Assembly (NCBI RefSeq): GCF_010093445.1
Contig: NZ_PDWW01000014.1
Span: 1 to 64,000 of the forward strand
Reading direction: 5' to 3'
Source of the DNA: Pseudoxanthomonas japonensis
GTDB lineage: Bacteria; Pseudomonadota; Gammaproteobacteria; Xanthomonadales; Xanthomonadaceae
DNA length: 64,000 nucleotides
How positions within the stretch are numbered: the stretch's first letter is position 1; each line of letters begins with the position of its first letter. Under the pieces are notes generated by a model that was given only the letters and a program-made list of their open reading frames with translations, did no database searches and was not told the DNA's origin. Of this stretch, positions 1-64,000 are shown in pieces. Made by a program: the position numbers and the translations under genes.

Positions 1-1186
1 ACATCACGTTCTGCGGCACCTGGTTGGCCTGGGCCAGCATGGCCGTACCGGCCTGCTGCAGGATCTGGGTGCGGGTCAGTTCGGCGGTTTCCTTGGCGAA
101 GTCGGTATCGCGGATGCGGCTGCGCGAAGCGGCAAGGTTTTCCGAGCTGGTCTGCAGGTTGGCGACCACCGAGGTGAAGCGGTTCTGGATGGCGCCCAGG
201 TCGGCGCGCGCGCCGTTGACCGCACCCAGTGCCTTGTCGACGACTTCCAGGGCCTGCTGCGCGCCCTTCACCGAGCTGATGTCCAGGTTGGACACGAAGC
301 TGGCGCCGGCCGTCGCGGCGGCGGTGACGGCAGCGATGCCCGTCAAGCCGATTTCCGTCGCGGCTGCGGGAACAGCGGGGGTACCGCCACCGCCGGTGAT
401 CGTGCCGTTGGTGATCGTGAAGTCCTTGTCGGCCTTCAGCGATTCCAGCGTGATCGCGCCGGTGGCCGACACCGTGGCACGCAGGCCGGTCTCGCCCATC
501 TGGCCGTTGATGCCGTTGGCGACGGCCTTGGCCACGTCGACGCCGGTGTCGCCTGCCTTCCAGTTGATGTCGCTGATGGTCACGCCATTCAGCACCATGC
601 CCGACAACTTGCCGTCGGACGTGGCGGCGGCAGCGACGGTGGTCGCGACGCGATCGGCGGCGAACTTGACGTTGCCCAGCGAGGCCGACTTTGCATCGAC
701 CACCTTGTCGATGGCGATGGCCTGGCCGGCATTGGCGCCGACCTGGAACAACTGGCTGGAGAACGAGCCATCCAGCAGCTTGGTGCCGTTGAACTCGGAC
801 TGCTTGGCCACGCGGTCGATTTCGGCGGTCAGCTGCTTCACTTCCGCGTTCAGCGCAGCGCGGTCGGACGAGGAGTTCGTCGCGTTGGCCGACTGCACCG
901 ACAGCTCACGGATGCGCTGCAGGTTGTTGCCGATCTCGGTCAGCGAGCCTTCGGCGACCTGCGCCAGCGAAATGCCGTCGTTGGCGTTGCGCACCGCGAC
1001 GTCCAGGCCGCGGATCTGGGTGCTGAAGCGTTCGGAGATGGCCAGACCGGCCGCGTCGTCCTTGGCGCTGTTGATGCGGAGACCCGACGACAGACGCTGG
1101 ATGGTCGTGGCCAGCGAGGCGCCGCTGGTGCTCAGGTTGCGCTGAGCATTCAACGACATCGTGTTGGTGTTGATTACCTGTGCCAT
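1..1186 (-). CDS. fliC: Flagellin, distal copy (cut by window edge)
   Basis: Structural subunit of the flagellar filament, exported through the flagellar type III apparatus. The N-terminus (MAQVINTNTMSLNAQRNL) and the C-terminal part, up to QVPQNVM at the first bases, are nearly identical to the neighbouring flagellin; the centre (D2/D3) differs. By comparison with that copy only SLLRN and the stop are missing off the left edge. It starts at ATG 1186 after an AAGGAAAA ribosome site. It lies 81 bp downstream of the other flagellin and has no visible sigma-28 box of its own, so co-transcription is likely. Confidence 0.95.
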   Translation of the reverse strand, partial: MAQVINTNTMSLNAQRNLSTSGASLATTIQRLSSGLRINSAKDDAAGLAISERFSTQIRGLDVAVRNANDGISLAQVAEGSLTEIGNNLQRIRELSVQSANATNSSSDRAALNAEVKQLTAEIDRVAKQSEFNGTKLLDGSFSSQLFQVGANAGQAIAIDKVVDAKSASLGNVKFAADRVATTVAAAATSDGKLSGMVLNGVTISDINWKAGDTGVDVAKAVANGINGQMGETGLRATVSATGAITLESLKADKDFTITNGTITGGGGTPAVPAAATEIGLTGIAAVTAAATAGASFVSNLDISSVKGAQQALEVVDKALGAVNGARADLGAIQNRFTSVVANLQTSSENLAASRSRIRDTDFAKETAELTRTQILQQAGTAMLAQANQVPQNVM

Positions 1187-1267
1187 GAGAAGTTTTCCTT
1201 AGGCGTTTGTCGCACGGGGGATGGAGATTCCAACGCTTCCCGGCCGTGCAACCCGGGACGCAAAGGC

Positions 1268-2470
1268 TTAGTTCCGCAGCAGGGACATCACGTTCTGCGG
1301 CACCTGGTTGGCCTGGGCCAGCATGGCCGTACCGGCCTGCTGCAGGATCTGGGTGCGGGTCAGTTCGGCGGTTTCCTTGGCGAAGTCGGTGTCGCGGATG
1401 CGGCTGCGCGAGGCGGCCAGGTTCTCGGAGCTGGTCTGCAGGTTCGCGACGACCGAGGTGAAGCGGTTCTGGATGGCACCCAGGTCGGCGCGCGCGCCGT
1501 TGACCGAGGTCAGCGCCTTGTCGACGACTTCCAGCGCCTGCTGCGCACCCTTGAAGGTTGAAATGTCCAGGTTGCTGACGAACTTGGAGGCAGGCACCGC
1601 GGGCGCCGTGTTGTCGCCGGTGTACGTGCCGCCGGTGATGGCCACGGTCATGTTGGCGTAGGTGTCGCTGGCGTTCTTGCTCTGCTTGACGGCCGTCAGC
1701 GTGACGGCGGTGCCGGCGGCATTGGACTCGGCGTAGACGCCGGTTTCGCCCAGCTTGCCGTTGATGTGCGCAGCCAGCGCCGAGACGGCGGCCTTCTGCG
1801 ACGTCGCGGCGTCGACGCCCGAGGCTTTCACCGTCAGGTCGCCCAGACTGATCGTGCCGCTGGTGCCGTTGGCGATCGAGATGCCGGTGAAGGTGACGTC
1901 GGTGTTGCCGTCGGCCGGCGCTGCCACGGCGATGCTGCCGCTGTCGAACTGGCCGCCGCCCAGGGTCGCCGCGCGTGCGTCGACCACCTTGTCGATGGCG
2001 ATGGCCTGGCCGGCGTTGGCGCCCACCTGGAACAGCTGGCTGGTGAAGGAGCCGTCCAGCAGCTTGGTGCCGTTGAAGTCGGCCTGCTTGGCGACGCGGT
2101 CGATTTCGGCGGACAGTTGCTTGACTTCCGCGTTCAGCGCGGCACGGTCGGACGCCGAGTTGCTGGCGTTGGAAGACTGCACGGCCAGTTCGCGGATGCG
2201 CTGCAGGTTGTTGCCGATCTCGGTCAGCGAGCCTTCGGCGACCTGGGCCAGCGAGATGCCGTCATTGGCATTGCGCACGGCGACGTCGAGGCCACGGATC
2301 TGCGTGCTGAAGCGTTCGGAGATGGCCAGACCGGCCGCGTCGTCCTTCGCACTGTTGATGCGCAGGCCCGACGACAGGCGCTGGATGGTGGTGGCCAGCG
2401 AGGCGCCGCTGGTGCTCAGGTTGCGCTGAGCGTTGAGCGACATCGTGTTGGTGTTGATTACCTGTGCCAT
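1268..2470 (-). CDS. fliC: Flagellin, proximal copy
   Basis: Flagellin of 400 aa, the main filament subunit. The conserved D0/D1 ends bracket a variable middle: N-terminal helix with the LSSGLRINSAKDDAAGLAIS motif, C-terminal NRFTSVV and ending QNVMSLLRN. The start at ATG 2470 is preceded by GAGGAG, and a sigma-28 promoter lies about 95 bp upstream. It is the first gene of a two-flagellin transcription unit. Tandem paralogues with conserved ends and divergent centres suggest duplication with ends kept alike by recombination or selection. Confidence 0.97.
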   Translation of the reverse strand: MAQVINTNTMSLNAQRNLSTSGASLATTIQRLSSGLRINSAKDDAAGLAISERFSTQIRGLDVAVRNANDGISLAQVAEGSLTEIGNNLQRIRELAVQSSNASNSASDRAALNAEVKQLSAEIDRVAKQADFNGTKLLDGSFTSQLFQVGANAGQAIAIDKVVDARAATLGGGQFDSGSIAVAAPADGNTDVTFTGISIANGTSGTISLGDLTVKASGVDAATSQKAAVSALAAHINGKLGETGVYAESNAAGTAVTLTAVKQSKNASDTYANMTVAITGGTYTGDNTAPAVPASKFVSNLDISTFKGAQQALEVVDKALTSVNGARADLGAIQNRFTSVVANLQTSSENLAASRSRIRDTDFAKETAELTRTQILQQAGTAMLAQANQVPQNVMSLLRN

Positions 2471-2563
2471 GTTCGTCTCCTCTTATTTGGATTCACGGCG
2501 TTGAAGGGAAAAGACGCTGCCGGTTGGTTTTGTTGGGCTAGTCGTCTTCGTGTTGCGAAATGA

Positions 2564-2590
2564 ATAACGGCGCTGCCAAAAAAACCTTTA
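2564..2590 (-). promoter_or_regulatory. Sigma-28 (FliA) flagellar promoter
   Basis: On the minus strand the sequence reads TAAAGGTT, 11 bp spacer, GCCGTTAT. It is close to the FliA consensus TAAAGTTT-N11-GCCGATAA and correctly oriented about 95 bp upstream of the flagellin start at 2470. It fits late-class flagellar expression. Confidence 0.85.
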
Positions 2591-2816
2591 GGGGTCGCGC
2601 AAAAAAATGTGTTAGGCGCCGGAAAGCCCCACGGCGCGTGCGTTTCGGCGGGTGCCGAAAACGTGACGGAGACCCTAAAGAAGGGGCGGGAACGGCCGTT
2701 AAGGGCGCCCTTCAGGGCAAAAGGCGCATGCACGAGCGCACGCGACGTGGCCGCCTGGCGACGGTCATCGGTACGTGCATCAGCGAAGTGCGTGCGTCAC
2801 CGCACGCGCGTGGCGA
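2591..2816. other. Upstream spacer of flagellin operon
   Basis: Together with the promoter and leader, this completes a 346-bp stretch without a gene between the flagellin start (2470) and the next stop (2817). No convincing ORF, RNA or terminator was recognised here apart from the sigma-28 promoter described separately. Confidence 0.5.
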
Positions 2817-3398
2817 TCAGGGCCTGGGCGTGCGCCACGCGTCGGCGGGATCGGCGAGCAACGAAATATCCGGCAGCCGGTATTCGCATCCCACCAGCGT
2901 GCGTCCCCGCAGGCCCGGACGCTCATCGGCGTAGACGACCAGCGCGTGCGCGTCGTCGAGTGCGCCGGACAGCGGCGCATCCTTGCTTTCTTCCAGCGTG
3001 CGCTCGAGTTGCGCGGTCGCCTGTTCGATCGGGCTGTCCACCAGCAACAGCACGCGGTTGTCGGTGATGAGCACGGCGTCGCTTTCGTGGCCCCAGGCGT
3101 TGACCGGCTCTTCCAGGCGATACAGGTCCATCATCGGCGCGCTGTACTGGCGCTCGGTCTGCACGAACTCGGTGGGGCGCTCGCGGCGCAACCGCGGCAG
3201 CAGCCGGGACAGGTCGGCGACGGTCGTGCGGCAGGTCAGCGCAGCAACCAGCGTATCGGTTGGTCCATCCGGTACGGCGGGTGCCACCGGCGTGTTTGCC
3301 GCCGGGGCCACCGCGGGCGGTGCGGACAGGGCGGGCACCGCGCCGGCCAGCCAGAAGGCGGCCAGCGCGAGGGGCAGGGACTTACTCGATCTGCGCAT
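2817..3398 (-). CDS. Secreted hypothetical protein
   Basis: A 193-aa protein with a clear Sec signal peptide (RR at residues 2-3, hydrophobic core to about residue 25, ALSA cleavage region), so probably periplasmic. The mature part has no family I recognise. Its start overlaps the 3' end of the upstream TPR-like gene by 17 bp, which indicates translational coupling in a two-gene operon. Confidence 0.75.
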   Translation of the reverse strand: MRRSSKSLPLALAAFWLAGAVPALSAPPAVAPAANTPVAPAVPDGPTDTLVAALTCRTTVADLSRLLPRLRRERPTEFVQTERQYSAPMMDLYRLEEPVNAWGHESDAVLITDNRVLLLVDSPIEQATAQLERTLEESKDAPLSGALDDAHALVVYADERPGLRGRTLVGCEYRLPDISLLADPADAWRTPRP

Positions 3399-4236
3399 TC
3401 GCGTGGGCGGCGTCCAGCGCTTCCATGGCGTCGCGCGGCTTCAGCTTGCCGGCCTTCTCGAACGACGACGCGGCGGCGTCTTCCTTCTTGTCGCCGTGCA
3501 GGAGCAGCAGCACGTTGGCGTACTCGACGTGCGCGATGGGCGAGTCCGGCGTCAGCTTGAGGGCGGTCTTGATGTGCGATTCGGCCTCGCTGGCCTTGGC
3601 GCCGTAGGTCAGGCCGCCGATCATCGCGCCGATCTTGTCGATGATCTCGGCGTGGTAGAGCGCCAGCGCGGTATGCGCTTCGGCGTGCTTGGGTTCGCGT
3701 TCCAGCGTCGCGTCCAGCGCGGCGCGCACCTTGCCGGCGATGCCCTGCTTGAGCGCCTTGGCGATGCTCAGGCCCTGGCTGTAGCGGCCCAGCGCGAACG
3801 CGTGGCGGTAATGGCTGTTGGCCTCGTCGGGCAGTGCCTTGATGGCGGCCTCCGCCAGTTTGGCCGCCTGCTCGAAGCGCTTGAGCTGCTCGGCTTCGTC
3901 CTCCACCAGATAGGTGGCGTGGATGCCGATGGCCTTCACCGCGACGGAGGCGCCGAGCGGGCCGAGCGCTTCGCCGGCCTCATAGGCGGCCTGGAAGTCG
4001 CCCCGGTGGAATGCACGCCAGGCGTCCTGCAGGCGCTGCGCGAGGTCGGCGGGGTCGATGCCCTTGGCGGCTTTGCCCGCTGCCGCGATCAGCGCCTTGG
4101 CGCGTTTCTCGTCGGGGTAGGGCTCCTGGTCGCCGGCATGCAGGGTGGGCCAGGCCTTCTTCAGCGCATCGCCGGCATAGGCGTAGGCCTTGGCGTCGTG
4201 CGGAAACGGGGCCCACTTCGAAGATTTCGCTGCCAT
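3382..4236 (-). CDS. TPR-like repeat protein
   Basis: A 284-aa soluble protein rich in Ala/Leu helical hairpins of tetratricopeptide type. The clearest helices are roughly at residues 95-150 and 160-250, with spacing like ALPDEANSHYRHAFALG and LEREPKHAEAHTALALYH. The start is placed at ATG 4236 (MAAKSSKW) because GGGAGG lies just upstream; longer in-frame starts lack one. TPR proteins usually scaffold other proteins. Its partner is unknown, but it is coupled to the secreted protein downstream. Confidence 0.75.
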   Translation of the reverse strand: MAAKSSKWAPFPHDAKAYAYAGDALKKAWPTLHAGDQEPYPDEKRAKALIAAAGKAAKGIDPADLAQRLQDAWRAFHRGDFQAAYEAGEALGPLGASVAVKAIGIHATYLVEDEAEQLKRFEQAAKLAEAAIKALPDEANSHYRHAFALGRYSQGLSIAKALKQGIAGKVRAALDATLEREPKHAEAHTALALYHAEIIDKIGAMIGGLTYGAKASEAESHIKTALKLTPDSPIAHVEYANVLLLLHGDKKEDAAASSFEKAGKLKPRDAMEALDAAHANAQIE

Positions 4237-4400
4237 CGGTCGTCCCTCCCAAAGTGCGGCGAGCATCGCCGCGAACGCGGTCCGCAGGCAACCCCTACGC
4301 AATCCGTCGCGCCAGCGGCCAATAGTGTGATTGCTCGACGCAGGCCCGACAGCATCCGCTCATGGAAGCCGGCCATCGGGGTCGGCATGTGGATGCCCCC

Positions 4401-4811
4401 ATGGCCACCAAGAAGACGACCCGCAAGACCCCCGAACCCACCCTGCGCCACGTCTGGCTCGCCGGACTCGGCCTGATCGCCGTGGCTCGTCGCGAGGCCA
4501 TCGGCGCCGCCAACGATGCCGTCGGCAAGCTGCAGGCCGCGCGCCAGCAGGCGGAAGCCCTCGCTGGGCAGGCGCAGCGCGATGTGCTGGGCCGCCTGGC
4601 GGATGTCCGCGAACAGGGCGAGGCCAGCGTGGAGCGGTTCAGCGCCGACGTCGAAGCCCGCCTGCAGCCCGTGCTGGCGAAGCTGGGCCTGAAGAAGCCC
4701 GCCCGCAAGACCGCGACCCGCACGCGCAAGAAGCCGGCCGCCAAGCGCACGCGCGCCGCCGCGCCCCGCAAGCCCGCCGCGAAGCGCCCGGCCCGTCGCA
4801 GCCGCGCCTGA
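4401..4811 (+). CDS. Phasin-like PHA granule-associated protein
   Basis: A 136-aa protein with an N-terminal amphipathic phasin helix region (VWLAGLGLIAVAR about residues 15-30, then a long charged helix) and a Lys/Ala/Pro-rich basic tail from about residue 95. This is the PhaF/PhaI layout: the helix coats polyhydroxyalkanoate granules and the histone-like tail may bind DNA. The start is at MATKKTT; no strong ribosome site is seen. A second phasin lies at 11840-12403. Confidence 0.75.
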   Translation: MATKKTTRKTPEPTLRHVWLAGLGLIAVARREAIGAANDAVGKLQAARQQAEALAGQAQRDVLGRLADVREQGEASVERFSADVEARLQPVLAKLGLKKPARKTATRTRKKPAAKRTRAAAPRKPAAKRPARRSRA

Positions 4812-4838
4812 TCGCCCGCGCCGCTTGCCAGGTGAAAA

Positions 4839-4864
4839 GAACGCCCCGGCATGCCGGGGCGTTC
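4839..4864 (+). terminator. Hairpin downstream of phasin-like gene
   Basis: A 12-bp perfect stem, GAACGCCCCGGC with a 2-base loop, sits between the convergent phasin-like and GFA genes. There is no T-run, so termination efficiency is uncertain; it could act in both directions. Confidence 0.6.
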
Positions 4865-4880
4865 TGCCATGGAAGCCCGT

Positions 4881-5288
4881 TCAGAGGTGCCGGGTGACGG
4901 CGGGTTCCGAGAACCAGTCGTTGTCGCGCCCGTTGGCGTAGCGGATGGGGATGTCTGAGAGCACGGCGGGCTCGACGCCATCCAGGCAGGCCAGGTTCAC
5001 CGAGTAATAGCGTCCACCCAGCACTTCCAGGTCGCCGCGGCCGAACGACTTCACGCCGCAGTGCCGGCAGAACAGGTGTTCGACCACGCCGCTGCCGAAG
5101 GGATAGCGGGTGAGGGCGTCTTCGCCCAGCTGCAGGCGGAACGCATCCGGCTTCACCACCGTGCCCCAGTAGCGGGTCTTGGTGCAGATCGAGCAATTGC
5201 AGCGGCCGCTGCCGGCGGCCAGGTCGAGATCGACCTCGTAGCGCACGGCGCCACAGTGGCAACTCCCCTGGTAGGTCTGGATGGTCAT
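4881..5288 (-). CDS. GFA family protein
   Basis: A 135-aa protein of the Gfa / S-(hydroxymethyl)glutathione synthase-like family, a small zinc fold. Zinc-binding cysteines are visible as SCHCGAV (about 9-15), the CNCSIC cluster near 30 and FCRHCGVKSF near 75. The substrate of most family members is unknown. The start ATG 5288 follows AGGAG. It is divergent from the WYL regulator with an 87-bp gap. Confidence 0.88.
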   Translation of the reverse strand: MTIQTYQGSCHCGAVRYEVDLDLAAGSGRCNCSICTKTRYWGTVVKPDAFRLQLGEDALTRYPFGSGVVEHLFCRHCGVKSFGRGDLEVLGGRYYSVNLACLDGVEPAVLSDIPIRYANGRDNDWFSEPAVTRHL

Positions 5289-5375
5289 GCGGCCTTGCTC
5301 CTGACGGGAAGAGGGAGCCAGTGTCGCGGTGATTGGGGACAGAAACAGTCCTCGATGGGCATGCATACTGGCCCC

Positions 5376-6326
5376 ATGCTCAGTACCTCCAACCGCCTTC
5401 TGCGCCTGCTGTCGCTGATGCAGTCCCGCCGCCACTGGACCGGCGCGGAACTGAGCCAGCGCCTGGAGGTGGACCGCCGGACGCTTCGGCGCGACGTCGA
5501 ACGCCTGCGTGAACTGGGGTATCCCATCGACGCGTCGCCCGGTCTGGGTGGCGGCTACCGGCTGGGTTCCGGCTCGGCCATGCCACCGGTGTTGCTGGAA
5601 GACGATGAGGCCGTCGCGGTGGCGGTGGCCCTCCGCACCGCCGCGGCCAGCGTGGGGCGCATGGAAGACACCGCGTTGCGACTGCTGTCCAAGCTCGACC
5701 AGTGGCTGCCCGCGCGCCTGCGCAAGCGGGCCAGCGCGCTGTACTCGGTCACCCTGTCGCTCGCCGGGGGCGTGCCGACGTCCGACGTCGACCTGCTGCT
5801 GCGCATCGCCAGCGCATGCCGCGATGGCTTCCGCCTGCGCATGCATTACCGCGACCGCAGCCAGCGCGCCACCGAGCGCCTGATCGAACCGCTGCGCCTG
5901 GTGCACACCGGCAGCCGCTGGTATCTGGTCGCCTGGGACCTGAAACGGGAAGACTGGCGCACGTTCCGCGTGGACCGGGTGCAGTCGCTGCACGACACCG
6001 GCATGCAGTTCCCGCCGCGCGCCTTTCCCGGCGACGTGGCGGACTACGTGGCCAAGTCGATCACGCAGCCGTTCACCCGCTACCAGGTCCGGCTGAAGTT
6101 GCTCGGGCCGATCGAAGACCAGGCCGCGCGCGTACCGCCGTGGTGCGGCATCCTCGAAGCCGGGGATGCGCACCACTGCATGCTTGAACTGGGTGCCGAA
6201 TCGATCGATGCGCTGCTGGCGCTGATGGCCCTGATCGGGCCGGACTTCGAGATCGTCGACGATCGCGGCCTGCTGCCCGAGCTGCGCGCGGCGTCGAGCC
6301 GCCTGGGCGACCGGCTGGTCGCCTGA
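5376..6326 (+). CDS. HTH/WYL-domain transcriptional regulator
   Basis: A 316-aa regulator. An N-terminal HTH_11 winged helix (residues about 5-55, LSQRLEVDRRTLRRDVERL) is followed by a WYL domain (about 135-215, with RWYLVAWDL) and a C-terminal WCX region. WYL regulators sense ligands or nucleic-acid signals. The start is set at MLSTSNRLLRL; an in-frame ATG 15 bases upstream is possible. It is divergent from the GFA gene and may control it. Confidence 0.88.
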   Translation: MLSTSNRLLRLLSLMQSRRHWTGAELSQRLEVDRRTLRRDVERLRELGYPIDASPGLGGGYRLGSGSAMPPVLLEDDEAVAVAVALRTAAASVGRMEDTALRLLSKLDQWLPARLRKRASALYSVTLSLAGGVPTSDVDLLLRIASACRDGFRLRMHYRDRSQRATERLIEPLRLVHTGSRWYLVAWDLKREDWRTFRVDRVQSLHDTGMQFPPRAFPGDVADYVAKSITQPFTRYQVRLKLLGPIEDQAARVPPWCGILEAGDAHHCMLELGAESIDALLALMALIGPDFEIVDDRGLLPELRAASSRLGDRLVA

Positions 6327-6445
6327 CGCCTGAGGCGTTGCTGGCGCGCACCCCTAGAGCGGGCTCGCTCCGCTGCGCTTCGTTCCGTACTCACGGCAGC
6401 CGCACCGAACCGCATCGGAACAACAGACGCCACGGTCGACACGCG

Positions 6446-7072
6446 TCAGTCGGTATACGCCTGCGTCAACGTATTCAGGTGCACGCGCTCGGCGTCGCGC
6501 AGGAAGGGCGCCACCAGCATCATCACCTGCACGATGCCCTGGCGGATGGCGGCCTGTTCGTCCTTCTCGCCGCGCGTGGCCGCGTAATTCAGCCAGAAGG
6601 TGGAGATCACCAGCACGTTGGTGGCGGTGGCGGCGAGTTCCGCCGCCGACGCGCGCATCACGCCCGCATGGCCCATGCCGCGCATCACCGCGTGCGCGCT
6701 GTCGTCGGCGCGCTTGAGGATGCGGGCGAAGCGCAGCCGCAGACGGCGGTTGCGGCTGAGGATCTCGACCAGGTCGCGGTACAGGAAGCGATAGTCCCAG
6801 ATGCACTCGAACACCAGGTGCAACTGCAGCCAGATGTCCTCCAGCCCGGGCAGCCGGTCGGTCGGCGGCGTCAGGGCGGCATCCATGCGCTCTTCGTAGC
6901 GGGCGAAGAGCTGCTCGATGATGTCGTCCTTGTTGCGGAAGTGGTAGTACAGGTTGCCGGGGCTGATCTCCAGCTCGTCGGCGATGTGGTTGGTGGTGAC
7001 GTGCGGCTCGCCCTGCGTGTTGAACATCGCCAGGGCGGCGTCGAGGATGCGCTGGCGGGTATCGCGCGCCAC
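6446..7072 (-). CDS. TetR family transcriptional regulator
   Basis: A 208-aa regulator with an N-terminal TetR HTH (residues about 8-52, VTTNHIADELEISPGNLYYHF) and a helical ligand domain. It starts with GTG directly after the TAA of the acyl-CoA-binding protein gene (TAAGTG), so the two are co-transcribed. The context suggests control of acyl-CoA/fatty alcohol metabolism together with the divergent reductase at 7482; acyl-CoA is a plausible effector (inference). Confidence 0.9.
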   Translation of the reverse strand: MARDTRQRILDAALAMFNTQGEPHVTTNHIADELEISPGNLYYHFRNKDDIIEQLFARYEERMDAALTPPTDRLPGLEDIWLQLHLVFECIWDYRFLYRDLVEILSRNRRLRLRFARILKRADDSAHAVMRGMGHAGVMRASAAELAATATNVLVISTFWLNYAATRGEKDEQAAIRQGIVQVMMLVAPFLRDAERVHLNTLTQAYTD

Positions 7073-7330
7073 TTAAGCGGTGAGCTTCTTCACCAGGTCC
7101 ACGTATTTCTTCTGCGCGTCTTCCTGCGCCGTGCCCTTCAGCTTGGCCCACGCTTCGTACTTGGCGGTGCCGACGAAGTCGAAGAAGCCGGGCTTGTCGC
7201 CCTTCACGTCGCCCTCCGAGCCCTGCTTGTACAGCCCGTACAGCCGCAGCAGCGTGTCGTTGTCCGGGCGCTCGGTCAGCGTCTGGATGTCCTTGGATGC
7301 CTGTTCGAACGAACTCTTCAGATCTGCCAT
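7073..7330 (-). CDS. Acyl-CoA-binding protein
   Basis: An 85-aa protein spanning the whole ACBP four-helix domain: SFEQASKDIQTL, the YGLYKQ motif near residues 31-36 and KYEAWAKLKG near 57-66, the classic acyl-CoA contacts. It binds and buffers long-chain acyl-CoA in the cytosol. The start ATG 7330 follows a GGGAGG site. It is followed without a gap by the TetR gene and divergent from the fatty acyl-CoA reductase, whose substrate it could supply. Confidence 0.92.
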   Translation of the reverse strand: MADLKSSFEQASKDIQTLTERPDNDTLLRLYGLYKQGSEGDVKGDKPGFFDFVGTAKYEAWAKLKGTAQEDAQKKYVDLVKKLTA

Positions 7331-7481
7331 GGATGATCCCTCCCAGTGATCGGGGCCATCACACCACGGGTGGTGGGGGCGGTCAATCCGTGACGGGATT
7401 GTCGAACGTGGGCGGCTCTGGCAAGTTAGCCCGCAGGGCGGTCGGAGGGGCTGGCCCACAAAATTCGAGGATTGGGTCGTC

Positions 7482-9470
7482 ATGAGCTATTTCGTCACGG
7501 GCGCCACGGGATTCATTGGCCGCTACCTGGTCGGCAACCTCCTCAAGCGCAGCGGGACGGTCCACGTGCTGGTCCGCAAGGACTCGCAGAAGAAATTCGA
7601 CGCCATCGCGAAGAAGGCCGGCTGGGACATGAAGCGCGTGTCCGTGGTGCATGGCGACATGACCAAGCCCAGGTGCGGACTGACACCCGCCCAGTTGCGC
7701 GCGCTCACCGGCAAGGTGAAGCATTTCTTCCACCTGGCGGCCGTATACGACCTGACCGCGAGCCGCGAAGCCCAGCAGGCCGCGAACATCGACGGCACCC
7801 AGCACGCGCTGGACCTGGCCGCCGCGCTGAAGGCCGGCTGCTTCCATCACACCAGTTCCATCGCCGCCGCGGGCCTGTATCCGGGCATCTTCCGCGAGGA
7901 CATGTTCGACGAAGCCGAAGGACTGGACGATCCCTACCTGCGCACCAAGCACGATTCCGAAGGGCTGGTGCGCAGGGAAACCCGCATCAAGTGGCGCATC
8001 TACCGTCCTGGCATGGTGGTCGGCCATTCGAAGACCGGCGAGATCGACAAGATCGATGGCCCGTACTACTTCTTCACCCTGATCAAGAAGCTGCGCGAAC
8101 TGCTGCCGCAGTGGGTGCCGGTGCTCGGCATCGAGGGCGGCCGCATCAACATCGTGCCGGTGGATTTCGTCGCCGATGCGATGGACCACATCGCGCACAA
8201 GCCGAAGCTGGACGGCCACACCTTCCACCTGACCGATCCCGAGCCGATGCGCGTCGGCGAGGTGCTGAACACCTTCTGCCGCGCGGGCCATGCGCCGGAA
8301 ATGACCATGCGCATCGACGCGCGCATGTTCGCCTTCGTGCCCGGCAGCATCCGCATGGCGGTCGGCAACCTGCCGCCGGTGCGACGCTTCATCGGCATGC
8401 TGCTGCGCGACTTCAAGATCCCGAAGGAAGTGCTGAAGTTCATCACCTATCCGACGCGCTTCGACAGCCGCGAGACCGAGCGTGCGTTGAAAGGCAGCGG
8501 CATCGCGGTGCCGCGCCTGGACGACTACGCATGGCGCCTGTGGGACTACTGGGAACGCCACCTCGACCCGGACCTGTTCATCGACCGCTCGCTGAAGGGC
8601 AAGGTGCGCAACAAGGTGGTGGTGATCACGGGCGGTTCGTCGGGCATCGGCCTGTCCACCGCGCAGCGCGTCGCCGAAGCGGGCGCGACGACGATCATCG
8701 TCGCGCGTGGCGAGGAAGAGCTGTTCAAGGCTCGCGACGACATGAAGAAGGCCGGCGGCAAGGTGTTCGCCTACACGGCGGATCTCGCCGACATGGCGGA
8801 CTGCGACCGTCTGGTGAAGACGGTGCTGGATGAGCACGGCCACGTCGACATCCTGATCAACAACGCCGGCCGCTCGATCCGCCGTTCCATCGAGGCCAGC
8901 TACGACCGCTTCCACGATTTCGAGCGCACGATGCAGCTCAACTACTTCGGCAGCATCCGCCTGATCATGGGCTTCCTGCCCAAGATGACCGAGCGCCGCA
9001 AAGGCCACATCATAAACATCAGTTCGATCGGCGTGCTGGCCAACTCGCCACGCTTTTCGGCCTACGTGGCATCGAAGGCGGCGCTGGATGCGTTCAGTCG
9101 CTGCGCGCAGGGCGAGCTGTCGGGCAAGGGCATCAGCTTCACCACCATCAACATGCCGCTGGTGAAGACGCCGATGATCGCGCCCACCAAGATGTACGAC
9201 AGCGTGCCCACGCTGTCGCCCGAAGAAGCCGCCGACCTGCTGGTCAAGGCCATCATCGAGAAGCCGAGCCGCATCGCGACGCGTCTGGGCATCTTCGCGG
9301 CGCTGATCAATGCCGTGGCGCCGAAGGCCTACGAGGTGGTGATGAACACCGCGTTCGAACTGTTCCCGGACTCGGCCGCCGCCAAGGGCGACCGCAAGGC
9401 GCTGAAGGAGTCCGCGCCCAGCCAGGAGCAGATCGCGTTCGCGTCGCTGATGCGGGGCGTGCATTGGTAG
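7482..9470 (+). CDS. Fatty acyl-CoA reductase (alcohol-forming, two-domain SDR)
   Basis: A 662-aa protein. The N-terminal extended SDR domain has TGATGFIG (residues 6-13) and Y152xxxK156; the C-terminal classical SDR domain has TGGSSGIG (about 383-390), NNAG and YxxxK (about 528-532). Length and sequence throughout, including the ending MRGVHW, closely resemble the Marinobacter FACoAR (Maqu_2220 type, from memory), which reduces acyl-CoA to fatty alcohol with NADPH. The neighbouring acyl-CoA-binding protein supports this. A role in wax ester or fatty alcohol formation is inferred. Confidence 0.85.
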   Translation: MSYFVTGATGFIGRYLVGNLLKRSGTVHVLVRKDSQKKFDAIAKKAGWDMKRVSVVHGDMTKPRCGLTPAQLRALTGKVKHFFHLAAVYDLTASREAQQAANIDGTQHALDLAAALKAGCFHHTSSIAAAGLYPGIFREDMFDEAEGLDDPYLRTKHDSEGLVRRETRIKWRIYRPGMVVGHSKTGEIDKIDGPYYFFTLIKKLRELLPQWVPVLGIEGGRINIVPVDFVADAMDHIAHKPKLDGHTFHLTDPEPMRVGEVLNTFCRAGHAPEMTMRIDARMFAFVPGSIRMAVGNLPPVRRFIGMLLRDFKIPKEVLKFITYPTRFDSRETERALKGSGIAVPRLDDYAWRLWDYWERHLDPDLFIDRSLKGKVRNKVVVITGGSSGIGLSTAQRVAEAGATTIIVARGEEELFKARDDMKKAGGKVFAYTADLADMADCDRLVKTVLDEHGHVDILINNAGRSIRRSIEASYDRFHDFERTMQLNYFGSIRLIMGFLPKMTERRKGHIINISSIGVLANSPRFSAYVASKAALDAFSRCAQGELSGKGISFTTINMPLVKTPMIAPTKMYDSVPTLSPEEAADLLVKAIIEKPSRIATRLGIFAALINAVAPKAYEVVMNTAFELFPDSAAAKGDRKALKESAPSQEQIAFASLMRGVHW

Positions 9471-10121
9471 ATGGCCATGAAGATCTCCTGGACAAGGACG
9501 ATCGGGTTGGTCTGTGTGCTGCTCCTAAGTGCCGTGGTCGCTATCTGGTGGCTGTCGTCCCGGGCCTCGAGCAAGTGGGGCGCTTGGTTGACCGCGTGGA
9601 CCGCAGAGGGCGCGCGTGACGCGGCGAGATCGGAGATCGATGGATATCTTTCGAGCAAATTGATATCCACGGCAACAATGGCGTGCGGACCTCAGGATTG
9701 GGTGGTCGTCCTGGCCGGTGGTGCATGCATGTCCGAGACCGTCATCCAGGCGAGGTCGTCGAAGGATGGCGGCGAAGCACGGCTTCGGCCGTCGAAAGGT
9801 GCCGGGTATCGCTGGAATGGCGAGTTCCATCGAGATATCGACATGGTGTTGAGTCCGCAGCAGTCCGCGCGTTTTCGCGAACTTGCGATGCGTGCGTTGG
9901 CACTGCCCGACGCTTATAAAGACGGCTGCACAGGAATTCCGTGCCTGCAATCCGGATTCGCCGCTTGCGTCGATGGTGAATGGAGATCGGCGTATGGTCC
10001 GCCGGAGCGATTCACAGGCGGAGATCGCAAGGAGCCGGGAGACAAGCTTTGGCCGGATGCTTTCGCGATTCTCCAAGTCGAGACAGCGCTCGACCCGGAC
10101 GATTACGTCATTTGCATGTAA
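9471..10121 (+). CDS. Hypothetical membrane-anchored protein
   Basis: A 216-aa protein with one N-terminal membrane segment (about residues 10-29) and a soluble remainder with several Cys residues (MACGPQ, GGACMS, DGCTGIPCLQSGF, AACVDGEW), which may form disulfides in the periplasm. ATG 9471 directly follows the reductase stop. Base composition is less G+C-rich than its neighbours. No family recognised. Confidence 0.65.
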   Translation: MAMKISWTRTIGLVCVLLLSAVVAIWWLSSRASSKWGAWLTAWTAEGARDAARSEIDGYLSSKLISTATMACGPQDWVVVLAGGACMSETVIQARSSKDGGEARLRPSKGAGYRWNGEFHRDIDMVLSPQQSARFRELAMRALALPDAYKDGCTGIPCLQSGFAACVDGEWRSAYGPPERFTGGDRKEPGDKLWPDAFAILQVETALDPDDYVICM

Positions 10122-10148
10122 GCGATGACGTGAGCAGAGCCAGAGACT

Positions 10149-10565
10149 TTAGCCTCCCTCAGCCCACCGCAATGGCACCGCCTGCAGGTTGCGCATGTGC
10201 AGCGCCAGCGGCTCGATCCGCGACCAGATGACATCGCGCAGTTCCACGTCATACACCGTTTCGGTCATCGCGCCATGGAAACAGGCCAGCCAGCCGCTGG
10301 CTTCCTCCATGCCGATACGGAACGGCAGGTGGCGGGCGCGCAGCATCGGTGCACCGTGCTTCTGCGTGAACAACGGTGGCCCGCCCAGCCAGCCGCTGAG
10401 GAACTCGAACAGTTTCTGCTCGCTGCCGTCGAGCGAGTCCGGATGTTGCGCGCGCACGGCGGCCGCTTCGGGCAGTGTGTCCATCAGCGCGTACATGCGT
10501 TGCGTCATCCGGCGCAGGCCGGCTTCGCCGCCGATGCGGTCGTAGAGTGTGGGGGCGTCTGTCAT
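10149..10565 (-). CDS. Group II truncated haemoglobin
   Basis: A 138-aa 2-over-2 globin of the TrHbO type, a haem protein linked to O2/NO chemistry. YDRIGGEAGLRRM marks the A/B helices, then LSGWLGGPPLFTQKHG and the proximal-His segment RARHLPFRIG; a Trp in SGWLACF fits the G8 position of group II. The start at MTDAPTLYDRIGG matches the usual family length; a GTG 51 bases upstream is the alternative. Confidence 0.88.
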   Translation of the reverse strand: MTDAPTLYDRIGGEAGLRRMTQRMYALMDTLPEAAAVRAQHPDSLDGSEQKLFEFLSGWLGGPPLFTQKHGAPMLRARHLPFRIGMEEASGWLACFHGAMTETVYDVELRDVIWSRIEPLALHMRNLQAVPLRWAEGG

Positions 10566-10649
10566 GGGAGGGGTCGCGGAAGGATCGCGGAGATCATCCT
10601 TCCGCTTGACGGACACGCACAGCGACCGAACGTCGCGGCGTGCGGGTGA

Positions 10650-11597
10650 TCACATCGTCTTGCACTGCCGCCAGCGCACCGGTTCGCTGCTGCCCGGTGG
10701 CGGATTGAGCTGCACCCGGCTGGCGCGCAACGCCGGGTAACGCTCCAGTTCCAGGCAGATCCATGGCCAGACTTCCTTTTCGCTCGCCGTGCGGTCGATG
10801 CTCAGGGTCAGCTTGGTCTGCCAGACACCGCGGGTGATGCCCGGGGTCTTCGACAGCGCCTTCAGCACGCTGGCCATCTGCGCTTCAAGCTCGGCGTCGG
10901 TCGGCTCCTGGAAGCTCTCCTGGGCGACCGGCGGCGGCGAGGCGGGCGTTTCGGGGCGCGCCACGGCGGCAGGTGCCGGCGGCGCGGGCGCTTCATCGCG
11001 TGCCGGATGCGTGCCCGACCAGGCGGCCATCGCAAGCGCGCCGAGGGTCACCGCACCCAGCCACGAGATGCTGGTATGGCGCTTGGCGCGGCCGGATGCG
11101 TACCGGGTGATCTCGTCGAGCAGTGCGGGTTCGATCAGGTGGCGGACTTCCGGCCACAGCCGCGGACCATCGAGCAGTTCGATCGTGGTGCCCTGGGCGG
11201 CGTCGCGGCCTTCCTTCTCGACCTTGCCCTCGGTGGCCAGGATGCCGCCCCTGGCAGCGCCCAGCCGGATGCTGGCGGCCAGTTCCTGTACCGGCGCAGC
11301 GGCGATGCGGTAGGCCGAGCCGTGCTTGCAGGACAGCAGCCAGCGTTCCTCGCCCCGGGCGAGCAGGAAGGTCGATTGCGGTTCGCGCGATTCCTGCTGT
11401 TCGGGTATCGCTTCCACCAGGCCCCGTTCGGCCATCGCGGCGAGGACGAGTTTGGAGAACTCGCGCCAGCGCAGTCCGGACAGTGCGTGCAGGCCGTAGG
11501 ACATCTCGTCGCGGGGACGACGGACCAGCCAGAAATAGAGGGTGGCGGCGATGCCGCTCACCAGGGTGACGGCCAGGCCAATGAGCCAGATGGACAT
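10650..11597 (-). CDS. Membrane-anchored Mrr-like restriction endonuclease-fold protein
   Basis: A 315-aa protein: N-terminal membrane helix (about 3-22), an Mrr_cat-like domain (about 40-155, with RWREFSKLVLAAM, LLSCKHG, GGILATEG and IELLDG), a second membrane segment (about 175-195), a Pro/Ala linker and a C-terminal domain (about 240-315). The second catalytic Lys is kept in SCKHG, but the Asp of the GDGGVD-type motif is not obvious, so nuclease activity is doubtful. The start is at MSIWLIG just before the helix. Confidence 0.7.
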   Translation of the reverse strand: MSIWLIGLAVTLVSGIAATLYFWLVRRPRDEMSYGLHALSGLRWREFSKLVLAAMAERGLVEAIPEQQESREPQSTFLLARGEERWLLSCKHGSAYRIAAAPVQELAASIRLGAARGGILATEGKVEKEGRDAAQGTTIELLDGPRLWPEVRHLIEPALLDEITRYASGRAKRHTSISWLGAVTLGALAMAAWSGTHPARDEAPAPPAPAAVARPETPASPPPVAQESFQEPTDAELEAQMASVLKALSKTPGITRGVWQTKLTLSIDRTASEKEVWPWICLELERYPALRASRVQLNPPPGSSEPVRWRQCKTM

Positions 11598-11839
11598 GTT
11601 GCGCGGGAGTGTTGTTGTTATTAGACCCGCGATTCTACCGGGCCGGCCCTGCGCATGTCTGTGAGGAGCCTGCACCACGCCTGTGACAGGGCGGGGAAGT
11701 GCCCGCCAGTCCGAAGCCGTAAGGGGAGGGGAGCAAACGAACTTCGATGGACTGGCGGGCGGAATGATTGTTACGTCATTCGATGTTGCCGCGCAACAAA
11801 AAAATGTTCAGAAATGCGCACGAAACATCATGTGCCGCC

Positions 11840-12403
11840 TTATGGTGCAGCCTTCTTGCGCGATGCACGCTTGGCGGGCGTTTTCTTCGCCGCCGGTGCC
11901 GGTTTTTTGGCGTTGGCGGCCTTGCGCGGACGCACGGTGCGGGCCGTTTTCGCCGCCGGGACGCCGCCCAGCTTGCGCAGTTCGGCATTCAGCGCGTCAA
12001 CGCGATCGATCAGCGTGGACAGGTCTTCGCGGCTGGGGACTTCCAGGCGGCGCAGTGCGCGGTGCACGCGTTCCTCGAACACCTTTTCCAGGCGGTCCCA
12101 CGTATCCGAGGCGCGTTCGCGCGCCTGACCTACCGTGGTCTCGACGGCATCGCGCATGGCCTGCGCCTTGCCGCCGGCGGCCTTGCGGGTGACGTGCTCC
12201 AGCGACAGGCCTTCCTTCACCAGCGTCTCGAACAGCTTGGTGCCTTCGGCTTGCGCGCGACCGAACGCGCCGACACCGGCCAGCCAGACCTGTTGTGCGG
12301 ATTCGCCGAGGCGCTTGGACATCTGCTCGGCCTGCGCCTGCAGGTCCTCGTTCTTGGAAGCGGAAGCGGTCTTCTTGCGTGCGGATTTCTTCAGCGTGGC
12401 CAT
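11840..12403 (-). CDS. Phasin family protein
   Basis: A 187-aa PHA granule-coat protein. The phasin core (about residues 25-130, VWLAGVGAFGRAQAEGTKLFETLV) is followed by a coiled-coil segment and a Lys/Ala/Pro-rich basic tail from about 150, as in PhaF/PhaI. It heads a PHA-related neighbourhood with the patatin, FFLEELY-motif and PHA-system proteins that follow. Confidence 0.88.
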   Translation of the reverse strand: MATLKKSARKKTASASKNEDLQAQAEQMSKRLGESAQQVWLAGVGAFGRAQAEGTKLFETLVKEGLSLEHVTRKAAGGKAQAMRDAVETTVGQARERASDTWDRLEKVFEERVHRALRRLEVPSREDLSTLIDRVDALNAELRKLGGVPAAKTARTVRPRKAANAKKPAPAAKKTPAKRASRKKAAP

Positions 12404-12496
12404 GGCGTTCCGTCGTTGGGTGGTCTTGGGAGTGCGTGCAGGTTCGACGCCGCGTCTAGAGTTTTCACACCAGCGGGTGACGCGGCCGTGAGCGGA

Positions 12497-13741
12497 TCAG
12501 GAGCGTCGCGCCGCCCGGTGCCGCGAAACCAGCTGGTCCACGTCGTCGAGGGCACGGCGCAGGCGGGCGGTGGTTTCGGTCATGCGCGGGGTCACGTCGA
12601 GGCCGTCGAGAATCGAGCGGTGACGGTCGTTGACGATGTCCTCGTTGTAGCGGATACCGTGCGCCGCCAGCATCGGCTTGAGCACGGCGGCGCGCTTGCG
12701 CAGGTCGGCCAGCGTGTTGCGGTAGGCCAGCTGGCAGACGCGGTGGCGTGAGGAAAAGCTGAAGAGGTTGGTGAAGAACAGTTCGCTGTCGTCCGCGTTC
12801 GGCTCGAATACCAGCTGGTCGATGTCCGGGTACCGGTGCGGGTACTTCTCCATGCCGATCTGCATGCGCGACTGCAGCAGCGTGCGCAGGGTCTGTGACA
12901 GCACCGCCGGAAGACCGCCGCTGGCCAGGCCGACCTGTTCGGCTTCGTCCGCCTGCGGCGTGGCCTGGTTGGCGTCGAACGGGACCAGCGGGTTGATGCC
13001 GATCATCAGGTCGATGCCGCGGTCGAGCACGGTGCTGGCGTGCATCGTGCGGCGCAGGGCGCCATCGAGGAAATGGCGTCCGCCGATCTCGACCGGCGGA
13101 TACAGGCCGGGCAGGGCGGAGCTGGCCTGCACCGCGCGCGAGATCGGAATGTCGTCCCAGCCTTCTTCGCCGAAGCGCACCGCCTCGCCGCTGTCCAGGT
13201 CGACCGCGACCACGAACAGGTCGGCGTCGAGGCTGCGGAACTCGTTGCTGCGGCCGCGCCGGCTGAAGATGTCGCGCAGGAAGCGCTCCACTTCCTCGTT
13301 GTCGAAGATGCCGGTGGGCACCAGCCCGCCGAAGCGCAGAAACAGGTCGGACCAGCGCGTGGCACGGCGCGGGTTGCGCACCAGCCGCGACAGCCAGTCC
13401 GCATACAGGCCCGGCAGGCTGGCGGCGCGGCGCAGGTACTCGCCGACGTTGGGGCGCAGGAAGGTTTCGGGACGGAACTGGGCGTCGTCGCTGGTGCCGG
13501 TGATGAAGATGCGGCACATCTCCGCCGTGCCCATGCGGTTGGCCAGTCCGGCAGCGAGGAAGGCGCCGGAGCTGACGCCCACGTAGCAGTCCATCCGGGT
13601 CAGGTCCAGGCCGTCCAGCGCTTCATCCAGGGCGCGCAGCGCGCCGAGCTCGTACATGCCGCCGATGGGGCCGCCGCCGGCGATGGCCAGCCCGATCTTG
13701 CCGTTGTGGCCCCGTTTCCGCGCGCTGTGGATCGAAAGCAT
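12497..13741 (-). CDS. Patatin-like phospholipase
   Basis: A 414-aa patatin-fold hydrolase with a Ser-Asp dyad. The oxyanion loop GGGPIGG is at 22-28, nucleophile Ser57 is in GVSSG (55-59), and the catalytic Asp is in DGA near residue 227. No signal peptide is seen, so it is cytosolic. It cleaves ester bonds in lipids or, given the neighbouring phasin and PHA genes, possibly granule polymer or granule-coat lipids (inference). It is divergent from the FFLEELY gene by 87 bp. Confidence 0.88.
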   Translation of the reverse strand: MLSIHSARKRGHNGKIGLAIAGGGPIGGMYELGALRALDEALDGLDLTRMDCYVGVSSGAFLAAGLANRMGTAEMCRIFITGTSDDAQFRPETFLRPNVGEYLRRAASLPGLYADWLSRLVRNPRRATRWSDLFLRFGGLVPTGIFDNEEVERFLRDIFSRRGRSNEFRSLDADLFVVAVDLDSGEAVRFGEEGWDDIPISRAVQASSALPGLYPPVEIGGRHFLDGALRRTMHASTVLDRGIDLMIGINPLVPFDANQATPQADEAEQVGLASGGLPAVLSQTLRTLLQSRMQIGMEKYPHRYPDIDQLVFEPNADDSELFFTNLFSFSSRHRVCQLAYRNTLADLRKRAAVLKPMLAAHGIRYNEDIVNDRHRSILDGLDVTPRMTETTARLRRALDDVDQLVSRHRAARRS

Positions 13742-13828
13742 GTACTACCCGTGGTGACCTTGCCGCCGGAGTGTAGCCGACCGGCCCGCGGGTTGCGGTG
13801 GTCGCCGCGCGCCGGGATCATGCGGCCC

Positions 13829-14545
13829 ATGGCACGAACGAATCCGCTGATCGAACGCGTCGGCAGGCGCCTGGCCTGGCACCAGGCCGCGCACGATCCG
13901 GGGCGCGAACCCCGCAACCGGCTGCGCTGGCTGCCCGAAGTCCGGCGCTGGCAGGCCGCGCGTCTGGAAGAGAGTTTCGAGCACTTCCTCAACGACCCGA
14001 CGCGGCGGGCGGCGGCCATGTTCTTCCTGACCGACGTCTATGGCGACCACGATTTCAGCGGACGCGATGCCAACGTGGCCAAGGTCATGCCGATGATGCA
14101 GCGCCTGCTGCCCGGCGCCGTGCTGGAGACGGTCGCGCACGGCATCGAACTGGGCGTGCTGACGCATGCGCTGGACATGCGCATGGCCGAAGCGCTGCAC
14201 CGGCTGGCGCCCAACCGCCGCAAGCTGGACGCGGACCTGTATGGCCAGGCGTATCGTGAGGTGGGCCTGAGACGCCTGCGCCGGCACCAGATCGACCTGA
14301 TCGCAGAAGTCGGGGTGGGCCTGGCGCGTGCGGTGAAGACGCCGGGCGTGGCGACGCTGCTCAAACTGTCGCGGGGCCCCGCCAAGGCGACCGGACTGGG
14401 CGAACTGCAGGGCTTCCTGGAGCGCGGTTTCGCCGCCTTCGCGGCGCTGGGCGACGGCAAGGCGTTCGTGCGCGACATCGAGCGCGCGGAACGGGCGGTG
14501 TCGCGCCGGCTGTTCGCGGGCGATCCGGACCCGTTCCGCGACTGA
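13829..14545 (+). CDS. FFLEELY motif protein
   Basis: A 238-aa all-helical protein matching the uncharacterised family named for FFLEELYG; here the motif reads MFFLTDVYGDHDFSGRD (about 61-77). The function is unknown; in related genomes it sits by PHA genes, as here. The start is MARTNPLI; an ATG 9 bases upstream is in frame. Its stop lies 3 bp from the convergent PHA-system gene. Confidence 0.78.
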   Translation: MARTNPLIERVGRRLAWHQAAHDPGREPRNRLRWLPEVRRWQAARLEESFEHFLNDPTRRAAAMFFLTDVYGDHDFSGRDANVAKVMPMMQRLLPGAVLETVAHGIELGVLTHALDMRMAEALHRLAPNRRKLDADLYGQAYREVGLRRLRRHQIDLIAEVGVGLARAVKTPGVATLLKLSRGPAKATGLGELQGFLERGFAAFAALGDGKAFVRDIERAERAVSRRLFAGDPDPFRD

Positions 14546-14548
14546 CGG

Positions 14549-14824
14549 TCAGTCGAACTTTTCGCTCAGGACCCGGCGGATCTCCTGCTCGATCGGTCCC
14601 TTCATCGCCGACAGCAGGAAGCCCAGGTTGGCAGTGACCCGCAGCTTGTCGGCCAGCAGGGCGATCTTGCCGTCCACGCCGGAGCGGCTGAAGTTCAGCG
14701 TGTCGCCGTCCCAGCCGTAGTCCATGTCGAAGCGTTCGGCGAGTTTCTTCGCCATGCTTTCGACGGCCTTGCGCGCCTGCGCGGGCGTTTTGGAGTGCGG
14801 ATGCTGGATGTCGATGCTGGCCAT
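14549..14824 (-). CDS. Polyhydroxyalkanoic acid system family protein
   Basis: A 91-aa protein of the PHA_gran_rgn family (PHA-granule region protein): IDIQHPHSKTPAQARK, FDMDYGWDGDTLNFSRSG and VTANLGFLLSAMKGPIEQEI. It resembles a small START/SRPBCC-like fold. The precise role is unknown, but the family is tied to PHA loci. The start is set at MASIDIQH. Confidence 0.82.
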   Translation of the reverse strand: MASIDIQHPHSKTPAQARKAVESMAKKLAERFDMDYGWDGDTLNFSRSGVDGKIALLADKLRVTANLGFLLSAMKGPIEQEIRRVLSEKFD

Positions 14825-14923
14825 GCGTGGCTCCTGTGACGTGGCGGATATTCTGCGCGGCACCGCGTGAAGATGCCAAGCCGGTGCTGCCGGCCGCGCG
14901 CCAACCTGCTAGGCTCCCGTCGC

Positions 14924-15727
14924 GTGCAGAACCTCCGACTTCATTTCAGCAACCGCCCCGCGCCGGACCGTCCGCTCACCACCGGCGTGCACCGCATCGT
15001 GCGCGAGGCGGCCGGTACCATCGGCGTCGGTGATGCGCTGCAGGGCGCGTTGCTCGCGCAGATCTGCGTGGACCGGCGCGGCCTGTGGCTGCAGGTCGCC
15101 AACGGCATGCGCGGCGTACACATCAATGGCCGTCCGGTCCGGCGCATGGCGGTGCTGCGTCCCGGCGACGCGGTCTTCGTCGAGGGCGTCGAACTGCTGC
15201 TGCAGTCCGGCTATGCGTCGGCGTCGGACCTGCGCGACAGCGATGCCGGCCAGGGCGACATGCGCGTGGTCCTGCGTGGCCTGGGCGGCAAGTACCACGG
15301 GAAGAGCGTGTCGCTCGAGGAGCCGCGCGTGGTCGGACGCGCCCGCGACGCGCACATCCGCATAGACGATCCCGCGTTCGCGGAACGGCATGCACGCCTG
15401 GAACTGCGCGGCGAGCGTGTGCTGCTGCGCGACCTGGGCTCGTCCGAGGGCACCCGGGTCAACGGCATGGCCGTGCGTGACGCGCTGCTCGTGGCGGGCG
15501 ACCAGATCGTCTTCGATGCCCAGCATCGCTTCGTGCTTGAGGTGCCGTGGGCGCCGAGCGCGAAGATCGAGGATGCCGCCGCCATCGACGATGCCTCCAG
15601 TGCGTCCGCCGAGCCTGCGGCACCCGCGAAGCCTGCCTCCTCCGCACTGCGTTGGCCCTGGCTGCTGCTTGCGGCCCTGCTGATGGCGGGTGCGCTCAGC
15701 GCGCTGCTGCTGTTCGGCGCCGGCTGA
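14924..15727 (+). CDS. FHA domain protein with C-terminal membrane anchor
   Basis: A 267-aa protein. An N-terminal domain (about 1-110) with an FHA-like look (GVHINGRPV) is followed by a canonical FHA domain (about 120-205: VVGRARDAHIRI, HARLEL, LRDLGSSEGTRVNG) that binds phosphothreonine. A Pro/Ala linker and one membrane helix (about 243-264) end the protein. GTG 14924 is chosen because homologue-like sequence begins there; ATG 14867 is an alternative. The 3' end overlaps the convergent msrQ by 32 bp. Confidence 0.8.
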   Translation: MQNLRLHFSNRPAPDRPLTTGVHRIVREAAGTIGVGDALQGALLAQICVDRRGLWLQVANGMRGVHINGRPVRRMAVLRPGDAVFVEGVELLLQSGYASASDLRDSDAGQGDMRVVLRGLGGKYHGKSVSLEEPRVVGRARDAHIRIDDPAFAERHARLELRGERVLLRDLGSSEGTRVNGMAVRDALLVAGDQIVFDAQHRFVLEVPWAPSAKIEDAAAIDDASSASAEPAAPAKPASSALRWPWLLLAALLMAGALSALLLFGAG

Positions 15728-16334
15728 CCGCTTTCCACGCCCGCCAGCCGAGCAGCACCGCCAGGATGGCCGCGTAGAGCAGCGGCTCGCGGATGTCGGA
15801 CTTCACCAGCCACCAGAAATGCAGCACGGCCAGTACGCCGATGGCATAGACCAACTTGTGCAGCTGCCCCCAGCGGCGACCGAGCCGCCGCATCCAGCCC
15901 TGCGTCGAGGTGATGGCCAGCGGTACCAGCAGCAGCCACGCGGCGAATCCGACGGTGATGTAGGGCCGCTTGACGATCTCCTCGAAGATCTGCGTCCAGT
16001 ACCCGCGCAGGTCCAGACCCAGATACACGGACAGATGCAGGGTGGCGTAGAAGAACGCGTACAGGCCCAGCATCCGCCGGAACCGCAGCAGCCCCGACTG
16101 GCCGGTCAGCTGCCGCAGCGGCGTGACGGCCAGCGCAATCATCAGGAAGCGCAGCGCCCATAACCCGGTTCGATGTTCGATTTCCGCCACCGGATCCGCG
16201 CCCAGCGCGTCGCTGCCGTTCTGCCAGACGTCGTAGAACTGCCAGGCCAGGATCGCCAACGGCGTCAACGCCAGCGCATGCACAGCGGCCTTCGCGGCGA
16301 TCAGGCCAGACGACGCCTTGCGTGCCGGTGCCAC
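15696..16334 (-). CDS. msrQ: MsrQ, haem-binding subunit of MsrPQ
   Basis: A 212-aa six-helix inner-membrane protein of the YedZ/MsrQ family. It passes electrons from the quinone pool or flavin reductase to periplasmic MsrP. The conserved ferric-reductase-like region is [12 protein letters not shown] (haem-ligand His) and [17 protein letters not shown]. The GTG start directly follows the msrP TGA, so the two form an operon. Confidence 0.93.
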
Positions 16335-17303
16335 TCAGTACCACTTCTTCAGGTCGAGGCCCGCGTACATCGAGGCCACCTGGTCCGCATACCCGTTGAA
16401 CATGCGCGTCGGGATGCGTTCGGCGAACAGCTTGCTCTGGGTGCCGGCGATGCGGCGTTCGGTCTTCTGGCTCCAGCGCGGATGGTCGACGTTCGGATTG
16501 ACGTTGGAGAAGAAGCCGTATTCCGACGGCTGCAGGTCGTGCCAGGCGGTTTCCGGCATCTTCTCGACGAACATGATCTCGACGATCGACTTGATGCTCT
16601 TGAAGCCGTACTTCCATGGCACCACCAGCCGCAGCGGCGCGCCGTTCTGCTGCGGCAACGGCTTGCCGTACAGGCCGGTCGCCAGCAGCGTCAGCGGATG
16701 CATCGCCTCGTCGATGCGCAGGCCCTCGCGGTAGGGCCAGTTGATCGATCGGTAGCGCACGCCGGGCATCTGCACCGGATCCGCCAGCGTGGTGAAGGCC
16801 ACATACTTCGCCTTGGACGTCGGCTCGAACTTCTTCAGCACCTGGCCCAGCGGCACACCCAGCCACGGGATGACCATCGACCAGCCCTCCACGCAGCGGA
16901 GGCGGTAGACGCGTTCTTCGGGCGTCAGGCCCTTCACGAGGTCTTCCAGCGCGATCCTGCCGGGCTTGGCGCACTCGCCGCCGACCACCACCGACCACGG
17001 CGAGGTCTTCAGGGTCTTGCGGGCATTGGATGGGTCCGCCTTGCCGGTGCCGAACTCGTAGAAGTTGTTGTAGCTGCTGACGTCCTCGAACCGGGTCAGC
17101 GTTTCGGTGGTGCGGAAGCCGGACCGGGCCTGTTCCGGCGTCACCGTGACTTTCGGTGGCGCCGGTGGCTCCGCTTCGGCGCAGCCGGCCAGCGCAAGGG
17201 CAGGGGCCGCAGCCAACGTCTGCAGCAGGCGCCGTCGTTCGAGATAGACGCGCTCGTCGGTGATCCGGGAGGCGGGAATCCGCAGGGCATCGCGCAGGGA
17301 CAT
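16335..17303 (-). CDS. msrP: MsrP, periplasmic protein-methionine-sulfoxide reductase
   Basis: A 322-aa molybdopterin enzyme that repairs oxidised methionine in periplasmic proteins. The twin-arginine signal ERRRLLQ (about 22-28) is followed by a hydrophobic segment ending AGC. The molybdenum-binding Cys is in [13 protein letters not shown] near residue 137. The start ATG 17303 has GGAG at correct spacing; ATG 17309 is in frame but too close. Operon with msrQ. Confidence 0.93.
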
Positions 17304-17504
17304 CGGCATCTCCAGGAGGGGGCGTGGGGGTTGGACGCTTCCGGCGCAGGAAAATTCCCGACACCTGGAAGGCAGGCTCAGCGTATACGCGCCCGGGTGA
17401 GCACGGGATGCAGGGCGTCCGCGATTCATGCCGCATCGTCCGCTTCGTTGCCCCTGCAACTGATGCGCTGCGGCATACTACGGGTCCTCCTGTTCAGGTG
17501 TCCC

Positions 17505-18590
17505 ATGACGCGCGCGTTCAACTTCAGTGCCGGCCCCGCCACGTTGCCCGAAGCCGTGTTGCGGCAGGCCCAGGCCGAGATGCTCGACTGGAACGGCATC
17601 GGCGCGTCCATTGTGGAAATCAGCCACCGCAGCCAGGACTTCATCGCGGTGGCCGCCCAGGCCGAAGCCGACCTGCGTGCACTGATCGGCATTCCGGACG
17701 ATTACGCCGTGTTGTTCCTGTCCGGCGGCGCGACCACGCACCAGGCGCTGCTGGGGCTGAACTTCGCCGCGCCGGGCCAGGTCGTCGACTACGTGGTGAC
17801 CGGGCACTGGGGCAAGACCGCCATCAGGCAGGCCAAGCCTTATTGCACGGTCAACATCGCTGCCGATGGCGAAGCGGGCGGCTTCCACGACATCCCCGCG
17901 CGAGATACCTGGCAGCTCACGCCGGGCGCGGCCTACGTGCACATCACCGCCAACGAAACCATCCACGGCGTCGAGTTCCGCGACACGCCGGACGTGGGCG
18001 ACGTGCCGCTGTTCGCCGACTTCAGCTCGTCGATCGCCTCCGAGCCGCTGGACGTGTCGAAGTACGGCGTGATCTACGCCGGTGCGCAGAAGAACCTCGG
18101 CCCGGTCGGCGTGGCGGTGGTGATCATCCGCAAGGACCTGTTCGAACGCGCCGGCCAGCCGCGCGCCGACATCTTCGATTACCGCTCGCATGCCGAGCGC
18201 GATTCCATGCTCAACACGCCGCCGACCTGGAACTGGTACCTGGCGGGTCTCGTGTTCAAGTGGATGCTGGCCGAAGGCGGCGTCGCCGAGTTCGCCCGCC
18301 GCAATGCGGTGAAGTCGACGCTGGTCTATGACGCCATCGACGCTTCAGTCGGCTTCTACCGCAACGAGGTGGTCCCGGCCGCGCGTTCGCGGATGAACAT
18401 CCCGTTCTTCCTGCCCGACGACACCCTCACCGCGCGCTTCGTGGCCGAGTCAAAGACCGCCGGCCTGCTGGCGCTGAAGGGCCACAAGGCGGTCGGCGGC
18501 ATCCGCGCCTCGCTGTACAACGCGCTGCCGGTCGAGGGCGCGCAGGCGCTGGTGGACTTCATGCGCGATTTCCAGCAGCGCAATGGATGA
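17505..18590 (+). CDS. serC: Phosphoserine aminotransferase
   Basis: A 361-aa PLP enzyme of serine (and pyridoxine) synthesis: 3-phosphohydroxypyruvate + glutamate to phosphoserine. [15 protein letters not shown] marks the N-terminus, HRSQDF follows, and the PLP Lys is in [11 protein letters not shown] near residue 196. It is the first gene of the serC-pheA-aroA run; a palindromic repeat lies between serC and pheA. Confidence 0.97.
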
Positions 18591-18600
18591 GTGAACTCCT

Positions 18601-18661
18601 TGTAGGAGCGACGTGAGTCGCGACCGCCAACCTTCCGGTCGCGACTCACGTCGCTCCTACA
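18601..18661. repeat. Palindromic GGAGCGACG repeat, copy 1
   Basis: Perfect inverted repeat with 25-bp arms and an 11-base loop. The arm core GGAGCGACGTGAGTCGCGA recurs at 21373-21438 and 48115-48180. It sits between serC and pheA and could form an mRNA hairpin that stabilises or attenuates the transcript. Confidence 0.9.
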
Positions 18662-18684
18662 GAAAGCACCTTTAGGAAACGCGA

Positions 18685-19845
18685 ATGGCCTCCAAGCCCA
18701 CCAAACCCAGCAAGCCGAAGAAGACCGCCAAGCCCGCCGCGGGCAAGAAAGCCGACGCAACGCCCGCACCGGCCCTCTCCGACGTGCGCGCCAAGATCGA
18801 CGGCATCGACCGCCAGATCCAGTCGCTGATCGCCGAGCGTGCGCAGTTCGCCCACCAGGTCGGCAAGGCCAAGGGCAAGCTCGCCGCCGCCGTCGATTAC
18901 TACCGTCCCGAGCGCGAGGCGCAGGTGCTGCGCATGGTGGTGGACCGCAACGAGGGGCCGCTGTCGGACGAAGTGCTGGTGCATGTCTTCCGCGAGATCA
19001 TGTCCGCCTGCCTCGCCCAGCAGGAGCCGCTGAAGATCGGCTACCTCGGTCCGGAGGGCACCTTCAGCCAGCAGGCGGTGCTCAAGCACTTCGGCCGCTC
19101 CGCGCACGGCCTGCCGCTGGCGAGCATCGAGGAAGTCTTCCAGGAAGTGGCCAGCGGCAACGCCGACTTCGGCGTGGTGCCGGTCGAGAACTCGGGGCAG
19201 GGCACCATCCAGATCACGCTGGACATGTTCCTGACCTCGGACCTGAAGATCTGCGGCGAGGTCGAACTGCGCGTGCACCAGTTCCTGATGTCGCGCAGCG
19301 GCCGCATCGACGACATCGAACGCATCTATGCGCACCCGCAGTCGTTCGCGCAGACCGCGGGCTGGCTGCGCGCCAACCTGCCGAAGGTGGAGAAGGTGCC
19401 GGTCTCCAGCAACGCCGAGGGCGCGCGTCGCGCGCGCGGCAACGACGACGCGGCGGCCATTGGCGGCGAGAGCGCCGCACACGTGTATGGCCTGAAGAAG
19501 GTCGTCATGAGCCCGATCCAGGACGACAAGGACAACACCACCCGCTTCCTGGTGATCGGCCGCAGCCTGTTCCCGCCGTCAGGCCACGATCGCACCTCGG
19601 TGCTGGTCTTCATCCACGACAAGCCCGGCGCGCTGTTCGACGTGCTCAGCCCGTTCGCGCGCCACGGCATCAGCATGAACCGCATCGAGTCGCGCCCGTC
19701 GCACCACGCCAAGTGGGAGTACGGCTTCTTCATCGACCTGGCCGGCCACATCGACGACGATGCGATGAAGCTGGCGCTGGCCGAGCTGAAGCAGCACTCG
19801 GCCCAGATCAAGGTGTTGGGGTCGTATCCGGTCGCGGTGCCGTGA
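18685..19845 (+). CDS. pheA: Bifunctional chorismate mutase/prephenate dehydratase (P-protein)
   Basis: A 386-aa enzyme of phenylalanine synthesis: chorismate to prephenate to phenylpyruvate. After a Lys/Pro/Ala-rich N-terminal extension (about 1-28) come an AroQ mutase domain (about 30-115), prephenate dehydratase (about 117-295, GYLGPEGTFSQQA, TTRFLVIG) and an ACT domain for Phe feedback (about 300-385, KPGALFDVL, ESRPSHHAKWEY). The basic extension is unusual compared with enterobacterial PheA. Confidence 0.96.
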   Translation: MASKPTKPSKPKKTAKPAAGKKADATPAPALSDVRAKIDGIDRQIQSLIAERAQFAHQVGKAKGKLAAAVDYYRPEREAQVLRMVVDRNEGPLSDEVLVHVFREIMSACLAQQEPLKIGYLGPEGTFSQQAVLKHFGRSAHGLPLASIEEVFQEVASGNADFGVVPVENSGQGTIQITLDMFLTSDLKICGEVELRVHQFLMSRSGRIDDIERIYAHPQSFAQTAGWLRANLPKVEKVPVSSNAEGARRARGNDDAAAIGGESAAHVYGLKKVVMSPIQDDKDNTTRFLVIGRSLFPPSGHDRTSVLVFIHDKPGALFDVLSPFARHGISMNRIESRPSHHAKWEYGFFIDLAGHIDDDAMKLALAELKQHSAQIKVLGSYPVAVP

Positions 19846-19888
19846 TGACGTCATGTTGAACTGCGTCCGGTCGTCGCATCGCCCCGTT

Positions 19889-19980
19889 CGTCATCCCGGC
19901 GCAAGCCGGGATCCACGTTGACGTTGCCTTTCGCCAGACCAGCAAGAGCAGGATGGATCCCGGCGTTCGCCGGGATGACG
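19889..19980. repeat. Inverted pair of CCCGGCG...CGCCGGG repeats
   Basis: Two short palindromes (19889-19915 and 19954-19980) of the type CGTCATCCCGGCG / CGCCGGGATGACG lie head to head around 38 bp, in the pheA-aroA spacer. Together they can fold into one long stem. They resemble degenerate relatives of the CGTCATTCCAGCG units at 37789-38475. Confidence 0.85.
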
Positions 19981-20045
19981 GAAACCTTCCGTCGTTCGCC
20001 CGGACTGCCGATCTCATTCATCCTCAATACCCGCAACGAATTGCC

Positions 20046-21350
20046 ATGACACAAGACTGGATCGCCTCCGCCGGCCAACCGCTCCGCGGCACCCTCGACA
20101 TCCCCGGCGACAAGTCGGTCTCGCACCGCGCGGTGATGTTCGCCGCACTGGCCGACGGCACGTCGACCATCGACGGTTTCCTCGAAGGCGAAGACACCCG
20201 CGCCACCGCCGCGATCTTCTCGCGGGTCGGGGTACGCATCGAAACCCCGTCGCCTTCGCGGCGCATCGTGCACGGCGTCGGCGTGGATGGCCTGAAGCCC
20301 GCTGATGGCGACCTCGACTGCGGCAACGCCGGCACCGGCATGCGCCTGCTCGCCGGCCTGCTGGCCGCGCAGCGGTTCGACAGCGTGCTGGTCGGCGATG
20401 TCTCGCTGTCCAAGCGTCCCATGCGCCGCGTCACCGCCCCGCTGTCGACGATGGGCGCGCGCATCGATACGGAAGAAGGCGGCCTGCCGCCGCTGCGCAT
20501 CCACGGCGGCCAGCCGCTGACCGGCATCGACTACACGCTGGAAGTCGCCAGCGCGCAGGTGAAGTCGGCGGTGCTGCTGGCCGGCCTGTACGCCGACGGC
20601 GACACCGTCGTGCGCGAGCCGCACCCCACGCGCGACTACACCGAGCGCATGCTGAAGGCGTTCGGCGTCGACATCGACTTCTCGCCGGGCTTCGCACGCC
20701 TGCGCGGCGGCCAGCGGCTGGCGGCGACCGATATCGCGGTACCGGCGGATTTCTCGTCGGCGGCGTTCTTCCTGGTCGCGGCCAGCATCATCCCGGACTC
20801 GGAGCTGCGCCTGCGCGCGGTCGGCCTGAATCCGCGCCGCACCGGCCTGCTGCAGGCGCTGCGGCTGATGGGCGCCGACATCACCGAAGAGAACGCCAGC
20901 GAACATGGCGGCGAGCCGGTCGCCGACCTGGTGGTGCGCCATGCGCCGCTGCGCGGCATCGCCGTGCCCGAGGCGCTGGTGCCGGACATGATCGACGAGT
21001 TCCCGGCGCTGTTCGTTGCGGCGGCCGCCGCGGACAGTCCCACCGTCGTGCGCGGCGCGGCCGAGCTGCGGGTGAAGGAGTCCGACCGCCTCGCCGCGAT
21101 GGCCAACGGCCTGCGCACGCTCGGCTTGCGGGTGGACGAAACGCCGGATGGCGCGACGATCTTCCCCGGCGAGCTGCAGGGTGGGGTGGTCGACAGTCAT
21201 GGCGACCACCGCATCGCGATGGCGTTCTCCATTGCCGGCCAGCTGGCGAAGGGCGAGGTGCGCGTCGGCGATGTGGCGAACGTGGCGACCTCGTTCCCGA
21301 ACTACGATGCGCTGGCGACAGGCGCCGGTTTCGCGCTGCGAAAGGCGTAA
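20046..21350 (+). CDS. aroA: EPSP synthase (3-phosphoshikimate 1-carboxyvinyltransferase)
   Basis: A 434-aa shikimate-pathway enzyme joining shikimate-3-phosphate and PEP. GDKSVSHR (K23, S24) binds substrate, GNAGTGMRLL is near residue 100, and a catalytic Asp/Glu/Lys region includes ELRVKESDRLAAMANGL. The start is at MTQDWIAS; a longer frame reading is not supported. It is last in the serC-pheA-aroA run. Confidence 0.97.
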   Translation: MTQDWIASAGQPLRGTLDIPGDKSVSHRAVMFAALADGTSTIDGFLEGEDTRATAAIFSRVGVRIETPSPSRRIVHGVGVDGLKPADGDLDCGNAGTGMRLLAGLLAAQRFDSVLVGDVSLSKRPMRRVTAPLSTMGARIDTEEGGLPPLRIHGGQPLTGIDYTLEVASAQVKSAVLLAGLYADGDTVVREPHPTRDYTERMLKAFGVDIDFSPGFARLRGGQRLAATDIAVPADFSSAAFFLVAASIIPDSELRLRAVGLNPRRTGLLQALRLMGADITEENASEHGGEPVADLVVRHAPLRGIAVPEALVPDMIDEFPALFVAAAAADSPTVVRGAAELRVKESDRLAAMANGLRTLGLRVDETPDGATIFPGELQGGVVDSHGDHRIAMAFSIAGQLAKGEVRVGDVANVATSFPNYDALATGAGFALRKA

Positions 21351-21372
21351 TCGGCTGACAACAGGGGTGTGA

Positions 21373-21438
21373 TGTGGGAGCGACGTAAGTCGCGATGACC
21401 CACCTCATGACGGCTTCGCGACTTACGTCGCTCCCACA
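21373..21438. repeat. Palindromic GGAGCGACG repeat, copy 2
   Basis: Perfect 23-bp arms (21373-21395 and 21416-21438) around a 20-base loop. The arm core GGAGCGACGTAAGTCGCGA has the same design as copies 1 and 3. It lies just downstream of aroA. Confidence 0.9.
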
Positions 21439-21463
21439 AAAAGCTGCTTTGTCTTACGCCACG

Positions 21464-21500
21464 AAAAAGGGGGACGCCTTGCCCGCGTCCCCCTTTCCTT
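21464..21500. terminator. Bidirectional terminator, aroA / TonB-like gene
   Basis: A 12-bp perfect stem (AAAGGGGGACGC paired with GCGTCCCCCTTT), 7-base loop, then a T-rich run on the plus strand and an A-run on the other side. It serves the convergent aroA and TonB-like genes. Confidence 0.85.
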
Positions 21501-21539
21501 TCCTCGTTCGCTCCATGTCAGGAGCGCAGGTGATGCCGG

Positions 21540-22097
21540 TTAGATAGGATTGAAGTCCACCGGCACCTTCACGCTGGTGGCAATGGCCTTGCCATTGCGC
21601 ATGGCCGGCTCGAAGCGCCACTGCTTCACGGCACTGACTGCCGCACGATCCAGCTCGCGCTCGCCGCTGCGTTCGACCACGCTGACATTGACCGGGTTGC
21701 CCTGGGCATCCACTTCGGCCAGCACGACCACGGTGCCGCCGACGCCGGCACGCAGCATCGAGGCCGGATACTTCGGCTCCGCGTTGCCGGCCATCGGGCG
21801 TGCGTCGCGGCTGATGGGGGCCGGACGATTCGCCGCAGCACGCTCGCGGTTGGCGGTCGCCGCGGCGCGTTCCCGGGCGGGCGTCGTGGCCGCGGGCTCA
21901 TCGATCACGCTGCCGGGCACGGTGGCGACCGGGGCCTCGGCAGGCGCGCGCGACTGGCTCCACCAGATCAGGCCGCCGGCGGTCACCGCAAAGGCCAGCA
22001 GCGTCAGCAGGACGGGCGAGGTGGTGCGGCGCGGTTCGACCGTGGTGTCTTCGACGGTATCCGGGGCGCGGTATTCGTTGTTGGTGGGCATCGACAT
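21540..22097 (-). CDS. Energy transducer TonB-like protein
   Basis: A 185-aa protein: a cytoplasmic start, one membrane helix (about 27-47), an Ala/Pro/Glu-rich periplasmic linker and a C-terminal TonB domain (about 105-185, YPASMLRAGVGGTVVVLAEVDAQGNP, AVKQWRFEPA). TonB links the inner-membrane proton gradient to outer-membrane transporters. No exbBD nearby. The start ATG 22097 follows GGAGG. Sister of the protein at 22490-23137. Confidence 0.87.
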   Translation of the reverse strand: MSMPTNNEYRAPDTVEDTTVEPRRTTSPVLLTLLAFAVTAGGLIWWSQSRAPAEAPVATVPGSVIDEPAATTPARERAAATANRERAAANRPAPISRDARPMAGNAEPKYPASMLRAGVGGTVVVLAEVDAQGNPVNVSVVERSGERELDRAAVSAVKQWRFEPAMRNGKAIATSVKVPVDFNPI

Positions 22098-24529
<2,432 letters not shown>

Positions 24530-24540
24530 TCGCAATTCCC

Positions 24541-25110
24541 TTCTCCCCGCGAGCGGGGAGAAGGTGCCCGAAGGGCGGATGAGGGGCTGCTGTTGGCGCA
24601 GGACTTCCCGTTCCGCGGTCCGCCGTTGATCGATTGCGGGAAGCGGGTGAAAGCGTCCGACATCCCTCTCCGCTCGCCCCTCACCCGCCCTTCGGGCACC
24701 CTCTCCCCGCTGCGCAGGGCGAGGGGAGTCATCCCAGCTTCTTAGCGCGTCTTTAGAGAACCGCTCGCTTGCGCGGGCCGAATGGAATGTCCCTTGTCCA
24801 TGCTGGCCGGGGACGTGGTGATTCCCTCTCCCCGCAAGCGTGGCGATTCCTTCTCCCCGCGAGCGGGGAGAAGGTGCCCGAAGGGCGGATGAGGGGCAGC
24901 TTTTCGCGCTGTGCGTCACGTGCCCATTCCTCGATTCTCGAACGCTGGACCTTGGCGCACCCTCACACCAGCCCGTCTTCGCTCGCCCCTCACCCGCCCG
25001 CTGGGCACCCTCTCCCCGCTTCGCAGGGAGAGGGGAGTGGACCTGCCTTTTCCTCACCCCAAAGAAAACGGCCCGCTTGCGCGGGCCGAACGGAGAGGAG
25101 CGGTTGGTGC
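24541..25110. repeat. Two tandem divergent copies of a ~309-bp repeat unit
   Basis: The whole serS-azoR spacer is repeat sequence. Each unit has element A (TTCTCCCCGCGAGCGGGGAG, then AAGGTGCCCGAAGGGCGGATG), about 90 bp of unrelated sequence, the inverted counterpart (CTCGCCCCTCACCCGCCC) and a CGCTTGCGCGGGCCG hairpin. Unit 1 starts at about 24541 and unit 2 at 24850, 309 bp later. Conserved modules with divergent fillers point to an old duplication or two insertions of a composite repeat. Confidence 0.8.
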
Positions 25111-25118
25111 TTATGGGA

Positions 25119-25697
25119 TCAGGCGGCCTTGCGCAGCGGGGCCGGGATGCTGGCCAGCGCGGCTTCGATGGCCTGCGCCTTGTGCTCGGGCGAGTAGGCC
25201 ACGCGCTCGGCGCGGATGAATTCCACGTCGGTGATGCCCAGGAAGCCGAACACCTGCTTCAGGTACGGCGCCACGAAGTCGATCGCGGTGCCGGCGTACT
25301 CGCCGCCGCTGGCCTCGGCCACGATGACCTTCTTGCCGCCGGCCAGGCCCACGGGGCCGTTCTCGGTGTACTTGAAGGTGCGGCCGGCCACGGCGACGCG
25401 GTCGATCCAGGCCTTCAGGGTGGACGGCACGCCGAAGTTGTAGCGCGGCACGCCCAGCACGATGACGTCGGTGGCCAGGAACTGCTGCATGGCGGCCTCG
25501 CCGGCTTGTGCGGCGGCGGCATCGCCCCCACCCAGAATGGCGTTGGTCAGGTGGGGCAGCGGGTCGGCATCGAGGTCGCGGTAGGTGACCTCCAGCCCGG
25601 GCACGCTGTCCTGCCAACGGGCTACGATGGCGGCGGTCAGTTGTCGGCTGACGGAGTTGGCGGCCAGCGCGCTGCTGTCGATATGCAATAGTTTCAC
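25119..25697 (-). CDS. azoR: FMN-dependent NADH-azoreductase
   Basis: A 192-aa flavodoxin-fold NAD(P)H:quinone/azo reductase. The FMN-binding start MKLLHIDSSALAANSVSRQL, VLGVPRYNFGVPSTLKAWIDRV and the EASGGEY region match AzoR. GTG 25697 has GGAG upstream. It is divergent from a LysR regulator, a common arrangement in which the regulator controls the reductase. Confidence 0.93.
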   Translation of the reverse strand: MKLLHIDSSALAANSVSRQLTAAIVARWQDSVPGLEVTYRDLDADPLPHLTNAILGGGDAAAAQAGEAAMQQFLATDVIVLGVPRYNFGVPSTLKAWIDRVAVAGRTFKYTENGPVGLAGGKKVIVAEASGGEYAGTAIDFVAPYLKQVFGFLGITDVEFIRAERVAYSPEHKAQAIEAALASIPAPLRKAA

Positions 25698-25812
25698 GGT
25701 GGTTCTCCAGTCGGATGCGGCCAGTGCCGCCTGGAGATCACTGTAGGTCGTTGCATTATTGGGATAAACGTGGTCTAACGTCACTGATTGTTCTAAAGGC
25801 GGAACTATTGTC

Positions 25813-26820
25813 ATGCAGCACGACCTCAACGACCTCTATTACTTCGCCATGGTGGTGGACCACGGTGGCTTCGCCGCGGCCGAGCGCGCCCTGGGCATTC
25901 CCAAGTCCCGCCTGAGCCGGCGCATCAGCCAGCTGGAGACGGATCTGGGCGTGCGCCTGCTGCAGCGCTCGACGCGCCGCTTCGCCGTCACCGACGTCGG
26001 CACGAGCGTGCACCGCCATGCGCAGACCATGCTGGCCGAGGCCCAGGCCGCGCGCGAAGTGGTCGACCGCCTCAGCGCGGAACCGCGCGGCGTGGTGCGC
26101 GTCAGCGTGCCGGTGGCGGTGGCGCAGATGCAGTTGCCGAAGATCCTGCCGGCCTTCCTCGACAAGTACCCGAAGGTGCGGCTGCAGCTGCACGTCAACA
26201 ACCGCCGCGTCGACATCATCAACGAGGGCTACGACGTGGCGCTGCGCGTACGCGCCAAGCTCGACGACGACGGCAGCCTGGTGATGCGCAGCTTCGGCCA
26301 GATCCAGGAGCTGCTGGTCGCCAGTCCCAAGTACCTCAATCGCGCCGGCCGCCCGAAGATGCCGGAAGACCTGGCCGAGCACGTGACGCTGAGCATCAGC
26401 GAGGACGAGGCGCGCCAGCGCTGGGAGCTGCATGGTCCCGCTGGCGAGGTGCGCCGGATCGAATTGAATCCGCGCCTGGCCGGTTTCGATTTCCCGCTGC
26501 TGCAGTCGATGGCGAAGGACGGCTACGGCATCACGCTGCTGCCGGAGACGGTATGCGCCGAGGCCGTGCGCAAGGGCGAGCTGGAGGTGGTGCTGCCGGA
26601 ATGGAGCCTGCCGCAGGGCATCTGCCATGCGGTGTTCGCCTCGCGCCGGGGTCTGTTGCCGGCGGTGCGGGTGTTCATCGATTTCCTGGCCGAGCACCTG
26701 CCGCAGCAGATCGAGTCGTCGCGGCTGGACTGTGGTGGCGCCTGCGCGGAGGCGAAGGAGAAGGCCATCGCGATGGCGATCGACAACACCAAGGCCGCCA
26801 AGGTGAAGAAGGCCTCGTAG
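25813..26820 (+). CDS. LysR family transcriptional regulator
   Basis: A 335-aa regulator: N-terminal winged HTH (about 5-63, GFAAAERALGIPKSRLSRRISQLE broken here as GFAAAERALG and PKSRLSRRI) and a C-terminal substrate-binding domain (about 92-295). An extra Lys-rich tail (about 300-335) is unusual. It lies divergently 115 bp from azoR, so it likely controls azoR; the inducer is unknown. Confidence 0.92.
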   Translation: MQHDLNDLYYFAMVVDHGGFAAAERALGIPKSRLSRRISQLETDLGVRLLQRSTRRFAVTDVGTSVHRHAQTMLAEAQAAREVVDRLSAEPRGVVRVSVPVAVAQMQLPKILPAFLDKYPKVRLQLHVNNRRVDIINEGYDVALRVRAKLDDDGSLVMRSFGQIQELLVASPKYLNRAGRPKMPEDLAEHVTLSISEDEARQRWELHGPAGEVRRIELNPRLAGFDFPLLQSMAKDGYGITLLPETVCAEAVRKGELEVVLPEWSLPQGICHAVFASRRGLLPAVRVFIDFLAEHLPQQIESSRLDCGGACAEAKEKAIAMAIDNTKAAKVKKAS

Positions 26821-26933
26821 GCCACGGCGGCAGGGTTCGTGCGAAAATGCCGTCCGGCCTGCAAGGGGCCGGGCGTGCCGCCGGGGTAGGGCGGCGATGC
26901 TCCGCGACAGGGGCGCGGGCAGTTCCAGACAAC

Positions 26934-27029
26934 GGAGAGATGGCTGAGCGGTTTAAGGCAGCAGTCTTGACTGCGTAGGCCGAAGGCCGGAGCGAACATC
27001 GACCGCAGGTCGATGGTAAAACTGCCGTA
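26934..27029 (+). pseudogene. Broken tRNA-Ser copy
   Basis: Bases 26934-26970 match the first 37 nt of the intact tRNA-Ser at 27063 except two C/T changes, ending exactly after anticodon TGA. A 46-base insertion follows, then the anticodon-stem continuation AAAACTGCCGTA (to 27029). The variable arm, T arm and acceptor 3' end are missing, so it cannot be a working tRNA. Confidence 0.75.
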
Positions 27030-27062
27030 CGGCGCGCAGCGCCGCGGTAGGGTAGTGACAAC

Positions 27063-27152
27063 GGAGAGATGGCCGAGTGGTTTAAGGCAGCAGTCTTGAA
27101 AACTGCCGTAGGTGTAAGCCTACCGTGGGTTCGAATCCCACTCTCTCCGCCA
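27063..27152 (+). tRNA. tRNA-Ser (UGA anticodon)
   Basis: A 90-nt class II tRNA. Acceptor stem GGAGAGA pairs with TCTCTCC, discriminator G, CCA encoded. The anticodon loop CTTGAAA gives UGA. The long variable arm and GGTTCGAATCC T-loop are intact. An AT-rich gene cassette starts right after its 3' end, so it is a likely integration site. Confidence 0.97.
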
Positions 27153-27203
27153 AACCGACTGTTGCAATTTGAAGTGCTACTCATCACTGCTCAGGAGGAG
27201 CGC

Positions 27204-28106
27204 GTGCTGAAATCCATAAAAGCAATCAGTCATACCAAGTTTGAGAACTTGACATACGACCTAATGCTTTGCTTGGGGATGCGAAATGTTATTTGGCGAA
27301 GTCCTGGCCCTGACGGAGGCAGAGATATCGAGGGCATAGTCCTGCGAGAGGATCCGACTGGTGAACTTTTCAGTGAAAGTTGGTTTGTGGAATGTAAGCG
27401 CTACGCCGCCTCCATTTCCTGGCCGATTGTCTACGAGAAAGTCGCTTACGCTGAGAGTAACAGGGCGGACGTTCTGCTTATGGTCACGACCGCAAACATT
27501 ACGCCAAGCTGTGCTACAGAAATATCAAAGTGGAATGCGCAGCGCCGCGGCTTGAGAATAAGTCGACTAGATGGTCCTCAACTTGAAGTTAAGTTGCGGA
27601 GCTTTCCGCTACTCCTAGCAAAATATCAGCTCATTAAAGGGCCGGCGCAATATCCCGTTAGCTTTCAGAAAATTGCATCGATACTGGCCGTCGTGTGCAC
27701 GGTCGCGGAAGCTGAGCTGGAAATTGCGGCGGAGTCTGTCGCTGCGGATGCGGCTTTCGAACTTTCGCGCTTCGTCTCTTCTCGAATAGCGCAAGTTGAG
27801 GTGCTCGGTAGGTTTGATATAGCTGCTAAGCGGAAGGTTGCGGTGCCGTTATGGTTGACTGGCTTGGTAGAGCTCTCGCAAAATTTAATATGCTTCTTGG
27901 CTTACCTTCGCTACGTAATTCGCGCAAAGGGTGGCTTTAAAGTCGCGGTGGCGCCGACGCCTGGGATGTCTCTTTGCTTGTCTGTTGATCTTGGTGTGGG
28001 TGACTTGGTGATTGGCGACGATTCCGACCTAGTGGTTGTTGGAATGTGGTGTGGAGTTCAGTACCGTATTTCGGGTGATGATCTGATTTTATGGGAGGAG
28101 GGTTGA
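27204..28106 (+). CDS. Mrr-type PD-(D/E)XK nuclease-like protein
   Basis: A 300-aa protein. The N-terminal domain (about 1-135) looks like an Mrr-family restriction endonuclease: E14 in FENLTYDLM, D41 in PDGGRDIEG, E63 and K65 in WFVECKRY, then DVLLMVTTANITP and ISRLDG. All expected catalytic residues are present, so DNA cleavage is plausible. The C-terminal half (about 150-300) is unrecognised. GTG 27204 is chosen because AGGAGG lies 5 bases upstream. AT-rich, unlike its surroundings. Its stop overlaps the kinase start (TGATG). Confidence 0.8.
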   Translation: MLKSIKAISHTKFENLTYDLMLCLGMRNVIWRSPGPDGGRDIEGIVLREDPTGELFSESWFVECKRYAASISWPIVYEKVAYAESNRADVLLMVTTANITPSCATEISKWNAQRRGLRISRLDGPQLEVKLRSFPLLLAKYQLIKGPAQYPVSFQKIASILAVVCTVAEAELEIAAESVAADAAFELSRFVSSRIAQVEVLGRFDIAAKRKVAVPLWLTGLVELSQNLICFLAYLRYVIRAKGGFKVAVAPTPGMSLCLSVDLGVGDLVIGDDSDLVVVGMWCGVQYRISGDDLILWEEG

Positions 28107-28843
28107 TGGCGCTAGAATCTACGATTGATACGCGGACACTCTATAACTTTATCCATCAAGTCGTGAATCCGTTAAATGGAGTTATTGGAACCATAGATAA
28201 TATGATTGATGGATCCCTAAAGGGAGACAAAGATCAGCGATTGAAAGCAGTAAGAGCTCAGTTGGAGCATTCAGTAGAGCTGATAAGGAATATGGCCTAC
28301 TTGTCTAGGTTGAGTATTCCGAGTGAGCTCGAAAGGCTCAAATCGGTTCCGCAACGCTGCGTAGTGCCTGAGTTAATAATTCAGGCTGCACAATTTTTTC
28401 AGGAGTCAGACTCCCATATTGATGTTGAGCTTGATGACCCCGAAACTCAGTACATTGTTTTTGGCTCCAAAGATTTGCTGCGTCAGGTTTTCATGAATTT
28501 GTTCGACAACGCGGCAAAGTACTCTGATCAGCAATCTAAGGTTTTGGTGTCGACCAGGGTTCAGAGGCTTACAAAGAATCTTATTGTTGAGGTCTCTAAT
28601 ACCGGCGTCGGATTTCATAACTCGGATAAAGAAAAAATCTTTGATTTAGGAGTTAGAGGTGGCGAGGCGGAGGCTCACACGGGAGAAGGGTCGGGTATTG
28701 GGTTGTATATTTGTAGGCAGGTTCTAGAGCAAGTTTTTGGAGCAACTATTGAGGCGGAGCATAGTGGCGCGGGGCGAACCACAACTGTCCGATTAAGATT
28801 TCCAAGGTTCAAGAACGAAGGCCAGCGCTCGACTAGGAGGTAG
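28106..28843 (+). CDS. Soluble histidine kinase (cassette sensor)
   Basis: A 245-aa kinase with no membrane segment or obvious sensor domain. The dimerisation/phosphoacceptor helix has H17 in FIHQVVNPLNGVIG; the ATPase domain has an N box (N131, N135 in MNLFDNAAKYS), G1 box SNTGVGF (Asn where Asp is more usual) and G2 box GEGSGIGLYI. Input probably comes from a partner, perhaps the nuclease-like protein. ATG 28106 overlaps the nuclease stop; GGAGGAGG precedes it. Confidence 0.88.
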   Translation: MALESTIDTRTLYNFIHQVVNPLNGVIGTIDNMIDGSLKGDKDQRLKAVRAQLEHSVELIRNMAYLSRLSIPSELERLKSVPQRCVVPELIIQAAQFFQESDSHIDVELDDPETQYIVFGSKDLLRQVFMNLFDNAAKYSDQQSKVLVSTRVQRLTKNLIVEVSNTGVGFHNSDKEKIFDLGVRGGEAEAHTGEGSGIGLYICRQVLEQVFGATIEAEHSGAGRTTTVRLRFPRFKNEGQRSTRR

Positions 28844-28845
28844 AT

Positions 28846-29268
28846 ATGTTTGTTGGCAAACGAGTACTGTTGGTGGATGACCAGCCGCCGGCTGTCGCAT
28901 GGTTGAGGGAGTATCTGGAGAGTGGTGGAGCTGAAGTTGTAATGGAGCCATCATTTTCGGCTGCTTTGGATGCGCTCAATCAGAGAAGGAATCACTTCGA
29001 CTTGGTGACGATCGATTTAATGATGCCGACGACAGGCGTTCCTGATTCCATGTTTGCAGCTAGGCCTCCTTTGTATACGCAGTTCCCTGGGCTGCTACTT
29101 GCAATAGCTGCTAGAAATTCTGGGTATGGTTCTAATAAAGTTCTTCTTTATTCCGTTCAGGATACTGATGAGATCGAGACAGAAGCTGCGCGTGTCGGCG
29201 TTGGCTACTGTGTTAAGGGTCGGCCAAGGGATTTGAAAGAGCGCATACGATCTTTGCTGGATCGTTGA
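28846..29268 (+). CDS. Single-domain response regulator (cassette)
   Basis: A 140-aa receiver domain and nothing else. Acidic pair D11-D12, phosphoacceptor D57 in TIDLMMP, Ser in LLYSVQ, Lys in CVKGRP. Without an output domain it must act by protein contact, plausibly on the nuclease-like protein encoded first in the operon. AGGAGG lies just upstream and the kinase stop is 2 bp away. Confidence 0.88.
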   Translation: MFVGKRVLLVDDQPPAVAWLREYLESGGAEVVMEPSFSAALDALNQRRNHFDLVTIDLMMPTTGVPDSMFAARPPLYTQFPGLLLAIAARNSGYGSNKVLLYSVQDTDEIETEAARVGVGYCVKGRPRDLKERIRSLLDR

Positions 29269-29438
29269 ATTGATGGTCAGAATAATTTAGTGGCGACTGT
29301 AGTTGGGCTTGAGCTTGACGGTACAGTGATATTGTTGTCATGCGTGTTGTGTGTAGACCACACCCATAACTATCCGCTACACCCAGTTCGCCACCTGCCC
29401 GCTAAATGGCGGTTTCCCATCGATGGACGCTACCTCGC

Positions 29439-29720
29439 ATGAAGATGACGCCCACCCCCATCACCGCCGCCATCGCCGGCCTCTTCGCCGGCGTCGCCAT
29501 GCCCCTGATCTGGCCGAAGCTGGGCGACGAGACGATGTACTGGGTGTTCGCGTTCCTGCTGGTGATCGCGCTGCCGATGCATGTGCTGGTCGTGGGCATC
29601 AACCCGACCCGCAATGCCGAGGGCAGGGGAGGCATCGATGCCGCCACGCTCAAGCGCGTCGTCATCTGGCTGGTGGCCGGCATCGCCGCCGTCGCGCTGA
29701 TGAAGATCGTCGCGCCCTGA
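29439..29720 (+). CDS. Small membrane protein, hypothetical
   Basis: A 93-aa protein with three predicted membrane helices (about 5-22, 28-52, 68-88). It marks the return to G+C-rich chromosomal sequence after the island. The start MKMTPTP is a choice among ATGs 29406, 29439 and 29445; no clear ribosome site decides. No family recognised. Confidence 0.65.
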   Translation: MKMTPTPITAAIAGLFAGVAMPLIWPKLGDETMYWVFAFLLVIALPMHVLVVGINPTRNAEGRGGIDAATLKRVVIWLVAGIAAVALMKIVAP

Positions 29721-29892
29721 CGGGAATCGCCGGGTAAGGCGCTCGGCTGCATCCAGGCGTTGCGTGAGGCGGTCCCGGTGGTGCGTCCCGGGTGCGCTTC
29801 GCTTACCCGGGCTACGGGGGCGGGGCGTGACCTCTGGCGCTGTTGCGGGGGTGTGCGGTCCGTAAGATCGGACGTAAACCGGGGAGACAACG

Positions 29893-31062
29893 ATGCGTCC
29901 ATTGCTCGCGATTGGCCTGTTCGTGCTGCTGCCGTTCGCCGCCCCGGCGGCCGGTCCCGCAGCCAATCCCATTCCCACCCGCGCCGCACTGGATGCCGAA
30001 GTCGCCGCGGCCATGAAGGCCGCGCAGGCCAACGGCCTGGCCATCGCGGTGATCGACGACGGCAACGTCGTCCATGTCGCCGCCTACGGCCAGCGCAACG
30101 CGAAAGGCGATCCGCTGCAGACCGACACCGTGATGTATGGCGCGTCCCTGACGAAGGCGGTCTTCGCGTACACGGTGATGCAGCTGGTGGAGGAGGGCAG
30201 GCTCGACCTCGACCGCCCTGTCGGCGAGTACTTCGCCAAACCGCTGACCGACTATCCCGCCGAGGACGCCTACGGTCCCTGGCCAGACCTGGCCGGTGAT
30301 CCCCGCTGGAAGAACATCACCGCACGCCATTTGCTGACCCACAGCAGCGGCTTCGCCAACTTCGCCTATCTCGAACCCGACGGGAAGCTGCGCTTCCACT
30401 TCGATCCCGGTACGCGCTACGCATACTCCGGCGAAGGCCTGATCCTGCTGCAGTACGTGCTCGAGCGCGGGCTGGGCCTGGACCTGGGCGCGGAGATGCA
30501 GCGGCGCGTGTTCGACCGTTTCGACATGCCGAACACCAGCATGATGTGGCGCGCGGATTTTGCCGCCAATCTCGCCGATGGCTGGATGGAGGACGGCACG
30601 GTGGAGCCACACGACGAGCGCAGCCGCGTGCGCGCCGCCGGCTCGATGGATACCACCATTGCCGACCTCGCCAACTTCGTTGCCGCCTACATCCGCGGCG
30701 AAGGCCTGGAGCCGGCTACGTTCGACGCGATGACCTCGCCGCAGCTTCCCATCACCACCGCCAGCCAGTTTCCCACGCTGCAGGACGAACTGCCCGTCGC
30801 GCAGCGGCGCAAGGATCTGGACGCCGGGCTCGGCGTGGTGGTCTTCGACGGCCCGCAGGGCGCGGGCTTTTTCAAGGGCGGGCACAACGATTCCACCGGC
30901 AACACCTGGGTGTGCGTGAAACAGGGCAGGCGCTGCGTGGTGATCCTGGGCAACGACGTGCGCGCCGAGCGCGCATTCCCGCGGCTGGTGGCCTTCGTGC
31001 TGGGCGAGACCGGTGTGCCGTGGCGGTGGGAGTACGGCAGCGGCAAGGTCTTCGTCGACTGA
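29893..31062 (+). CDS. Serine hydrolase, beta-lactamase/class C fold
   Basis: A 389-aa protein with a signal peptide (about 1-20), so periplasmic. The catalytic Ser is in SLTK (SxxK, about residue 85); the YSG variant of YxN is in RYAYSGEG, and KGGHND gives the KTG-like triad. The family includes class C beta-lactamases, DD-peptidases and esterases. The substrate cannot be read from sequence, and resistance should not be assumed. Confidence 0.85.
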   Translation: MRPLLAIGLFVLLPFAAPAAGPAANPIPTRAALDAEVAAAMKAAQANGLAIAVIDDGNVVHVAAYGQRNAKGDPLQTDTVMYGASLTKAVFAYTVMQLVEEGRLDLDRPVGEYFAKPLTDYPAEDAYGPWPDLAGDPRWKNITARHLLTHSSGFANFAYLEPDGKLRFHFDPGTRYAYSGEGLILLQYVLERGLGLDLGAEMQRRVFDRFDMPNTSMMWRADFAANLADGWMEDGTVEPHDERSRVRAAGSMDTTIADLANFVAAYIRGEGLEPATFDAMTSPQLPITTASQFPTLQDELPVAQRRKDLDAGLGVVVFDGPQGAGFFKGGHNDSTGNTWVCVKQGRRCVVILGNDVRAERAFPRLVAFVLGETGVPWRWEYGSGKVFVD

Positions 31063-31199
31063 CGCAGGCGCCGTGGTGCAGGGCTGGCCGGCCAGGCACC
31101 GGGGTGGCAGGGAGGACGCGGCGGACCGGGCGGCCTGTTCTGCGTCAGCGCATACCCGTGGGGAGCGTGGGGCGATGTCGCCCGGCGTTCGGTGTTTCT

Positions 31200-31500
31200 G
31201 GTGGATCAGTGCGTCGTTTCGATCCAGCGTTCCGTGTTTCTGATGGATCAGTGCATCGTTTCGATCCAGTGTTCCGTCTTTTTGATGGATCAGTGCATCG
31301 TTTCGATCCAGCGTTCCGTCTTTTTTGATGGATCAGTCCATCGTTTCGACCCAGTGCTCCATCTTTTTGATGGATCCATGCATCGTTTCGATCCAGTGTT
31401 CCATCATTTCGATGGATCAATGCATCGTTTCGACCCAACGTTCCATCTTTTTGATGGAACGGTCCATCGTTTCGATGGATCGTTGCATCGTTTCGATGCA
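31200..31500. repeat. 21/42-bp minisatellite
   Basis: CGTTTCGA recurs at 31215, 31257, 31299, 31342, 31384, 31426, 31468 and 31489: period 42 (once 43), last step 21. Each 42-mer is two related 21-bp halves. Core GATGGATCAGTGCATCGTTT, then a CGATCCA half. Multiples of seven codons keep several frames open on both strands. Confidence 0.9.
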
Positions 31501-31557
31501 GCGTTGGATCATGGTGATGGATGAGTGGATCAATCCGCGATTTAACATTCTTAACAT
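31417..31557 (-). CDS. Possible 46-aa heptad coiled-coil peptide
   Basis: An ATG at 31557 preceded by GAGAGG 8 bases upstream opens a 46-codon frame into the minisatellite. Hydrophobic residues fall at 14, 17, 21, 24, 28, 31, 35, 38, 42 and 45, a strict 3-4 heptad pattern (TMQRSIE, TMDRSIK, KMERWVE). A TGA inside a repeat ends it. The same heptads continue past the stop with more TGAs. It may be a real small coil, a decayed longer gene, or chance. Confidence 0.35.
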   Translation of the reverse strand: MLRMLNRGLIHSSITMIQRCIETMQRSIETMDRSIKKMERWVETMH

Positions 31558-31809
31558 CACGTTGACCTCTCACTGTGAGATGCGGACTACAATGCTGCGT
31601 CGCATCAGTCGATGTCTGCGTCCATGCTTCGGGGAAGGACGCACATCTGCAGCGCTTCTGCGCGCAGCGTGCCTGGCACGCGGCACCCTGTTTTCCTGCG
31701 CCCGATGGCGGCGCCTTCTTCCGATGCGATGACTCTCCCCGCCGGCGTCCCTGGACGCCTTCGCGTCGTGCCTTGTGCGCGGCATCTCCCCACTCTGGAG
31801 TGCACCTGC

Positions 31810-34107
31810 ATGAGCCTGTTGAAACAACCCACGCCACCTTTTCTTCTCGCCACCGACCTCGACGGCACCTTCCTGGCCGGCGATCCGGACGCGCGCAAGC
31901 GCCTGTACCACCTGGTCGACGCGCATCCCGACGTCAAGCTGGCGTGGGTCACCGGTCGCGGCCGTGAAGCGATCCTGCCGCTGCTCGCCGATCCCGGCCT
32001 GCCCACACCCGATTACGTCATCTGCGATGTCGGCGCCACCGTGCTGCGCACCGCCGACATGCAGCCGATCCAGCCGCTGCAGTCGCAGATCGAAGCGCGC
32101 TGGCCGGGTGAGCACGTGGTCGCCGAGGCCATGCGCCGGTTCCCGATGCTGGTGCGCCAGGAAGTGCCGCAGGAACGCCGCTGCTCGTACTACTGCCATC
32201 CGGAACAGCTGTCCACGATCCAGACGGACGTGGAAGCCGTCGCCGCCTCCCTGGGCTGCGAGGTGCTGTATTCGGCCGACCGCTACCTGGACATCCTGCC
32301 GCGGGAAACGCGCAAGGGCAGCACGCTGACCGCGCTGGTGGACGAACTGGCGCTGGACCCGTCGCGCGTGCTGGTCGCCGGTGACACGCTCAACGACCTG
32401 TCGATGTATGGCGAAGGCTTCCCCGGCGTCTGCGTGGGCGAATCGGAACCGGCGCTGGTGGCCGCCACCGCCGGCATGGACAACGTGCTGCATGCGGAGG
32501 CTCCCGGGTGCGGCGGCATCTTGCAGGCGATGGCGCATTTCGCGCTGCTCGATGCCGACGACTACCTGCCCACGCCGCATCCGCCCGGCAAGGCCGAACT
32601 GGTGATGGTCTACCACCGCCTGCCGTACGAGGAACACATCGTCGATGGCCAGCGCGTGCGCAAGCCGCACAGCTCGCCCAACGGCATCATCCCCAGCCTG
32701 CTCAGCTTCTTCGGCGAAGGCCAGCCCGGTTCGTGGGTGGCGTGGACGGTGGACGATCCGAAGGCGCCGCCGATCGAGGCGCGCGCCCCGGTGGATGCCG
32801 AGCGCTATCCCGGCCTCACGGCGACCCACGTACCGCTGACGAAGCACGAGGTGGACGTGTTCTACAAGCGCTTCTCGAAGGAAGCGTTCTGGCCGGTGAT
32901 CAACAGCTTCTGGGAGCGCGCGCGCTTCAACGAAGACGACTGGGAACTCTTCAAGCGCGTCAACCGCCGCTTCGCCGAAGCCGCCGCTGCCGAGGCCGCG
33001 CCGGGCGCGACGGTCTGGCTGCACGACTACAACCTGTGGATGGTGCCGTCGGTGCTGCGCGAACTCCGCCCGGACGTGAAGATCGCCTTCTTCCACCACA
33101 CGCAGTTCCCGTCGGCGGACATCTTCGCGATCCTGCCGTGGCGTCGCGAGATCCTCGGCAGCCTGCTGGCCTGCGACTACGTGGGCTTCCACATCCCGCG
33201 CCATGCGGAGAACTTCACCGACGCGGTGCGCAGCACGTTCCCGGTGGAAGTGACGCAACGCGCGTCGTGCGCGCCGCGCTTCCTGACCTTCGGCTGCGCC
33301 GTGGGCGTTGAAGACATGGCCACCGAGTTGCGCATCGACGGACGCACGGTGCGCATCGGCGCGCATCCGATCGGCACCGACGTGGGCCGCATCCGGGACT
33401 GCCTGGAGACAGAGCAGGTAGCCGACGACATCGTGCGCATCCGCGACGAAATCGGCCGGCGCAAGCTGGTGCTGTCGATCGAGCGGCTGGACTACACCAA
33501 GGGCATCCTGCAGAAGTTGCATGCGTTCGAGCGCCTGCTGGACGAGTCGCCGGAACTGCGCGGCGAGGTGACGCTGGTGCTGGTCTGCGTGCCGGCGGCC
33601 AAGGAGATGACCGTGTACCGCCCGCTGCAGCAGCAGATCGAGCAGGCGGTGGGCCGCATCAACGGCCGGCTGTCGCAGCTGGACTGGACGCCGGTGCGCT
33701 TCTTCTCGCGTGTGCTGCCGTTCGCCGACGTGGTGGCGCACTACGCCGCGGCCGATGTCATGTGGATCACGCCACTGCGCGATGGCCTGAACCTGGTGGC
33801 GAAGGAGTTCGTCGCCGTGCAGGGCCTGGAGGGCGGCGACGGCGTGCTGGTGTTGTCGGAGTTCGCCGGCGCGGCGGCGGAGTTGAAGGGCGCCGTGCTG
33901 ACCAACCCGCACGATCCGGCCGACATGGCGCGCACGTTGCGGCAGGCACTGGTGATGACACCGGGCGAACGCGAAGATCGCCAGCGCCGGTTGTTCGACA
34001 TCGTGCGCCACCACGACCTGTCGCGCTGGGGCCGCGAATTCCTGGCGGCGGCACGCGGCACGGACGGCACGACGACCGCGGAGCCGCACCCGGCGATCGC
34101 GGCTTAA
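31810..34107 (+). CDS. ggpPS: Bifunctional glucosylglycerol-phosphate phosphatase/synthase
   Basis: A 765-aa fusion. The N-terminal HAD phosphatase (about 1-260) has ATDLDGTF (D16, D18) and GDTLNDLSM (about 191). The C-terminal GT20 synthase (about 265-745) has FFHHTQFPS, ERLDYTKGI (about 558) and TPLRDGLNLVAKEF. The phosphatase-first order matches the Stenotrophomonas rhizophila GgpPS type (from memory), which makes the osmolyte glucosylglycerol from ADP-glucose and glycerol-3-phosphate. A trehalose-phosphate synthase role is the alternative. GGAG is 9 bases before the start. Confidence 0.82.
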   Translation: MSLLKQPTPPFLLATDLDGTFLAGDPDARKRLYHLVDAHPDVKLAWVTGRGREAILPLLADPGLPTPDYVICDVGATVLRTADMQPIQPLQSQIEARWPGEHVVAEAMRRFPMLVRQEVPQERRCSYYCHPEQLSTIQTDVEAVAASLGCEVLYSADRYLDILPRETRKGSTLTALVDELALDPSRVLVAGDTLNDLSMYGEGFPGVCVGESEPALVAATAGMDNVLHAEAPGCGGILQAMAHFALLDADDYLPTPHPPGKAELVMVYHRLPYEEHIVDGQRVRKPHSSPNGIIPSLLSFFGEGQPGSWVAWTVDDPKAPPIEARAPVDAERYPGLTATHVPLTKHEVDVFYKRFSKEAFWPVINSFWERARFNEDDWELFKRVNRRFAEAAAAEAAPGATVWLHDYNLWMVPSVLRELRPDVKIAFFHHTQFPSADIFAILPWRREILGSLLACDYVGFHIPRHAENFTDAVRSTFPVEVTQRASCAPRFLTFGCAVGVEDMATELRIDGRTVRIGAHPIGTDVGRIRDCLETEQVADDIVRIRDEIGRRKLVLSIERLDYTKGILQKLHAFERLLDESPELRGEVTLVLVCVPAAKEMTVYRPLQQQIEQAVGRINGRLSQLDWTPVRFFSRVLPFADVVAHYAAADVMWITPLRDGLNLVAKEFVAVQGLEGGDGVLVLSEFAGAAAELKGAVLTNPHDPADMARTLRQALVMTPGEREDRQRRLFDIVRHHDLSRWGREFLAAARGTDGTTTAEPHPAIAA

Positions 34108-34176
34108 TGCATTTACGTTTGACTCGCCGCGTTTACGTGGAGATAGTCGAGTCACACAGGGGACAGGAGACACGCG

Positions 34177-34278
34177 ATGCGGATGCTGGTCGTGCGGAGC
34201 ATGGCCTGGTTGCTGATCGCGGCCGCCGCGCTGGTGCTGCTCGGGTTGGCGCAGGCGCCCGAGCTGTGGGCCCGCTGA
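34177..34278 (+). CDS. 33-aa small membrane peptide
   Basis: ATG 34177 follows AGGAGA by about 7 bases. The peptide begins MRMLVVRSMAWLLIAAAALV and has a single hydrophobic helix with an N-terminal Arg, so it is likely an inner-membrane small protein. It follows the glucosylglycerol gene by 69 bp and may be co-transcribed. No family recognised. Confidence 0.45.
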   Translation: MRMLVVRSMAWLLIAAAALVLLGLAQAPELWAR

Positions 34279-34294
34279 GCGCGGGCAAAAGAAA

Positions 34295-34315
34295 ACCCGG
34301 CCAACCAGGTCGGGT
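34295..34315 (-). terminator. Terminator of the PEP mutase-family gene
   Basis: An 8-bp stem (ACCCGGCC with GGTCGGGT, one G-T pair), loop of 5. On the minus strand it is followed by TTTTCTTTT, a good intrinsic terminator for the gene ending at 34510. It may also work for the plus strand. Confidence 0.7.
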
Positions 34316-34509
34316 CTGAAAGGGGGAGTCCCCGGCTCCGGCAGTGCTGCTTGCTCAAGGCAGCGCCCGTGTTCCATTGCAGAGCGTCCATTCCTGGACT
34401 GCGCAGGGCGTGCTGCCGGGGACGCATGCATCGTCGCGCAGGGCATTCACATTCGCAGTCGGGCGATGTCTCGGTGTGCTGTAGGAAAAATCCTACCTGC
34501 CGTCATGGA

Positions 34510-35304
34510 TCAACCGAACAGGCCGTTGACCGCGCCGTAGCCCATCGCCTGCGGGTCGGGCAGGGCGGTGCGGTCGTCGCGCAGGAAGGTGCCGACCTGC
34601 GTGGCCAGTCGTCCGTACATGGACTCGGCGAGGGCCGATCCGGTGCTGACGCGCCGCACGCCGAGGGCTTCGAGCGCGGCGAGGTCCTGCAGTTGCGGGC
34701 GCAGCATCACGTTGAGCGGCAGGCTGCAGTCCGCGGCGATCGCGCGGATGGCGTCGGCGTCGACCAGTCCGGGCACGAACAGGCCGTCGGCGCCGGCCTC
34801 GCGATAGGCCGCGGCGCGCCGGAGGGTTTCGTCGACGCGCATGCCATCCTCGGCCAGTCCGCGCAGGTAGACGTCGGTACGCGCGTTGATGAAGACGTCC
34901 ACGCCCTGTGCGGTGCAGGCTTGGCGGATGGCGCGGATCTTGGCCGCCAGCACGGCCGGATCGCCGGCACCGTCCTCGAGGTTGATCCCGGCGGCACCGG
35001 CGTGCGCCACGCGCAGGACGATCCCGGCGACGGTGTCGGGATGGTCCGCGTAGCCGCCTTCGACATCGACCGTCAACGGCACCTCGATGACGCGGGCGAT
35101 GCCGGCGACGGCATGCAGCAGGGCATCGACGTCGAGGGCATCGCCATCGGGATAACCCTGCGCCCACGCGAGTCCGGCACTGGTGGTGGCGACGGCGGGC
35201 GCGCCGAGGTGTTCGATCAGGCGGGCAGTGCCTGCATCCCAGGCGTTGGCCAGGCGGAGCAGGCCCCGGGTATGCAGGGCGCGGAAACGTGCGGCGGTGG
35301 TCAT
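34510..35304 (-). CDS. Isocitrate lyase/PEP mutase family protein
   Basis: A 264-aa TIM-barrel protein of the PEP mutase/isocitrate lyase superfamily. Metal-binding DVEGGYAD (D80, E82, D87), INLEDG and NARTDVY are present. The KKCGH loop of true isocitrate lyase is absent, so it is more likely an oxaloacetate hydrolase, carboxyphosphonoenolpyruvate mutase or similar C-C/C-P lyase; the substrate is unknown. Confidence 0.87.
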   Translation of the reverse strand: MTTAARFRALHTRGLLRLANAWDAGTARLIEHLGAPAVATTSAGLAWAQGYPDGDALDVDALLHAVAGIARVIEVPLTVDVEGGYADHPDTVAGIVLRVAHAGAAGINLEDGAGDPAVLAAKIRAIRQACTAQGVDVFINARTDVYLRGLAEDGMRVDETLRRAAAYREAGADGLFVPGLVDADAIRAIAADCSLPLNVMLRPQLQDLAALEALGVRRVSTGSALAESMYGRLATQVGTFLRDDRTALPDPQAMGYGAVNGLFG

Positions 35305-35402
35305 GGCGTCCGGGGTGTCGTCAGAAGGGACGACAGGGTGCCACGCCCGTGGCGGGCGGACTCACCACATGCGGACAGGGACGTTGCGCCTCTGGCCGCG
35401 GC

Positions 35403-35624
35403 TCAGGCGCAGAGGCGCCAGCCTTCGAACAACCGCCAGCGCCCGTCGCCGCCTTCGATGTTGATGGCGTAGTCCAGGCCCTGCCGGTGGCGCTGGTTGG
35501 CGAGCTTGACGGCGTATCCGAGCGCGGCGCCGGGGGTGGAGAAGTGCAGGGGCGGCGACTCGTTGATGGACAACTCGTAGGTGCCGTCATCGGACGGTGT
35601 GTGGAACAGGTCGAAGGTCATCAT
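35403..35624 (-). CDS. Small hypothetical protein
   Basis: A 73-aa soluble protein starting MMTFDLFHTPSDDGTYEL with a DYAINIEGGDGRWRLF C-terminal part, probably a small alpha/beta fold. No membrane segment. No clear ribosome site; either of two adjacent ATGs could start it. No family recognised. Confidence 0.6.
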   Translation of the reverse strand: MMTFDLFHTPSDDGTYELSINESPPLHFSTPGAALGYAVKLANQRHRQGLDYAINIEGGDGRWRLFEGWRLCA

Positions 35625-36051
35625 GGCGAGCGGGAAACATGGTGTCTGTGGAACAACGTACGGGGCATTCCGTGACGTCGATGCATAGACGCAGCCTGCC
35701 GTTCGCCAGGGTTAAGCGGCGTGCACGCTGCGTGAGAAAACTGTGCGGTCCGGCTGAACGGTCTACACGCGGCCTTCGCATGGACGACCGTAAAAAAGCG
35801 CGCAGTGGTCGGGCCGGCGGATCCACCCCCTCTGCCTCCCGCGCAAACCCTGCTTCCGAGTCGCAAGGCTGACACCCAGGGCACCACGAGAGAACCGAAC
35901 GCAGCTTCCCGGACACCCCCTGTTCCGTGCTGCGCCTGGCGGTGGACCGCGAGTCCGACATCGTCGCCGCCCGGAGAGCCAGGCGTGTTCTCGCCGCAAA
36001 CGCAAACGGGCCCGCAAGGGCCCGTTCGTGTGTCCGGCACAAGGAAACCGA
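35625..36051. other. Gene-poor spacer with hairpin
   Basis: A 427-bp spacer. It contains an 8-bp perfect hairpin (36006-36025, ACGGGCCC/GGGCCCGT), probably the terminator of the peptidase gene at 36052. Only a weak 30-codon frame (35780-35872) without a ribosome site is seen; nothing else is recognised. Confidence 0.55.
36006..36025 (-). terminator. Terminator of M28 peptidase gene
   Basis: Perfect 8-bp GC-rich stem with GCAA-type loop just past the peptidase stop. On the minus strand it is followed by TTTGCGTTTGC, a weak T-run. Confidence 0.65.
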
Positions 36052-36921
36052 TCAGTGCGCGTTCTGGTGGTCCCAGGCACGCAGGCCCTGTTCCACCACG
36101 CGCAGCGCGTCGTCCACGCGCGAGGCGTCGAGTTCGGCGGTGGTGTCGCGCTCGCTGTGGATCACCTGCATCACCTTGGGCACCTGCGCCGGCTTGCCGC
36201 CGCCGAAGACCGCGAGGATCGGGTCGATCTCGTCGCCGCCGACCAGCGAGAACGAGACCGCCGGCCAGCCCGCCTTGAGGAAGGCCAGGTGGTCGGTGGG
36301 CGGGTACTTGTCGCCGGGCGCGAAGCCGAGCTTTTCCGTCCCACTGGCGGCACGCAGCGCGGCGACGAACGGCGTGCCGCTGTCCGGTGCCATCATCCAC
36401 AGCGTGTCGCCCCAGCCGAACACGTCGAAGTTGACGTACAGGGCGGGCTGCTCGCGGCCGGCGGTGGCGACCCAGGCATGCGCGCCGAGCAGGCCTTTCT
36501 CTTCCAGGTCCCAGAACACCACCTGCACGCGGTGGTGTTCGAGGGGTTTGGCCTTCAATGCCTGCGCGAGTTCCAGCACGGCGGCCACGCCCGAAGCGTT
36601 GTCGGTGGCGCCATGGCCGATGGCGACCTTGTCGTAGTGCGCGCCGATCAGCAGCAGGGGCGCCTTGTCGGGACCGCCGAGGTCGGCGACGAGGTTCTCG
36701 CCGGCCTGGCCATCGCGTTCGAATGCTTCGCGCTTCCAGGCGATGCCGAGCGCATCGAGGCGCCGGACGATGGCGTCGCCACGCCCGGTCGTGTCGCCGT
36801 GCGCGCTGATCGCTTCGACCTGGCCGTGCCAGCGGCCGGACACGTCGTCGGCCCAGGCCGGCACGCTGGCGAACACGGAAAGGAGCAGGGCGCAGCGCAG
36901 GCTGCGGCGGACGTGATGCAT
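36052..36921 (-). CDS. M28 family metallopeptidase
   Basis: A 289-aa secreted zinc aminopeptidase. The signal peptide (about 1-24) ends at PAWA. Zinc ligands and base: H95-x-D97 in GAHYDK, D107 in TDNASG, E140-E141 in LEEKG, further Asp in VNFDVFG and His in VIHSERDT. It cleaves N-terminal residues of peptides in the periplasm or medium. The start is ATG 36921 before the signal peptide. Confidence 0.9.
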   Translation of the reverse strand: MHHVRRSLRCALLLSVFASVPAWADDVSGRWHGQVEAISAHGDTTGRGDAIVRRLDALGIAWKREAFERDGQAGENLVADLGGPDKAPLLLIGAHYDKVAIGHGATDNASGVAAVLELAQALKAKPLEHHRVQVVFWDLEEKGLLGAHAWVATAGREQPALYVNFDVFGWGDTLWMMAPDSGTPFVAALRAASGTEKLGFAPGDKYPPTDHLAFLKAGWPAVSFSLVGGDEIDPILAVFGGGKPAQVPKVMQVIHSERDTTAELDASRVDDALRVVEQGLRAWDHQNAH

Positions 36922-37109
36922 GGTGGAACCCCCTATGACGATGGAGCGCGCAGCGGAACGCGCGGTGAGGCGCCGAGTATGCCGCAGGGCGCGCCCGGCC
37001 TCGACGGATGTACACGCATGTAGCGCACCCGCACCCGATACAATGTTAATTGCGCGGCGACGGACGGCCCGCCTACGCTCGATCCGTCCCTCGAAGGCAG
37101 CCGTTATCC

Positions 37110-37757
37110 ATGACCATCCGCGTTTTCCTGATCGACGACCACGCCCTGGTGCGCACCGGCCTGCGCCTGATCCTCGGCACCGATACCGAGATCGACGTGG
37201 TGGGCGAGGCGGAGACCGGCGAGGCGGCACTGCCGCTGGTGCGGCAGCTGAAACCCGACGTGGTGCTGTGCGACCTGCACCTGCCCGGCTACAGCGGACT
37301 GGAAGTGACGGAACGCATCGTGCGCGCCGACATCGGCGTGCGCGTCATCATCGTGTCGGTGCTGGAGGACGGTCCGCTGCCCAAGCGCCTGCTGGAAGCC
37401 GGCGCATCCGGTTACCTCGGCAAGGCCGGCGATGCGGCGGAACTGATCCGTGCCGTGCGCGACGTGGCGCGCGGCAAGCGCTACCTGGGCAGCAACGTGG
37501 CGCAGAACCTGGCGTTGCATACGGTCGGTGGCGACGCATCGCCGTTCGACGCGCTGTCGCCGCGCGAACTGGAAGTGGCCATGCTGCTCACCCAGGGCCT
37601 GCGCCAGGAAGAGATCGCCCGTCGCCTCAATCTGAGCGCGAAGACGGTGAACACGCACAAGACGCGCCTGTTCGAGAAGACAGGCGTGCAGGACAACATC
37701 GCCCTGGCGCGCCTGGCCGCGCAGTGGGGCCTGATGGATCCGACGCGCGCGCTCTGA
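37110..37757 (+). CDS. GacA/UvrY-type response regulator
   Basis: A 215-aa NarL/FixJ regulator: receiver domain with D9-D10, phosphoacceptor D55 (LCDLHLPGYSG) and Lys in YLGKAGD, then a LuxR HTH (about 145-208, LSPRELEVAMLLTQGLRQEE, LSAKTVNTHKTRL). The layout matches GacA/UvrY/SirA regulators that control Csr/Rsm small RNAs. No cognate kinase is in the window. A repeat array follows directly. Confidence 0.87.
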   Translation: MTIRVFLIDDHALVRTGLRLILGTDTEIDVVGEAETGEAALPLVRQLKPDVVLCDLHLPGYSGLEVTERIVRADIGVRVIIVSVLEDGPLPKRLLEAGASGYLGKAGDAAELIRAVRDVARGKRYLGSNVAQNLALHTVGGDASPFDALSPRELEVAMLLTQGLRQEEIARRLNLSAKTVNTHKTRLFEKTGVQDNIALARLAAQWGLMDPTRAL

Positions 37758-37788
37758 GCGGGTGTTCGCAGGCGTCGGAACCCTGTCC

Positions 37789-38475
37789 CGTCATTCCAGC
37801 GGCTTTCAACAGACGCACGTCTGGTCACGCATGGAATCCATTGCCTGTGTGAGCCGCACTGCTCAATGAAGGAGCAAGATGGGTCCCAGCGTTCGCTGGG
37901 ACGACGGCGGGGTTGTCGATCAGCGCAGGTGCGTCATTCCAGCGGCTTTCAACAGACGCAGGTCTGGTCACGCCGGAATACACTGCCTGTGCGAGCCGCG
38001 CTGCTCGATGGAGGAGCAAGATGGGTCCCAGCGTTCGCTGGGACGACGGCGGAGTGGCCGGTTCGACCGTGACCCGTCATTCCAGCGAACGCTGGAAACC
38101 ATTGCCTATGCGAGCCGCGCTGCTCGATGAAAGAGTAAGACGGGTCCCAACTTTCGCTGGGACGACGGCGGGGTTGTCGATCAGCGCAGGTGCGTCATTC
38201 CAGCGAACGCTGGAATCCATCGCCTATGCGAGCCGCGCTGCTCGATGAAAGAGTAAGACGGGTCCCAACTTTTGCTGGGACGACGGCGGAGTCGCTGGTT
38301 CGACTGTGCGCCTCATTCCAACGGCTTTCAACAGACGCACGTCACGCCGGAATCCACTGCCTGTGCGAGCCGCGCTGCTCGATGAAAGAGCAAGATGGGT
38401 CCCAGCGTTCGCTGGGACGACGGCGGGGTTGTCGATCAGGGCAGGTGCGTCATTCCAGCGCACGCTGGAATCCAT
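37789..38475. repeat. Tandem array of palindromic repeat units
   Basis: Units begin with CGTCATTCCAGCG at 37789, 37932, 38075, 38193, 38311 (variant CCTCATT) and 38448 (partial). Spacing is 143, 143, 118, 118, 137. Each holds hairpin A (CATTCCAGCG/CGCTGGAATCC), a link GCGAGCCGCGCTGCTCGATG and hairpin B (GTCCCAGCGTTCGCTGGGAC). Units 1, 2 and 5 carry a ~25-bp insert with CAGACGCACGTCTG in hairpin A. The array fills the spacer after the GacA-type gene. Confidence 0.92.
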
Positions 38476-38497
38476 TGCGAGCACGCGAGTGTGCGCT

Positions 38498-38695
38498 CTA
38501 GCGCGCAGGCTGCGCCTTCGCTTCCATCGCCGCAGTGCAGGTCTGCAGTGAGTCCACCATGGTGTCGGCAAGCCGGGTAGCGCGTGACTCCAGCGCGGCA
38601 CGCGTCTCGCCGTCGGTGGGAACGCCCAGCACGGCGATCTCGTAGCGGCTGCCGCCATGCACGAACAGACGGTGGACGGAGAGCGAGCGCAGCGG
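38498..38695 (-). pseudogene. In-frame C-terminal remainder of a disrupted gene
   Basis: Directly after the TAA (38696-38698) of the secreted-protein gene, the same frame continues for 65 codons to TAG at 38498. It starts PLRSLSVHRLFVHGGSRYEI, then VLGVPTDGETRAALES and LADTMVDSLQTC. The codon use is gene-like and there is no start signal, so it looks like the original C-terminus cut off by a nonsense change. Confidence 0.55.
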
Positions 38696-39238
38696 TTACT
38701 CGGGTGCGTTCAGCAGGGGTCGCGCGACGGGAAAGGGTTCATCGGGATCGTCGTCGCCGAGGTTCAGCAGGCGCATCCGCACCGTGGGGCCGAAGGACGA
38801 TGTGCCGGTGTCGACGCGGTACCGTTCCGCCGAAGCCACCGCCGCGACGGCGCGCGCGGTGTCGTACTCGTGCTGCAGCAGGATCCGGTACTCGTCGGCC
38901 GGGCTGCGATCCTTCGGTACGGTGGAGGTCACCACATAGGCACTCAGGTCGTTCTCGTATCGCAGGCGGTAGAACGAGATCGCGCCGCCGCCCAGTGTGC
39001 CGTGGACGACATCCCTGGCCGGTCGGAGCGGCGGCATGTCGATGCAGTAGACATCGAGGAACTTCCACTCGAACAGAAGCGACTGCGCGCCGCCCGTGCC
39101 TTTCACCTGATAAGGCCCGTCGGCCCATCCGCGGACGCTGCGTTGCTGGGCGCCCGCCTGGAACGGCAGCGCGGAAAGCAGGGTGGCCGTGGCGATCAGG
39201 ACAAACGTCGCACACGCGGGCAGGGTGGTTCGCTTCAT
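38696..39238 (-). CDS. Secreted hypothetical protein, probably truncated
   Basis: A 180-aa protein with a signal peptide (about 1-30, ending AGAQ). The mature region (SLLFEWKFLDVYCIDMPPL, ISFYRLRYENDLSAYV) belongs to no family I know. It ends at TAA, but the frame clearly goes on for 65 codons, so it may be missing its C-terminus. The start MKRTTLP is one of two close ATGs. A repeat array lies beyond the remnant. Confidence 0.65.
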   Translation of the reverse strand: MKRTTLPACATFVLIATATLLSALPFQAGAQQRSVRGWADGPYQVKGTGGAQSLLFEWKFLDVYCIDMPPLRPARDVVHGTLGGGAISFYRLRYENDLSAYVVTSTVPKDRSPADEYRILLQHEYDTARAVAAVASAERYRVDTGTSSFGPTVRMRLLNLGDDDPDEPFPVARPLLNAPE

Positions 39239-39327
39239 GACAGGCATCCATGCACTGGGAACATGGACGGACTGTAGTCGCCTCGCTGGAGTCTTGCCAA
39301 CCCGCGCGGAGCCGGGGGCTGAAAACG

Positions 39328-39353
39328 ACACTGGCCGCTTGCGCGGCCAGTGT
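39328..39353 (-). terminator. Terminator of rne
   Basis: An 11-bp perfect stem ACACTGGCCGC/GCGGCCAGTGT with a 4-base loop lies about 30 bp past the rne stop. On the minus strand it is followed by CGTTTTC; on the plus strand by TTTTCC. Confidence 0.75.
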
Positions 39354-39383
39354 TTTCCTGCTGCTTCGACGAAGCGCCTTGCG

Positions 39384-42300
39384 TCAGGCGCTGCGTTCCT
39401 CGTTGCCGTCGTCGTCGTGCTTGTCGCCCTGGGCGACCTCGCCGGCCGGCTTGACCGGCGTGAACGCCGGCTCGAACAGGCTGCGCGTGATCGACGGCGG
39501 CGTGTCCGCATCGGCGACGAAGAACAGCGAGCCGGTGGCCGGCGCGCTGACAGGCTTCGGTGCGGCCGGCGTCGGCACGGCGGCTTCGACGGGCGTCTCG
39601 GCTTCCGCGGTCGCCTCGTTGACAGCGTCGACGAGGTCGATCTGCACGGGCTCATTTCTCACGGCGACGACGACGGGGGTCTCCACGACCGGTTCCACGG
39701 TCTCGACCGCGGCGACGACCGGCGTCGGTGCTTCGACCGCGGCGACGATCACGGGCTCGACGGCGACGGGAGCCGGTTCGGCGGCGATCTCGGCCTTGAC
39801 CGTGTCGACGATGGCGGCGGCAGCCGGTACTTCCTGCTGCACCGTGGCGGTCACTTCGGGCTGGACGCGTGCGGCTTCGGCCTTCACTTCCTCGATCACC
39901 TCGGTGGCCGCGACGGTCTCGACCACGACCGGGGCGGGCACGACGGCCGGCGTCGCGTCGGCGACGGGCGCAGCGACCGCGGCAGCGGCCACCGGCGCGG
40001 CCGGTTGCGGCTTCGGCGCACGCGGCGTGGCGATGGCCGGCTCTTCGTCGTCGAAGTCGAACTCCGGCTGCGAACGGTCGGCGACCGGGGTGTCGTCATC
40101 GCTGCCCAAGTCATCGGCCAGCGCGCCTTCTTCGCCCGCGGCACCGGCTTCGCCATTGCCGCGGCGGCGGCGACGGCCACCACGACGGCCACGGCGGCGG
40201 CGGCCACCTTCGCCGGTGTCGCCCTCGGCGGAAGGCGCGGCCTCACCGTCGACCGCGACCGTGGCGACCTGCGTCGCCTCGGTATCGATCGCCGGTACGT
40301 CGGTTGCTGCGACCGGCGTCGGGGCAACGGCGGGGGCGGTCCGCACGGCGGTGTCCTGCGTGGCGACGACCACGGCGGCGGCCGTCGTCACCGCATCGGC
40401 GGCAACCGGCGCGGCCGGCTTGGCGGGCGCGTCCTGTTGCGGCGCGCGCGGCTGGCGCTGGCCCTGACCGTCCTGCTGCGGCTTGCCACCCTGCTGGCCC
40501 TGCGGCTGCCTGGGTGCCTTGGGCTGCTGAGGCGCGTTGCCCTGGCCGTTCTGCGGCTGGCCCTGCGGCTTCTGTTGCTTCTGGCCTTGCTGCTCGTTGC
40601 GCGGCTTCTGCTGCTGGGCGTTGCCGCCCTGCTGCTTCTCGCCCTTGCTGCGCTCGTCGCGGCGGTTGTTGTCCTGCTTGCCGCCCCGGCCCTGGTTCTG
40701 CTGGCCGCGGTTGTCGCGGTTCTCGCGACGGCCGTTGCCGTTGCGGTCGTTGCGCTGGCGGTTGTCCTGCTGCGGACGCGCCTGCGGGGCAGGGGCCGCG
40801 GCTTCGCCACCACCGAACAGGCGCTTGAAGAAGCCGACGACGCCGCCCGAGGCGGGCGCGGCGACGACGACCGGCGCCACGGCCGGAGCCGGTGCGGCCA
40901 CCGGTGCCGGCGCCTCGCGCTCTTCGCGCACCGGGGCCGGCTGCGTGTGCTTGACGTGGGTGACGGCGGGCGCGGCCGGGATGTTGAGCTGCGCCTTGGT
41001 CAGCGCATGCACCGGCAGCTTGCGCTGGGTGCCGCGATGGTAGCTGGGCTTGCTGCTTTCTTCGCCGAGCTCATTCTCGCGGATGCGGGTGACTTCGTAG
41101 TGCGGCGTGTGCAGCGCTTCGTCGGCGACGATGATGACCGGCGCGTCGTGGCGCTGCTCGATCTCGCGCAGCGCGCTGCGCTTCTCGTTGAGCAGGAAGT
41201 TGGCGATCTCGAGCGGAGCCTGGATCAGCACCTGCCCGGTGTTGTCCTTCATCGCGTGCTCTTCGGCCACGCGGATGATCGACAGCGACAGCGATTCGAC
41301 GCTGCGCATGCGGCCATGGCCTTCGCAACGCGGGCAGACGATCTGGCTGGACTCGCCCAGCGACGGACGCAGGCGCTGGCGGCTCATCTCCAGCAGGCCG
41401 AAGCGCGAGATGCGGCCGATCTGCACGCGGGCGCGGTCGTACTTCAGCGCGTTCTGCAGCTTGTTCTCGACTTCGCGCTGGTGCTTGTTGCTCGACATGT
41501 CGATGAAGTCGATCACCACCAGGCCGCCCAGGTCGCGCAGGCGCAGCTGGCGGGCCACTTCCTCAGCCGCTTCCATGTTGGTGTGGAACGCGGTCTCCTC
41601 GATGTCGCCGCCCTTGGTGGCGCGCGCCGAGTTGACGTCGATGGCGGTCAGCGCCTCGGTCTGGTCGACCACGATGGAGCCGCCGGAGGGCAGGCGGACG
41701 TTGCGTTCATAGGCGCCCTCGATCTGCGATTCGATCTGGAAGCGGTTGAACAGCGGGATGTCGTCCTTGTAAGGCTTCAGCTTGCGCAGGTTGTGCGGCA
41801 TGACCTGCTGCATGAACTCGCGGGCGGTCTCGTACAGCTCGTCGGTGTCGACCAGAATTTCGCCCACGTCGCTGCGCAGGTAGTCGCGCAGGGCGCGTAC
41901 GATCAGGCGGCTTTCCTGGTAGATCAGGAACGGGGCCGGCTTGGTCAGTGCGGCTTCGGCGATGGCTTTCCAGACGCTCAGCAGGTAGTCCAGGTCCCAC
42001 TGCAGCTCTTCGGCGTCGCGGCCGACGCCAGCGGTGCGGATGATCACGCCCATGTCGTCGGGGATGGCCAGCGCGTCCATCGCCTTCTTCAGCTCCGCAC
42101 GGTCGTCGCCCTCGATGCGGCGCGACACGCCACCGGCGGTGGGCGAGTTCGGCATCAGCACCATGTAGCGGCCGGCCAGCGAGATGAACGTGGTCAGGGC
42201 GGCGCCCTTGTTGCCGCGTTCGTCCTTGTCCACCTGGACGACGACTTCCTGGCCTTCCTTCAGCAGCTCGCGGATGCCGGCCTTGTTGTGGTCGACGCCG

Positions 42301-42539
42301 GCCTGGAAGTAATCGCGGGAGATTTCCTTCAGTGGCAGGAAGCCATGGCGGTCGGCGCCGTAGTCGACGAAGGCGGCTTCCAGGGAGGGCTCGAGCCGGG
42401 TGATGCGGCCCTTGTAGATGTTGGACTTCTTCTGTTCCTTCGACGGCTGTTCGATATCGATGTCGTACAGGGTCTGACCGTCGACGATGGCCACGCGCAG
42501 CTCTTCGGCCTGCGTGGCGTTGATCAACATGCGTTTCAT
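39384..42539 (-). CDS. rne: Ribonuclease E
   Basis: A 1051-aa endoribonuclease, core of the RNA degradosome. Catalytic half (about 1-510): S1 domain with [19 protein letters not shown], RNase H-like and DNase I-like parts, [14 protein letters not shown] and [13 protein letters not shown] (metal Asp), and the zinc-link CPRCEGHG near 403-406. The C-terminal half is disordered and low-complexity: a Q/N/G/K/R-rich RNA-binding stretch, then a long Ala/Val/Glu/Pro repeat tail. AGGAA precedes ATG 42539. Divergent from rluC. Confidence 0.97.
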
Positions 42540-42924
42540 TGTGCGTTCCTCGCGCGCTGCTACCGCGCGGAACGCCATGGGGTTTCGCTTCTGGAACGTT
42601 GCACCGCCCCTTGCGCAGGCGCAGCGGGGCGGCTTCGGGTTTCCAGCGCTACGACACCACGGCAGGCCGCGGGAGCGCTTTCTTTCTAATAGGTGTTGCG
42701 GGGCCGGAGGCAGCTTCCCTTGGGAGGGGGCGCCACGCGGGACATGTTCAGCATCAGGTGCCGTCACGCACCCGGCGGTATCCGGGCCTGCCGATCAGCC
42801 GCTAACATGGCCGCCCCTGGGGCGGTGGCCGCGCACTTGCCGGAATCGCGGGGAGACGGGCTTCTGGCCCAACTGCAACTCCCTGCGAAATCAAACCCTT
42901 ATCTCGCGCTCCGAGTGTAACAGA
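42540..42924. other. rne-rluC divergent intergenic region
   Basis: A 385-bp region that must hold the promoters of both genes and a long rne leader. In other gammaproteobacteria the rne 5' UTR mediates autoregulation by RNase E (known). No motif could be assigned confidently here. Confidence 0.5.
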
Positions 42925-43923
42925 ATGAATGGCTCCAACCCCAGTCCCCCCTCCGAGAAGCCGGCTGCAGGCGCCAAGACCGCCGTGCGGACGGTCACGG
43001 TGCCGGAAGACCGGGGCGGGCAGCGGCTGGACAACTTCCTCCTGGGGCAGCTGAAAGGCGCGCCGCGCAGCCTGGTCTACAAGCTGGTGCGCAGCGGCCA
43101 GGTGCGGGTGAACGGGGGCCGGGCCAAGGCCGAACGGAAGCTGGAAGGCGGCGATGAGGTCCGGATTCCGCCCGTGAGTCTCGTCGAAGTGGGAGACAAG
43201 GTCGCGCCGCCAAGCGGCTTCCTGAAGCGGATGGAGGCGTCCATCGTGTTCGAGGACGAGCGCCTGCTGGTCATCAACAAGCCGACCGGCGTCGCCAGCC
43301 ACGGCGGCAGCGGCATCAGCCACGGCGCCATCGAGACGATGCGCGCGCTGAGGCCGAACCAGACGCTGGAACTGGTGCACCGGCTGGACCGCGACACCTC
43401 CGGCCTGCTGGTGATGGCCAAGAAGCGCTCGGCCCTGTCCGAACTGCAGGCGCTGCTGCGCGAGGACAGCGAAGACGGCACCCGCGGCATCGAGAAGCGC
43501 TACCTGACCCTGCTGGTCGGCCGCATGCCGGATGGCGTGATGAGCGTGGACGCGGCGCTGCACATCGGCCTGCGCCAGGGCGGCGAGCGCCACGTGCAGG
43601 TGCATCGTGACGGCAAGGAATCGCTGAGCCACTTCCGCGTGCTGGAGCGGCGTGGCGGGCACTCGTACTGCGAGGTCCGCATCGAGACCGGCCGCACCCA
43701 CCAGATCCGCGTGCATGCCCAGCACATCGGCCATCCCGTGGCGGGCGATGACAAGTACGGTGACCCGGCGGTCAACAAGCGCCTGCGCGAGCAGGTGGGC
43801 CTGAAGCGGTTGTTCCTGCATGCCGCCTCGCTGCAGTTCGCGCTCGACGGTGGCAGGACACCGTACGTGCTCAGCGCGCCGCTGGCCGAGGATCTGGCGG
43901 ACGCGCTGGAGCGGTTGGGCTGA
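42925..43923 (+). CDS. rluC: 23S rRNA pseudouridine synthase RluC
   Basis: A 332-aa RluA-family enzyme that modifies 23S rRNA (955/2504/2580 in E. coli). S4 RNA-binding domain (about 32-92, QRLDNFLLGQLKGAPRSLVY), then the catalytic domain with Asp155 in HRLDRDTSGLL, and TGRTHQIRVHAQHIGHPVAGDD. Its position divergent from rne is conserved in gammaproteobacteria. Confidence 0.95.
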   Translation: MNGSNPSPPSEKPAAGAKTAVRTVTVPEDRGGQRLDNFLLGQLKGAPRSLVYKLVRSGQVRVNGGRAKAERKLEGGDEVRIPPVSLVEVGDKVAPPSGFLKRMEASIVFEDERLLVINKPTGVASHGGSGISHGAIETMRALRPNQTLELVHRLDRDTSGLLVMAKKRSALSELQALLREDSEDGTRGIEKRYLTLLVGRMPDGVMSVDAALHIGLRQGGERHVQVHRDGKESLSHFRVLERRGGHSYCEVRIETGRTHQIRVHAQHIGHPVAGDDKYGDPAVNKRLREQVGLKRLFLHAASLQFALDGGRTPYVLSAPLAEDLADALERLG

Positions 43924-43977
43924 GCGCCATCACCAGGTCGTGCTGCAGGATGGGGATGGACGGAACACGAAGGGGCG

Positions 43978-44466
43978 TCAGGCGACATCCATCGAGGCCG
44001 TGAAGTCTTGGGGATCCAGTCCTTCAAGCACGCGCGTGACCGTGGAATGGAACGCCTGGAGGTCGAAATCCTGGGGCTTCCGCTTGGCGGCTGCGGCGCG
44101 GTGGATGGAACCCAGCAGCGACTGCTTGAAGACATCCCACTGCGCGGCAGGGGTGAGGAATCGAACGTCCGGCCAGTCCACCTGTCCGACCGACAGCAGT
44201 AGTCTCATCTTGGGGCGATAGCTGACGTAGTCGCGGGTATTTTCGAATCCGAAACCCTCGGAGGTATCCAGAATCTCGAACCCGAAAACATAGGTATCGA
44301 TGGATTCACCGAAGGACAAGGTAGATATCGCCTCATCGAAGAGTTGCTCGATCCGGACGAGCTTCAGCCACCACACGCCCTTGCGCGGATCGAACCTCCA
44401 GCCGGCCTCCGCGTTGCTCGCGTATTTCACTGTCCAACTGGCGGACAGCTCTAGTTGGAATCTCAT
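43978..44466 (-). CDS. Hypothetical protein (possible immunity-like)
   Basis: A 162-aa soluble protein, rich in aromatic residues (WWLKLVRIEQLFDEA, FGFENTRDYVSYRP). No signal or membrane segment. Base composition is less G+C-rich than its neighbours, as for the adjacent 44514-44939 gene. The pair resembles small cytosolic genes acquired with toxin/immunity modules, but no toxin is here. No family recognised. Confidence 0.6.
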   Translation of the reverse strand: MRFQLELSASWTVKYASNAEAGWRFDPRKGVWWLKLVRIEQLFDEAISTLSFGESIDTYVFGFEILDTSEGFGFENTRDYVSYRPKMRLLLSVGQVDWPDVRFLTPAAQWDVFKQSLLGSIHRAAAAKRKPQDFDLQAFHSTVTRVLEGLDPQDFTASMDVA

Positions 44467-44513
44467 TTGGGTTCCTTCCCTTGCAGCGCGATGGGGCTGT
44501 CAGTCCTGGTCCA

Positions 44514-44939
44514 TTAAGAGGCGAATGCACGTGGAGCGTGATCGATTTCCTGCAGTTGCGCGTCGACGGCAAACCACTCGACATCGGTGAAGTGAGGGTT
44601 GTCGGAGAGCAGGGCATCGATTGCGAGTACCACCGTCCGCATCTCCGCTACAGGGAGAGGACGCTTGAACAGCTTATCGGTGAAGGAGCGATAGGGTTCA
44701 CACAGGCAGGACCATTGATCGTCTCCGACGTAGCCACAGCAGATGGATACCCTTGCATTCAGGAGAGGGTTCCCGAAGAGGATCCTGTAGCCCCAATCCT
44801 CGTCCATGGAGTCGGCCTGCATGCCCACCGGAAGTGCTGCGCAGAGCCACTCGGCCCATTCGCGACCCAGTTCCGTCTGGTCCGCGTCGTCACTCAGCGG
44901 CGAGAACAAGGTTGTCCGGAAACGGGCTTGCGTGCGCAC
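44514..44939 (-). CDS. Hypothetical protein (possible immunity-like)
   Basis: A 141-aa acidic soluble protein: REWAEWLCAALPVGMQ, DEDWGYRILFG, then SICCGYVGDDQWSCLC, with four close Cys. It uses GTG 44939; no strong ribosome site. Lower G+C than rluC and phhB. Sits 47 bp from the previous hypothetical gene on the same strand. The EDWGY-type motif and small acidic form recall immunity proteins, but this is only a guess. Confidence 0.6.
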   Translation of the reverse strand: MRTQARFRTTLFSPLSDDADQTELGREWAEWLCAALPVGMQADSMDEDWGYRILFGNPLLNARVSICCGYVGDDQWSCLCEPYRSFTDKLFKRPLPVAEMRTVVLAIDALLSDNPHFTDVEWFAVDAQLQEIDHAPRAFAS

Positions 44940-44964
44940 GGGGAGGGTGCCCGTATGACCGATC

Positions 44965-45378
44965 TCAGCCCGCGCCCTGGGCGAAGCAGCGCGTCGGCTT
45001 TTCCAGCACCGGCGGGAACGTCACCGGCACGTTGATCGTGTGGGTGACCGGCTGACCATTGCGCGTGGCGGCGCGGAACTTCCAGGTCTGCACGGCCGCC
45101 AGCGCGGCCTTGTCGAGCGCGGCATTGCCACTGCTCTGTACCTGGGCAACGCGGGCTGGCACGCCGTCCTTCTCGATGGTCACGCGCAGTACGGTGGTGC
45201 CGCCCTCGCTGTTGCACTCGGCCTCGGCCGGGTAGGCAGGCGGCGGGGTGTCGATCGCGGCCAGTTCGGTCGGTGCGATGAGCGGCGCGGCGGCCTCTTC
45301 CGCCTTCTTCGTGCACGCCGACAGGGCGAACACGCCGGCGAGCAGCAGCATCGGTGATACGGGGATACGACGTCCCAT
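44965..45378 (-). CDS. Lipoprotein with TonB C-terminal-like domain
   Basis: A 137-aa protein: signal peptide with lipobox VFALSAC (Cys about 22), short linker, then a TonB_C-like domain (about 45-130, PPAYPAEAECNSEGGTTVLRV broken as PPAYPAEAE, AALAAVQTWKFRAATRNG). It has a lipid anchor instead of the TonB helix, so it cannot contact ExbBD like TonB. Its ATG overlaps the phhB stop (ATGA), so it is coupled to phhB. Confidence 0.82.
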   Translation of the reverse strand: MGRRIPVSPMLLLAGVFALSACTKKAEEAAAPLIAPTELAAIDTPPPAYPAEAECNSEGGTTVLRVTIEKDGVPARVAQVQSSGNAALDKAALAAVQTWKFRAATRNGQPVTHTINVPVTFPPVLEKPTRCFAQGAG

Positions 45379-45725
45379 CAGGATTCTCCCAGCAAGGCGC
45401 TGGCCTTGGCCGCGCAGATGAAGTCGTTCTCGCTCAGGCCGCCGACGTCGTGCGTGGAATAGCGCACGACCGCGCGGTTGTAGTGCACGCCAAGATCCGG
45501 ATGGTGGTCTTCGGCATGCGCGATGAAGGCGAGGGCGTTCACGAACGCCATGGTCTCGTAGTAGTTGTCGAACGGGAACGTGCGCAGCAGCGCGTGGCCT
45601 TCCTCTGCCAGCTCCCAGCCGGGAATCTGGGGCAGCAGTTCGGCGATGCGGGCCGGCGGCAGGCGGTGTTCGCTGCCGCGCAACGGCACGCAGCGCGCGC
45701 GGGCCAGGGGGATCAGGTCGGACAT
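45378..45725 (-). CDS. phhB: Pterin-4a-carbinolamine dehydratase
   Basis: A 115-aa enzyme that regenerates tetrahydrobiopterin-type cofactor for phenylalanine hydroxylase. The family motif [14 protein letters not shown] (about 71-84) includes the catalytic histidines, and [12 protein letters not shown] follows. No hydroxylase gene is in the window. It is translationally coupled to the following lipoprotein gene. Confidence 0.93.
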
Positions 45726-45819
45726 GGCGGCTCTCCTGCGGGGGCGACCAGTCTGAACGAAGTGCGACGACCGGTCAGTGAACGTGAATGCCCGTCGGGC
45801 TGGCGGCTAGAATAGCCGC

Positions 45820-46416
45820 ATGATCCAGATTTCCGACAGCGCGCAGGCGCACTTCCGCAAGCTGATCGAACGCGAGGCGCTGCCTGGCCTGGGCGTGCGC
45901 CTCAGCGCGGTCCATCCTGGGACGGCGCAGGCCGATGCGCGACTGGAGTTCGCCGAACCGCGCGACCTGGCCGGCGACGAATGGGCGGTGGACTGCGACG
46001 GTTTCACCCTGTACGTCGATGCGGCCAGCGTGCACTGGCTGGACGGTGCCGACATCGACTATGTCATGAAGGGTGCCAGCACCCAGCTGACCATCAAGGC
46101 GCCGCGCATCAAGGGCGAAGCGCCCGGTGAGGCGGCTTCGCTGGTCGAGCGCGTGCGCTGGGTCATCGACAACGAGATCAATCCGCAGCTGGCCTCGCAC
46201 AAGGGGCGGGTGGCGGTGGAAGAAGTGGGCGGCGATGGCGTGGTATGGCTGCGCTTCGGTGGCGGCTGCCACGGCTGCGGCATGGCCGACGTCACCCTGA
46301 AGCAGGGCATCGAGAAGACGCTGATGGCGCGCGTGCCCGGTGTCACCGCGGTCCGCGACGCGACCGACCACGGGACCGGCGACGCGCCGTACATCCCGCG
46401 CGGCAACGCGGCCTGA
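45820..46416 (+). CDS. nfuA: Fe-S biogenesis protein NfuA
   Basis: A 198-aa Fe-S carrier. A degenerate A-type domain (about 1-95) precedes a NifU-like domain whose CxxC (C150, C153 in [11 protein letters not shown]) holds a [4Fe-4S] cluster for transfer to apoproteins. Full family length. The transmembrane repetitive protein follows by 15 bp. Confidence 0.95.
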
Positions 46417-46431
46417 CGGAGCCGACCGCCG

Positions 46432-48084
46432 GTGACGAACGCCACCGACGTCATCGCACACCTGCTGCCGCGCAAGGCGGCCCCCATCGTCGAACGCCAG
46501 ACCGGCCTGCCTTTCGGGTGGGGCCTGTGGTTGCGCGCGCTGCCCGAGCGGCTCGGCAGGATCACCAACGAGAAGGTCGATGCGATCCTCGGCGTGTTGG
46601 CTTCGCATGCGCCGGCGGCAAGGCGCGCCACGCCCTTCCTGCCCGGGCGCATGCTGGCGCTGCGTTCGCTGTTCTACCCGGGGTGGGGGCCGCCGCCGCG
46701 CGAAGAGCGCTGGATGCGCTGGGCGGCGGCGGTCAGCAGCGGCATGCTGCATCTGGTGTTCTTCCTGTTCCTGCTGTGGGTGGCGCTGGTGCAGATCCCG
46801 CCACCGCCCGACGAGGCCGGCGACAGCAGTCGCGTGCGCTTGGAAATGATCGGCGAGGGCAGCCCGGACGAAACCGGCGGCGCGACGCAGGCCGGCGAAA
46901 CTGGCGCCGAGCAGACGGCGAGTGCCGCGCCTGCGGCGAGTCCGTCGGCGACGCCGGCGCCGCCCCAGCCGCAACCCGGCGAATCGTCGCCTCCGCCAAC
47001 GGAAGTCGCGGCCCCCACCGTGGCGATGGACGTGCCGCCGCTGCCGCCGCGCGATGTGCCGGTACCCGAGATCGCGGATCAACCCTTGCAGGTCACCGAA
47101 GTCGCCGAACCGACCCGCGCCTTCGTGTTGCCGTCCGTCACGCCGCGCCAACCGGAGATCACCCAGCCGGCGCAGCGGGAGGTGGGTGTGCCCACCCGCG
47201 AGATTCCCGCCCCGGTCACCGCGCCCGTCGTGCGCCGCGATACGCCGGTGCGTGCCATCGACGTGCCGGCGATGGCCACGCGCGACGCTGAGGTCCGTGA
47301 GCGCGAGATGGCCACGCCTGCGCCGCAGGTACGCACGGTGCCGGTACCGTCGCGCGAGGTGTCGCCGCGTGCCGTCGCGACGCAGGAGCGCAATGTGCGG
47401 CAGGCCGAGGTCCGCGAGCCTTCGCCGCGGCCGTCTCCAGCGCCAGCGCCTGCCGTCACCACGCCGTCGACGACGGGGTCATCGAGTTCGCCTTCGACGG
47501 CGAGCACACGGGCACCATCGACGGCGACCGCCGCACCGCGTGGCACCACGGCGCCGACGTCGAGCAATGCAGGCCCGGCGCCCGCGACGAAACCCGGTGG
47601 CTGGAGCACCCCGGCACGTACGGACGACTGGGGCAATTCGCGCCGCAACGTGGCAGGCGACAGCGCTGCCGACGGCCGCGACCAGGCGGGGCTCTACAAC
47701 GCCGACGGCAGCCTGCGCGTGCCCGGCAACGCCGGCGAGGCGACAGCACAACGCGGCGCGCCTGGCGGCGGCAACGACCAGTGGACGCGCGAGCGGCTGG
47801 ATGAGGCGGGCACGTGGCTGCAGCGGCCGCCCTACGATTACGAACCGACCAGTTTCGACAAGTACTGGGTGCCCAGCGAGTCGCTGCTGGCGGAATGGGT
47901 GCGGCGCAACGTGCGCGAAGTGGACATCCCCATCCCCGGCACGAACATGAAGCTCAAGTGTTCGATCTCGGTGCTCCAGCTCGGTGGCGGGTGCGGACTG
48001 GGCAGCCTGTTCCCGGAGCCGCCGAAGGCGCGGCCGCCGCCGGAGATTCCGGTCAAGCGCACGCCGATCCCGACCGACAGCTGA
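46432..48084 (+). CDS. Transmembrane repetitive protein
   Basis: A 550-aa protein with one membrane helix (about 103-122). The long Pro/Ala/Val/Arg-rich repetitive segment (about 125-450) has recurring VPTREIP-, VPVPSREV- and RDTPVRAI-like blocks. The C-terminal region (about 455-550) is less repetitive (DYEPTSFDKYWVPSESLL, REVDIPIPGTNMKLKCSIS). GTG start. A single-pass protein with a periplasmic Pro-rich stalk recalls TonB/TolA spacers, but there is no TonB domain. Function unknown; the nfuA neighbourhood is shared in Xanthomonas (from memory). Confidence 0.75.
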   Translation: MTNATDVIAHLLPRKAAPIVERQTGLPFGWGLWLRALPERLGRITNEKVDAILGVLASHAPAARRATPFLPGRMLALRSLFYPGWGPPPREERWMRWAAAVSSGMLHLVFFLFLLWVALVQIPPPPDEAGDSSRVRLEMIGEGSPDETGGATQAGETGAEQTASAAPAASPSATPAPPQPQPGESSPPPTEVAAPTVAMDVPPLPPRDVPVPEIADQPLQVTEVAEPTRAFVLPSVTPRQPEITQPAQREVGVPTREIPAPVTAPVVRRDTPVRAIDVPAMATRDAEVREREMATPAPQVRTVPVPSREVSPRAVATQERNVRQAEVREPSPRPSPAPAPAVTTPSTTGSSSSPSTASTRAPSTATAAPRGTTAPTSSNAGPAPATKPGGWSTPARTDDWGNSRRNVAGDSAADGRDQAGLYNADGSLRVPGNAGEATAQRGAPGGGNDQWTRERLDEAGTWLQRPPYDYEPTSFDKYWVPSESLLAEWVRRNVREVDIPIPGTNMKLKCSISVLQLGGGCGLGSLFPEPPKARPPPEIPVKRTPIPTDS

Positions 48085-48114
48085 TGGCGAGATGACAAGG
48101 GGTGCGCGGTGCGA

Positions 48115-48180
48115 TGCGGGAGCGACGCAAGTCGCGATGGGGTGCCGCGGTGGTTCATCGCGACTTGCGTCGCTCCCACA
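48115..48180. repeat. Palindromic GGAGCGACG repeat, copy 3
   Basis: Perfect 25-bp arms (48115-48139, 48156-48180), loop 16. Arm core GGAGCGACGCAAGTCGCGA. Lies after the repetitive membrane protein gene. Confidence 0.9.
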
Positions 48181-48200
48181 GAAGCCGCGGGTGTCGCCGC

Positions 48201-48237
48201 AAACAGGAACGGAGCCTTGCGGCTCCGTTTCTGTTTT
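48201..48237. terminator. Bidirectional terminator
   Basis: A 9-bp stem AACGGAGCC/GGCTCCGTT, extended past one mismatch by AAACAG/CTGTTT, TTGC loop, followed by T-rich sequence on the plus strand. It lies between the convergent repetitive protein and cytochrome genes. Confidence 0.8.
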
Positions 48238-48259
48238 CCCGATGAGGGGAAGACAACGC

Positions 48260-48715
48260 TCAGCGATGCACGTTGTGCAGGTCGCGCAGCTGCGAGGGGC
48301 GCGAACCGAAATAGGCGGCGAGGTCGGAAATGTCCTGATCGCTGAGGTTCGCGGCCTGCGGCGACATCAGTGCGTGCTGGCGGTCGCCGCTGCGGTAGGC
48401 CTGCAGTGCGTGCGCCAGGTAGTCGCCGTACTGGCCACCCAGCTTGGGGTAGGTGTCGTCGATCGGCGCATTGCCGTCGGCGCCGTGGCAGTCGATGCAG
48501 CTCTGGCCGGTGGCCTGGCCCTTCGCCTTGGCCAGTTCCTCGCCCTTGGCGATGTGGCCCTTGGGCAGGCCGGCCGACGAGCTGGAACCGTGTTCGCCAC
48601 TGGCATGGCCCGGGTTTTCGGCCGAAGCCTCGGTGTTTTCCTTCGAGCAAGCCACCAGGGCGAGGGCCGCGAACAGGACGATGGCTAGACGCTGGGCGTG
48701 CTTGGCGTTGGGCAT
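48260..48715 (-). CDS. c-type cytochrome, lipoprotein
   Basis: A 151-aa class I cytochrome c. The lipobox (VAC, Cys23) predicts a lipid anchor in the periplasm. Haem is bound at C73xxC76-H77 (CIDCHG); the axial Met is probably in HALMSPQAANLSDQDI. It is an electron carrier of the cytochrome c4/c553 type. It follows a similar cytochrome gene by 7 bp on the same strand. Confidence 0.9.
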   Translation of the reverse strand: MPNAKHAQRLAIVLFAALALVACSKENTEASAENPGHASGEHGSSSSAGLPKGHIAKGEELAKAKGQATGQSCIDCHGADGNAPIDDTYPKLGGQYGDYLAHALQAYRSGDRQHALMSPQAANLSDQDISDLAAYFGSRPSQLRDLHNVHR

Positions 48716-48722
48716 GGTGGTC

Positions 48723-49124
48723 TTACTTGACGGTGGAAAGGAATGCGGCGATGTCGGCGATGTCCTGGTCAGAGAAGCTCTGCGCCTGGGCCTGCATCGT
48801 GGGGTGCTTGCGGTTGCCGGTGCGGTACTCGGTCAGTGCGTTGGCCAGGTAGTCGGCCGACTGGCCACCGATCTTCGGCACCTTGAAGCTCGGATACGCA
48901 TTCTTGTAGCCGACGATGCCGTGGCAGCCCTGGCAGGTGTAGGTGAGCGTGCGGCCGGTGTCGGCATTGCCGACCAGCGGCTTGGGTGCGGCGGCGGGCG
49001 CCGTGGCCGGTGCGGCAGCTTCGGTCGCCGGCGGCGCGGCCTGGGGGTCCTGTTGTGCGGTCAGGGCGGCCAGCGGAAGGGCGGCCAAGGCAAGGCAAGC
49101 GGCGAGCGGAAGCAGTCGCATCAT
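48723..49124 (-). CDS. c-type cytochrome, soluble periplasmic
   Basis: A 133-aa class I cytochrome c with a Sec signal peptide (about 1-23) and an Ala/Pro linker. Haem site C64xxC67-H68 (CQGCHG), axial Met in HPTMQAQAQSFSDQDI. Similar in layout to the next gene; together they form a tandem cytochrome unit. They resemble the two halves of diheme c4, here encoded separately. Confidence 0.9.
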   Translation of the reverse strand: MMRLLPLAACLALAALPLAALTAQQDPQAAPPATEAAAPATAPAAAPKPLVGNADTGRTLTYTCQGCHGIVGYKNAYPSFKVPKIGGQSADYLANALTEYRTGNRKHPTMQAQAQSFSDQDIADIAAFLSTVK

Positions 49125-49440
49125 TCTCGTGGAACTCTCAGGTTGCGCGCGCCGCGTACCACCGCGGCGCTTGGCTGAACGCAAGTATAGCCTGCGACCG
49201 AATGTCGCGCACAGGCATGGCATGTGGCGGTGCGCCTGCGACGCCGCCGCCGGCAGGGAGCGTCCTGGCATCGCGGGATCGAACGTCCGCATGGCGTGTC
49301 GCGGGGCCGCGCGTCTCCAGTGGAAGCGGCCTGCAGCACAACGTCCGACGCAAGTCACCATGACCTTCGGCGCATGGCAGCCATTCAGGGGTGATATACC
49401 TTCATACAACACCACCACAACACCACCACGGTACCGCCCC
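49125..49440. other. Divergent promoter region, cytochromes/RND operon
   Basis: A 316-bp region with no convincing gene. It must hold the promoters of the cytochrome unit and the efflux operon. A short direct repeat of ACAACACCACC lies just before the adaptor start. No operator was identified and no repressor gene adjoins the pump. Confidence 0.5.
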
Positions 49441-50583
49441 ATGTCCCGACCCCGCCCCCATTCCGGCCGTTCCTACCTGCGCCTCGCACTGATGCCCGTC
49501 CTGTGCGGCCTGCTGGTCCTGTCCGCCTGCAAGGGGGGCGGCCCCACGCCGGAGGCCCAGGCCAAGAACGGCGAGGCATCGAAGGAGTCCGAAGCCGTTC
49601 CGGTCGAAGTGGCCAAGGCCACGCACCGTACGGTGGCTGCCAGCTACAGCGGTACCGCGGCGCTGGAGGCGTTGGGCGAGTCGCAGGTGGTCGCCAAGAC
49701 GTCCGGCGTCGCACTGGCCGTGCTGGTCGATGAAGGGCAGATCGTCCGCGCCGGCCAGGCGCTGGTGAGGCTTGATGCCGACCGCTCGCGCCTGCAGGTG
49801 GCCCAGGCCGAAGCGCAGATGCGCAAGCTGGAAAACAACTACCGTCGTGCGCAGCAACTGGTCGAACAGCAGATGATCAGCGCCAACGACGTCGACCAGA
49901 TCAAGTACGACCTGGAGAACGCGCGGGCTGTCTACCGTGCCGCCTCGCTGGAACTGTCCTACACCACGGTCACCGCGCCGATCTCCGGCGTGGTCGCGTC
50001 GCGCTCGATCAAGACCGGCAACTTCGTGCAGATCAACTCGCCGATCATCCGCATCGTCGACAGTTCGCGGCTCGAAGCCACGTTGAACGTGCCCGAGCGG
50101 GAAATCGCCAAGCTCAAGCCGGGCCAGGCCGTCGGGCTGGTGGTGGACGCACTGCCCGGCAAGCAGTTCACCGGCGAGGTGGATCGTGTCGCGCCGGTGG
50201 TGGACAACGGTACCGGCACGTTCCGCGTGGTGGCCTCGTTCCCGGGCGAAGGCGAGCTGCAGCCCGGCATGTTCGGCCGGCTGAACATCAACTACGACCA
50301 GCGCGCCGATGCGCTGGTGGTGCCGCGCACCGCGTTGCTGGAGGACGGTGGCGAGCCCGCCGTCTACGTGGTGCGCGATGGCAAGGCGCAACGTACCGTG
50401 CTGAAGCTGGGCTACAACGATGCCGGCTGGGTCGAGGTGCGTGAAGGCCTGAAAATCGGTGACCAGGTGGTGATCGCCGGCAAGGCTGCGCTGCGCGAAG
50501 GCAGTGCGGTGCAGGTGATCGGCCAGGAGAAGAAGGCTGCCACCGCAGCCAAGGCGCCGGCCGCGGAGGCGAGCAAGCAATGA
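49441..50583 (+). CDS. RND efflux periplasmic adaptor (membrane fusion protein)
   Basis: A 380-aa adaptor lipoprotein (lipobox LLVLSAC, Cys30). Lipoyl halves flank a helical hairpin (about 115-175, QAEAQMRKLENNYRRAQQLVEQ broken at RRAQQLVEQQMI), then beta-barrel and membrane-proximal domains. It links an inner-membrane pump to an outer-membrane channel. Its stop overlaps the start of the first permease (ATGA). Confidence 0.92.
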   Translation: MSRPRPHSGRSYLRLALMPVLCGLLVLSACKGGGPTPEAQAKNGEASKESEAVPVEVAKATHRTVAASYSGTAALEALGESQVVAKTSGVALAVLVDEGQIVRAGQALVRLDADRSRLQVAQAEAQMRKLENNYRRAQQLVEQQMISANDVDQIKYDLENARAVYRAASLELSYTTVTAPISGVVASRSIKTGNFVQINSPIIRIVDSSRLEATLNVPEREIAKLKPGQAVGLVVDALPGKQFTGEVDRVAPVVDNGTGTFRVVASFPGEGELQPGMFGRLNINYDQRADALVVPRTALLEDGGEPAVYVVRDGKAQRTVLKLGYNDAGWVEVREGLKIGDQVVIAGKAALREGSAVQVIGQEKKAATAAKAPAAEASKQ

Positions 50584-53500
50584 GTGCACACGGACCTTCG
50601 GCGTCCGGTGGTGGCTTCGACCTGATCGAATTTTCCACGCGCCGCCGCGTCACCATCGCGATGATGACGCTCACCCTGGTGCTGTTCGGCCTGATCTCGC
50701 TGTCCAGCCTGAAAGTCGAACTGCTGCCGGATCTCAGCTATCCGACGCTGACGGTGCGCACCGACTATGAAGGTGCAGCGCCGGCGGAAGTGGAGACGCT
50801 CATTTCGCAGCCGGCCGAAGAAGCGCTCGGCATCGTCAAGGGCCTGCGCAAGCTCAAGTCGATCTCCCGGACCGGGCAGAGCGACGTGGTGCTGGAGTTC
50901 GCGTGGGGCACGGACATGCAGCAGGCCGGCCTGGACGTGCGCGACAAGATGGAGACGCTGCAGTTGCCGCTGGAGGCCAAGGCTCCGGTGCTGCTGCGCT
51001 TCAATCCTTCCACGCAGCCGATCATGCGCCTGGCGCTTTCGTCGAAGCAGGAAGCCGGCAACGAGGCCGATGCGATCCGCCGTCTGATGGAACTGCGCCG
51101 TTACGCCGACGAGGACCTCAAGCGCAAGCTCGAGCCGGTTGCGGGCGTCGCCGCGGTCAAGGTGGGCGGTGGTCTGGAAGACGAAATCCAGGTCGACATC
51201 GACCAGCGCAAGCTCGCCCAACTGGGCCTGTCGCTGGACAACGTCATCCAGCGCCTGCAGCAGGAGAACGTGAACCTGTCCGGCGGTCGTCTGGAGGAGG
51301 GCTCGCAACGCTACCTGGTGCGCACGGTCAACCAGTTCGCCACGGTCGATCAGATGCGCGAGATGCTGCTGACCACATCGGCGGGGGCCTCGTCCAGCAG
51401 TTCGACCGGCACCAACCAGCAGTTGATGACGGCGATCCTGGGCAGCAGCGATCCCAACGTGATCGCGGCGCTGCGCAGCGATGCCAGCGGTGGCGCGCCG
51501 AGCGTACGCCTGAAGGACGTTGCCGACGTGCGCCAGGGGTACAAGGAGCGCGAAGCGGTGATCCGCAGCGCCGGCCACGAGGCGGTGGAACTGGCCGTCT
51601 ACAAGGAAGGCGATGCCAATACGGTGTCCACCGCCGATGCGCTGGAACAACGCCTGGAACTGATCCGCAAGGAAATGCCCAAGGACATCGAGATGACCAT
51701 GGTGGAGGACCAGTCGGTCTTCATCCGCCATGCCATCAAGGACGTCAAGGTCGATGCGGTGATCGGTGGCCTGCTGTCGATCCTGATCATCTTCCTGTTC
51801 CTTCGCGATGGCTGGAGCACCTTCGTCATCTCGCTGTCGCTGCCGATCTCGATCATCGCCACCTTCTTCTTCATGGGCCAGTTGGGCCTGAGCCTGAACG
51901 TGATGTCGCTCGGCGGCCTGGCGCTGGCCACGGGTCTGGTGGTCGACGATTCGATCGTGGTGCTGGAGTCGATCGCCAAGGCGCGCGAGCGCGGCATGGG
52001 CATATTGGAAGCCGCGATCAAGGGCACGCGAGAAGTGTTCATGGCAGTGGTCGCCTCCACGCTCACCACGATCGCGGTGTTCCTGCCGCTGGTGTTCGTC
52101 GAGGGCATCGCCGGCCAGTTGTTCCGCGACCAGGCGTTGACGGTGTCGATCGCCATCGCAGTGTCGCTGGTGGTGTCGATGACGCTGATTCCCATGCTGA
52201 GCGCACTGAAGGGCCGTCCGCCGCTCGAATTCCCCGCGGAAACGCCGCGCGAGCCCTGGCGTCCGGAAAGCCGCTGGAAGAAGCCGGCGGCTTACGCGGG
52301 GCGTGGCATCGGCGCGCTGTTCCAGTACGGCTTCTTCTCGCTGGTGTGGCTGGTGGTGCGGATCTTCCGCGGCCTCGCGGCGGTGATCGGGCCGGTGATG
52401 CGCAAGGCCAGCGACCTGGCGATGGCGCCGTACGGGAAGGCCGAGGCCGGTTACCTGCGGATGCTGCCGGCCGCGTTGAAGCGCCCAGTCCCGGTGCTGG
52501 GCGGCGCTGCGCTGGCGTTCGCGCTGACCCTTGCCGCGCTGCCGTTGCTGGGCGTGGACCTGATCCCGCAACTTGCGCAGGACCGTTTCGAGATGACCGC
52601 CAAGCTGCCTCCGGGCACACCGTTGGCGCAGACCGACGCGCTGGTGCGTGAGGTGCAGCGCGCGCATGCTGGCGAGGCGGGCACGCGCCTGCTGTACGGC
52701 GTTTCCGGTACCGGCACGCGCCTGGACGCCAGTCCGACCGAGAGCGGCGAGAACATCGGCAAGCTGTCGGTGGTGATGACCGACAACGCGCGCGAGCAGG
52801 CGCTGGTCGAGAGCCTGCGCGAGACCATGAAACAGTGGCCGGAAGCCCAGGTCGACTTCGCCCGTCCGGAGCTGTTCGCCCTGGCACCCCCGCTCGAGAT
52901 CGAAATCGAAGGCAACAACCTGGAGTCGATCCGCGTGGCGGGCAACCGCCTCGCCGAACTGCTGCGGCAGAGCCCGCACTACGCCGACGTGAAGTCGACG
53001 GTGGAACAGGGGTTCCCCGAGATCCAGATCGTGTTCGACCAGGACCGGGCGGCCGCGCTGGGCCTGACCACGCGGCAGATCGCCGATGCCGTGGTCAACA
53101 AGGTACGCGGCAACGTCGCCACGCGCTACAGCTTCCGCGACCGCAAGATCGACGTGCTGGTACGCGTGCAGGAATCCGAGCGCGCCTCGGTCGACGACAT
53201 CCGCCGCCTGATCGTCAATCCCGGCGGCAACAAGCCGGTGGAGTTGATCTCGGTGGCCGATGTCATCGCCACCACCGGTCCGAGCGAGATCCATCGCGCC
53301 GACCAGCGTCGTGTGGCCATCGTGTCGGCCAACCTGCGCGACATCGACCTGGGCAAGGCCATCACGGAAGTCCGGGACATGGTGTCGAAGAACCCGCTGG
53401 GCACCGACGTGGGCATGCGCATCGGCGGCCAGGGCGAGGAACTGGGCGAGTCGATCCGTTCGCTGCTCTTCGCGTTCGGCCTGGCGATCTTCCTGGTCTA

Positions 53501-54047
53501 CCTGGTCATGGCCTCGCAGTTCGAATCGCTGCTGCACCCGTTCGTCATCCTGTTCACCATCCCGCTGGCGCTGGTCGGTGCGGTGGCGGCGCTGCTGCTG
53601 TCGCGTTCGCCGGTATCGGTGGTGGTGTTCATCGGCCTGATCCTGCTGGTCGGCCTGGTGGTGAAGAACGCGATCATCCTGATCGACAAGGTCAATCAGC
53701 TGCGCGAGGAAGGCGTCGCCAAGCGCGTGGCGCTGGTGGAAGGCGCACGCTCGCGCCTGCGCCCGATCATGATGACCACGCTGTGCGCGGTGTTCGGCTT
53801 CCTGCCGCTGGCGCTGGCCTTCGGGCAAGGTGCCGAAGTGCGGTCGCCGATGGCGATCACGGTGATCGGCGGCCTGCTGGTATCCACGCTGCTGACGCTG
53901 CTGGTGATCCCGGTGGTGTACGACCTGCTGGACCGCAAACCGGACGAGTTCTATGCCGAACGCGGTCGTCGCGCGCGCCTCGTCGCCGCGCAGGCCGAGC
54001 AGGTGATCTCGCACGAGGATGATCCCATCGGTCGCGTCGGGGGCTGA
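50580..54047 (+). CDS. RND efflux permease A
   Basis: A 1155-aa proton-driven transporter of the AcrB/HAE superfamily, with 12 membrane helices and two periplasmic loops. The proton relay is complete: Asp pair in GLVVDDSIVV (about 455-456) and Lys in GLVVKNAII (about 1027). It is longer than the usual ~1040 aa because of an extended segment between helices 6 and 7 (about 545-635) that includes an extra hydrophobic stretch. Second gene of the operon. Confidence 0.93.
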   Translation: MSAHGPSASGGGFDLIEFSTRRRVTIAMMTLTLVLFGLISLSSLKVELLPDLSYPTLTVRTDYEGAAPAEVETLISQPAEEALGIVKGLRKLKSISRTGQSDVVLEFAWGTDMQQAGLDVRDKMETLQLPLEAKAPVLLRFNPSTQPIMRLALSSKQEAGNEADAIRRLMELRRYADEDLKRKLEPVAGVAAVKVGGGLEDEIQVDIDQRKLAQLGLSLDNVIQRLQQENVNLSGGRLEEGSQRYLVRTVNQFATVDQMREMLLTTSAGASSSSSTGTNQQLMTAILGSSDPNVIAALRSDASGGAPSVRLKDVADVRQGYKEREAVIRSAGHEAVELAVYKEGDANTVSTADALEQRLELIRKEMPKDIEMTMVEDQSVFIRHAIKDVKVDAVIGGLLSILIIFLFLRDGWSTFVISLSLPISIIATFFFMGQLGLSLNVMSLGGLALATGLVVDDSIVVLESIAKARERGMGILEAAIKGTREVFMAVVASTLTTIAVFLPLVFVEGIAGQLFRDQALTVSIAIAVSLVVSMTLIPMLSALKGRPPLEFPAETPREPWRPESRWKKPAAYAGRGIGALFQYGFFSLVWLVVRIFRGLAAVIGPVMRKASDLAMAPYGKAEAGYLRMLPAALKRPVPVLGGAALAFALTLAALPLLGVDLIPQLAQDRFEMTAKLPPGTPLAQTDALVREVQRAHAGEAGTRLLYGVSGTGTRLDASPTESGENIGKLSVVMTDNAREQALVESLRETMKQWPEAQVDFARPELFALAPPLEIEIEGNNLESIRVAGNRLAELLRQSPHYADVKSTVEQGFPEIQIVFDQDRAAALGLTTRQIADAVVNKVRGNVATRYSFRDRKIDVLVRVQESERASVDDIRRLIVNPGGNKPVELISVADVIATTGPSEIHRADQRRVAIVSANLRDIDLGKAITEVRDMVSKNPLGTDVGMRIGGQGEELGESIRSLLFAFGLAIFLVYLVMASQFESLLHPFVILFTIPLALVGAVAALLLSRSPVSVVVFIGLILLVGLVVKNAIILIDKVNQLREEGVAKRVALVEGARSRLRPIMMTTLCAVFGFLPLALAFGQGAEVRSPMAITVIGGLLVSTLLTLLVIPVVYDLLDRKPDEFYAERGRRARLVAAQAEQVISHEDDPIGRVGG

Positions 54048-54051
54048 TCCG

Positions 54052-57000
54052 ATGAACATCACCGAGCTGTCCATCCGCCGCCCTGTCACCACCATCATGT
54101 TGTTCGTATCGATGGTGGTGATCGGCCTGATCGCCTCGTTCCGGCTGCCGCTGGAGGCCGAGCCGGAAGCCACCATACCGTTCTTCTTCGTCTCGTTGCC
54201 ATATCCGGGATCCACCCCGGAAGAAGTCGAGCGCAACCTGCTGCGGCCGGTGGAGGAGGCCATCGCCACGATGCCGGGCATCAAGACGATGAACTCGCGC
54301 GCCAATGCCGAAGGCGGCCAGATCCAGGTCGAATTCAGCGATTGGGACCGGGACATCGCGATGGCCGCCTCCGAGGCGCGCGAACGCATAGATGCGGTGC
54401 GAGACGAGTTGCCGGATGATTTCCGCCGCTATTACGTGCAACGTTGGAGCACCAGCGACCAGGAGGCGATCAGCCTTCGCCTCAGTAGCCAGGAAGACCT
54501 GACGGCCCGCGCCGACCTGCTGGAGCGCAGCATCAAGCAGCATCTGGAACGGTTGCCGGGTGTGGCGCGCGTCGAGGTCGAGGGCGTGGCAAGGCAGGAA
54601 GTGCTGGTCGCCTTGGACAAGGACCGCATCAGTGCTCACGGGGTTGCGCTCAACGAGCTGGTCGGCAAGTTGCAGGCGGCCAACTTCTCCGTGTCCGCCG
54701 GGCAGATCACCGAAGACGGCCGCCGCCTGCGCGTGCAGCCGCGCGGCGAGTTGCTCGAACTGCAGGCGTTGCGCGACCTGCCGATCGATGGGCGCGGCAC
54801 GCGCCTGTCCGATATCGCCGATGTCAGCCTGCAGCCGCAGCGCATGAGCTACGTGCGCAAGATGGAAGGCAAGCCCAGCGTGGGCGTGGACATCTACAAG
54901 GAGCGTTCGGCGAACCTCGTCGACCTGTCGAGGACGGTGGGCAAGGAAGTGGAGGCGCTGCGTCAGGACCCGGCGATGCACGGGGTCGACATCGAGGTCG
55001 CCTGGGATTCGGGCAAGGCGGTGACCAGTTCGCTGCTGGCGCTGGCGGAAGCGGGGGCGATCGGCCTGGTGCTGTCGGTGATCGTGCTGTACGCCTTCCT
55101 GCGCCACTGGCCGTCGACGCTGATGGTGTCCATGGCCATCCCGATCTGCTTCATCATGACGCTCGGCTTCATGTACTTCGTCGGGATAAGCCTGAACATC
55201 ATCTCGATGATGGGCCTGCTGCTCGCGGTCGGTATGCTGGTCGACAATGCGGTGGTGGTGGTCGAAAGCATCTACCAGGAACGGGAGAAGTTCCCCGACC
55301 AACCGGAGGTCGCCTCGATCATCGGTACCCGCCACGTGGCGATCGCGCTGTCGGCCGGCACCCTGTGCCACTGCGTGGTGTTCCTGCCGATGATGTTCGG
55401 CGAGAAGAACATCATCACGATCTACCTCTCGCAGCTGGCGGTCACCATCTCGTTCTCGCTGCTGGCTTCGTGGCTGGTGGCCGTGAGCCTGATCCCCATG
55501 CTGTCGGCGCGGATGAAGACGCCGCCTGCCGTGAAGTCGCCACTGATCAGCCGTCTGCAGGAACGCTACGCGCGCGTGCTCCGCTGGACGCTGGAACACC
55601 GTGGCTGGAGCGTCGCCGGCATCCTGCTGATCTCGGCGATCAGCGTCTTCCCGATGATGAATACCAGCGGCGGCGGCGACGACAATGATCCCGACGAGAT
55701 CAACATCTTCTACCAGTGGAAGGGCTCCTACTCGAAGGAGGAGATGGGCAAGGAAGTGCAGCGGGTGGAGGACTTCGTCAATGCCAACCGCAAGGAGTTC
55801 CACATCAAGCGGGTGTACAGCCGCTACTCCGAGCAGGGCTGGGCGCAGACGCGGCTCTATCTGGACATCGACGATCGTGAAGTAAGCAAGAAGATCGAGG
55901 AGGAAGTCCGCAAGGGCTTGCCGCAGTCGGCGCGGGCCAAGCTCGGCATCGGCTGGCCAGGCGGCATGGGCAGCGAGGGCCAGGGTGTGCGCTTCAGCCT
56001 GATCGGCGACTCCAGCCAGACCCTGCGCGAGCTGGCCGAAGACGTCATGCCCATCCTGGCGCGCGATCCGAAACTGCGTGACGTGCGCGTGGATGTCGGC
56101 GATGCCAATTCCGAGCTGGCGGTACAGGTGAACCGCGAGCGTGCGGCCTCCTACGGCTTCAGCGCGCAACAGGTGGCGCAGTTCGTCGGCATGGCATTGC
56201 GCGGCTCGTCGCTGCGGGATTTCCATCGCGACGACGTGGAGATTCCGGTCAACGTGCGCTTCGCCGGATCGGATCACTACGGCATTGAAGACCTGTCCTC
56301 GTTCATGGTGCGCAGCGCCTCGGGCAAGGAGATTCCCCTGCTTGCGATGGTCGACGTCAACGTCAACCCCGCTGCCAACTCGATCCAGCGCCTGAACCGC
56401 CAGACGATGCTGCGGATCGAAGCCGGGCTGGCCAAGGATGTGTCGATGGAGGACGCGCGCAAGTCCGTGGAAGCGACGCTGGACGGCATGGAGTTCCCGC
56501 CTGGCTATGGCTACACGTTCAATGGCGCGGGCTTCAACATCAACTTCGACGGCATGGACCAGATGGTAACGGCCATCATGATCGCGCTGGTGTTGATGCT
56601 AGTGATCATGGCAGCGGTGTTCGAGTCGCTGCTGTTCCCGGTCGCCATCATGTCCTGCGTGCTGTTCTCGATCTTCGGCGTGTACTGGTTGTTCTGGCTG
56701 ACGGGGACCGAGATGAACATCATGGCGGTGATCGGCATCCTGGTGCTGATGGGCGTGGTCGTGAACAACGGCATCGTGATGATCGAGCACATCAACAACC
56801 TGCGGCGGCGCGGCATGGCGCGGACGGATGCGCTGGTGGAAGGCAGTCGCGAACGCCTGCGCCCGATCATGATGACGATGGGCACGGCGATCCTGGCGAT
56901 GATCCCGATCGCGCTGAACACGCAGACTGCCGACGGCATGCCTCCTTACCACCCGATGGCGCGTGCCATCGCCGGCGGGCTGGCGTTCTCGACGGTCGTC

Positions 57001-57138
57001 AGTCTGATGTTCCTGCCGACCATCTACGCGCTGCTGGACGACCTGCGCAGCGGTACAGCCCGTTTGATCAAGCGGGCACGCCAGCGCCGCGGCCAGGCGC
57101 CTATGGTGGCAAGTGCCACCAGTCCGCACGGGGACTGA
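54052..57138 (+). CDS. RND efflux permease B
   Basis: A 1028-aa RND permease different from the first. The helix-4 motif reads GMLVDNAVVV (Asp-Asn, about 398-399) and the helix-10 position reads GVVVNNGIV (Asn where permease A has Lys, about 903). It follows permease A by 4 bp. One adaptor with two permeases suggests a mixed pump of the MdtBC kind (known precedent), with proton transport mostly through permease A (inference). No outer-membrane channel gene here. Confidence 0.93.
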   Translation: MNITELSIRRPVTTIMLFVSMVVIGLIASFRLPLEAEPEATIPFFFVSLPYPGSTPEEVERNLLRPVEEAIATMPGIKTMNSRANAEGGQIQVEFSDWDRDIAMAASEARERIDAVRDELPDDFRRYYVQRWSTSDQEAISLRLSSQEDLTARADLLERSIKQHLERLPGVARVEVEGVARQEVLVALDKDRISAHGVALNELVGKLQAANFSVSAGQITEDGRRLRVQPRGELLELQALRDLPIDGRGTRLSDIADVSLQPQRMSYVRKMEGKPSVGVDIYKERSANLVDLSRTVGKEVEALRQDPAMHGVDIEVAWDSGKAVTSSLLALAEAGAIGLVLSVIVLYAFLRHWPSTLMVSMAIPICFIMTLGFMYFVGISLNIISMMGLLLAVGMLVDNAVVVVESIYQEREKFPDQPEVASIIGTRHVAIALSAGTLCHCVVFLPMMFGEKNIITIYLSQLAVTISFSLLASWLVAVSLIPMLSARMKTPPAVKSPLISRLQERYARVLRWTLEHRGWSVAGILLISAISVFPMMNTSGGGDDNDPDEINIFYQWKGSYSKEEMGKEVQRVEDFVNANRKEFHIKRVYSRYSEQGWAQTRLYLDIDDREVSKKIEEEVRKGLPQSARAKLGIGWPGGMGSEGQGVRFSLIGDSSQTLRELAEDVMPILARDPKLRDVRVDVGDANSELAVQVNRERAASYGFSAQQVAQFVGMALRGSSLRDFHRDDVEIPVNVRFAGSDHYGIEDLSSFMVRSASGKEIPLLAMVDVNVNPAANSIQRLNRQTMLRIEAGLAKDVSMEDARKSVEATLDGMEFPPGYGYTFNGAGFNINFDGMDQMVTAIMIALVLMLVIMAAVFESLLFPVAIMSCVLFSIFGVYWLFWLTGTEMNIMAVIGILVLMGVVVNNGIVMIEHINNLRRRGMARTDALVEGSRERLRPIMMTMGTAILAMIPIALNTQTADGMPPYHPMARAIAGGLAFSTVVSLMFLPTIYALLDDLRSGTARLIKRARQRRGQAPMVASATSPHGD

Positions 57139-57151
57139 CGCGGACGGCAGA

Positions 57152-57180
57152 GAAAAAGCCGGGCATTGCCCGGCTTTTTC
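57152..57180. terminator. Bidirectional terminator of RND operon and TraB-family gene
   Basis: A 13-bp perfect stem GAAAAAGCCGGGC/GCCCGGCTTTTTC with a 3-base loop. A-run and T-run on both sides make it a strong intrinsic terminator for both converging transcripts. Confidence 0.93.
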
Positions 57181-57205
57181 TTTGGGTGGTGCGTCGGGGG
57201 AAGGA

Positions 57206-58441
57206 TCAGCCGACGAGTTTTCCCAGCATCCGCAATCCGCCGGTCCACACGCCGATGGCGGTACCGAGGCTGGTCAGGAAGAAGTTCAGCAGCACGCGTG
57301 CCACCCGGTTCTTCCACCAGCCGCGCATCGTCTGCACGTCATCGCGCAACGCCATGAAGTCCGCATAGGTCGGCTTGCGAAGTGTCGCTTCCACGAACGC
57401 ACTGACCGTGCCTGAGGCGAGCGCCGGATGCAGCGGCGTGAGCGGGGAAGAGACGAACGCCGCCAGGATGCTGAGCGGATGCCCGCCCGCGATCGCGCAG
57501 CCGATGGCGCCGAGGATGCCGGTCGCCAGCACCCACTGCAGCAGCAGGTCGGAGCCGACATCCACACCGCCCTGCCAGAAGCCCCAGGCGAAGCCGCCGA
57601 TGAGGAACGCGCCGATGATGACTTCCATCCACGGAAAGCGCGACTTGGCTTTCACGACCTCGAGCGAGCGGCGGATCTCGGCCGGGTCGGCGGTGTCGTC
57701 CTTCAGGTGCCGGGTCAGGCCGGGCAGGTGGCCTGCACCCACCACCGCAAGCACGCGATACGGCGATGCCGCATCCGTCGGCTTGCCCGCGGCGACCTGG
57801 CGCAGAGCGGAAGCCATGTACTGGTCGCGCTCGGCAATGATGGTCTCGTACAACTGCGGGCTTTCGGCGGCGAACTCACCGAAGCTCGATTCCATCATGT
57901 CGCCCTGCTTGAGCTTCTCGATCTCGTCATCGCCGACTTCCTCGTCGCCGAACATGCTGGCCATGATGCCGGCGCCGACCTTGGTCCGCTGCCACCAGCC
58001 CAGCGATTGCAGCGCACGCTTGAAGGTCAGTCCGACCTCGCGGTCGATCAGGTGCACGGGCAGGCCGCGCGCCTTCGCATCCAGTGCGCCGGCCTTCAGT
58101 TCCTCGCCGGGCTCCACGCCGAGTTGTTCGGCCAGGCGCCGCTGGTAAGCGGCCAGCGCAAGATTGGCGGCGAACAGGTGGGTCTTGCCTTCGCGGATCA
58201 CCTTCACCAGGTCCAGCCGCGACAGCGTGTCGGGGTCGGTCAGCGACTGCAGGCGGCCCGGGTCCAGTTCCACCGCGACGCTGTCGTAGTCGCCACTGGC
58301 TACGGCCGCACGCACCGCGTCGACGCTGGCGCGCGAGACGTGGGCGGTGCCGAGCAGGGTGTAGCGCACGCCATCGCGTTCGACGATCTCGTGGGGTTGT
58401 CCGTGCAGCGGGTCGGCAACGGCGTCAATCGATTCGGTCAT
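57206..58441 (-). CDS. TraB family membrane protein
   Basis: A 411-aa protein of the TraB/PrgY (TIKI/GumN-related) family. An N-terminal metalloprotease-like domain (about 15-240) has the GTAHVS motif, the ERDQYMAS segment and VVGAGHLPG. Membrane helices follow in the C-terminal part (about 275-400). PrgY lowers pheromone activity in enterococci (known); the bacterial role here is unknown. Confidence 0.85.
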   Translation of the reverse strand: MTESIDAVADPLHGQPHEIVERDGVRYTLLGTAHVSRASVDAVRAAVASGDYDSVAVELDPGRLQSLTDPDTLSRLDLVKVIREGKTHLFAANLALAAYQRRLAEQLGVEPGEELKAGALDAKARGLPVHLIDREVGLTFKRALQSLGWWQRTKVGAGIMASMFGDEEVGDDEIEKLKQGDMMESSFGEFAAESPQLYETIIAERDQYMASALRQVAAGKPTDAASPYRVLAVVGAGHLPGLTRHLKDDTADPAEIRRSLEVVKAKSRFPWMEVIIGAFLIGGFAWGFWQGGVDVGSDLLLQWVLATGILGAIGCAIAGGHPLSILAAFVSSPLTPLHPALASGTVSAFVEATLRKPTYADFMALRDDVQTMRGWWKNRVARVLLNFFLTSLGTAIGVWTGGLRMLGKLVG

Positions 58442-58457
58442 CGGGTCGTTCGTCAGG

Positions 58458-58994
58458 TCAATCGTCTTTCGGAGGCGCGGCGGTGCCGTCGCCGAGGGTG
58501 CGTTGCATCTGCACGGTGTCCAGCCAGCGGTCGTGCTTCCAGGCGATGCCGCGGAAGATGCCGACCAGGGTGAAGCCGAACTTCTCGTGCAGGCGGATGG
58601 AGGCGGTGTTGGTGGGCTCGCCGATCACGGCGATCATCTGCCGGTAGCCGCGTGATTCGCAGGCCTCGATCAGTGCCTGCATCAGCGCGGCGCCGATGCC
58701 CTGGCCCTGCTGGCCGGGCACCACGTAGACCGAGTTTTCGACCGTCTTCCGATAGCCGGCGCGGGCGCGATAGCTGCTCGCGTAGGCGTAGCCGACGAAG
58801 GCGTCGTCGAGTTCGGCGACCAGATAGGGATAACCCGCGTCCAGCACGCCCTGCATGCGGCGCGCCATCTCGGGCTCATCCGGCACGTCGTACTCGTAGG
58901 TGTTGACGTGGTCGCGGACTTCATCCGCATAGAGGGCGGCGATGGCCGGCACATCGGCCGGCGTGGCATCACGGACGATCAGCGGCACACGCAC
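58458..58994 (-). CDS. GNAT N-acetyltransferase (phosphinothricin acetyltransferase-like)
   Basis: A 178-aa acetyl-CoA-dependent acyltransferase. The CoA pyrophosphate loop is QGQGIGAAL (about 108-116), and the family ending EPTNTASIRLHEKFGF then VGIFRGIAWKHDRW matches the Pat/MddA type, which acetylates phosphinothricin- or methionine-derivative-like substrates. The true substrate is unknown. GTG start 3 bp after the aguB stop: same operon. Confidence 0.87.
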   Translation of the reverse strand: MRVPLIVRDATPADVPAIAALYADEVRDHVNTYEYDVPDEPEMARRMQGVLDAGYPYLVAELDDAFVGYAYASSYRARAGYRKTVENSVYVVPGQQGQGIGAALMQALIEACESRGYRQMIAVIGEPTNTASIRLHEKFGFTLVGIFRGIAWKHDRWLDTVQMQRTLGDGTAAPPKDD

Positions 58995-58997
58995 GCC

Positions 58998-59882
58998 TCA
59001 GTCGATGTAGCGCTTGAGCAGGTCGCCGTACGCATCGATGCGACGGTCGCGCAGGAACGGCCAGATGCGACGCACGTGTTCGCTGCGCCGCAGGTCGACG
59101 TCGGCCATCAGGATGGTCTCGTCGGTGCCGGCTTCGGCGATGAATTCGCCCTGCGGACCGAGTACGTGGCTGTTGCCCCAGAACTGGATGCCGGAAGCGC
59201 CGAGCGGCGACGGCTCATGGCCGACGCGGTTGCAGCTCAACACCGGCAGGCCGTTGGCGACCGCGTGGCCGCGATGGCTCAGCACCCAGGCGTCGCGCTG
59301 GCGGTTCTTCTCCGGCTGTTCGTCATCCGGGTCCCAGCCGATCGCGGTGGGGTACAGCAGCAGGTCGGCGCCGGCCAACGCCATCAGGCGCGCGGCTTCC
59401 GGATACCACTGGTCCCAGCAGACCAGCACGCCAAGACGGCCCACTGAAGTGTCGATCGGCGTGAAGCCGATGTCGCCCGGCGTGAAATAGAACTTCTCGT
59501 AGAAGCCCGGATCGTCCGGGATGTGCATCTTGCGGTACTTGCCCGCGATGCTGCCGTCCTTTTCGTAGACCACGGCGGTGTTGTGGTACAGCCCGGCCGC
59601 GCGACGCTCGAACAGCGACGACACCAGCACCACGCCATGCTGCTTTGCCAGCTTGCCGAGTCGCTCGGTGCTGGGGCCGGGGATGGGCTCGGCCAGGTCG
59701 AACTCGTTGACCGATTCGTGCTGGCAGAAATACGCGCCGTTGTGCAGTTCCTGCAGCAGTACCAGCTTCGCGCCGCGCTTGGCGGCTTCGGCGACGCGCG
59801 CCTCGATCACCGACAGGTTGGCGTCGGCGTCGCCGTGGTTCTTTTCCTGGATCAGGGCAACGGGCAGGGTGGTGCGGCTCAT
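58998..59882 (-). CDS. aguB: N-carbamoylputrescine amidase
   Basis: A 294-aa nitrilase-fold enzyme that splits N-carbamoylputrescine to putrescine, CO2 and NH3. The catalytic triad is visible: E45 (LQELHNGAYF), K118 (KYRKMHIPDD), C155 (LVCWDQWYPE). It works with agmatine deiminase, encoded at 62377-63408 on the same strand, in the arginine-agmatine-putrescine route. Confidence 0.95.
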   Translation of the reverse strand: MSRTTLPVALIQEKNHGDADANLSVIEARVAEAAKRGAKLVLLQELHNGAYFCQHESVNEFDLAEPIPGPSTERLGKLAKQHGVVLVSSLFERRAAGLYHNTAVVYEKDGSIAGKYRKMHIPDDPGFYEKFYFTPGDIGFTPIDTSVGRLGVLVCWDQWYPEAARLMALAGADLLLYPTAIGWDPDDEQPEKNRQRDAWVLSHRGHAVANGLPVLSCNRVGHEPSPLGASGIQFWGNSHVLGPQGEFIAEAGTDETILMADVDLRRSEHVRRIWPFLRDRRIDAYGDLLKRYID

Positions 59883-59963
59883 CGTGCGAGGCGGGGGTAT
59901 CGAGGGGAGGGCGCATGGTACCGCGTCCTCCGTGACGGCAGGCGTCCCGGGGGTGAACGCCGG

Positions 59964-61271
59964 CTAGGTGGCGTCGCGCGCCGCTTCCAGCCGCTTCTGC
60001 CGCCGTCCCAGCGCCACGCCGGTGACCGCCCACGCCGCCGCCACGCCGGCACCGATAAACATCGCCGCTGCGGGATGTTCGGCGAGTACGTCGAGCGCGC
60101 GCTTGACCCAACCGCTCAGCGCATCGCCACCGCGGTAGACGACGGTATCGATGAAGTTCTTCGCCTTGTATTTCTGCTCCGCGGGCACGACGGTGTACAG
60201 CATCTCCCGGCCGGGCCGCACGAAGGCGTATTCGCCCGCACGCCGCACCACCATCACCACCACGAAGACCGCGAACACCGGCGACAGCGCCAGCCACAGG
60301 AACCCGCCGGCCATGATCATCGGCACCGCCACCAGCAGCACGCCCACACCCAGCTTCTGCGCGATGCGGCCGGTGATGAACAACTGGCTGAGGATGGCCA
60401 GCGTCTGCACCACCGTGTCGATCAGGCCGAAGACCTGGGTCTGTTCTTCCTTGCTGGTGAAGCGCTCGGCGACCAGCTTGGCCTGTTCGAAATAGAGGAA
60501 GGTCGTGACCGTGGCGAGCAGCAGCACGAAGAAGGCGATGCCGAGCAGGTACGGCGAGCGGAATACGGCGGTCGCACCGGCGAAGGGATTGCCGCCCAGC
60601 GGCCGTTGCCGTTGCTCGGAGGAACTGGCGCCGGCGGGCAGCGGGTGGCGATCGCGCCAGCGATGCAGCCACGTCGCGGTGGCGGCGCTTGCGCCGATCA
60701 ACACCGCCGAGAACAGCATCAGGCCGCCGTGCCCCAACGGCTTCACCAGCAACGTGGTGAGCAGCGGGCCGGCCAGGCCACCCAGGCTCGCGCCCGCGGC
60801 AATCAGTGCGAACAGGCGCTTGGCTTCGTGGCTCTCCATCACATCCGCCAGCACGCTCCATGCCAGCGAGATCATCAGCAGGTTGATGACCGACACCCAG
60901 ATGTAGAACGTGCGCGCCAGCCACACATCGTCCGGCGTCGCCAGCATCGCGGCGCCATAGGCCAGCAGGCTGGCCACCACCATGCCGAACACCCACGGCA
61001 CGATGCGTCGCCGCGCGACCTTCGAGGCGATCCAGCCGTACAGCGGCAGCACGACCAGTGTGGCGGCGAAGGTGCCGGTGAACAGCCACTGCAGGTTGTC
61101 GACACCGCCCGCGACGCCCATCGTTTCCCGGATCGGACGCAGCATGAAATAGCCGGCGAACAGCAGGAAGAACATCGCCAGGCCGGCGCCGACCACCGGC
61201 GCCTCGTGGTCGTGGACATTGAACAGACGGGCGAGCCAGCCGGCGATGTCCGGCGCGGGAGGTGTCGACAT
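59964..61271 (-). CDS. MFS-type transporter
   Basis: A 435-aa membrane protein with about 12 helices. The start has a soluble arm (LARLFNVHDHEAPV), then FLLFAGYFMLRPIRE, WSVLADVMESHEAKRLF and GEYAFVRPGREMLYTVV. This resembles the MFS/ATP:ADP-exchange-like group seen in proteobacteria. The substrate is not predictable. It lies 4 bp from the aldo/keto reductase gene, so it is co-transcribed. Confidence 0.82.
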   Translation of the reverse strand: MSTPPAPDIAGWLARLFNVHDHEAPVVGAGLAMFFLLFAGYFMLRPIRETMGVAGGVDNLQWLFTGTFAATLVVLPLYGWIASKVARRRIVPWVFGMVVASLLAYGAAMLATPDDVWLARTFYIWVSVINLLMISLAWSVLADVMESHEAKRLFALIAAGASLGGLAGPLLTTLLVKPLGHGGLMLFSAVLIGASAATATWLHRWRDRHPLPAGASSSEQRQRPLGGNPFAGATAVFRSPYLLGIAFFVLLLATVTTFLYFEQAKLVAERFTSKEEQTQVFGLIDTVVQTLAILSQLFITGRIAQKLGVGVLLVAVPMIMAGGFLWLALSPVFAVFVVVMVVRRAGEYAFVRPGREMLYTVVPAEQKYKAKNFIDTVVYRGGDALSGWVKRALDVLAEHPAAAMFIGAGVAAAWAVTGVALGRRQKRLEAARDAT

Positions 61272-61275
61272 CGGC

Positions 61276-62253
61276 TCAGGCCAGCGCTGCGATCAGCGCA
61301 TCGCGCTGCGCGGGCGTCAGGTCCGGACCCGTGCCTGCTTTCAGGTTGTCGGTCTGCCGATCGGGCTTTCCGGTCGCCGGAATCACCGCGGTCACCGCCG
61401 GATGGCTGAGCGCGAACTTCAGGAAGGCCTGCGCCCACGACGACACGCCCGTTTCCGTCAGCGCGGGCGGCACAGGCTTGTCCTTCACCTGCGCGAACAG
61501 CTTGCCGTCCTCGAACGCGCGGTTGATCAGCACGGCGACGCCCAGATCCTGCGCCAGCGGCAGCACGCGCTTCTCCGCGCCACGACTGACGACGGAATAG
61601 TTGATCTGCAGGAAGTCCGGCTTCTCCGCCTGCACGACATCGGCCAGTTCATCCTGCGCGCGTTCGACGTAGTGGGTCACGCCGACGTACTTCACCTTGC
61701 CCTGTGCCTTCAGTTCCCGCGCCACCGTCATCTGGGTCTTCAGGTCGCCGAGGTTGTGGACCTGCAGCAGCGCGACCTTGTCCGTCTTCAGACGACGAAG
61801 CGTGTCCTCGAACTGCTCGATGCCCGCGTCGCGTCCGCTCACGCCGGACAGTTTGGTGGCCAGCCAGGCCGTGCCGGTCAGCTGCTGCTCGGCCAGCAGC
61901 GCACCCATCACGTCTTCGGCGACGCTGTAGGTAGGCGCGGTATCGATCAAGGTCGCCCCGGCCGCGAAGAAGCGCTTCAGCACCTCGCGCAGCGGATCCA
62001 GCTCGGCCGCGGTCTGGCCGACCTCGAAGCTGCCCGAGGTGCCCATGCCGATGACAGGCACGCGCTCGCCCGTGGACGGGATGGCGCGGGTGTTCAAGGC
62101 ACCCAGGACGGCGTCGGTGCTGGACGTTGGCGCGGTAACCGCGGGAGGCGTCGTGCCGGCGGCTCCGGCCTGGGCCGCGTCGCGGCACGCCGCCAATCCA
62201 AGGCCGGCGGTGGCCAGCGCAGTGGTCGTCAGGAACTTGCGTCGTGAATACAC
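61276..62253 (-). CDS. Tat-exported aldo/keto reductase
   Basis: A 325-aa NADPH-type oxidoreductase. The twin-arginine leader SRRKFL (3-8), followed by a hydrophobic run and LAAC (Cys23), predicts export as a folded protein, perhaps a lipoprotein. The AKR tetrad is present: D104, Y109, K134, H166. Periplasmic AKRs are uncommon; the substrate is unknown. GTG start. Operon with the transporter. Confidence 0.87.
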   Translation of the reverse strand: MYSRRKFLTTTALATAGLGLAACRDAAQAGAAGTTPPAVTAPTSSTDAVLGALNTRAIPSTGERVPVIGMGTSGSFEVGQTAAELDPLREVLKRFFAAGATLIDTAPTYSVAEDVMGALLAEQQLTGTAWLATKLSGVSGRDAGIEQFEDTLRRLKTDKVALLQVHNLGDLKTQMTVARELKAQGKVKYVGVTHYVERAQDELADVVQAEKPDFLQINYSVVSRGAEKRVLPLAQDLGVAVLINRAFEDGKLFAQVKDKPVPPALTETGVSSWAQAFLKFALSHPAVTAVIPATGKPDRQTDNLKAGTGPDLTPAQRDALIAALA

Positions 62254-62376
62254 GGCCGTCTCCTTTGAGGGGAAACGGTGGTTATCCGGGATCGTGTCCG
62301 GCGAGATGTAAACGAAGCGTTCAATCTGCGCCCAACTGATGTCACGGTGCCATGAGCCGTGGCACCGCAGCTTTCA

Positions 62377-63408
62377 TCAGTCCAGCAGGCCGGCCGGCAG
62401 TTGCATGGTGATGCAGTGCAGGCTGCCGTTCTGCCAGATCAGTGCACGGCAGGGCACCTGCACGATCTCGCGATCCGGATAGGCTTGGGCCAGTACCGCA
62501 GCAGCGGCCGCGTCCGCGGCGTCGCCATAGGCCGGCATCAGGACGGCACCGTTGATGATCAGGTAGTTCGCATAGGACGCCGCGAGACGGCGACCGTTGT
62601 CGATGACCGGCTGCGCCCACGGAAGCGGGAACGGCCGGTACGGGCGACCATCGGCGGTGCGCAGGGCGGCGATGTCGGCCGCCATTGCCTGCAGTTCCGC
62701 GTGGTGCGCGTCGCCGGCGTTGTCGCAGGCCTGGTAGACGATGGCATCGCCGGGTGCGAAGCGGGCGAGGGTGTCGATGTGGGCGTCGGTGTCGTCGCCC
62801 TCCAGGTAGCCGTGGTCCAGCCACAGCACCCGGTCCTGCTTCAGCCAGCGCGCCAGCTTCTCCGTCAGTTCGTCGCGGGAGGCATCGGGATGCCGTTCGT
62901 GCAGGCATTGCCATGTCGTCAGCAGAGTACCGGCACCATCGGTTTCGATGGCGCCACCTTCCAACGCAAAATCAATGCTTTGGACGAAGTAGTTGTGAAA
63001 CAACTGCATCCCCGAGAGTTCGCCGACCAGCCTGTCGTCTCGGCTGGCCTCGTACTTGCCGCCCCAGCCGGTGAAGCGGAAGTCGAGCAGCTTGAAGCGG
63101 TCGCCATCGCGCAAGGTGATGGGGCCCGAGTCGCGCAGCCAGGTGTCGTCGTACTCGGCCAGGACGAAGCGCGCGCGCGCCATGTCGACCCGCGCGGAGC
63201 GCAGTCGCGCTTCGGCATACGTCTGCAGGTCGTCATCGGCGACACAGATCACCACCGGCTGGAAGCGGGTGATCGCAGCGACCAGGGCGACATAGGTCTC
63301 CTCGACCTCGGCGAGGCGGTCGGCCCAGTCGGTCTCGGCGTGCGGCCAAGCGATCAGGACCGCGGACTGGGGTTCCCACTCCGCGGGAAAGCGATAGGCA
63401 TCGGTCAT
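62377..63408 (-). CDS. aguA: Agmatine deiminase
   Basis: A 343-aa guanidino-group-modifying enzyme of the pentein fold, agmatine to N-carbamoylputrescine + NH3. Substrate-binding and catalytic elements: DDTWLRDSGPI, ALEGGAIETDG, DTDAHIDT and nucleophile C332 in NGSLHCITMQLP. Partner AguB is at 58998-59882. Confidence 0.95.
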   Translation of the reverse strand: MTDAYRFPAEWEPQSAVLIAWPHAETDWADRLAEVEETYVALVAAITRFQPVVICVADDDLQTYAEARLRSARVDMARARFVLAEYDDTWLRDSGPITLRDGDRFKLLDFRFTGWGGKYEASRDDRLVGELSGMQLFHNYFVQSIDFALEGGAIETDGAGTLLTTWQCLHERHPDASRDELTEKLARWLKQDRVLWLDHGYLEGDDTDAHIDTLARFAPGDAIVYQACDNAGDAHHAELQAMAADIAALRTADGRPYRPFPLPWAQPVIDNGRRLAASYANYLIINGAVLMPAYGDAADAAAAAVLAQAYPDREIVQVPCRALIWQNGSLHCITMQLPAGLLD

Positions 63409-63435
63409 CGGATTACGGGGCGCGTGCAGCGCCGG

Positions 63436-63762
63436 TCAGCGGATGGGAGGCTTCGGGCCGATTTCCTCGGCAGAGGCCTTGTTCAGGACCACGTCGATAA
63501 CGCGGTTCTTCTCGAAGTACACGGTAAAGCCCGGATAGACCCAGCGATGGATCACCGGCCACTGGCGCTTCTGGCCGCCGCGCGGCTCCAGCTTCTGCTG
63601 GGGCGCGCCGAAGCGAGCCTCGACATCGGCGGTGGTCTGCCCGCGGGCCGGGGCGGCGACGGGTTGTTCCTGGGCGCGTTCGATCAACAGCGTATCGGCG
63701 GATGCCGGGCCGGCTAGGCCGAGCAGGGCGATCAACGGAAGTGCGAGGGCACGGCGGCTCAT
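63436..63762 (-). CDS. Small secreted hypothetical protein
   Basis: A 108-aa protein with a signal peptide (about 1-23, GPASA). The mature part (TADVEARFGAPQQKLEPRGG, then IHRWVYPGFTVYFEKNRVID) recalls the small BamE/OmlA-like fold of outer-membrane lipoproteins, but it lacks a lipobox. Function unknown. The start ATG 63762 is preceded by GGGGAG. Confidence 0.72.
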   Translation of the reverse strand: MSRRALALPLIALLGLAGPASADTLLIERAQEQPVAAPARGQTTADVEARFGAPQQKLEPRGGQKRQWPVIHRWVYPGFTVYFEKNRVIDVVLNKASAEEIGPKPPIR

Positions 63763-63811
63763 GGTGGAACTCCCCTGGGTGATCCGCCTTTTATAACAAA
63801 AGGCAGGCAAC

Positions 63812-63835
63812 AAAAAACCGCCCGAAGGCGGCTTT
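63812..63835 (-). terminator. Terminator of rpmJ
   Basis: On the minus strand CCGCC TTCG GGCGG is followed by TTTTTT, a classic intrinsic terminator 36 bp past the rpmJ stop. Confidence 0.9.
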
Positions 63836-63870
63836 CCGCGCATTGCCGGCCGGAGCCGGCAGTGCCGTTC

Positions 63871-63996
63871 TCAGCGCTGGCGCGCCTTGAAGCGGGGGTT
63901 GGACTTGCAGATCACGAAGACCTTGCCGCGGCGGCGGACCACCTTGCAGTCGCGGTGACGGGCCTTCGCCGACTTCAGGGAGGACAGGACCTTCAT
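63871..63996 (-). CDS. rpmJ: Ribosomal protein L36 (zinc-free type)
   Basis: A 41-aa protein of the 50S subunit, starting [17 protein letters not shown] and ending [11 protein letters not shown]. It has only two Cys (17 and 30), so the four-ligand zinc ribbon of standard L36 is lost; it is the YkgO-like C-minus type. It starts at ATG 63996, 4 bases inside the window edge. Confidence 0.93.
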
Positions 63997-64000
63997 GAGT

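What the first reader, a model, noticed from the sequence alone, without database searches (positions are those of the whole stretch)
27153..29390. Nuclease-kinase-receiver cassette inserted behind tRNA-Ser
Three tightly coupled genes (TGATG overlap, then a 2-bp gap) encode an Mrr-type PD-(D/E)XK protein with all expected catalytic residues (E14, D41, E63, K65), a soluble histidine kinase without a sensor domain, and a receiver domain without an output. The block is sharply AT-richer than its surroundings and starts at the 3' end of a tRNA. A simple model is a phosphorelay that holds or releases a DNA nuclease, which would be a two-component-controlled defence or DNA-damage module. I do not know of a described system with this exact composition.
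Basis: partly seen in the sequence, partly recalled or inferred. Interest (0 to 1): 0.85.

Follow-up and report, generated by a model that had tools for sequence, protein, structure and literature searches.

The report
Mobile nuclease–kinase–receiver operon
A small, mobile set of three bacterial genes that recur together couples a DNA-cutting enzyme to a two-protein phosphate switch and probably protects the cell against viruses; I found no named defence system that it matches.

Summary
Window 27204-29268 encodes an Mrr-type nuclease, a sensorless histidine kinase (HK) and a lone receiver, in the most AT-rich 2-kb stretch of the window, 51 bp after tRNA-Ser.

It is a conserved unit: 21 loci, window included, carry the three genes in the same order, in Alpha-, Beta- and Gammaproteobacteria, on a plasmid and in phage-derived contigs. 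Active-site residues are kept in all 21 apart from one E-to-D change. HK searches led back to the same trio. No fourth gene is shared by more than two loci. Seven remote solo nucleases lack HK and receiver.

Two features are new. The trio nucleases carry a C-terminal domain that an HMM does not find in the seven solo relatives; its model resembles ChpT-type phosphotransferases and HK cores (Z up to 6.2, weak) but has no conserved His. The HK lacks the G1-box Asp in 21 of 21; 11 of 12 other HKs have it.

Best reading: a mobile anti-phage module whose receiver or HK docks on the nuclease's decoy kinase domain. No experiment was done; defence is inferred from context.

The parts
27063..27152 (+). 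tRNA-Ser (TGA), left neighbour of the cassette; not part of the operon
   Evidence: ARAGORN, Rfam tRNA
27204..28106 (+). Gene 1: Mrr-type PD-(D/E)XK nuclease with a C-terminal domain that is probably HK-like, 300 aa
   Evidence: ORF and translation; Pfam Mrr_cat; conserved in 21 loci
27204..27638 (+). Nuclease domain, residues 1-145: E14, D41, E63, K65
   Evidence: Model mb035a76a8a3e best matches AspBHI 4oc8 Z 12.4, MspJI 4f0p Z 11.4, Avs4 N-terminus 8dgf Z 10.3; E14, D41, K65 in 21 of 21, E63 in 20
27639..28106 (+). C-terminal domain, residues 146-300: helical hairpin plus small alpha/beta domain, resembles ChpT/HK DHp-CA
   Evidence: Model m38cbdae19288 pLDDT 83.9, pTM 0.82; VIA-align 4qpj Z 6.2 over 136 residues; not found by HMM in 7 of 7 solo relatives
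28106..28843 (+). Gene 2: minimal histidine kinase, 245 aa; His17, N-box and G2 box kept, G1-box Asp missing (N165)
28846..29268 (+). Gene 3: stand-alone receiver, 140 aa; D11, D12, D57, S103, K124; lengthened loop between P61 and G82
27153..29405 (.). AT-rich variable interval between tRNA-Ser and the next conserved gene
   Evidence: Composition; interval compared in 12 congeners

Best explanation
A compact, horizontally moving immune module. Shown by sequence: a conserved operon of a nuclease with intact PD-(D/E)XK residues, a soluble HK with its phospho-acceptor His, and a lone receiver with its phospho-acceptor Asp. Inferred: the HK sets the phosphorylation state of the receiver; the receiver (or the HK itself) docks on the nuclease's C-terminal domain, which resembles an HK/ChpT core that has lost its His and so acts as a decoy partner; the change of partner on infection frees or activates the nuclease, which cuts phage DNA, or all DNA in the cell as abortive infection. 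With no sensor domain, the trigger is probably inside the cell and may be read by the odd ATP pocket of the HK or by DNA bound to the nuclease. Whether phosphorylation releases or recruits the receiver is not determined.
For: Same three genes, order and strand at 21 loci; gene gaps all between -73 and +12 bp; no other neighbour gene shared by more than 2 of the 21. Active-site residues kept: nuclease E14, D41, K65 21/21, E63 20/21 (D once); HK H17, N131, N135, K138, G195, G197, G199 21/21; receiver D11, D12, D57, K124 21/21, S or T at 103 21/21. Distance matrices of nuclease domain, C-terminal domain, HK and receiver correlate (r 0.67-0.78, 0 of 2000 permutations each); this shows shared descent, not contact. 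An HMM of the C-terminal domain finds 0 of 7 solo nucleases (E 0.82 or worse or nothing), the nuclease-domain HMM 7 of 7. Its model: 28 of the 50 VIA-align rows are HKs, ChpT-type proteins or GHKL anti-sigma factors; the best natural chains are phosphotransferases 4qpj (a complex with a receiver; Z 6.2, 136 residues, 3.5 A) and 4qpk (Z 6.1, 131 residues). Context: all 4 viral-contig loci lie within 3 kb of phage genes: terminase GpA and lysozyme (L036), lysozyme (L037), lambda tail I (L038), GH19 endolysin (L091); the chromosomal L014 has a neighbour 47% identical to the gene next to the L036 terminase and a D5_N gene; L007 lies beside HsdM and HsdS, L006 and L015 near recombinases; trio poorer in G+C than its flanks 21/21.
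Against: No functional data. Structural Z for the C-terminal domain is below 8, where the tool warns of common arrangements; the three best rows are designed proteins with 90-98 residues aligned, and Foldseek alone gives no match under 0.001. No sequence similarity between that domain and the HK (hhalign) and no convincing Pfam match for it. It is poorly conserved even within the trios (mean identity 19%), so an HMM miss in the solo nucleases does not prove a different fold. The HK lacks the G1 Asp in 21 of 21, so autokinase activity is doubtful. The window and most of the 16 loci show no defence gene that I recognised beside the trio (by eye). A suspected integrase at L013 had no Pfam match. 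No match of three nucleases and one receiver in 50,697 phage records.
Confidence: 0.5

Rival explanations
1. The nuclease is the sensor rather than the effector: its PD-(D/E)XK domain binds foreign or damaged DNA and signals through its HK-like domain to the HK and receiver, which act on a host target.
For: The HK has no sensor of its own (14-43 residues before the His) and the HK-like C-terminal domain could pair with it.
Against: The catalytic residues of the nuclease are conserved, which a mere DNA sensor would not need; the receiver has no output domain and no fourth gene is shared by more than two loci.
Confidence: 0.13
2. Toxin-antitoxin or plasmid/prophage addiction: the nuclease is a toxin held by the HK/receiver pair, and the module persists by addiction or excludes competing mobile DNA, not phage in particular.
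For: Operon overlap, sporadic distribution (nuclease in 2 of 395 family genomes, own genome included), mobile settings.
Against: Addiction does not need a phosphorelay with its His and Asp residues conserved in 21 of 21 at this divergence (HK 37-46%, receiver 24-36% identity to the window).
Confidence: 0.15
3. A Detocs-like system proper: the lone receiver is a phosphate sink and the effector is switched by phosphotransfer.
For: HK plus stand-alone receiver plus effector; Detocs is described as a family of three-gene defence systems (PMC11249213, passages).
Against: Here the effector carries no receiver (only Mrr_cat in Pfam; nothing convincing in the C-terminal domain) and no conserved His there, so nothing visible can accept phosphate on it; the HK has no sensor region.
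Confidence: 0.1
4. A stress or DNA-repair module (controlled nicking or end-processing after damage) unrelated to immunity.
For: PD-(D/E)XK folds also serve in repair; rows such as EndoMS appear in the fold search.
Against: Sporadic, AT-rich, mobile and in phage-derived contigs, unlike core repair genes.
Confidence: 0.08

Closest known systems
Detocs (defensive two-component system)
   Same: Three genes; HK, stand-alone receiver and a toxic effector (family described in PMC11249213, passages read; the roles of the single genes are recalled).
   Different: Effector is a DNA nuclease, not a PNP; it is not fused to a receiver; HK has no N-terminal sensor region; the nuclease has a probably HK-like domain instead.
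PADLOC candidate PDC-M43 (receiver plus HK-like protein)
   Same: Receiver and GHKL kinase-like protein adjacent (L030); the one example looked at also lacks the G1 Asp.
   Different: The three trio HKs tested match PDC-M43B mainly over the ATP-binding domain, and that model matches in 171 of 185 genomes at 0.001, so it is unspecific; 18 trio receivers do not match PDC-M43A; no nuclease seen in the 3.3 kb of L030.
Modification-dependent restriction enzymes (AspBHI, MspJI) and Mrr
   Same: Nuclease domain fold and motif.
   Different: No recognised modified-base reader domain; another C-terminal domain; HK and receiver partners.
Avs4
   Same: N-terminal nuclease domain of like fold, Z 10.3.
   Different: No STAND ATPase or repeat sensor in this 300-aa protein.
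Shedu (SduA)
   Same: PADLOC model SduA matches 6 of 18 trio receivers, best E 5e-6, suggesting that some Shedu nucleases bear a fused receiver (inference).
   Different: Here the receiver is a separate protein and the nuclease is of the Mrr group.
ChpT / Spo0B-type phosphotransferases; RetS-type decoy kinases (roles recalled)
   Same: Helical hairpin plus degenerate ATP-domain fold that docks receivers (4qpj, 4fpp, 4fmt).
   Different: No conserved His; fused to a nuclease.

Membership tests
Detocs | HK with a large N-terminal sensor (TPR) region (recalled) | tested here: not met
   14-43 residues before the His in 21 of 21
Detocs | Effector protein carries its own receiver (recalled) | tested here: not met
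   Only Mrr_cat in gene 1 of the window; no receiver family in the C-terminal domain of 18 trio nucleases
Detocs | Separate stand-alone receiver | tested here: met
   Gene 3, 140 aa
Detocs | Direct sequence kinship with the Detocs proteins | not tested
   No Detocs sequences fetched; PADLOC hits named no Detocs model, and I do not know whether that version holds one
Canonical two-component pair | Phospho-acceptor His in HK, Asp pocket and Lys in receiver | tested here: met
   21 of 21
Canonical two-component pair | G1-box Asp of the ATP-binding domain | tested here: not met
   0 of 21, against 11 of 12 other HKs aligned to the same model; the 12 were at hand, not a random sample
Canonical two-component pair | Phosphotransfer from HK to receiver | not testable with these tools
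   Needs biochemistry
Mrr / type IV restriction enzyme | PD-(D/E)XK catalytic motif | tested here: met
   Mrr_cat above cut-off; residues conserved
Mrr / type IV restriction enzyme | N-terminal winged-helix reader domain (recalled) | tested here: not met
   Catalytic E14 is 14 residues from the start and no such domain matched
ChpT-like phosphotransferase (C-terminal domain of gene 1) | DHp hairpin plus degenerate CA fold | tested here: inconclusive
   Z 5.0-6.2 over 131-136 of 155 residues, but below 8; Foldseek weak
ChpT-like phosphotransferase (C-terminal domain of gene 1) | Conserved phospho-accepting His | tested here: not met
   No column with His in 4 or more of 18
PADLOC PDC-M43 | Both PDC-M43A and PDC-M43B match | tested here: not met
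   B weak and partial in the 3 HKs tested, A absent in 18 receivers
PADLOC PDC-M58 / PDC-M60 | All genes of one candidate system match | tested here: inconclusive
   PDC-M58A matches 18 of 18 nucleases, best E 5e-13, over the nuclease domain in the window; PDC-M60B 6 of 18 receivers, best E 1e-5; the other genes of these candidates are not known to me
tRNA-integrated island | Flanking tRNA repeat and integrase | tested here: inconclusive
   No tRNA repeat on the right side in 26500-30200; no integrase by eye among ORFs of 25000-32000; shorter repeats not excluded

The most novel reading that the evidence does not exclude
A DNA nuclease gated by a decoy kinase: its C-terminal domain is a kinase core stripped of its His and ATP site, on which the receiver (or the true HK) docks, so that partner switching in a His-Asp relay directly turns a DNA nuclease on or off, with a sensorless HK whose altered ATP pocket reads the trigger. 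This would be a new way to wire a two-component system, without transcription and without an output domain on the receiver.
Probability: 0.33. Interest if true: 0.86.

Novelty: new variant of a known kind. Interest (0 to 1): 0.72.

Why it matters
Two-component systems are the best-studied bacterial switches and are mostly wired to transcription. Here one is locked to a DNA nuclease, as a three-gene unit that moves between genomes and rides in phage-derived DNA. If the nuclease really wears a decoy kinase domain, it gives a short, testable path from signal to DNA cutting, and a reason to look for other immune effectors hidden behind kinase-like domains. The system is small (2.1 kb), has clear single-residue mutants, and can be tested in E. 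coli K-12.

Tried and rejected
Rejected: (1) HK and nuclease C-terminal domain as recent duplicates: hhalign gives no signal. (2) PADLOC PDC-M43B as the identity of the HK: that model matches in 171 of 185 genomes. (3) tRNA adjacency as a family trait: 2 of 21. (4) An integrase-borne island at the window: no tRNA repeat found, no integrase by eye. (5) The trio in sequenced phage records: no match for the nucleases of window, L036 and L091 or the receiver of L036. (6) Promoter and terminator scan gave nothing above shuffles. (7) A receiver profile scan of viral contigs was impossible for lack of a conserved stretch; the single window receiver found nothing. (8) Fold rows are dominated by the nuclease domain in the full model, hence the separate C-terminal model. 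(9) A fourth conserved gene: 782 flanking ORFs compared; five families span 2 loci each, none more. (10) Guesses by eye that did not hold: the neighbour at L013 as integrase (no Pfam match) and the L014 neighbour as terminase by Pfam (matched AbiEi_4/HTH instead; but 47% identical to an L036 phage gene).

Limits: the genome scan uses two short peptide patterns; the phylum and order HK searches scored at most 6 candidates per genome; HK plasmid search listed 25 of 73 records.

Literature: searches gave no paper that the listings or passages show to describe this trio (107 listed 15 of 97). Papers seen as passages: PMC7159879, PMC10952713, PMC13092281 (its section 8 whole), PMC8195603, PMC12839542, PMC11249213, PMC7824862. 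Caveat: the legend of PMC13092281 Fig. 6F lists HATPase and REC among domains of its eight highlighted predicted systems; the figure is not held, so overlap with the present trio cannot be excluded. The original Detocs paper was not read; its gene layout is recalled.
Full report
What is there. Three genes follow tRNA-Ser(TGA) (27063-27152) in an AT-rich block: nuclease 27204-28106, HK 28106-28843, receiver 28846-29268. The trio is 48.3% G+C against 66.7% for the window, and among 2065-nt stretches sampled every 100 bases the lowest lies here. Pfam gives Mrr_cat, HATPase_c (HisKA below cut-off) and Response_reg.

Is it a unit? The nuclease is rare: 2 of 395 family genomes including the window's own. 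The second, G342, has the same three genes, as does a Diaphorobacter plasmid. A scan of the species-genome collection with a three-sequence nuclease alignment gave 20 loci; 14 hold HK and receiver directly downstream and 6 do not. The 14 all match at 3e-36 or better, the 6 at 4e-19 or worse (Actinomadura, Pedobacter, an archaeon, Lentzea, Novosphingobium, a planctomycete). That scan uses two short peptide patterns, so 14 is a lower bound. A nuclease scan of viral contigs gave 3 loci, all trios. Reverse tests: an HK scan of viral contigs gave 5 loci, of which 4 are trios (one new, L091) and one an ordinary sensor HK beside a response regulator. An HK profile at E 1e-30 found only the own gene in 61 relatives and in 398 genomes of the phylum; in 398 genomes of the order it found the own gene, one new trio (G1174, L099) and one ordinary HK/regulator pair (G1104). 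In the last two searches at most 6 candidates per genome were scored. Among 72,556 plasmid records the Xanthomonas floridensis receiver has one match and the HK one match clearly above the rest (44% identity, 6e-48; the next listed 1e-16), both in the Diaphorobacter trio. Total: 21 trios: window, L003, L006-L018, L021, L036, L037, L038, L091, L099. The closest pair is 67% identical in the nuclease (L021, L036), the next 58%, then 49%, so these are not copies of one recent event. A comparison of 782 flanking ORFs of at least 80 aa found five families shared by two loci each and none by more: the unit is three genes long. Flanks are short in places: L011 and L017 have about 200 bp upstream, L038 10 bp downstream.

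Anatomy across 21 trios. Nuclease domain: mean pairwise identity 46%; E14, D41, K65 in 21, E63 in 20 with D in L016. C-terminal domain: 19%. HK: 44%; His17, N-box N131, D134, N135, K138, Y139 and G2-box glycines in 21. The G1-box Asp that normally contacts adenine (recalled) is missing in 21 of 21 (Asn in the window); of 12 other HKs at hand, aligned to the same model, 11 have it and one, L030, does not (ten of the 12 were the top hits of the PDC-M43B search, so not a random sample). Receiver: 35%; D11, D12, D57, K124 in 21, S or T at 103 in 21; 16-21 residues from P61 to G82 (about 5 in ordinary receivers, recalled). The HK has 14-43 residues before the His, too few for a sensor. Gene gaps run from -73 to +12 bp in all 21. 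Starts are mostly the first possible start codon, moved downstream by me in the window (nuclease and HK), L014 and L018, so large overlaps may be overstated. Distance matrices of the parts correlate at r 0.67-0.78 with 0 of 2000 permutations reaching the value in each of six comparisons; this shows that the genes travelled together, not that they touch.

The nuclease is two domains. Its model (18 sequences, mean pLDDT 80.5, pTM 0.60) has a PD-(D/E)XK domain matching AspBHI (Z 12.4, 135 residues, 3.4 A), MspJI (11.4), AF1548 (11.1) and the N-terminus of Avs4 (10.3). Residues 146-300 modelled alone (pLDDT 83.9, pTM 0.82) form two long helices, then helix-strand-strand-helix-strand-strand. Among VIA-align rows the first three are designed proteins with 90-98 residues aligned; then come the phosphotransferases 4qpj (with a receiver; Z 6.2, 136 residues, 3.5 A) and 4qpk (6.1, 131), later 4fpp and 4fmt (5.1, 5.0) and HK cores such as 6paj and 4r39. 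By title, 28 of the 50 rows are HKs, ChpT-type proteins or anti-sigma factors (the GHKL nature of the latter is recalled), 12 are designed proteins and 10 are others. All Z are below 8, Foldseek alone is weak (best E 4e-3, designed proteins), there is no sequence match to the HK, no convincing Pfam match and no His column. I take the HK-like fold as likely, not proven. What makes it interesting is the distribution: an HMM of this domain finds none of 7 solo relatives, although the nuclease-domain HMM finds all 7. Because the domain is so poorly conserved, the miss could hide a shared fold; still, the domain goes with the HK and receiver, as an interface would.

Setting. All 4 viral-contig loci sit within 3 kb of phage genes: terminase GpA and lysozyme in L036, lysozyme (and DUF1441 further on) in L037, lambda tail I in L038, a GH19 endolysin in L091. 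In L036 and L091 the trio points against the neighbouring lysis genes, as cargo genes often do. L014, on a Variovorax chromosome, has a neighbour 47% identical to the gene beside the L036 terminase and a D5_N gene. L007 has HsdM and HsdS upstream; L006 and L015 have recombinases within about 4 kb; L011 has a RelA/SpoT-domain gene downstream. The other loci show nothing I recognise as defence, by eye, and a suspected integrase at L013 had no Pfam match. The trio is poorer in G+C than its flanks in 21 of 21. At the window, the interval between tRNA-Ser and the next conserved gene has a different length in each of 12 congeners examined (chosen from 37 because both sides were listed close together on one contig); cargo includes AbiTii (L087) and RelA/SpoT (L085) genes and, by eye, REP-associated transposase-like proteins. 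So the spot is variable and takes up small cargo, at least some of it of abortive-infection type, by an unknown route.

How it probably works. The intact His, Asp and nuclease residues argue for a working relay and a working nuclease. The receiver has no output domain, so its output must be a protein contact; the HK-like domain of the nuclease is the natural candidate, since that fold binds receivers (4qpj). Without a His it would bind without passing phosphate, so phosphorylation of the receiver by the true HK could shift it between the two partners and so switch the nuclease. Pairing of the two helical hairpins, HK with nuclease, is the alternative contact. The trigger is unknown; the altered ATP pocket suggests either weak nucleotide binding that responds to nucleotide changes in infection, or use of the HK mainly as phosphatase. 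Shown: genes, conservation, linkage, mobile settings. Inferred: phosphotransfer, docking, gating, defence.

Known or new. PADLOC gives only partial matches to different candidates (PDC-M58A, PDC-M43B, PDC-M60B). PDC-M43 appears to be a receiver plus HK-like pair (L030), a hint that two-component parts recur in candidate defence systems. Detocs is the named system nearest in principle but fails two of its recalled defining features here. Literature searches listed under Tried and rejected found no description; one figure that might overlap could not be seen (PMC13092281, Fig. 6F legend). A published parallel for a nuclease joined to a kinase-like domain is the Schlafen-family RNase fused to a minimal histidine kinase near BREX loci (PMC12839542, passage). 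I therefore call it a new variant of a known kind, the two-component immune system, with an unusual wiring.

Noticed in passing
26938-26975: A truncated copy of the 5' half of tRNA-Ser lies 129 bp upstream of the intact gene; G330, G253 and G284 also carry one or two such partial copies.
   Followed up: partly
31185-31521: AT-rich tandem array of a 42-nt unit (6.9 copies, 87% match), open in several frames; nature unknown.
   Followed up: no
37789-38320: Tandem array of 118-142-nt units; nature unknown.
   Followed up: no
L087:505-1422 and L085:2705-3943: In congeners the same tRNA-Ser spot holds an AbiTii gene (4e-36) or a RelA/SpoT-domain gene (1e-17): a small-cargo hot spot worth a survey.
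   Followed up: partly
L030:609-2364: Divergent receiver (PDC-M43A, 4e-15) followed by an HK-like protein (PDC-M43B, 1e-16) that also lacks the G1 Asp.
   Followed up: partly
L009:5088-5924: Directly upstream of the Xanthomonas floridensis trio lies a second Mrr_cat protein (7e-29) with hydrophobic N-terminal stretches by eye.
   Followed up: no
L004:5935-6921: Rhizobium plasmid nuclease relative next to a site-specific integrase, without HK or receiver, and not found by the HMM of the HK-like C-terminal domain.
   Followed up: partly
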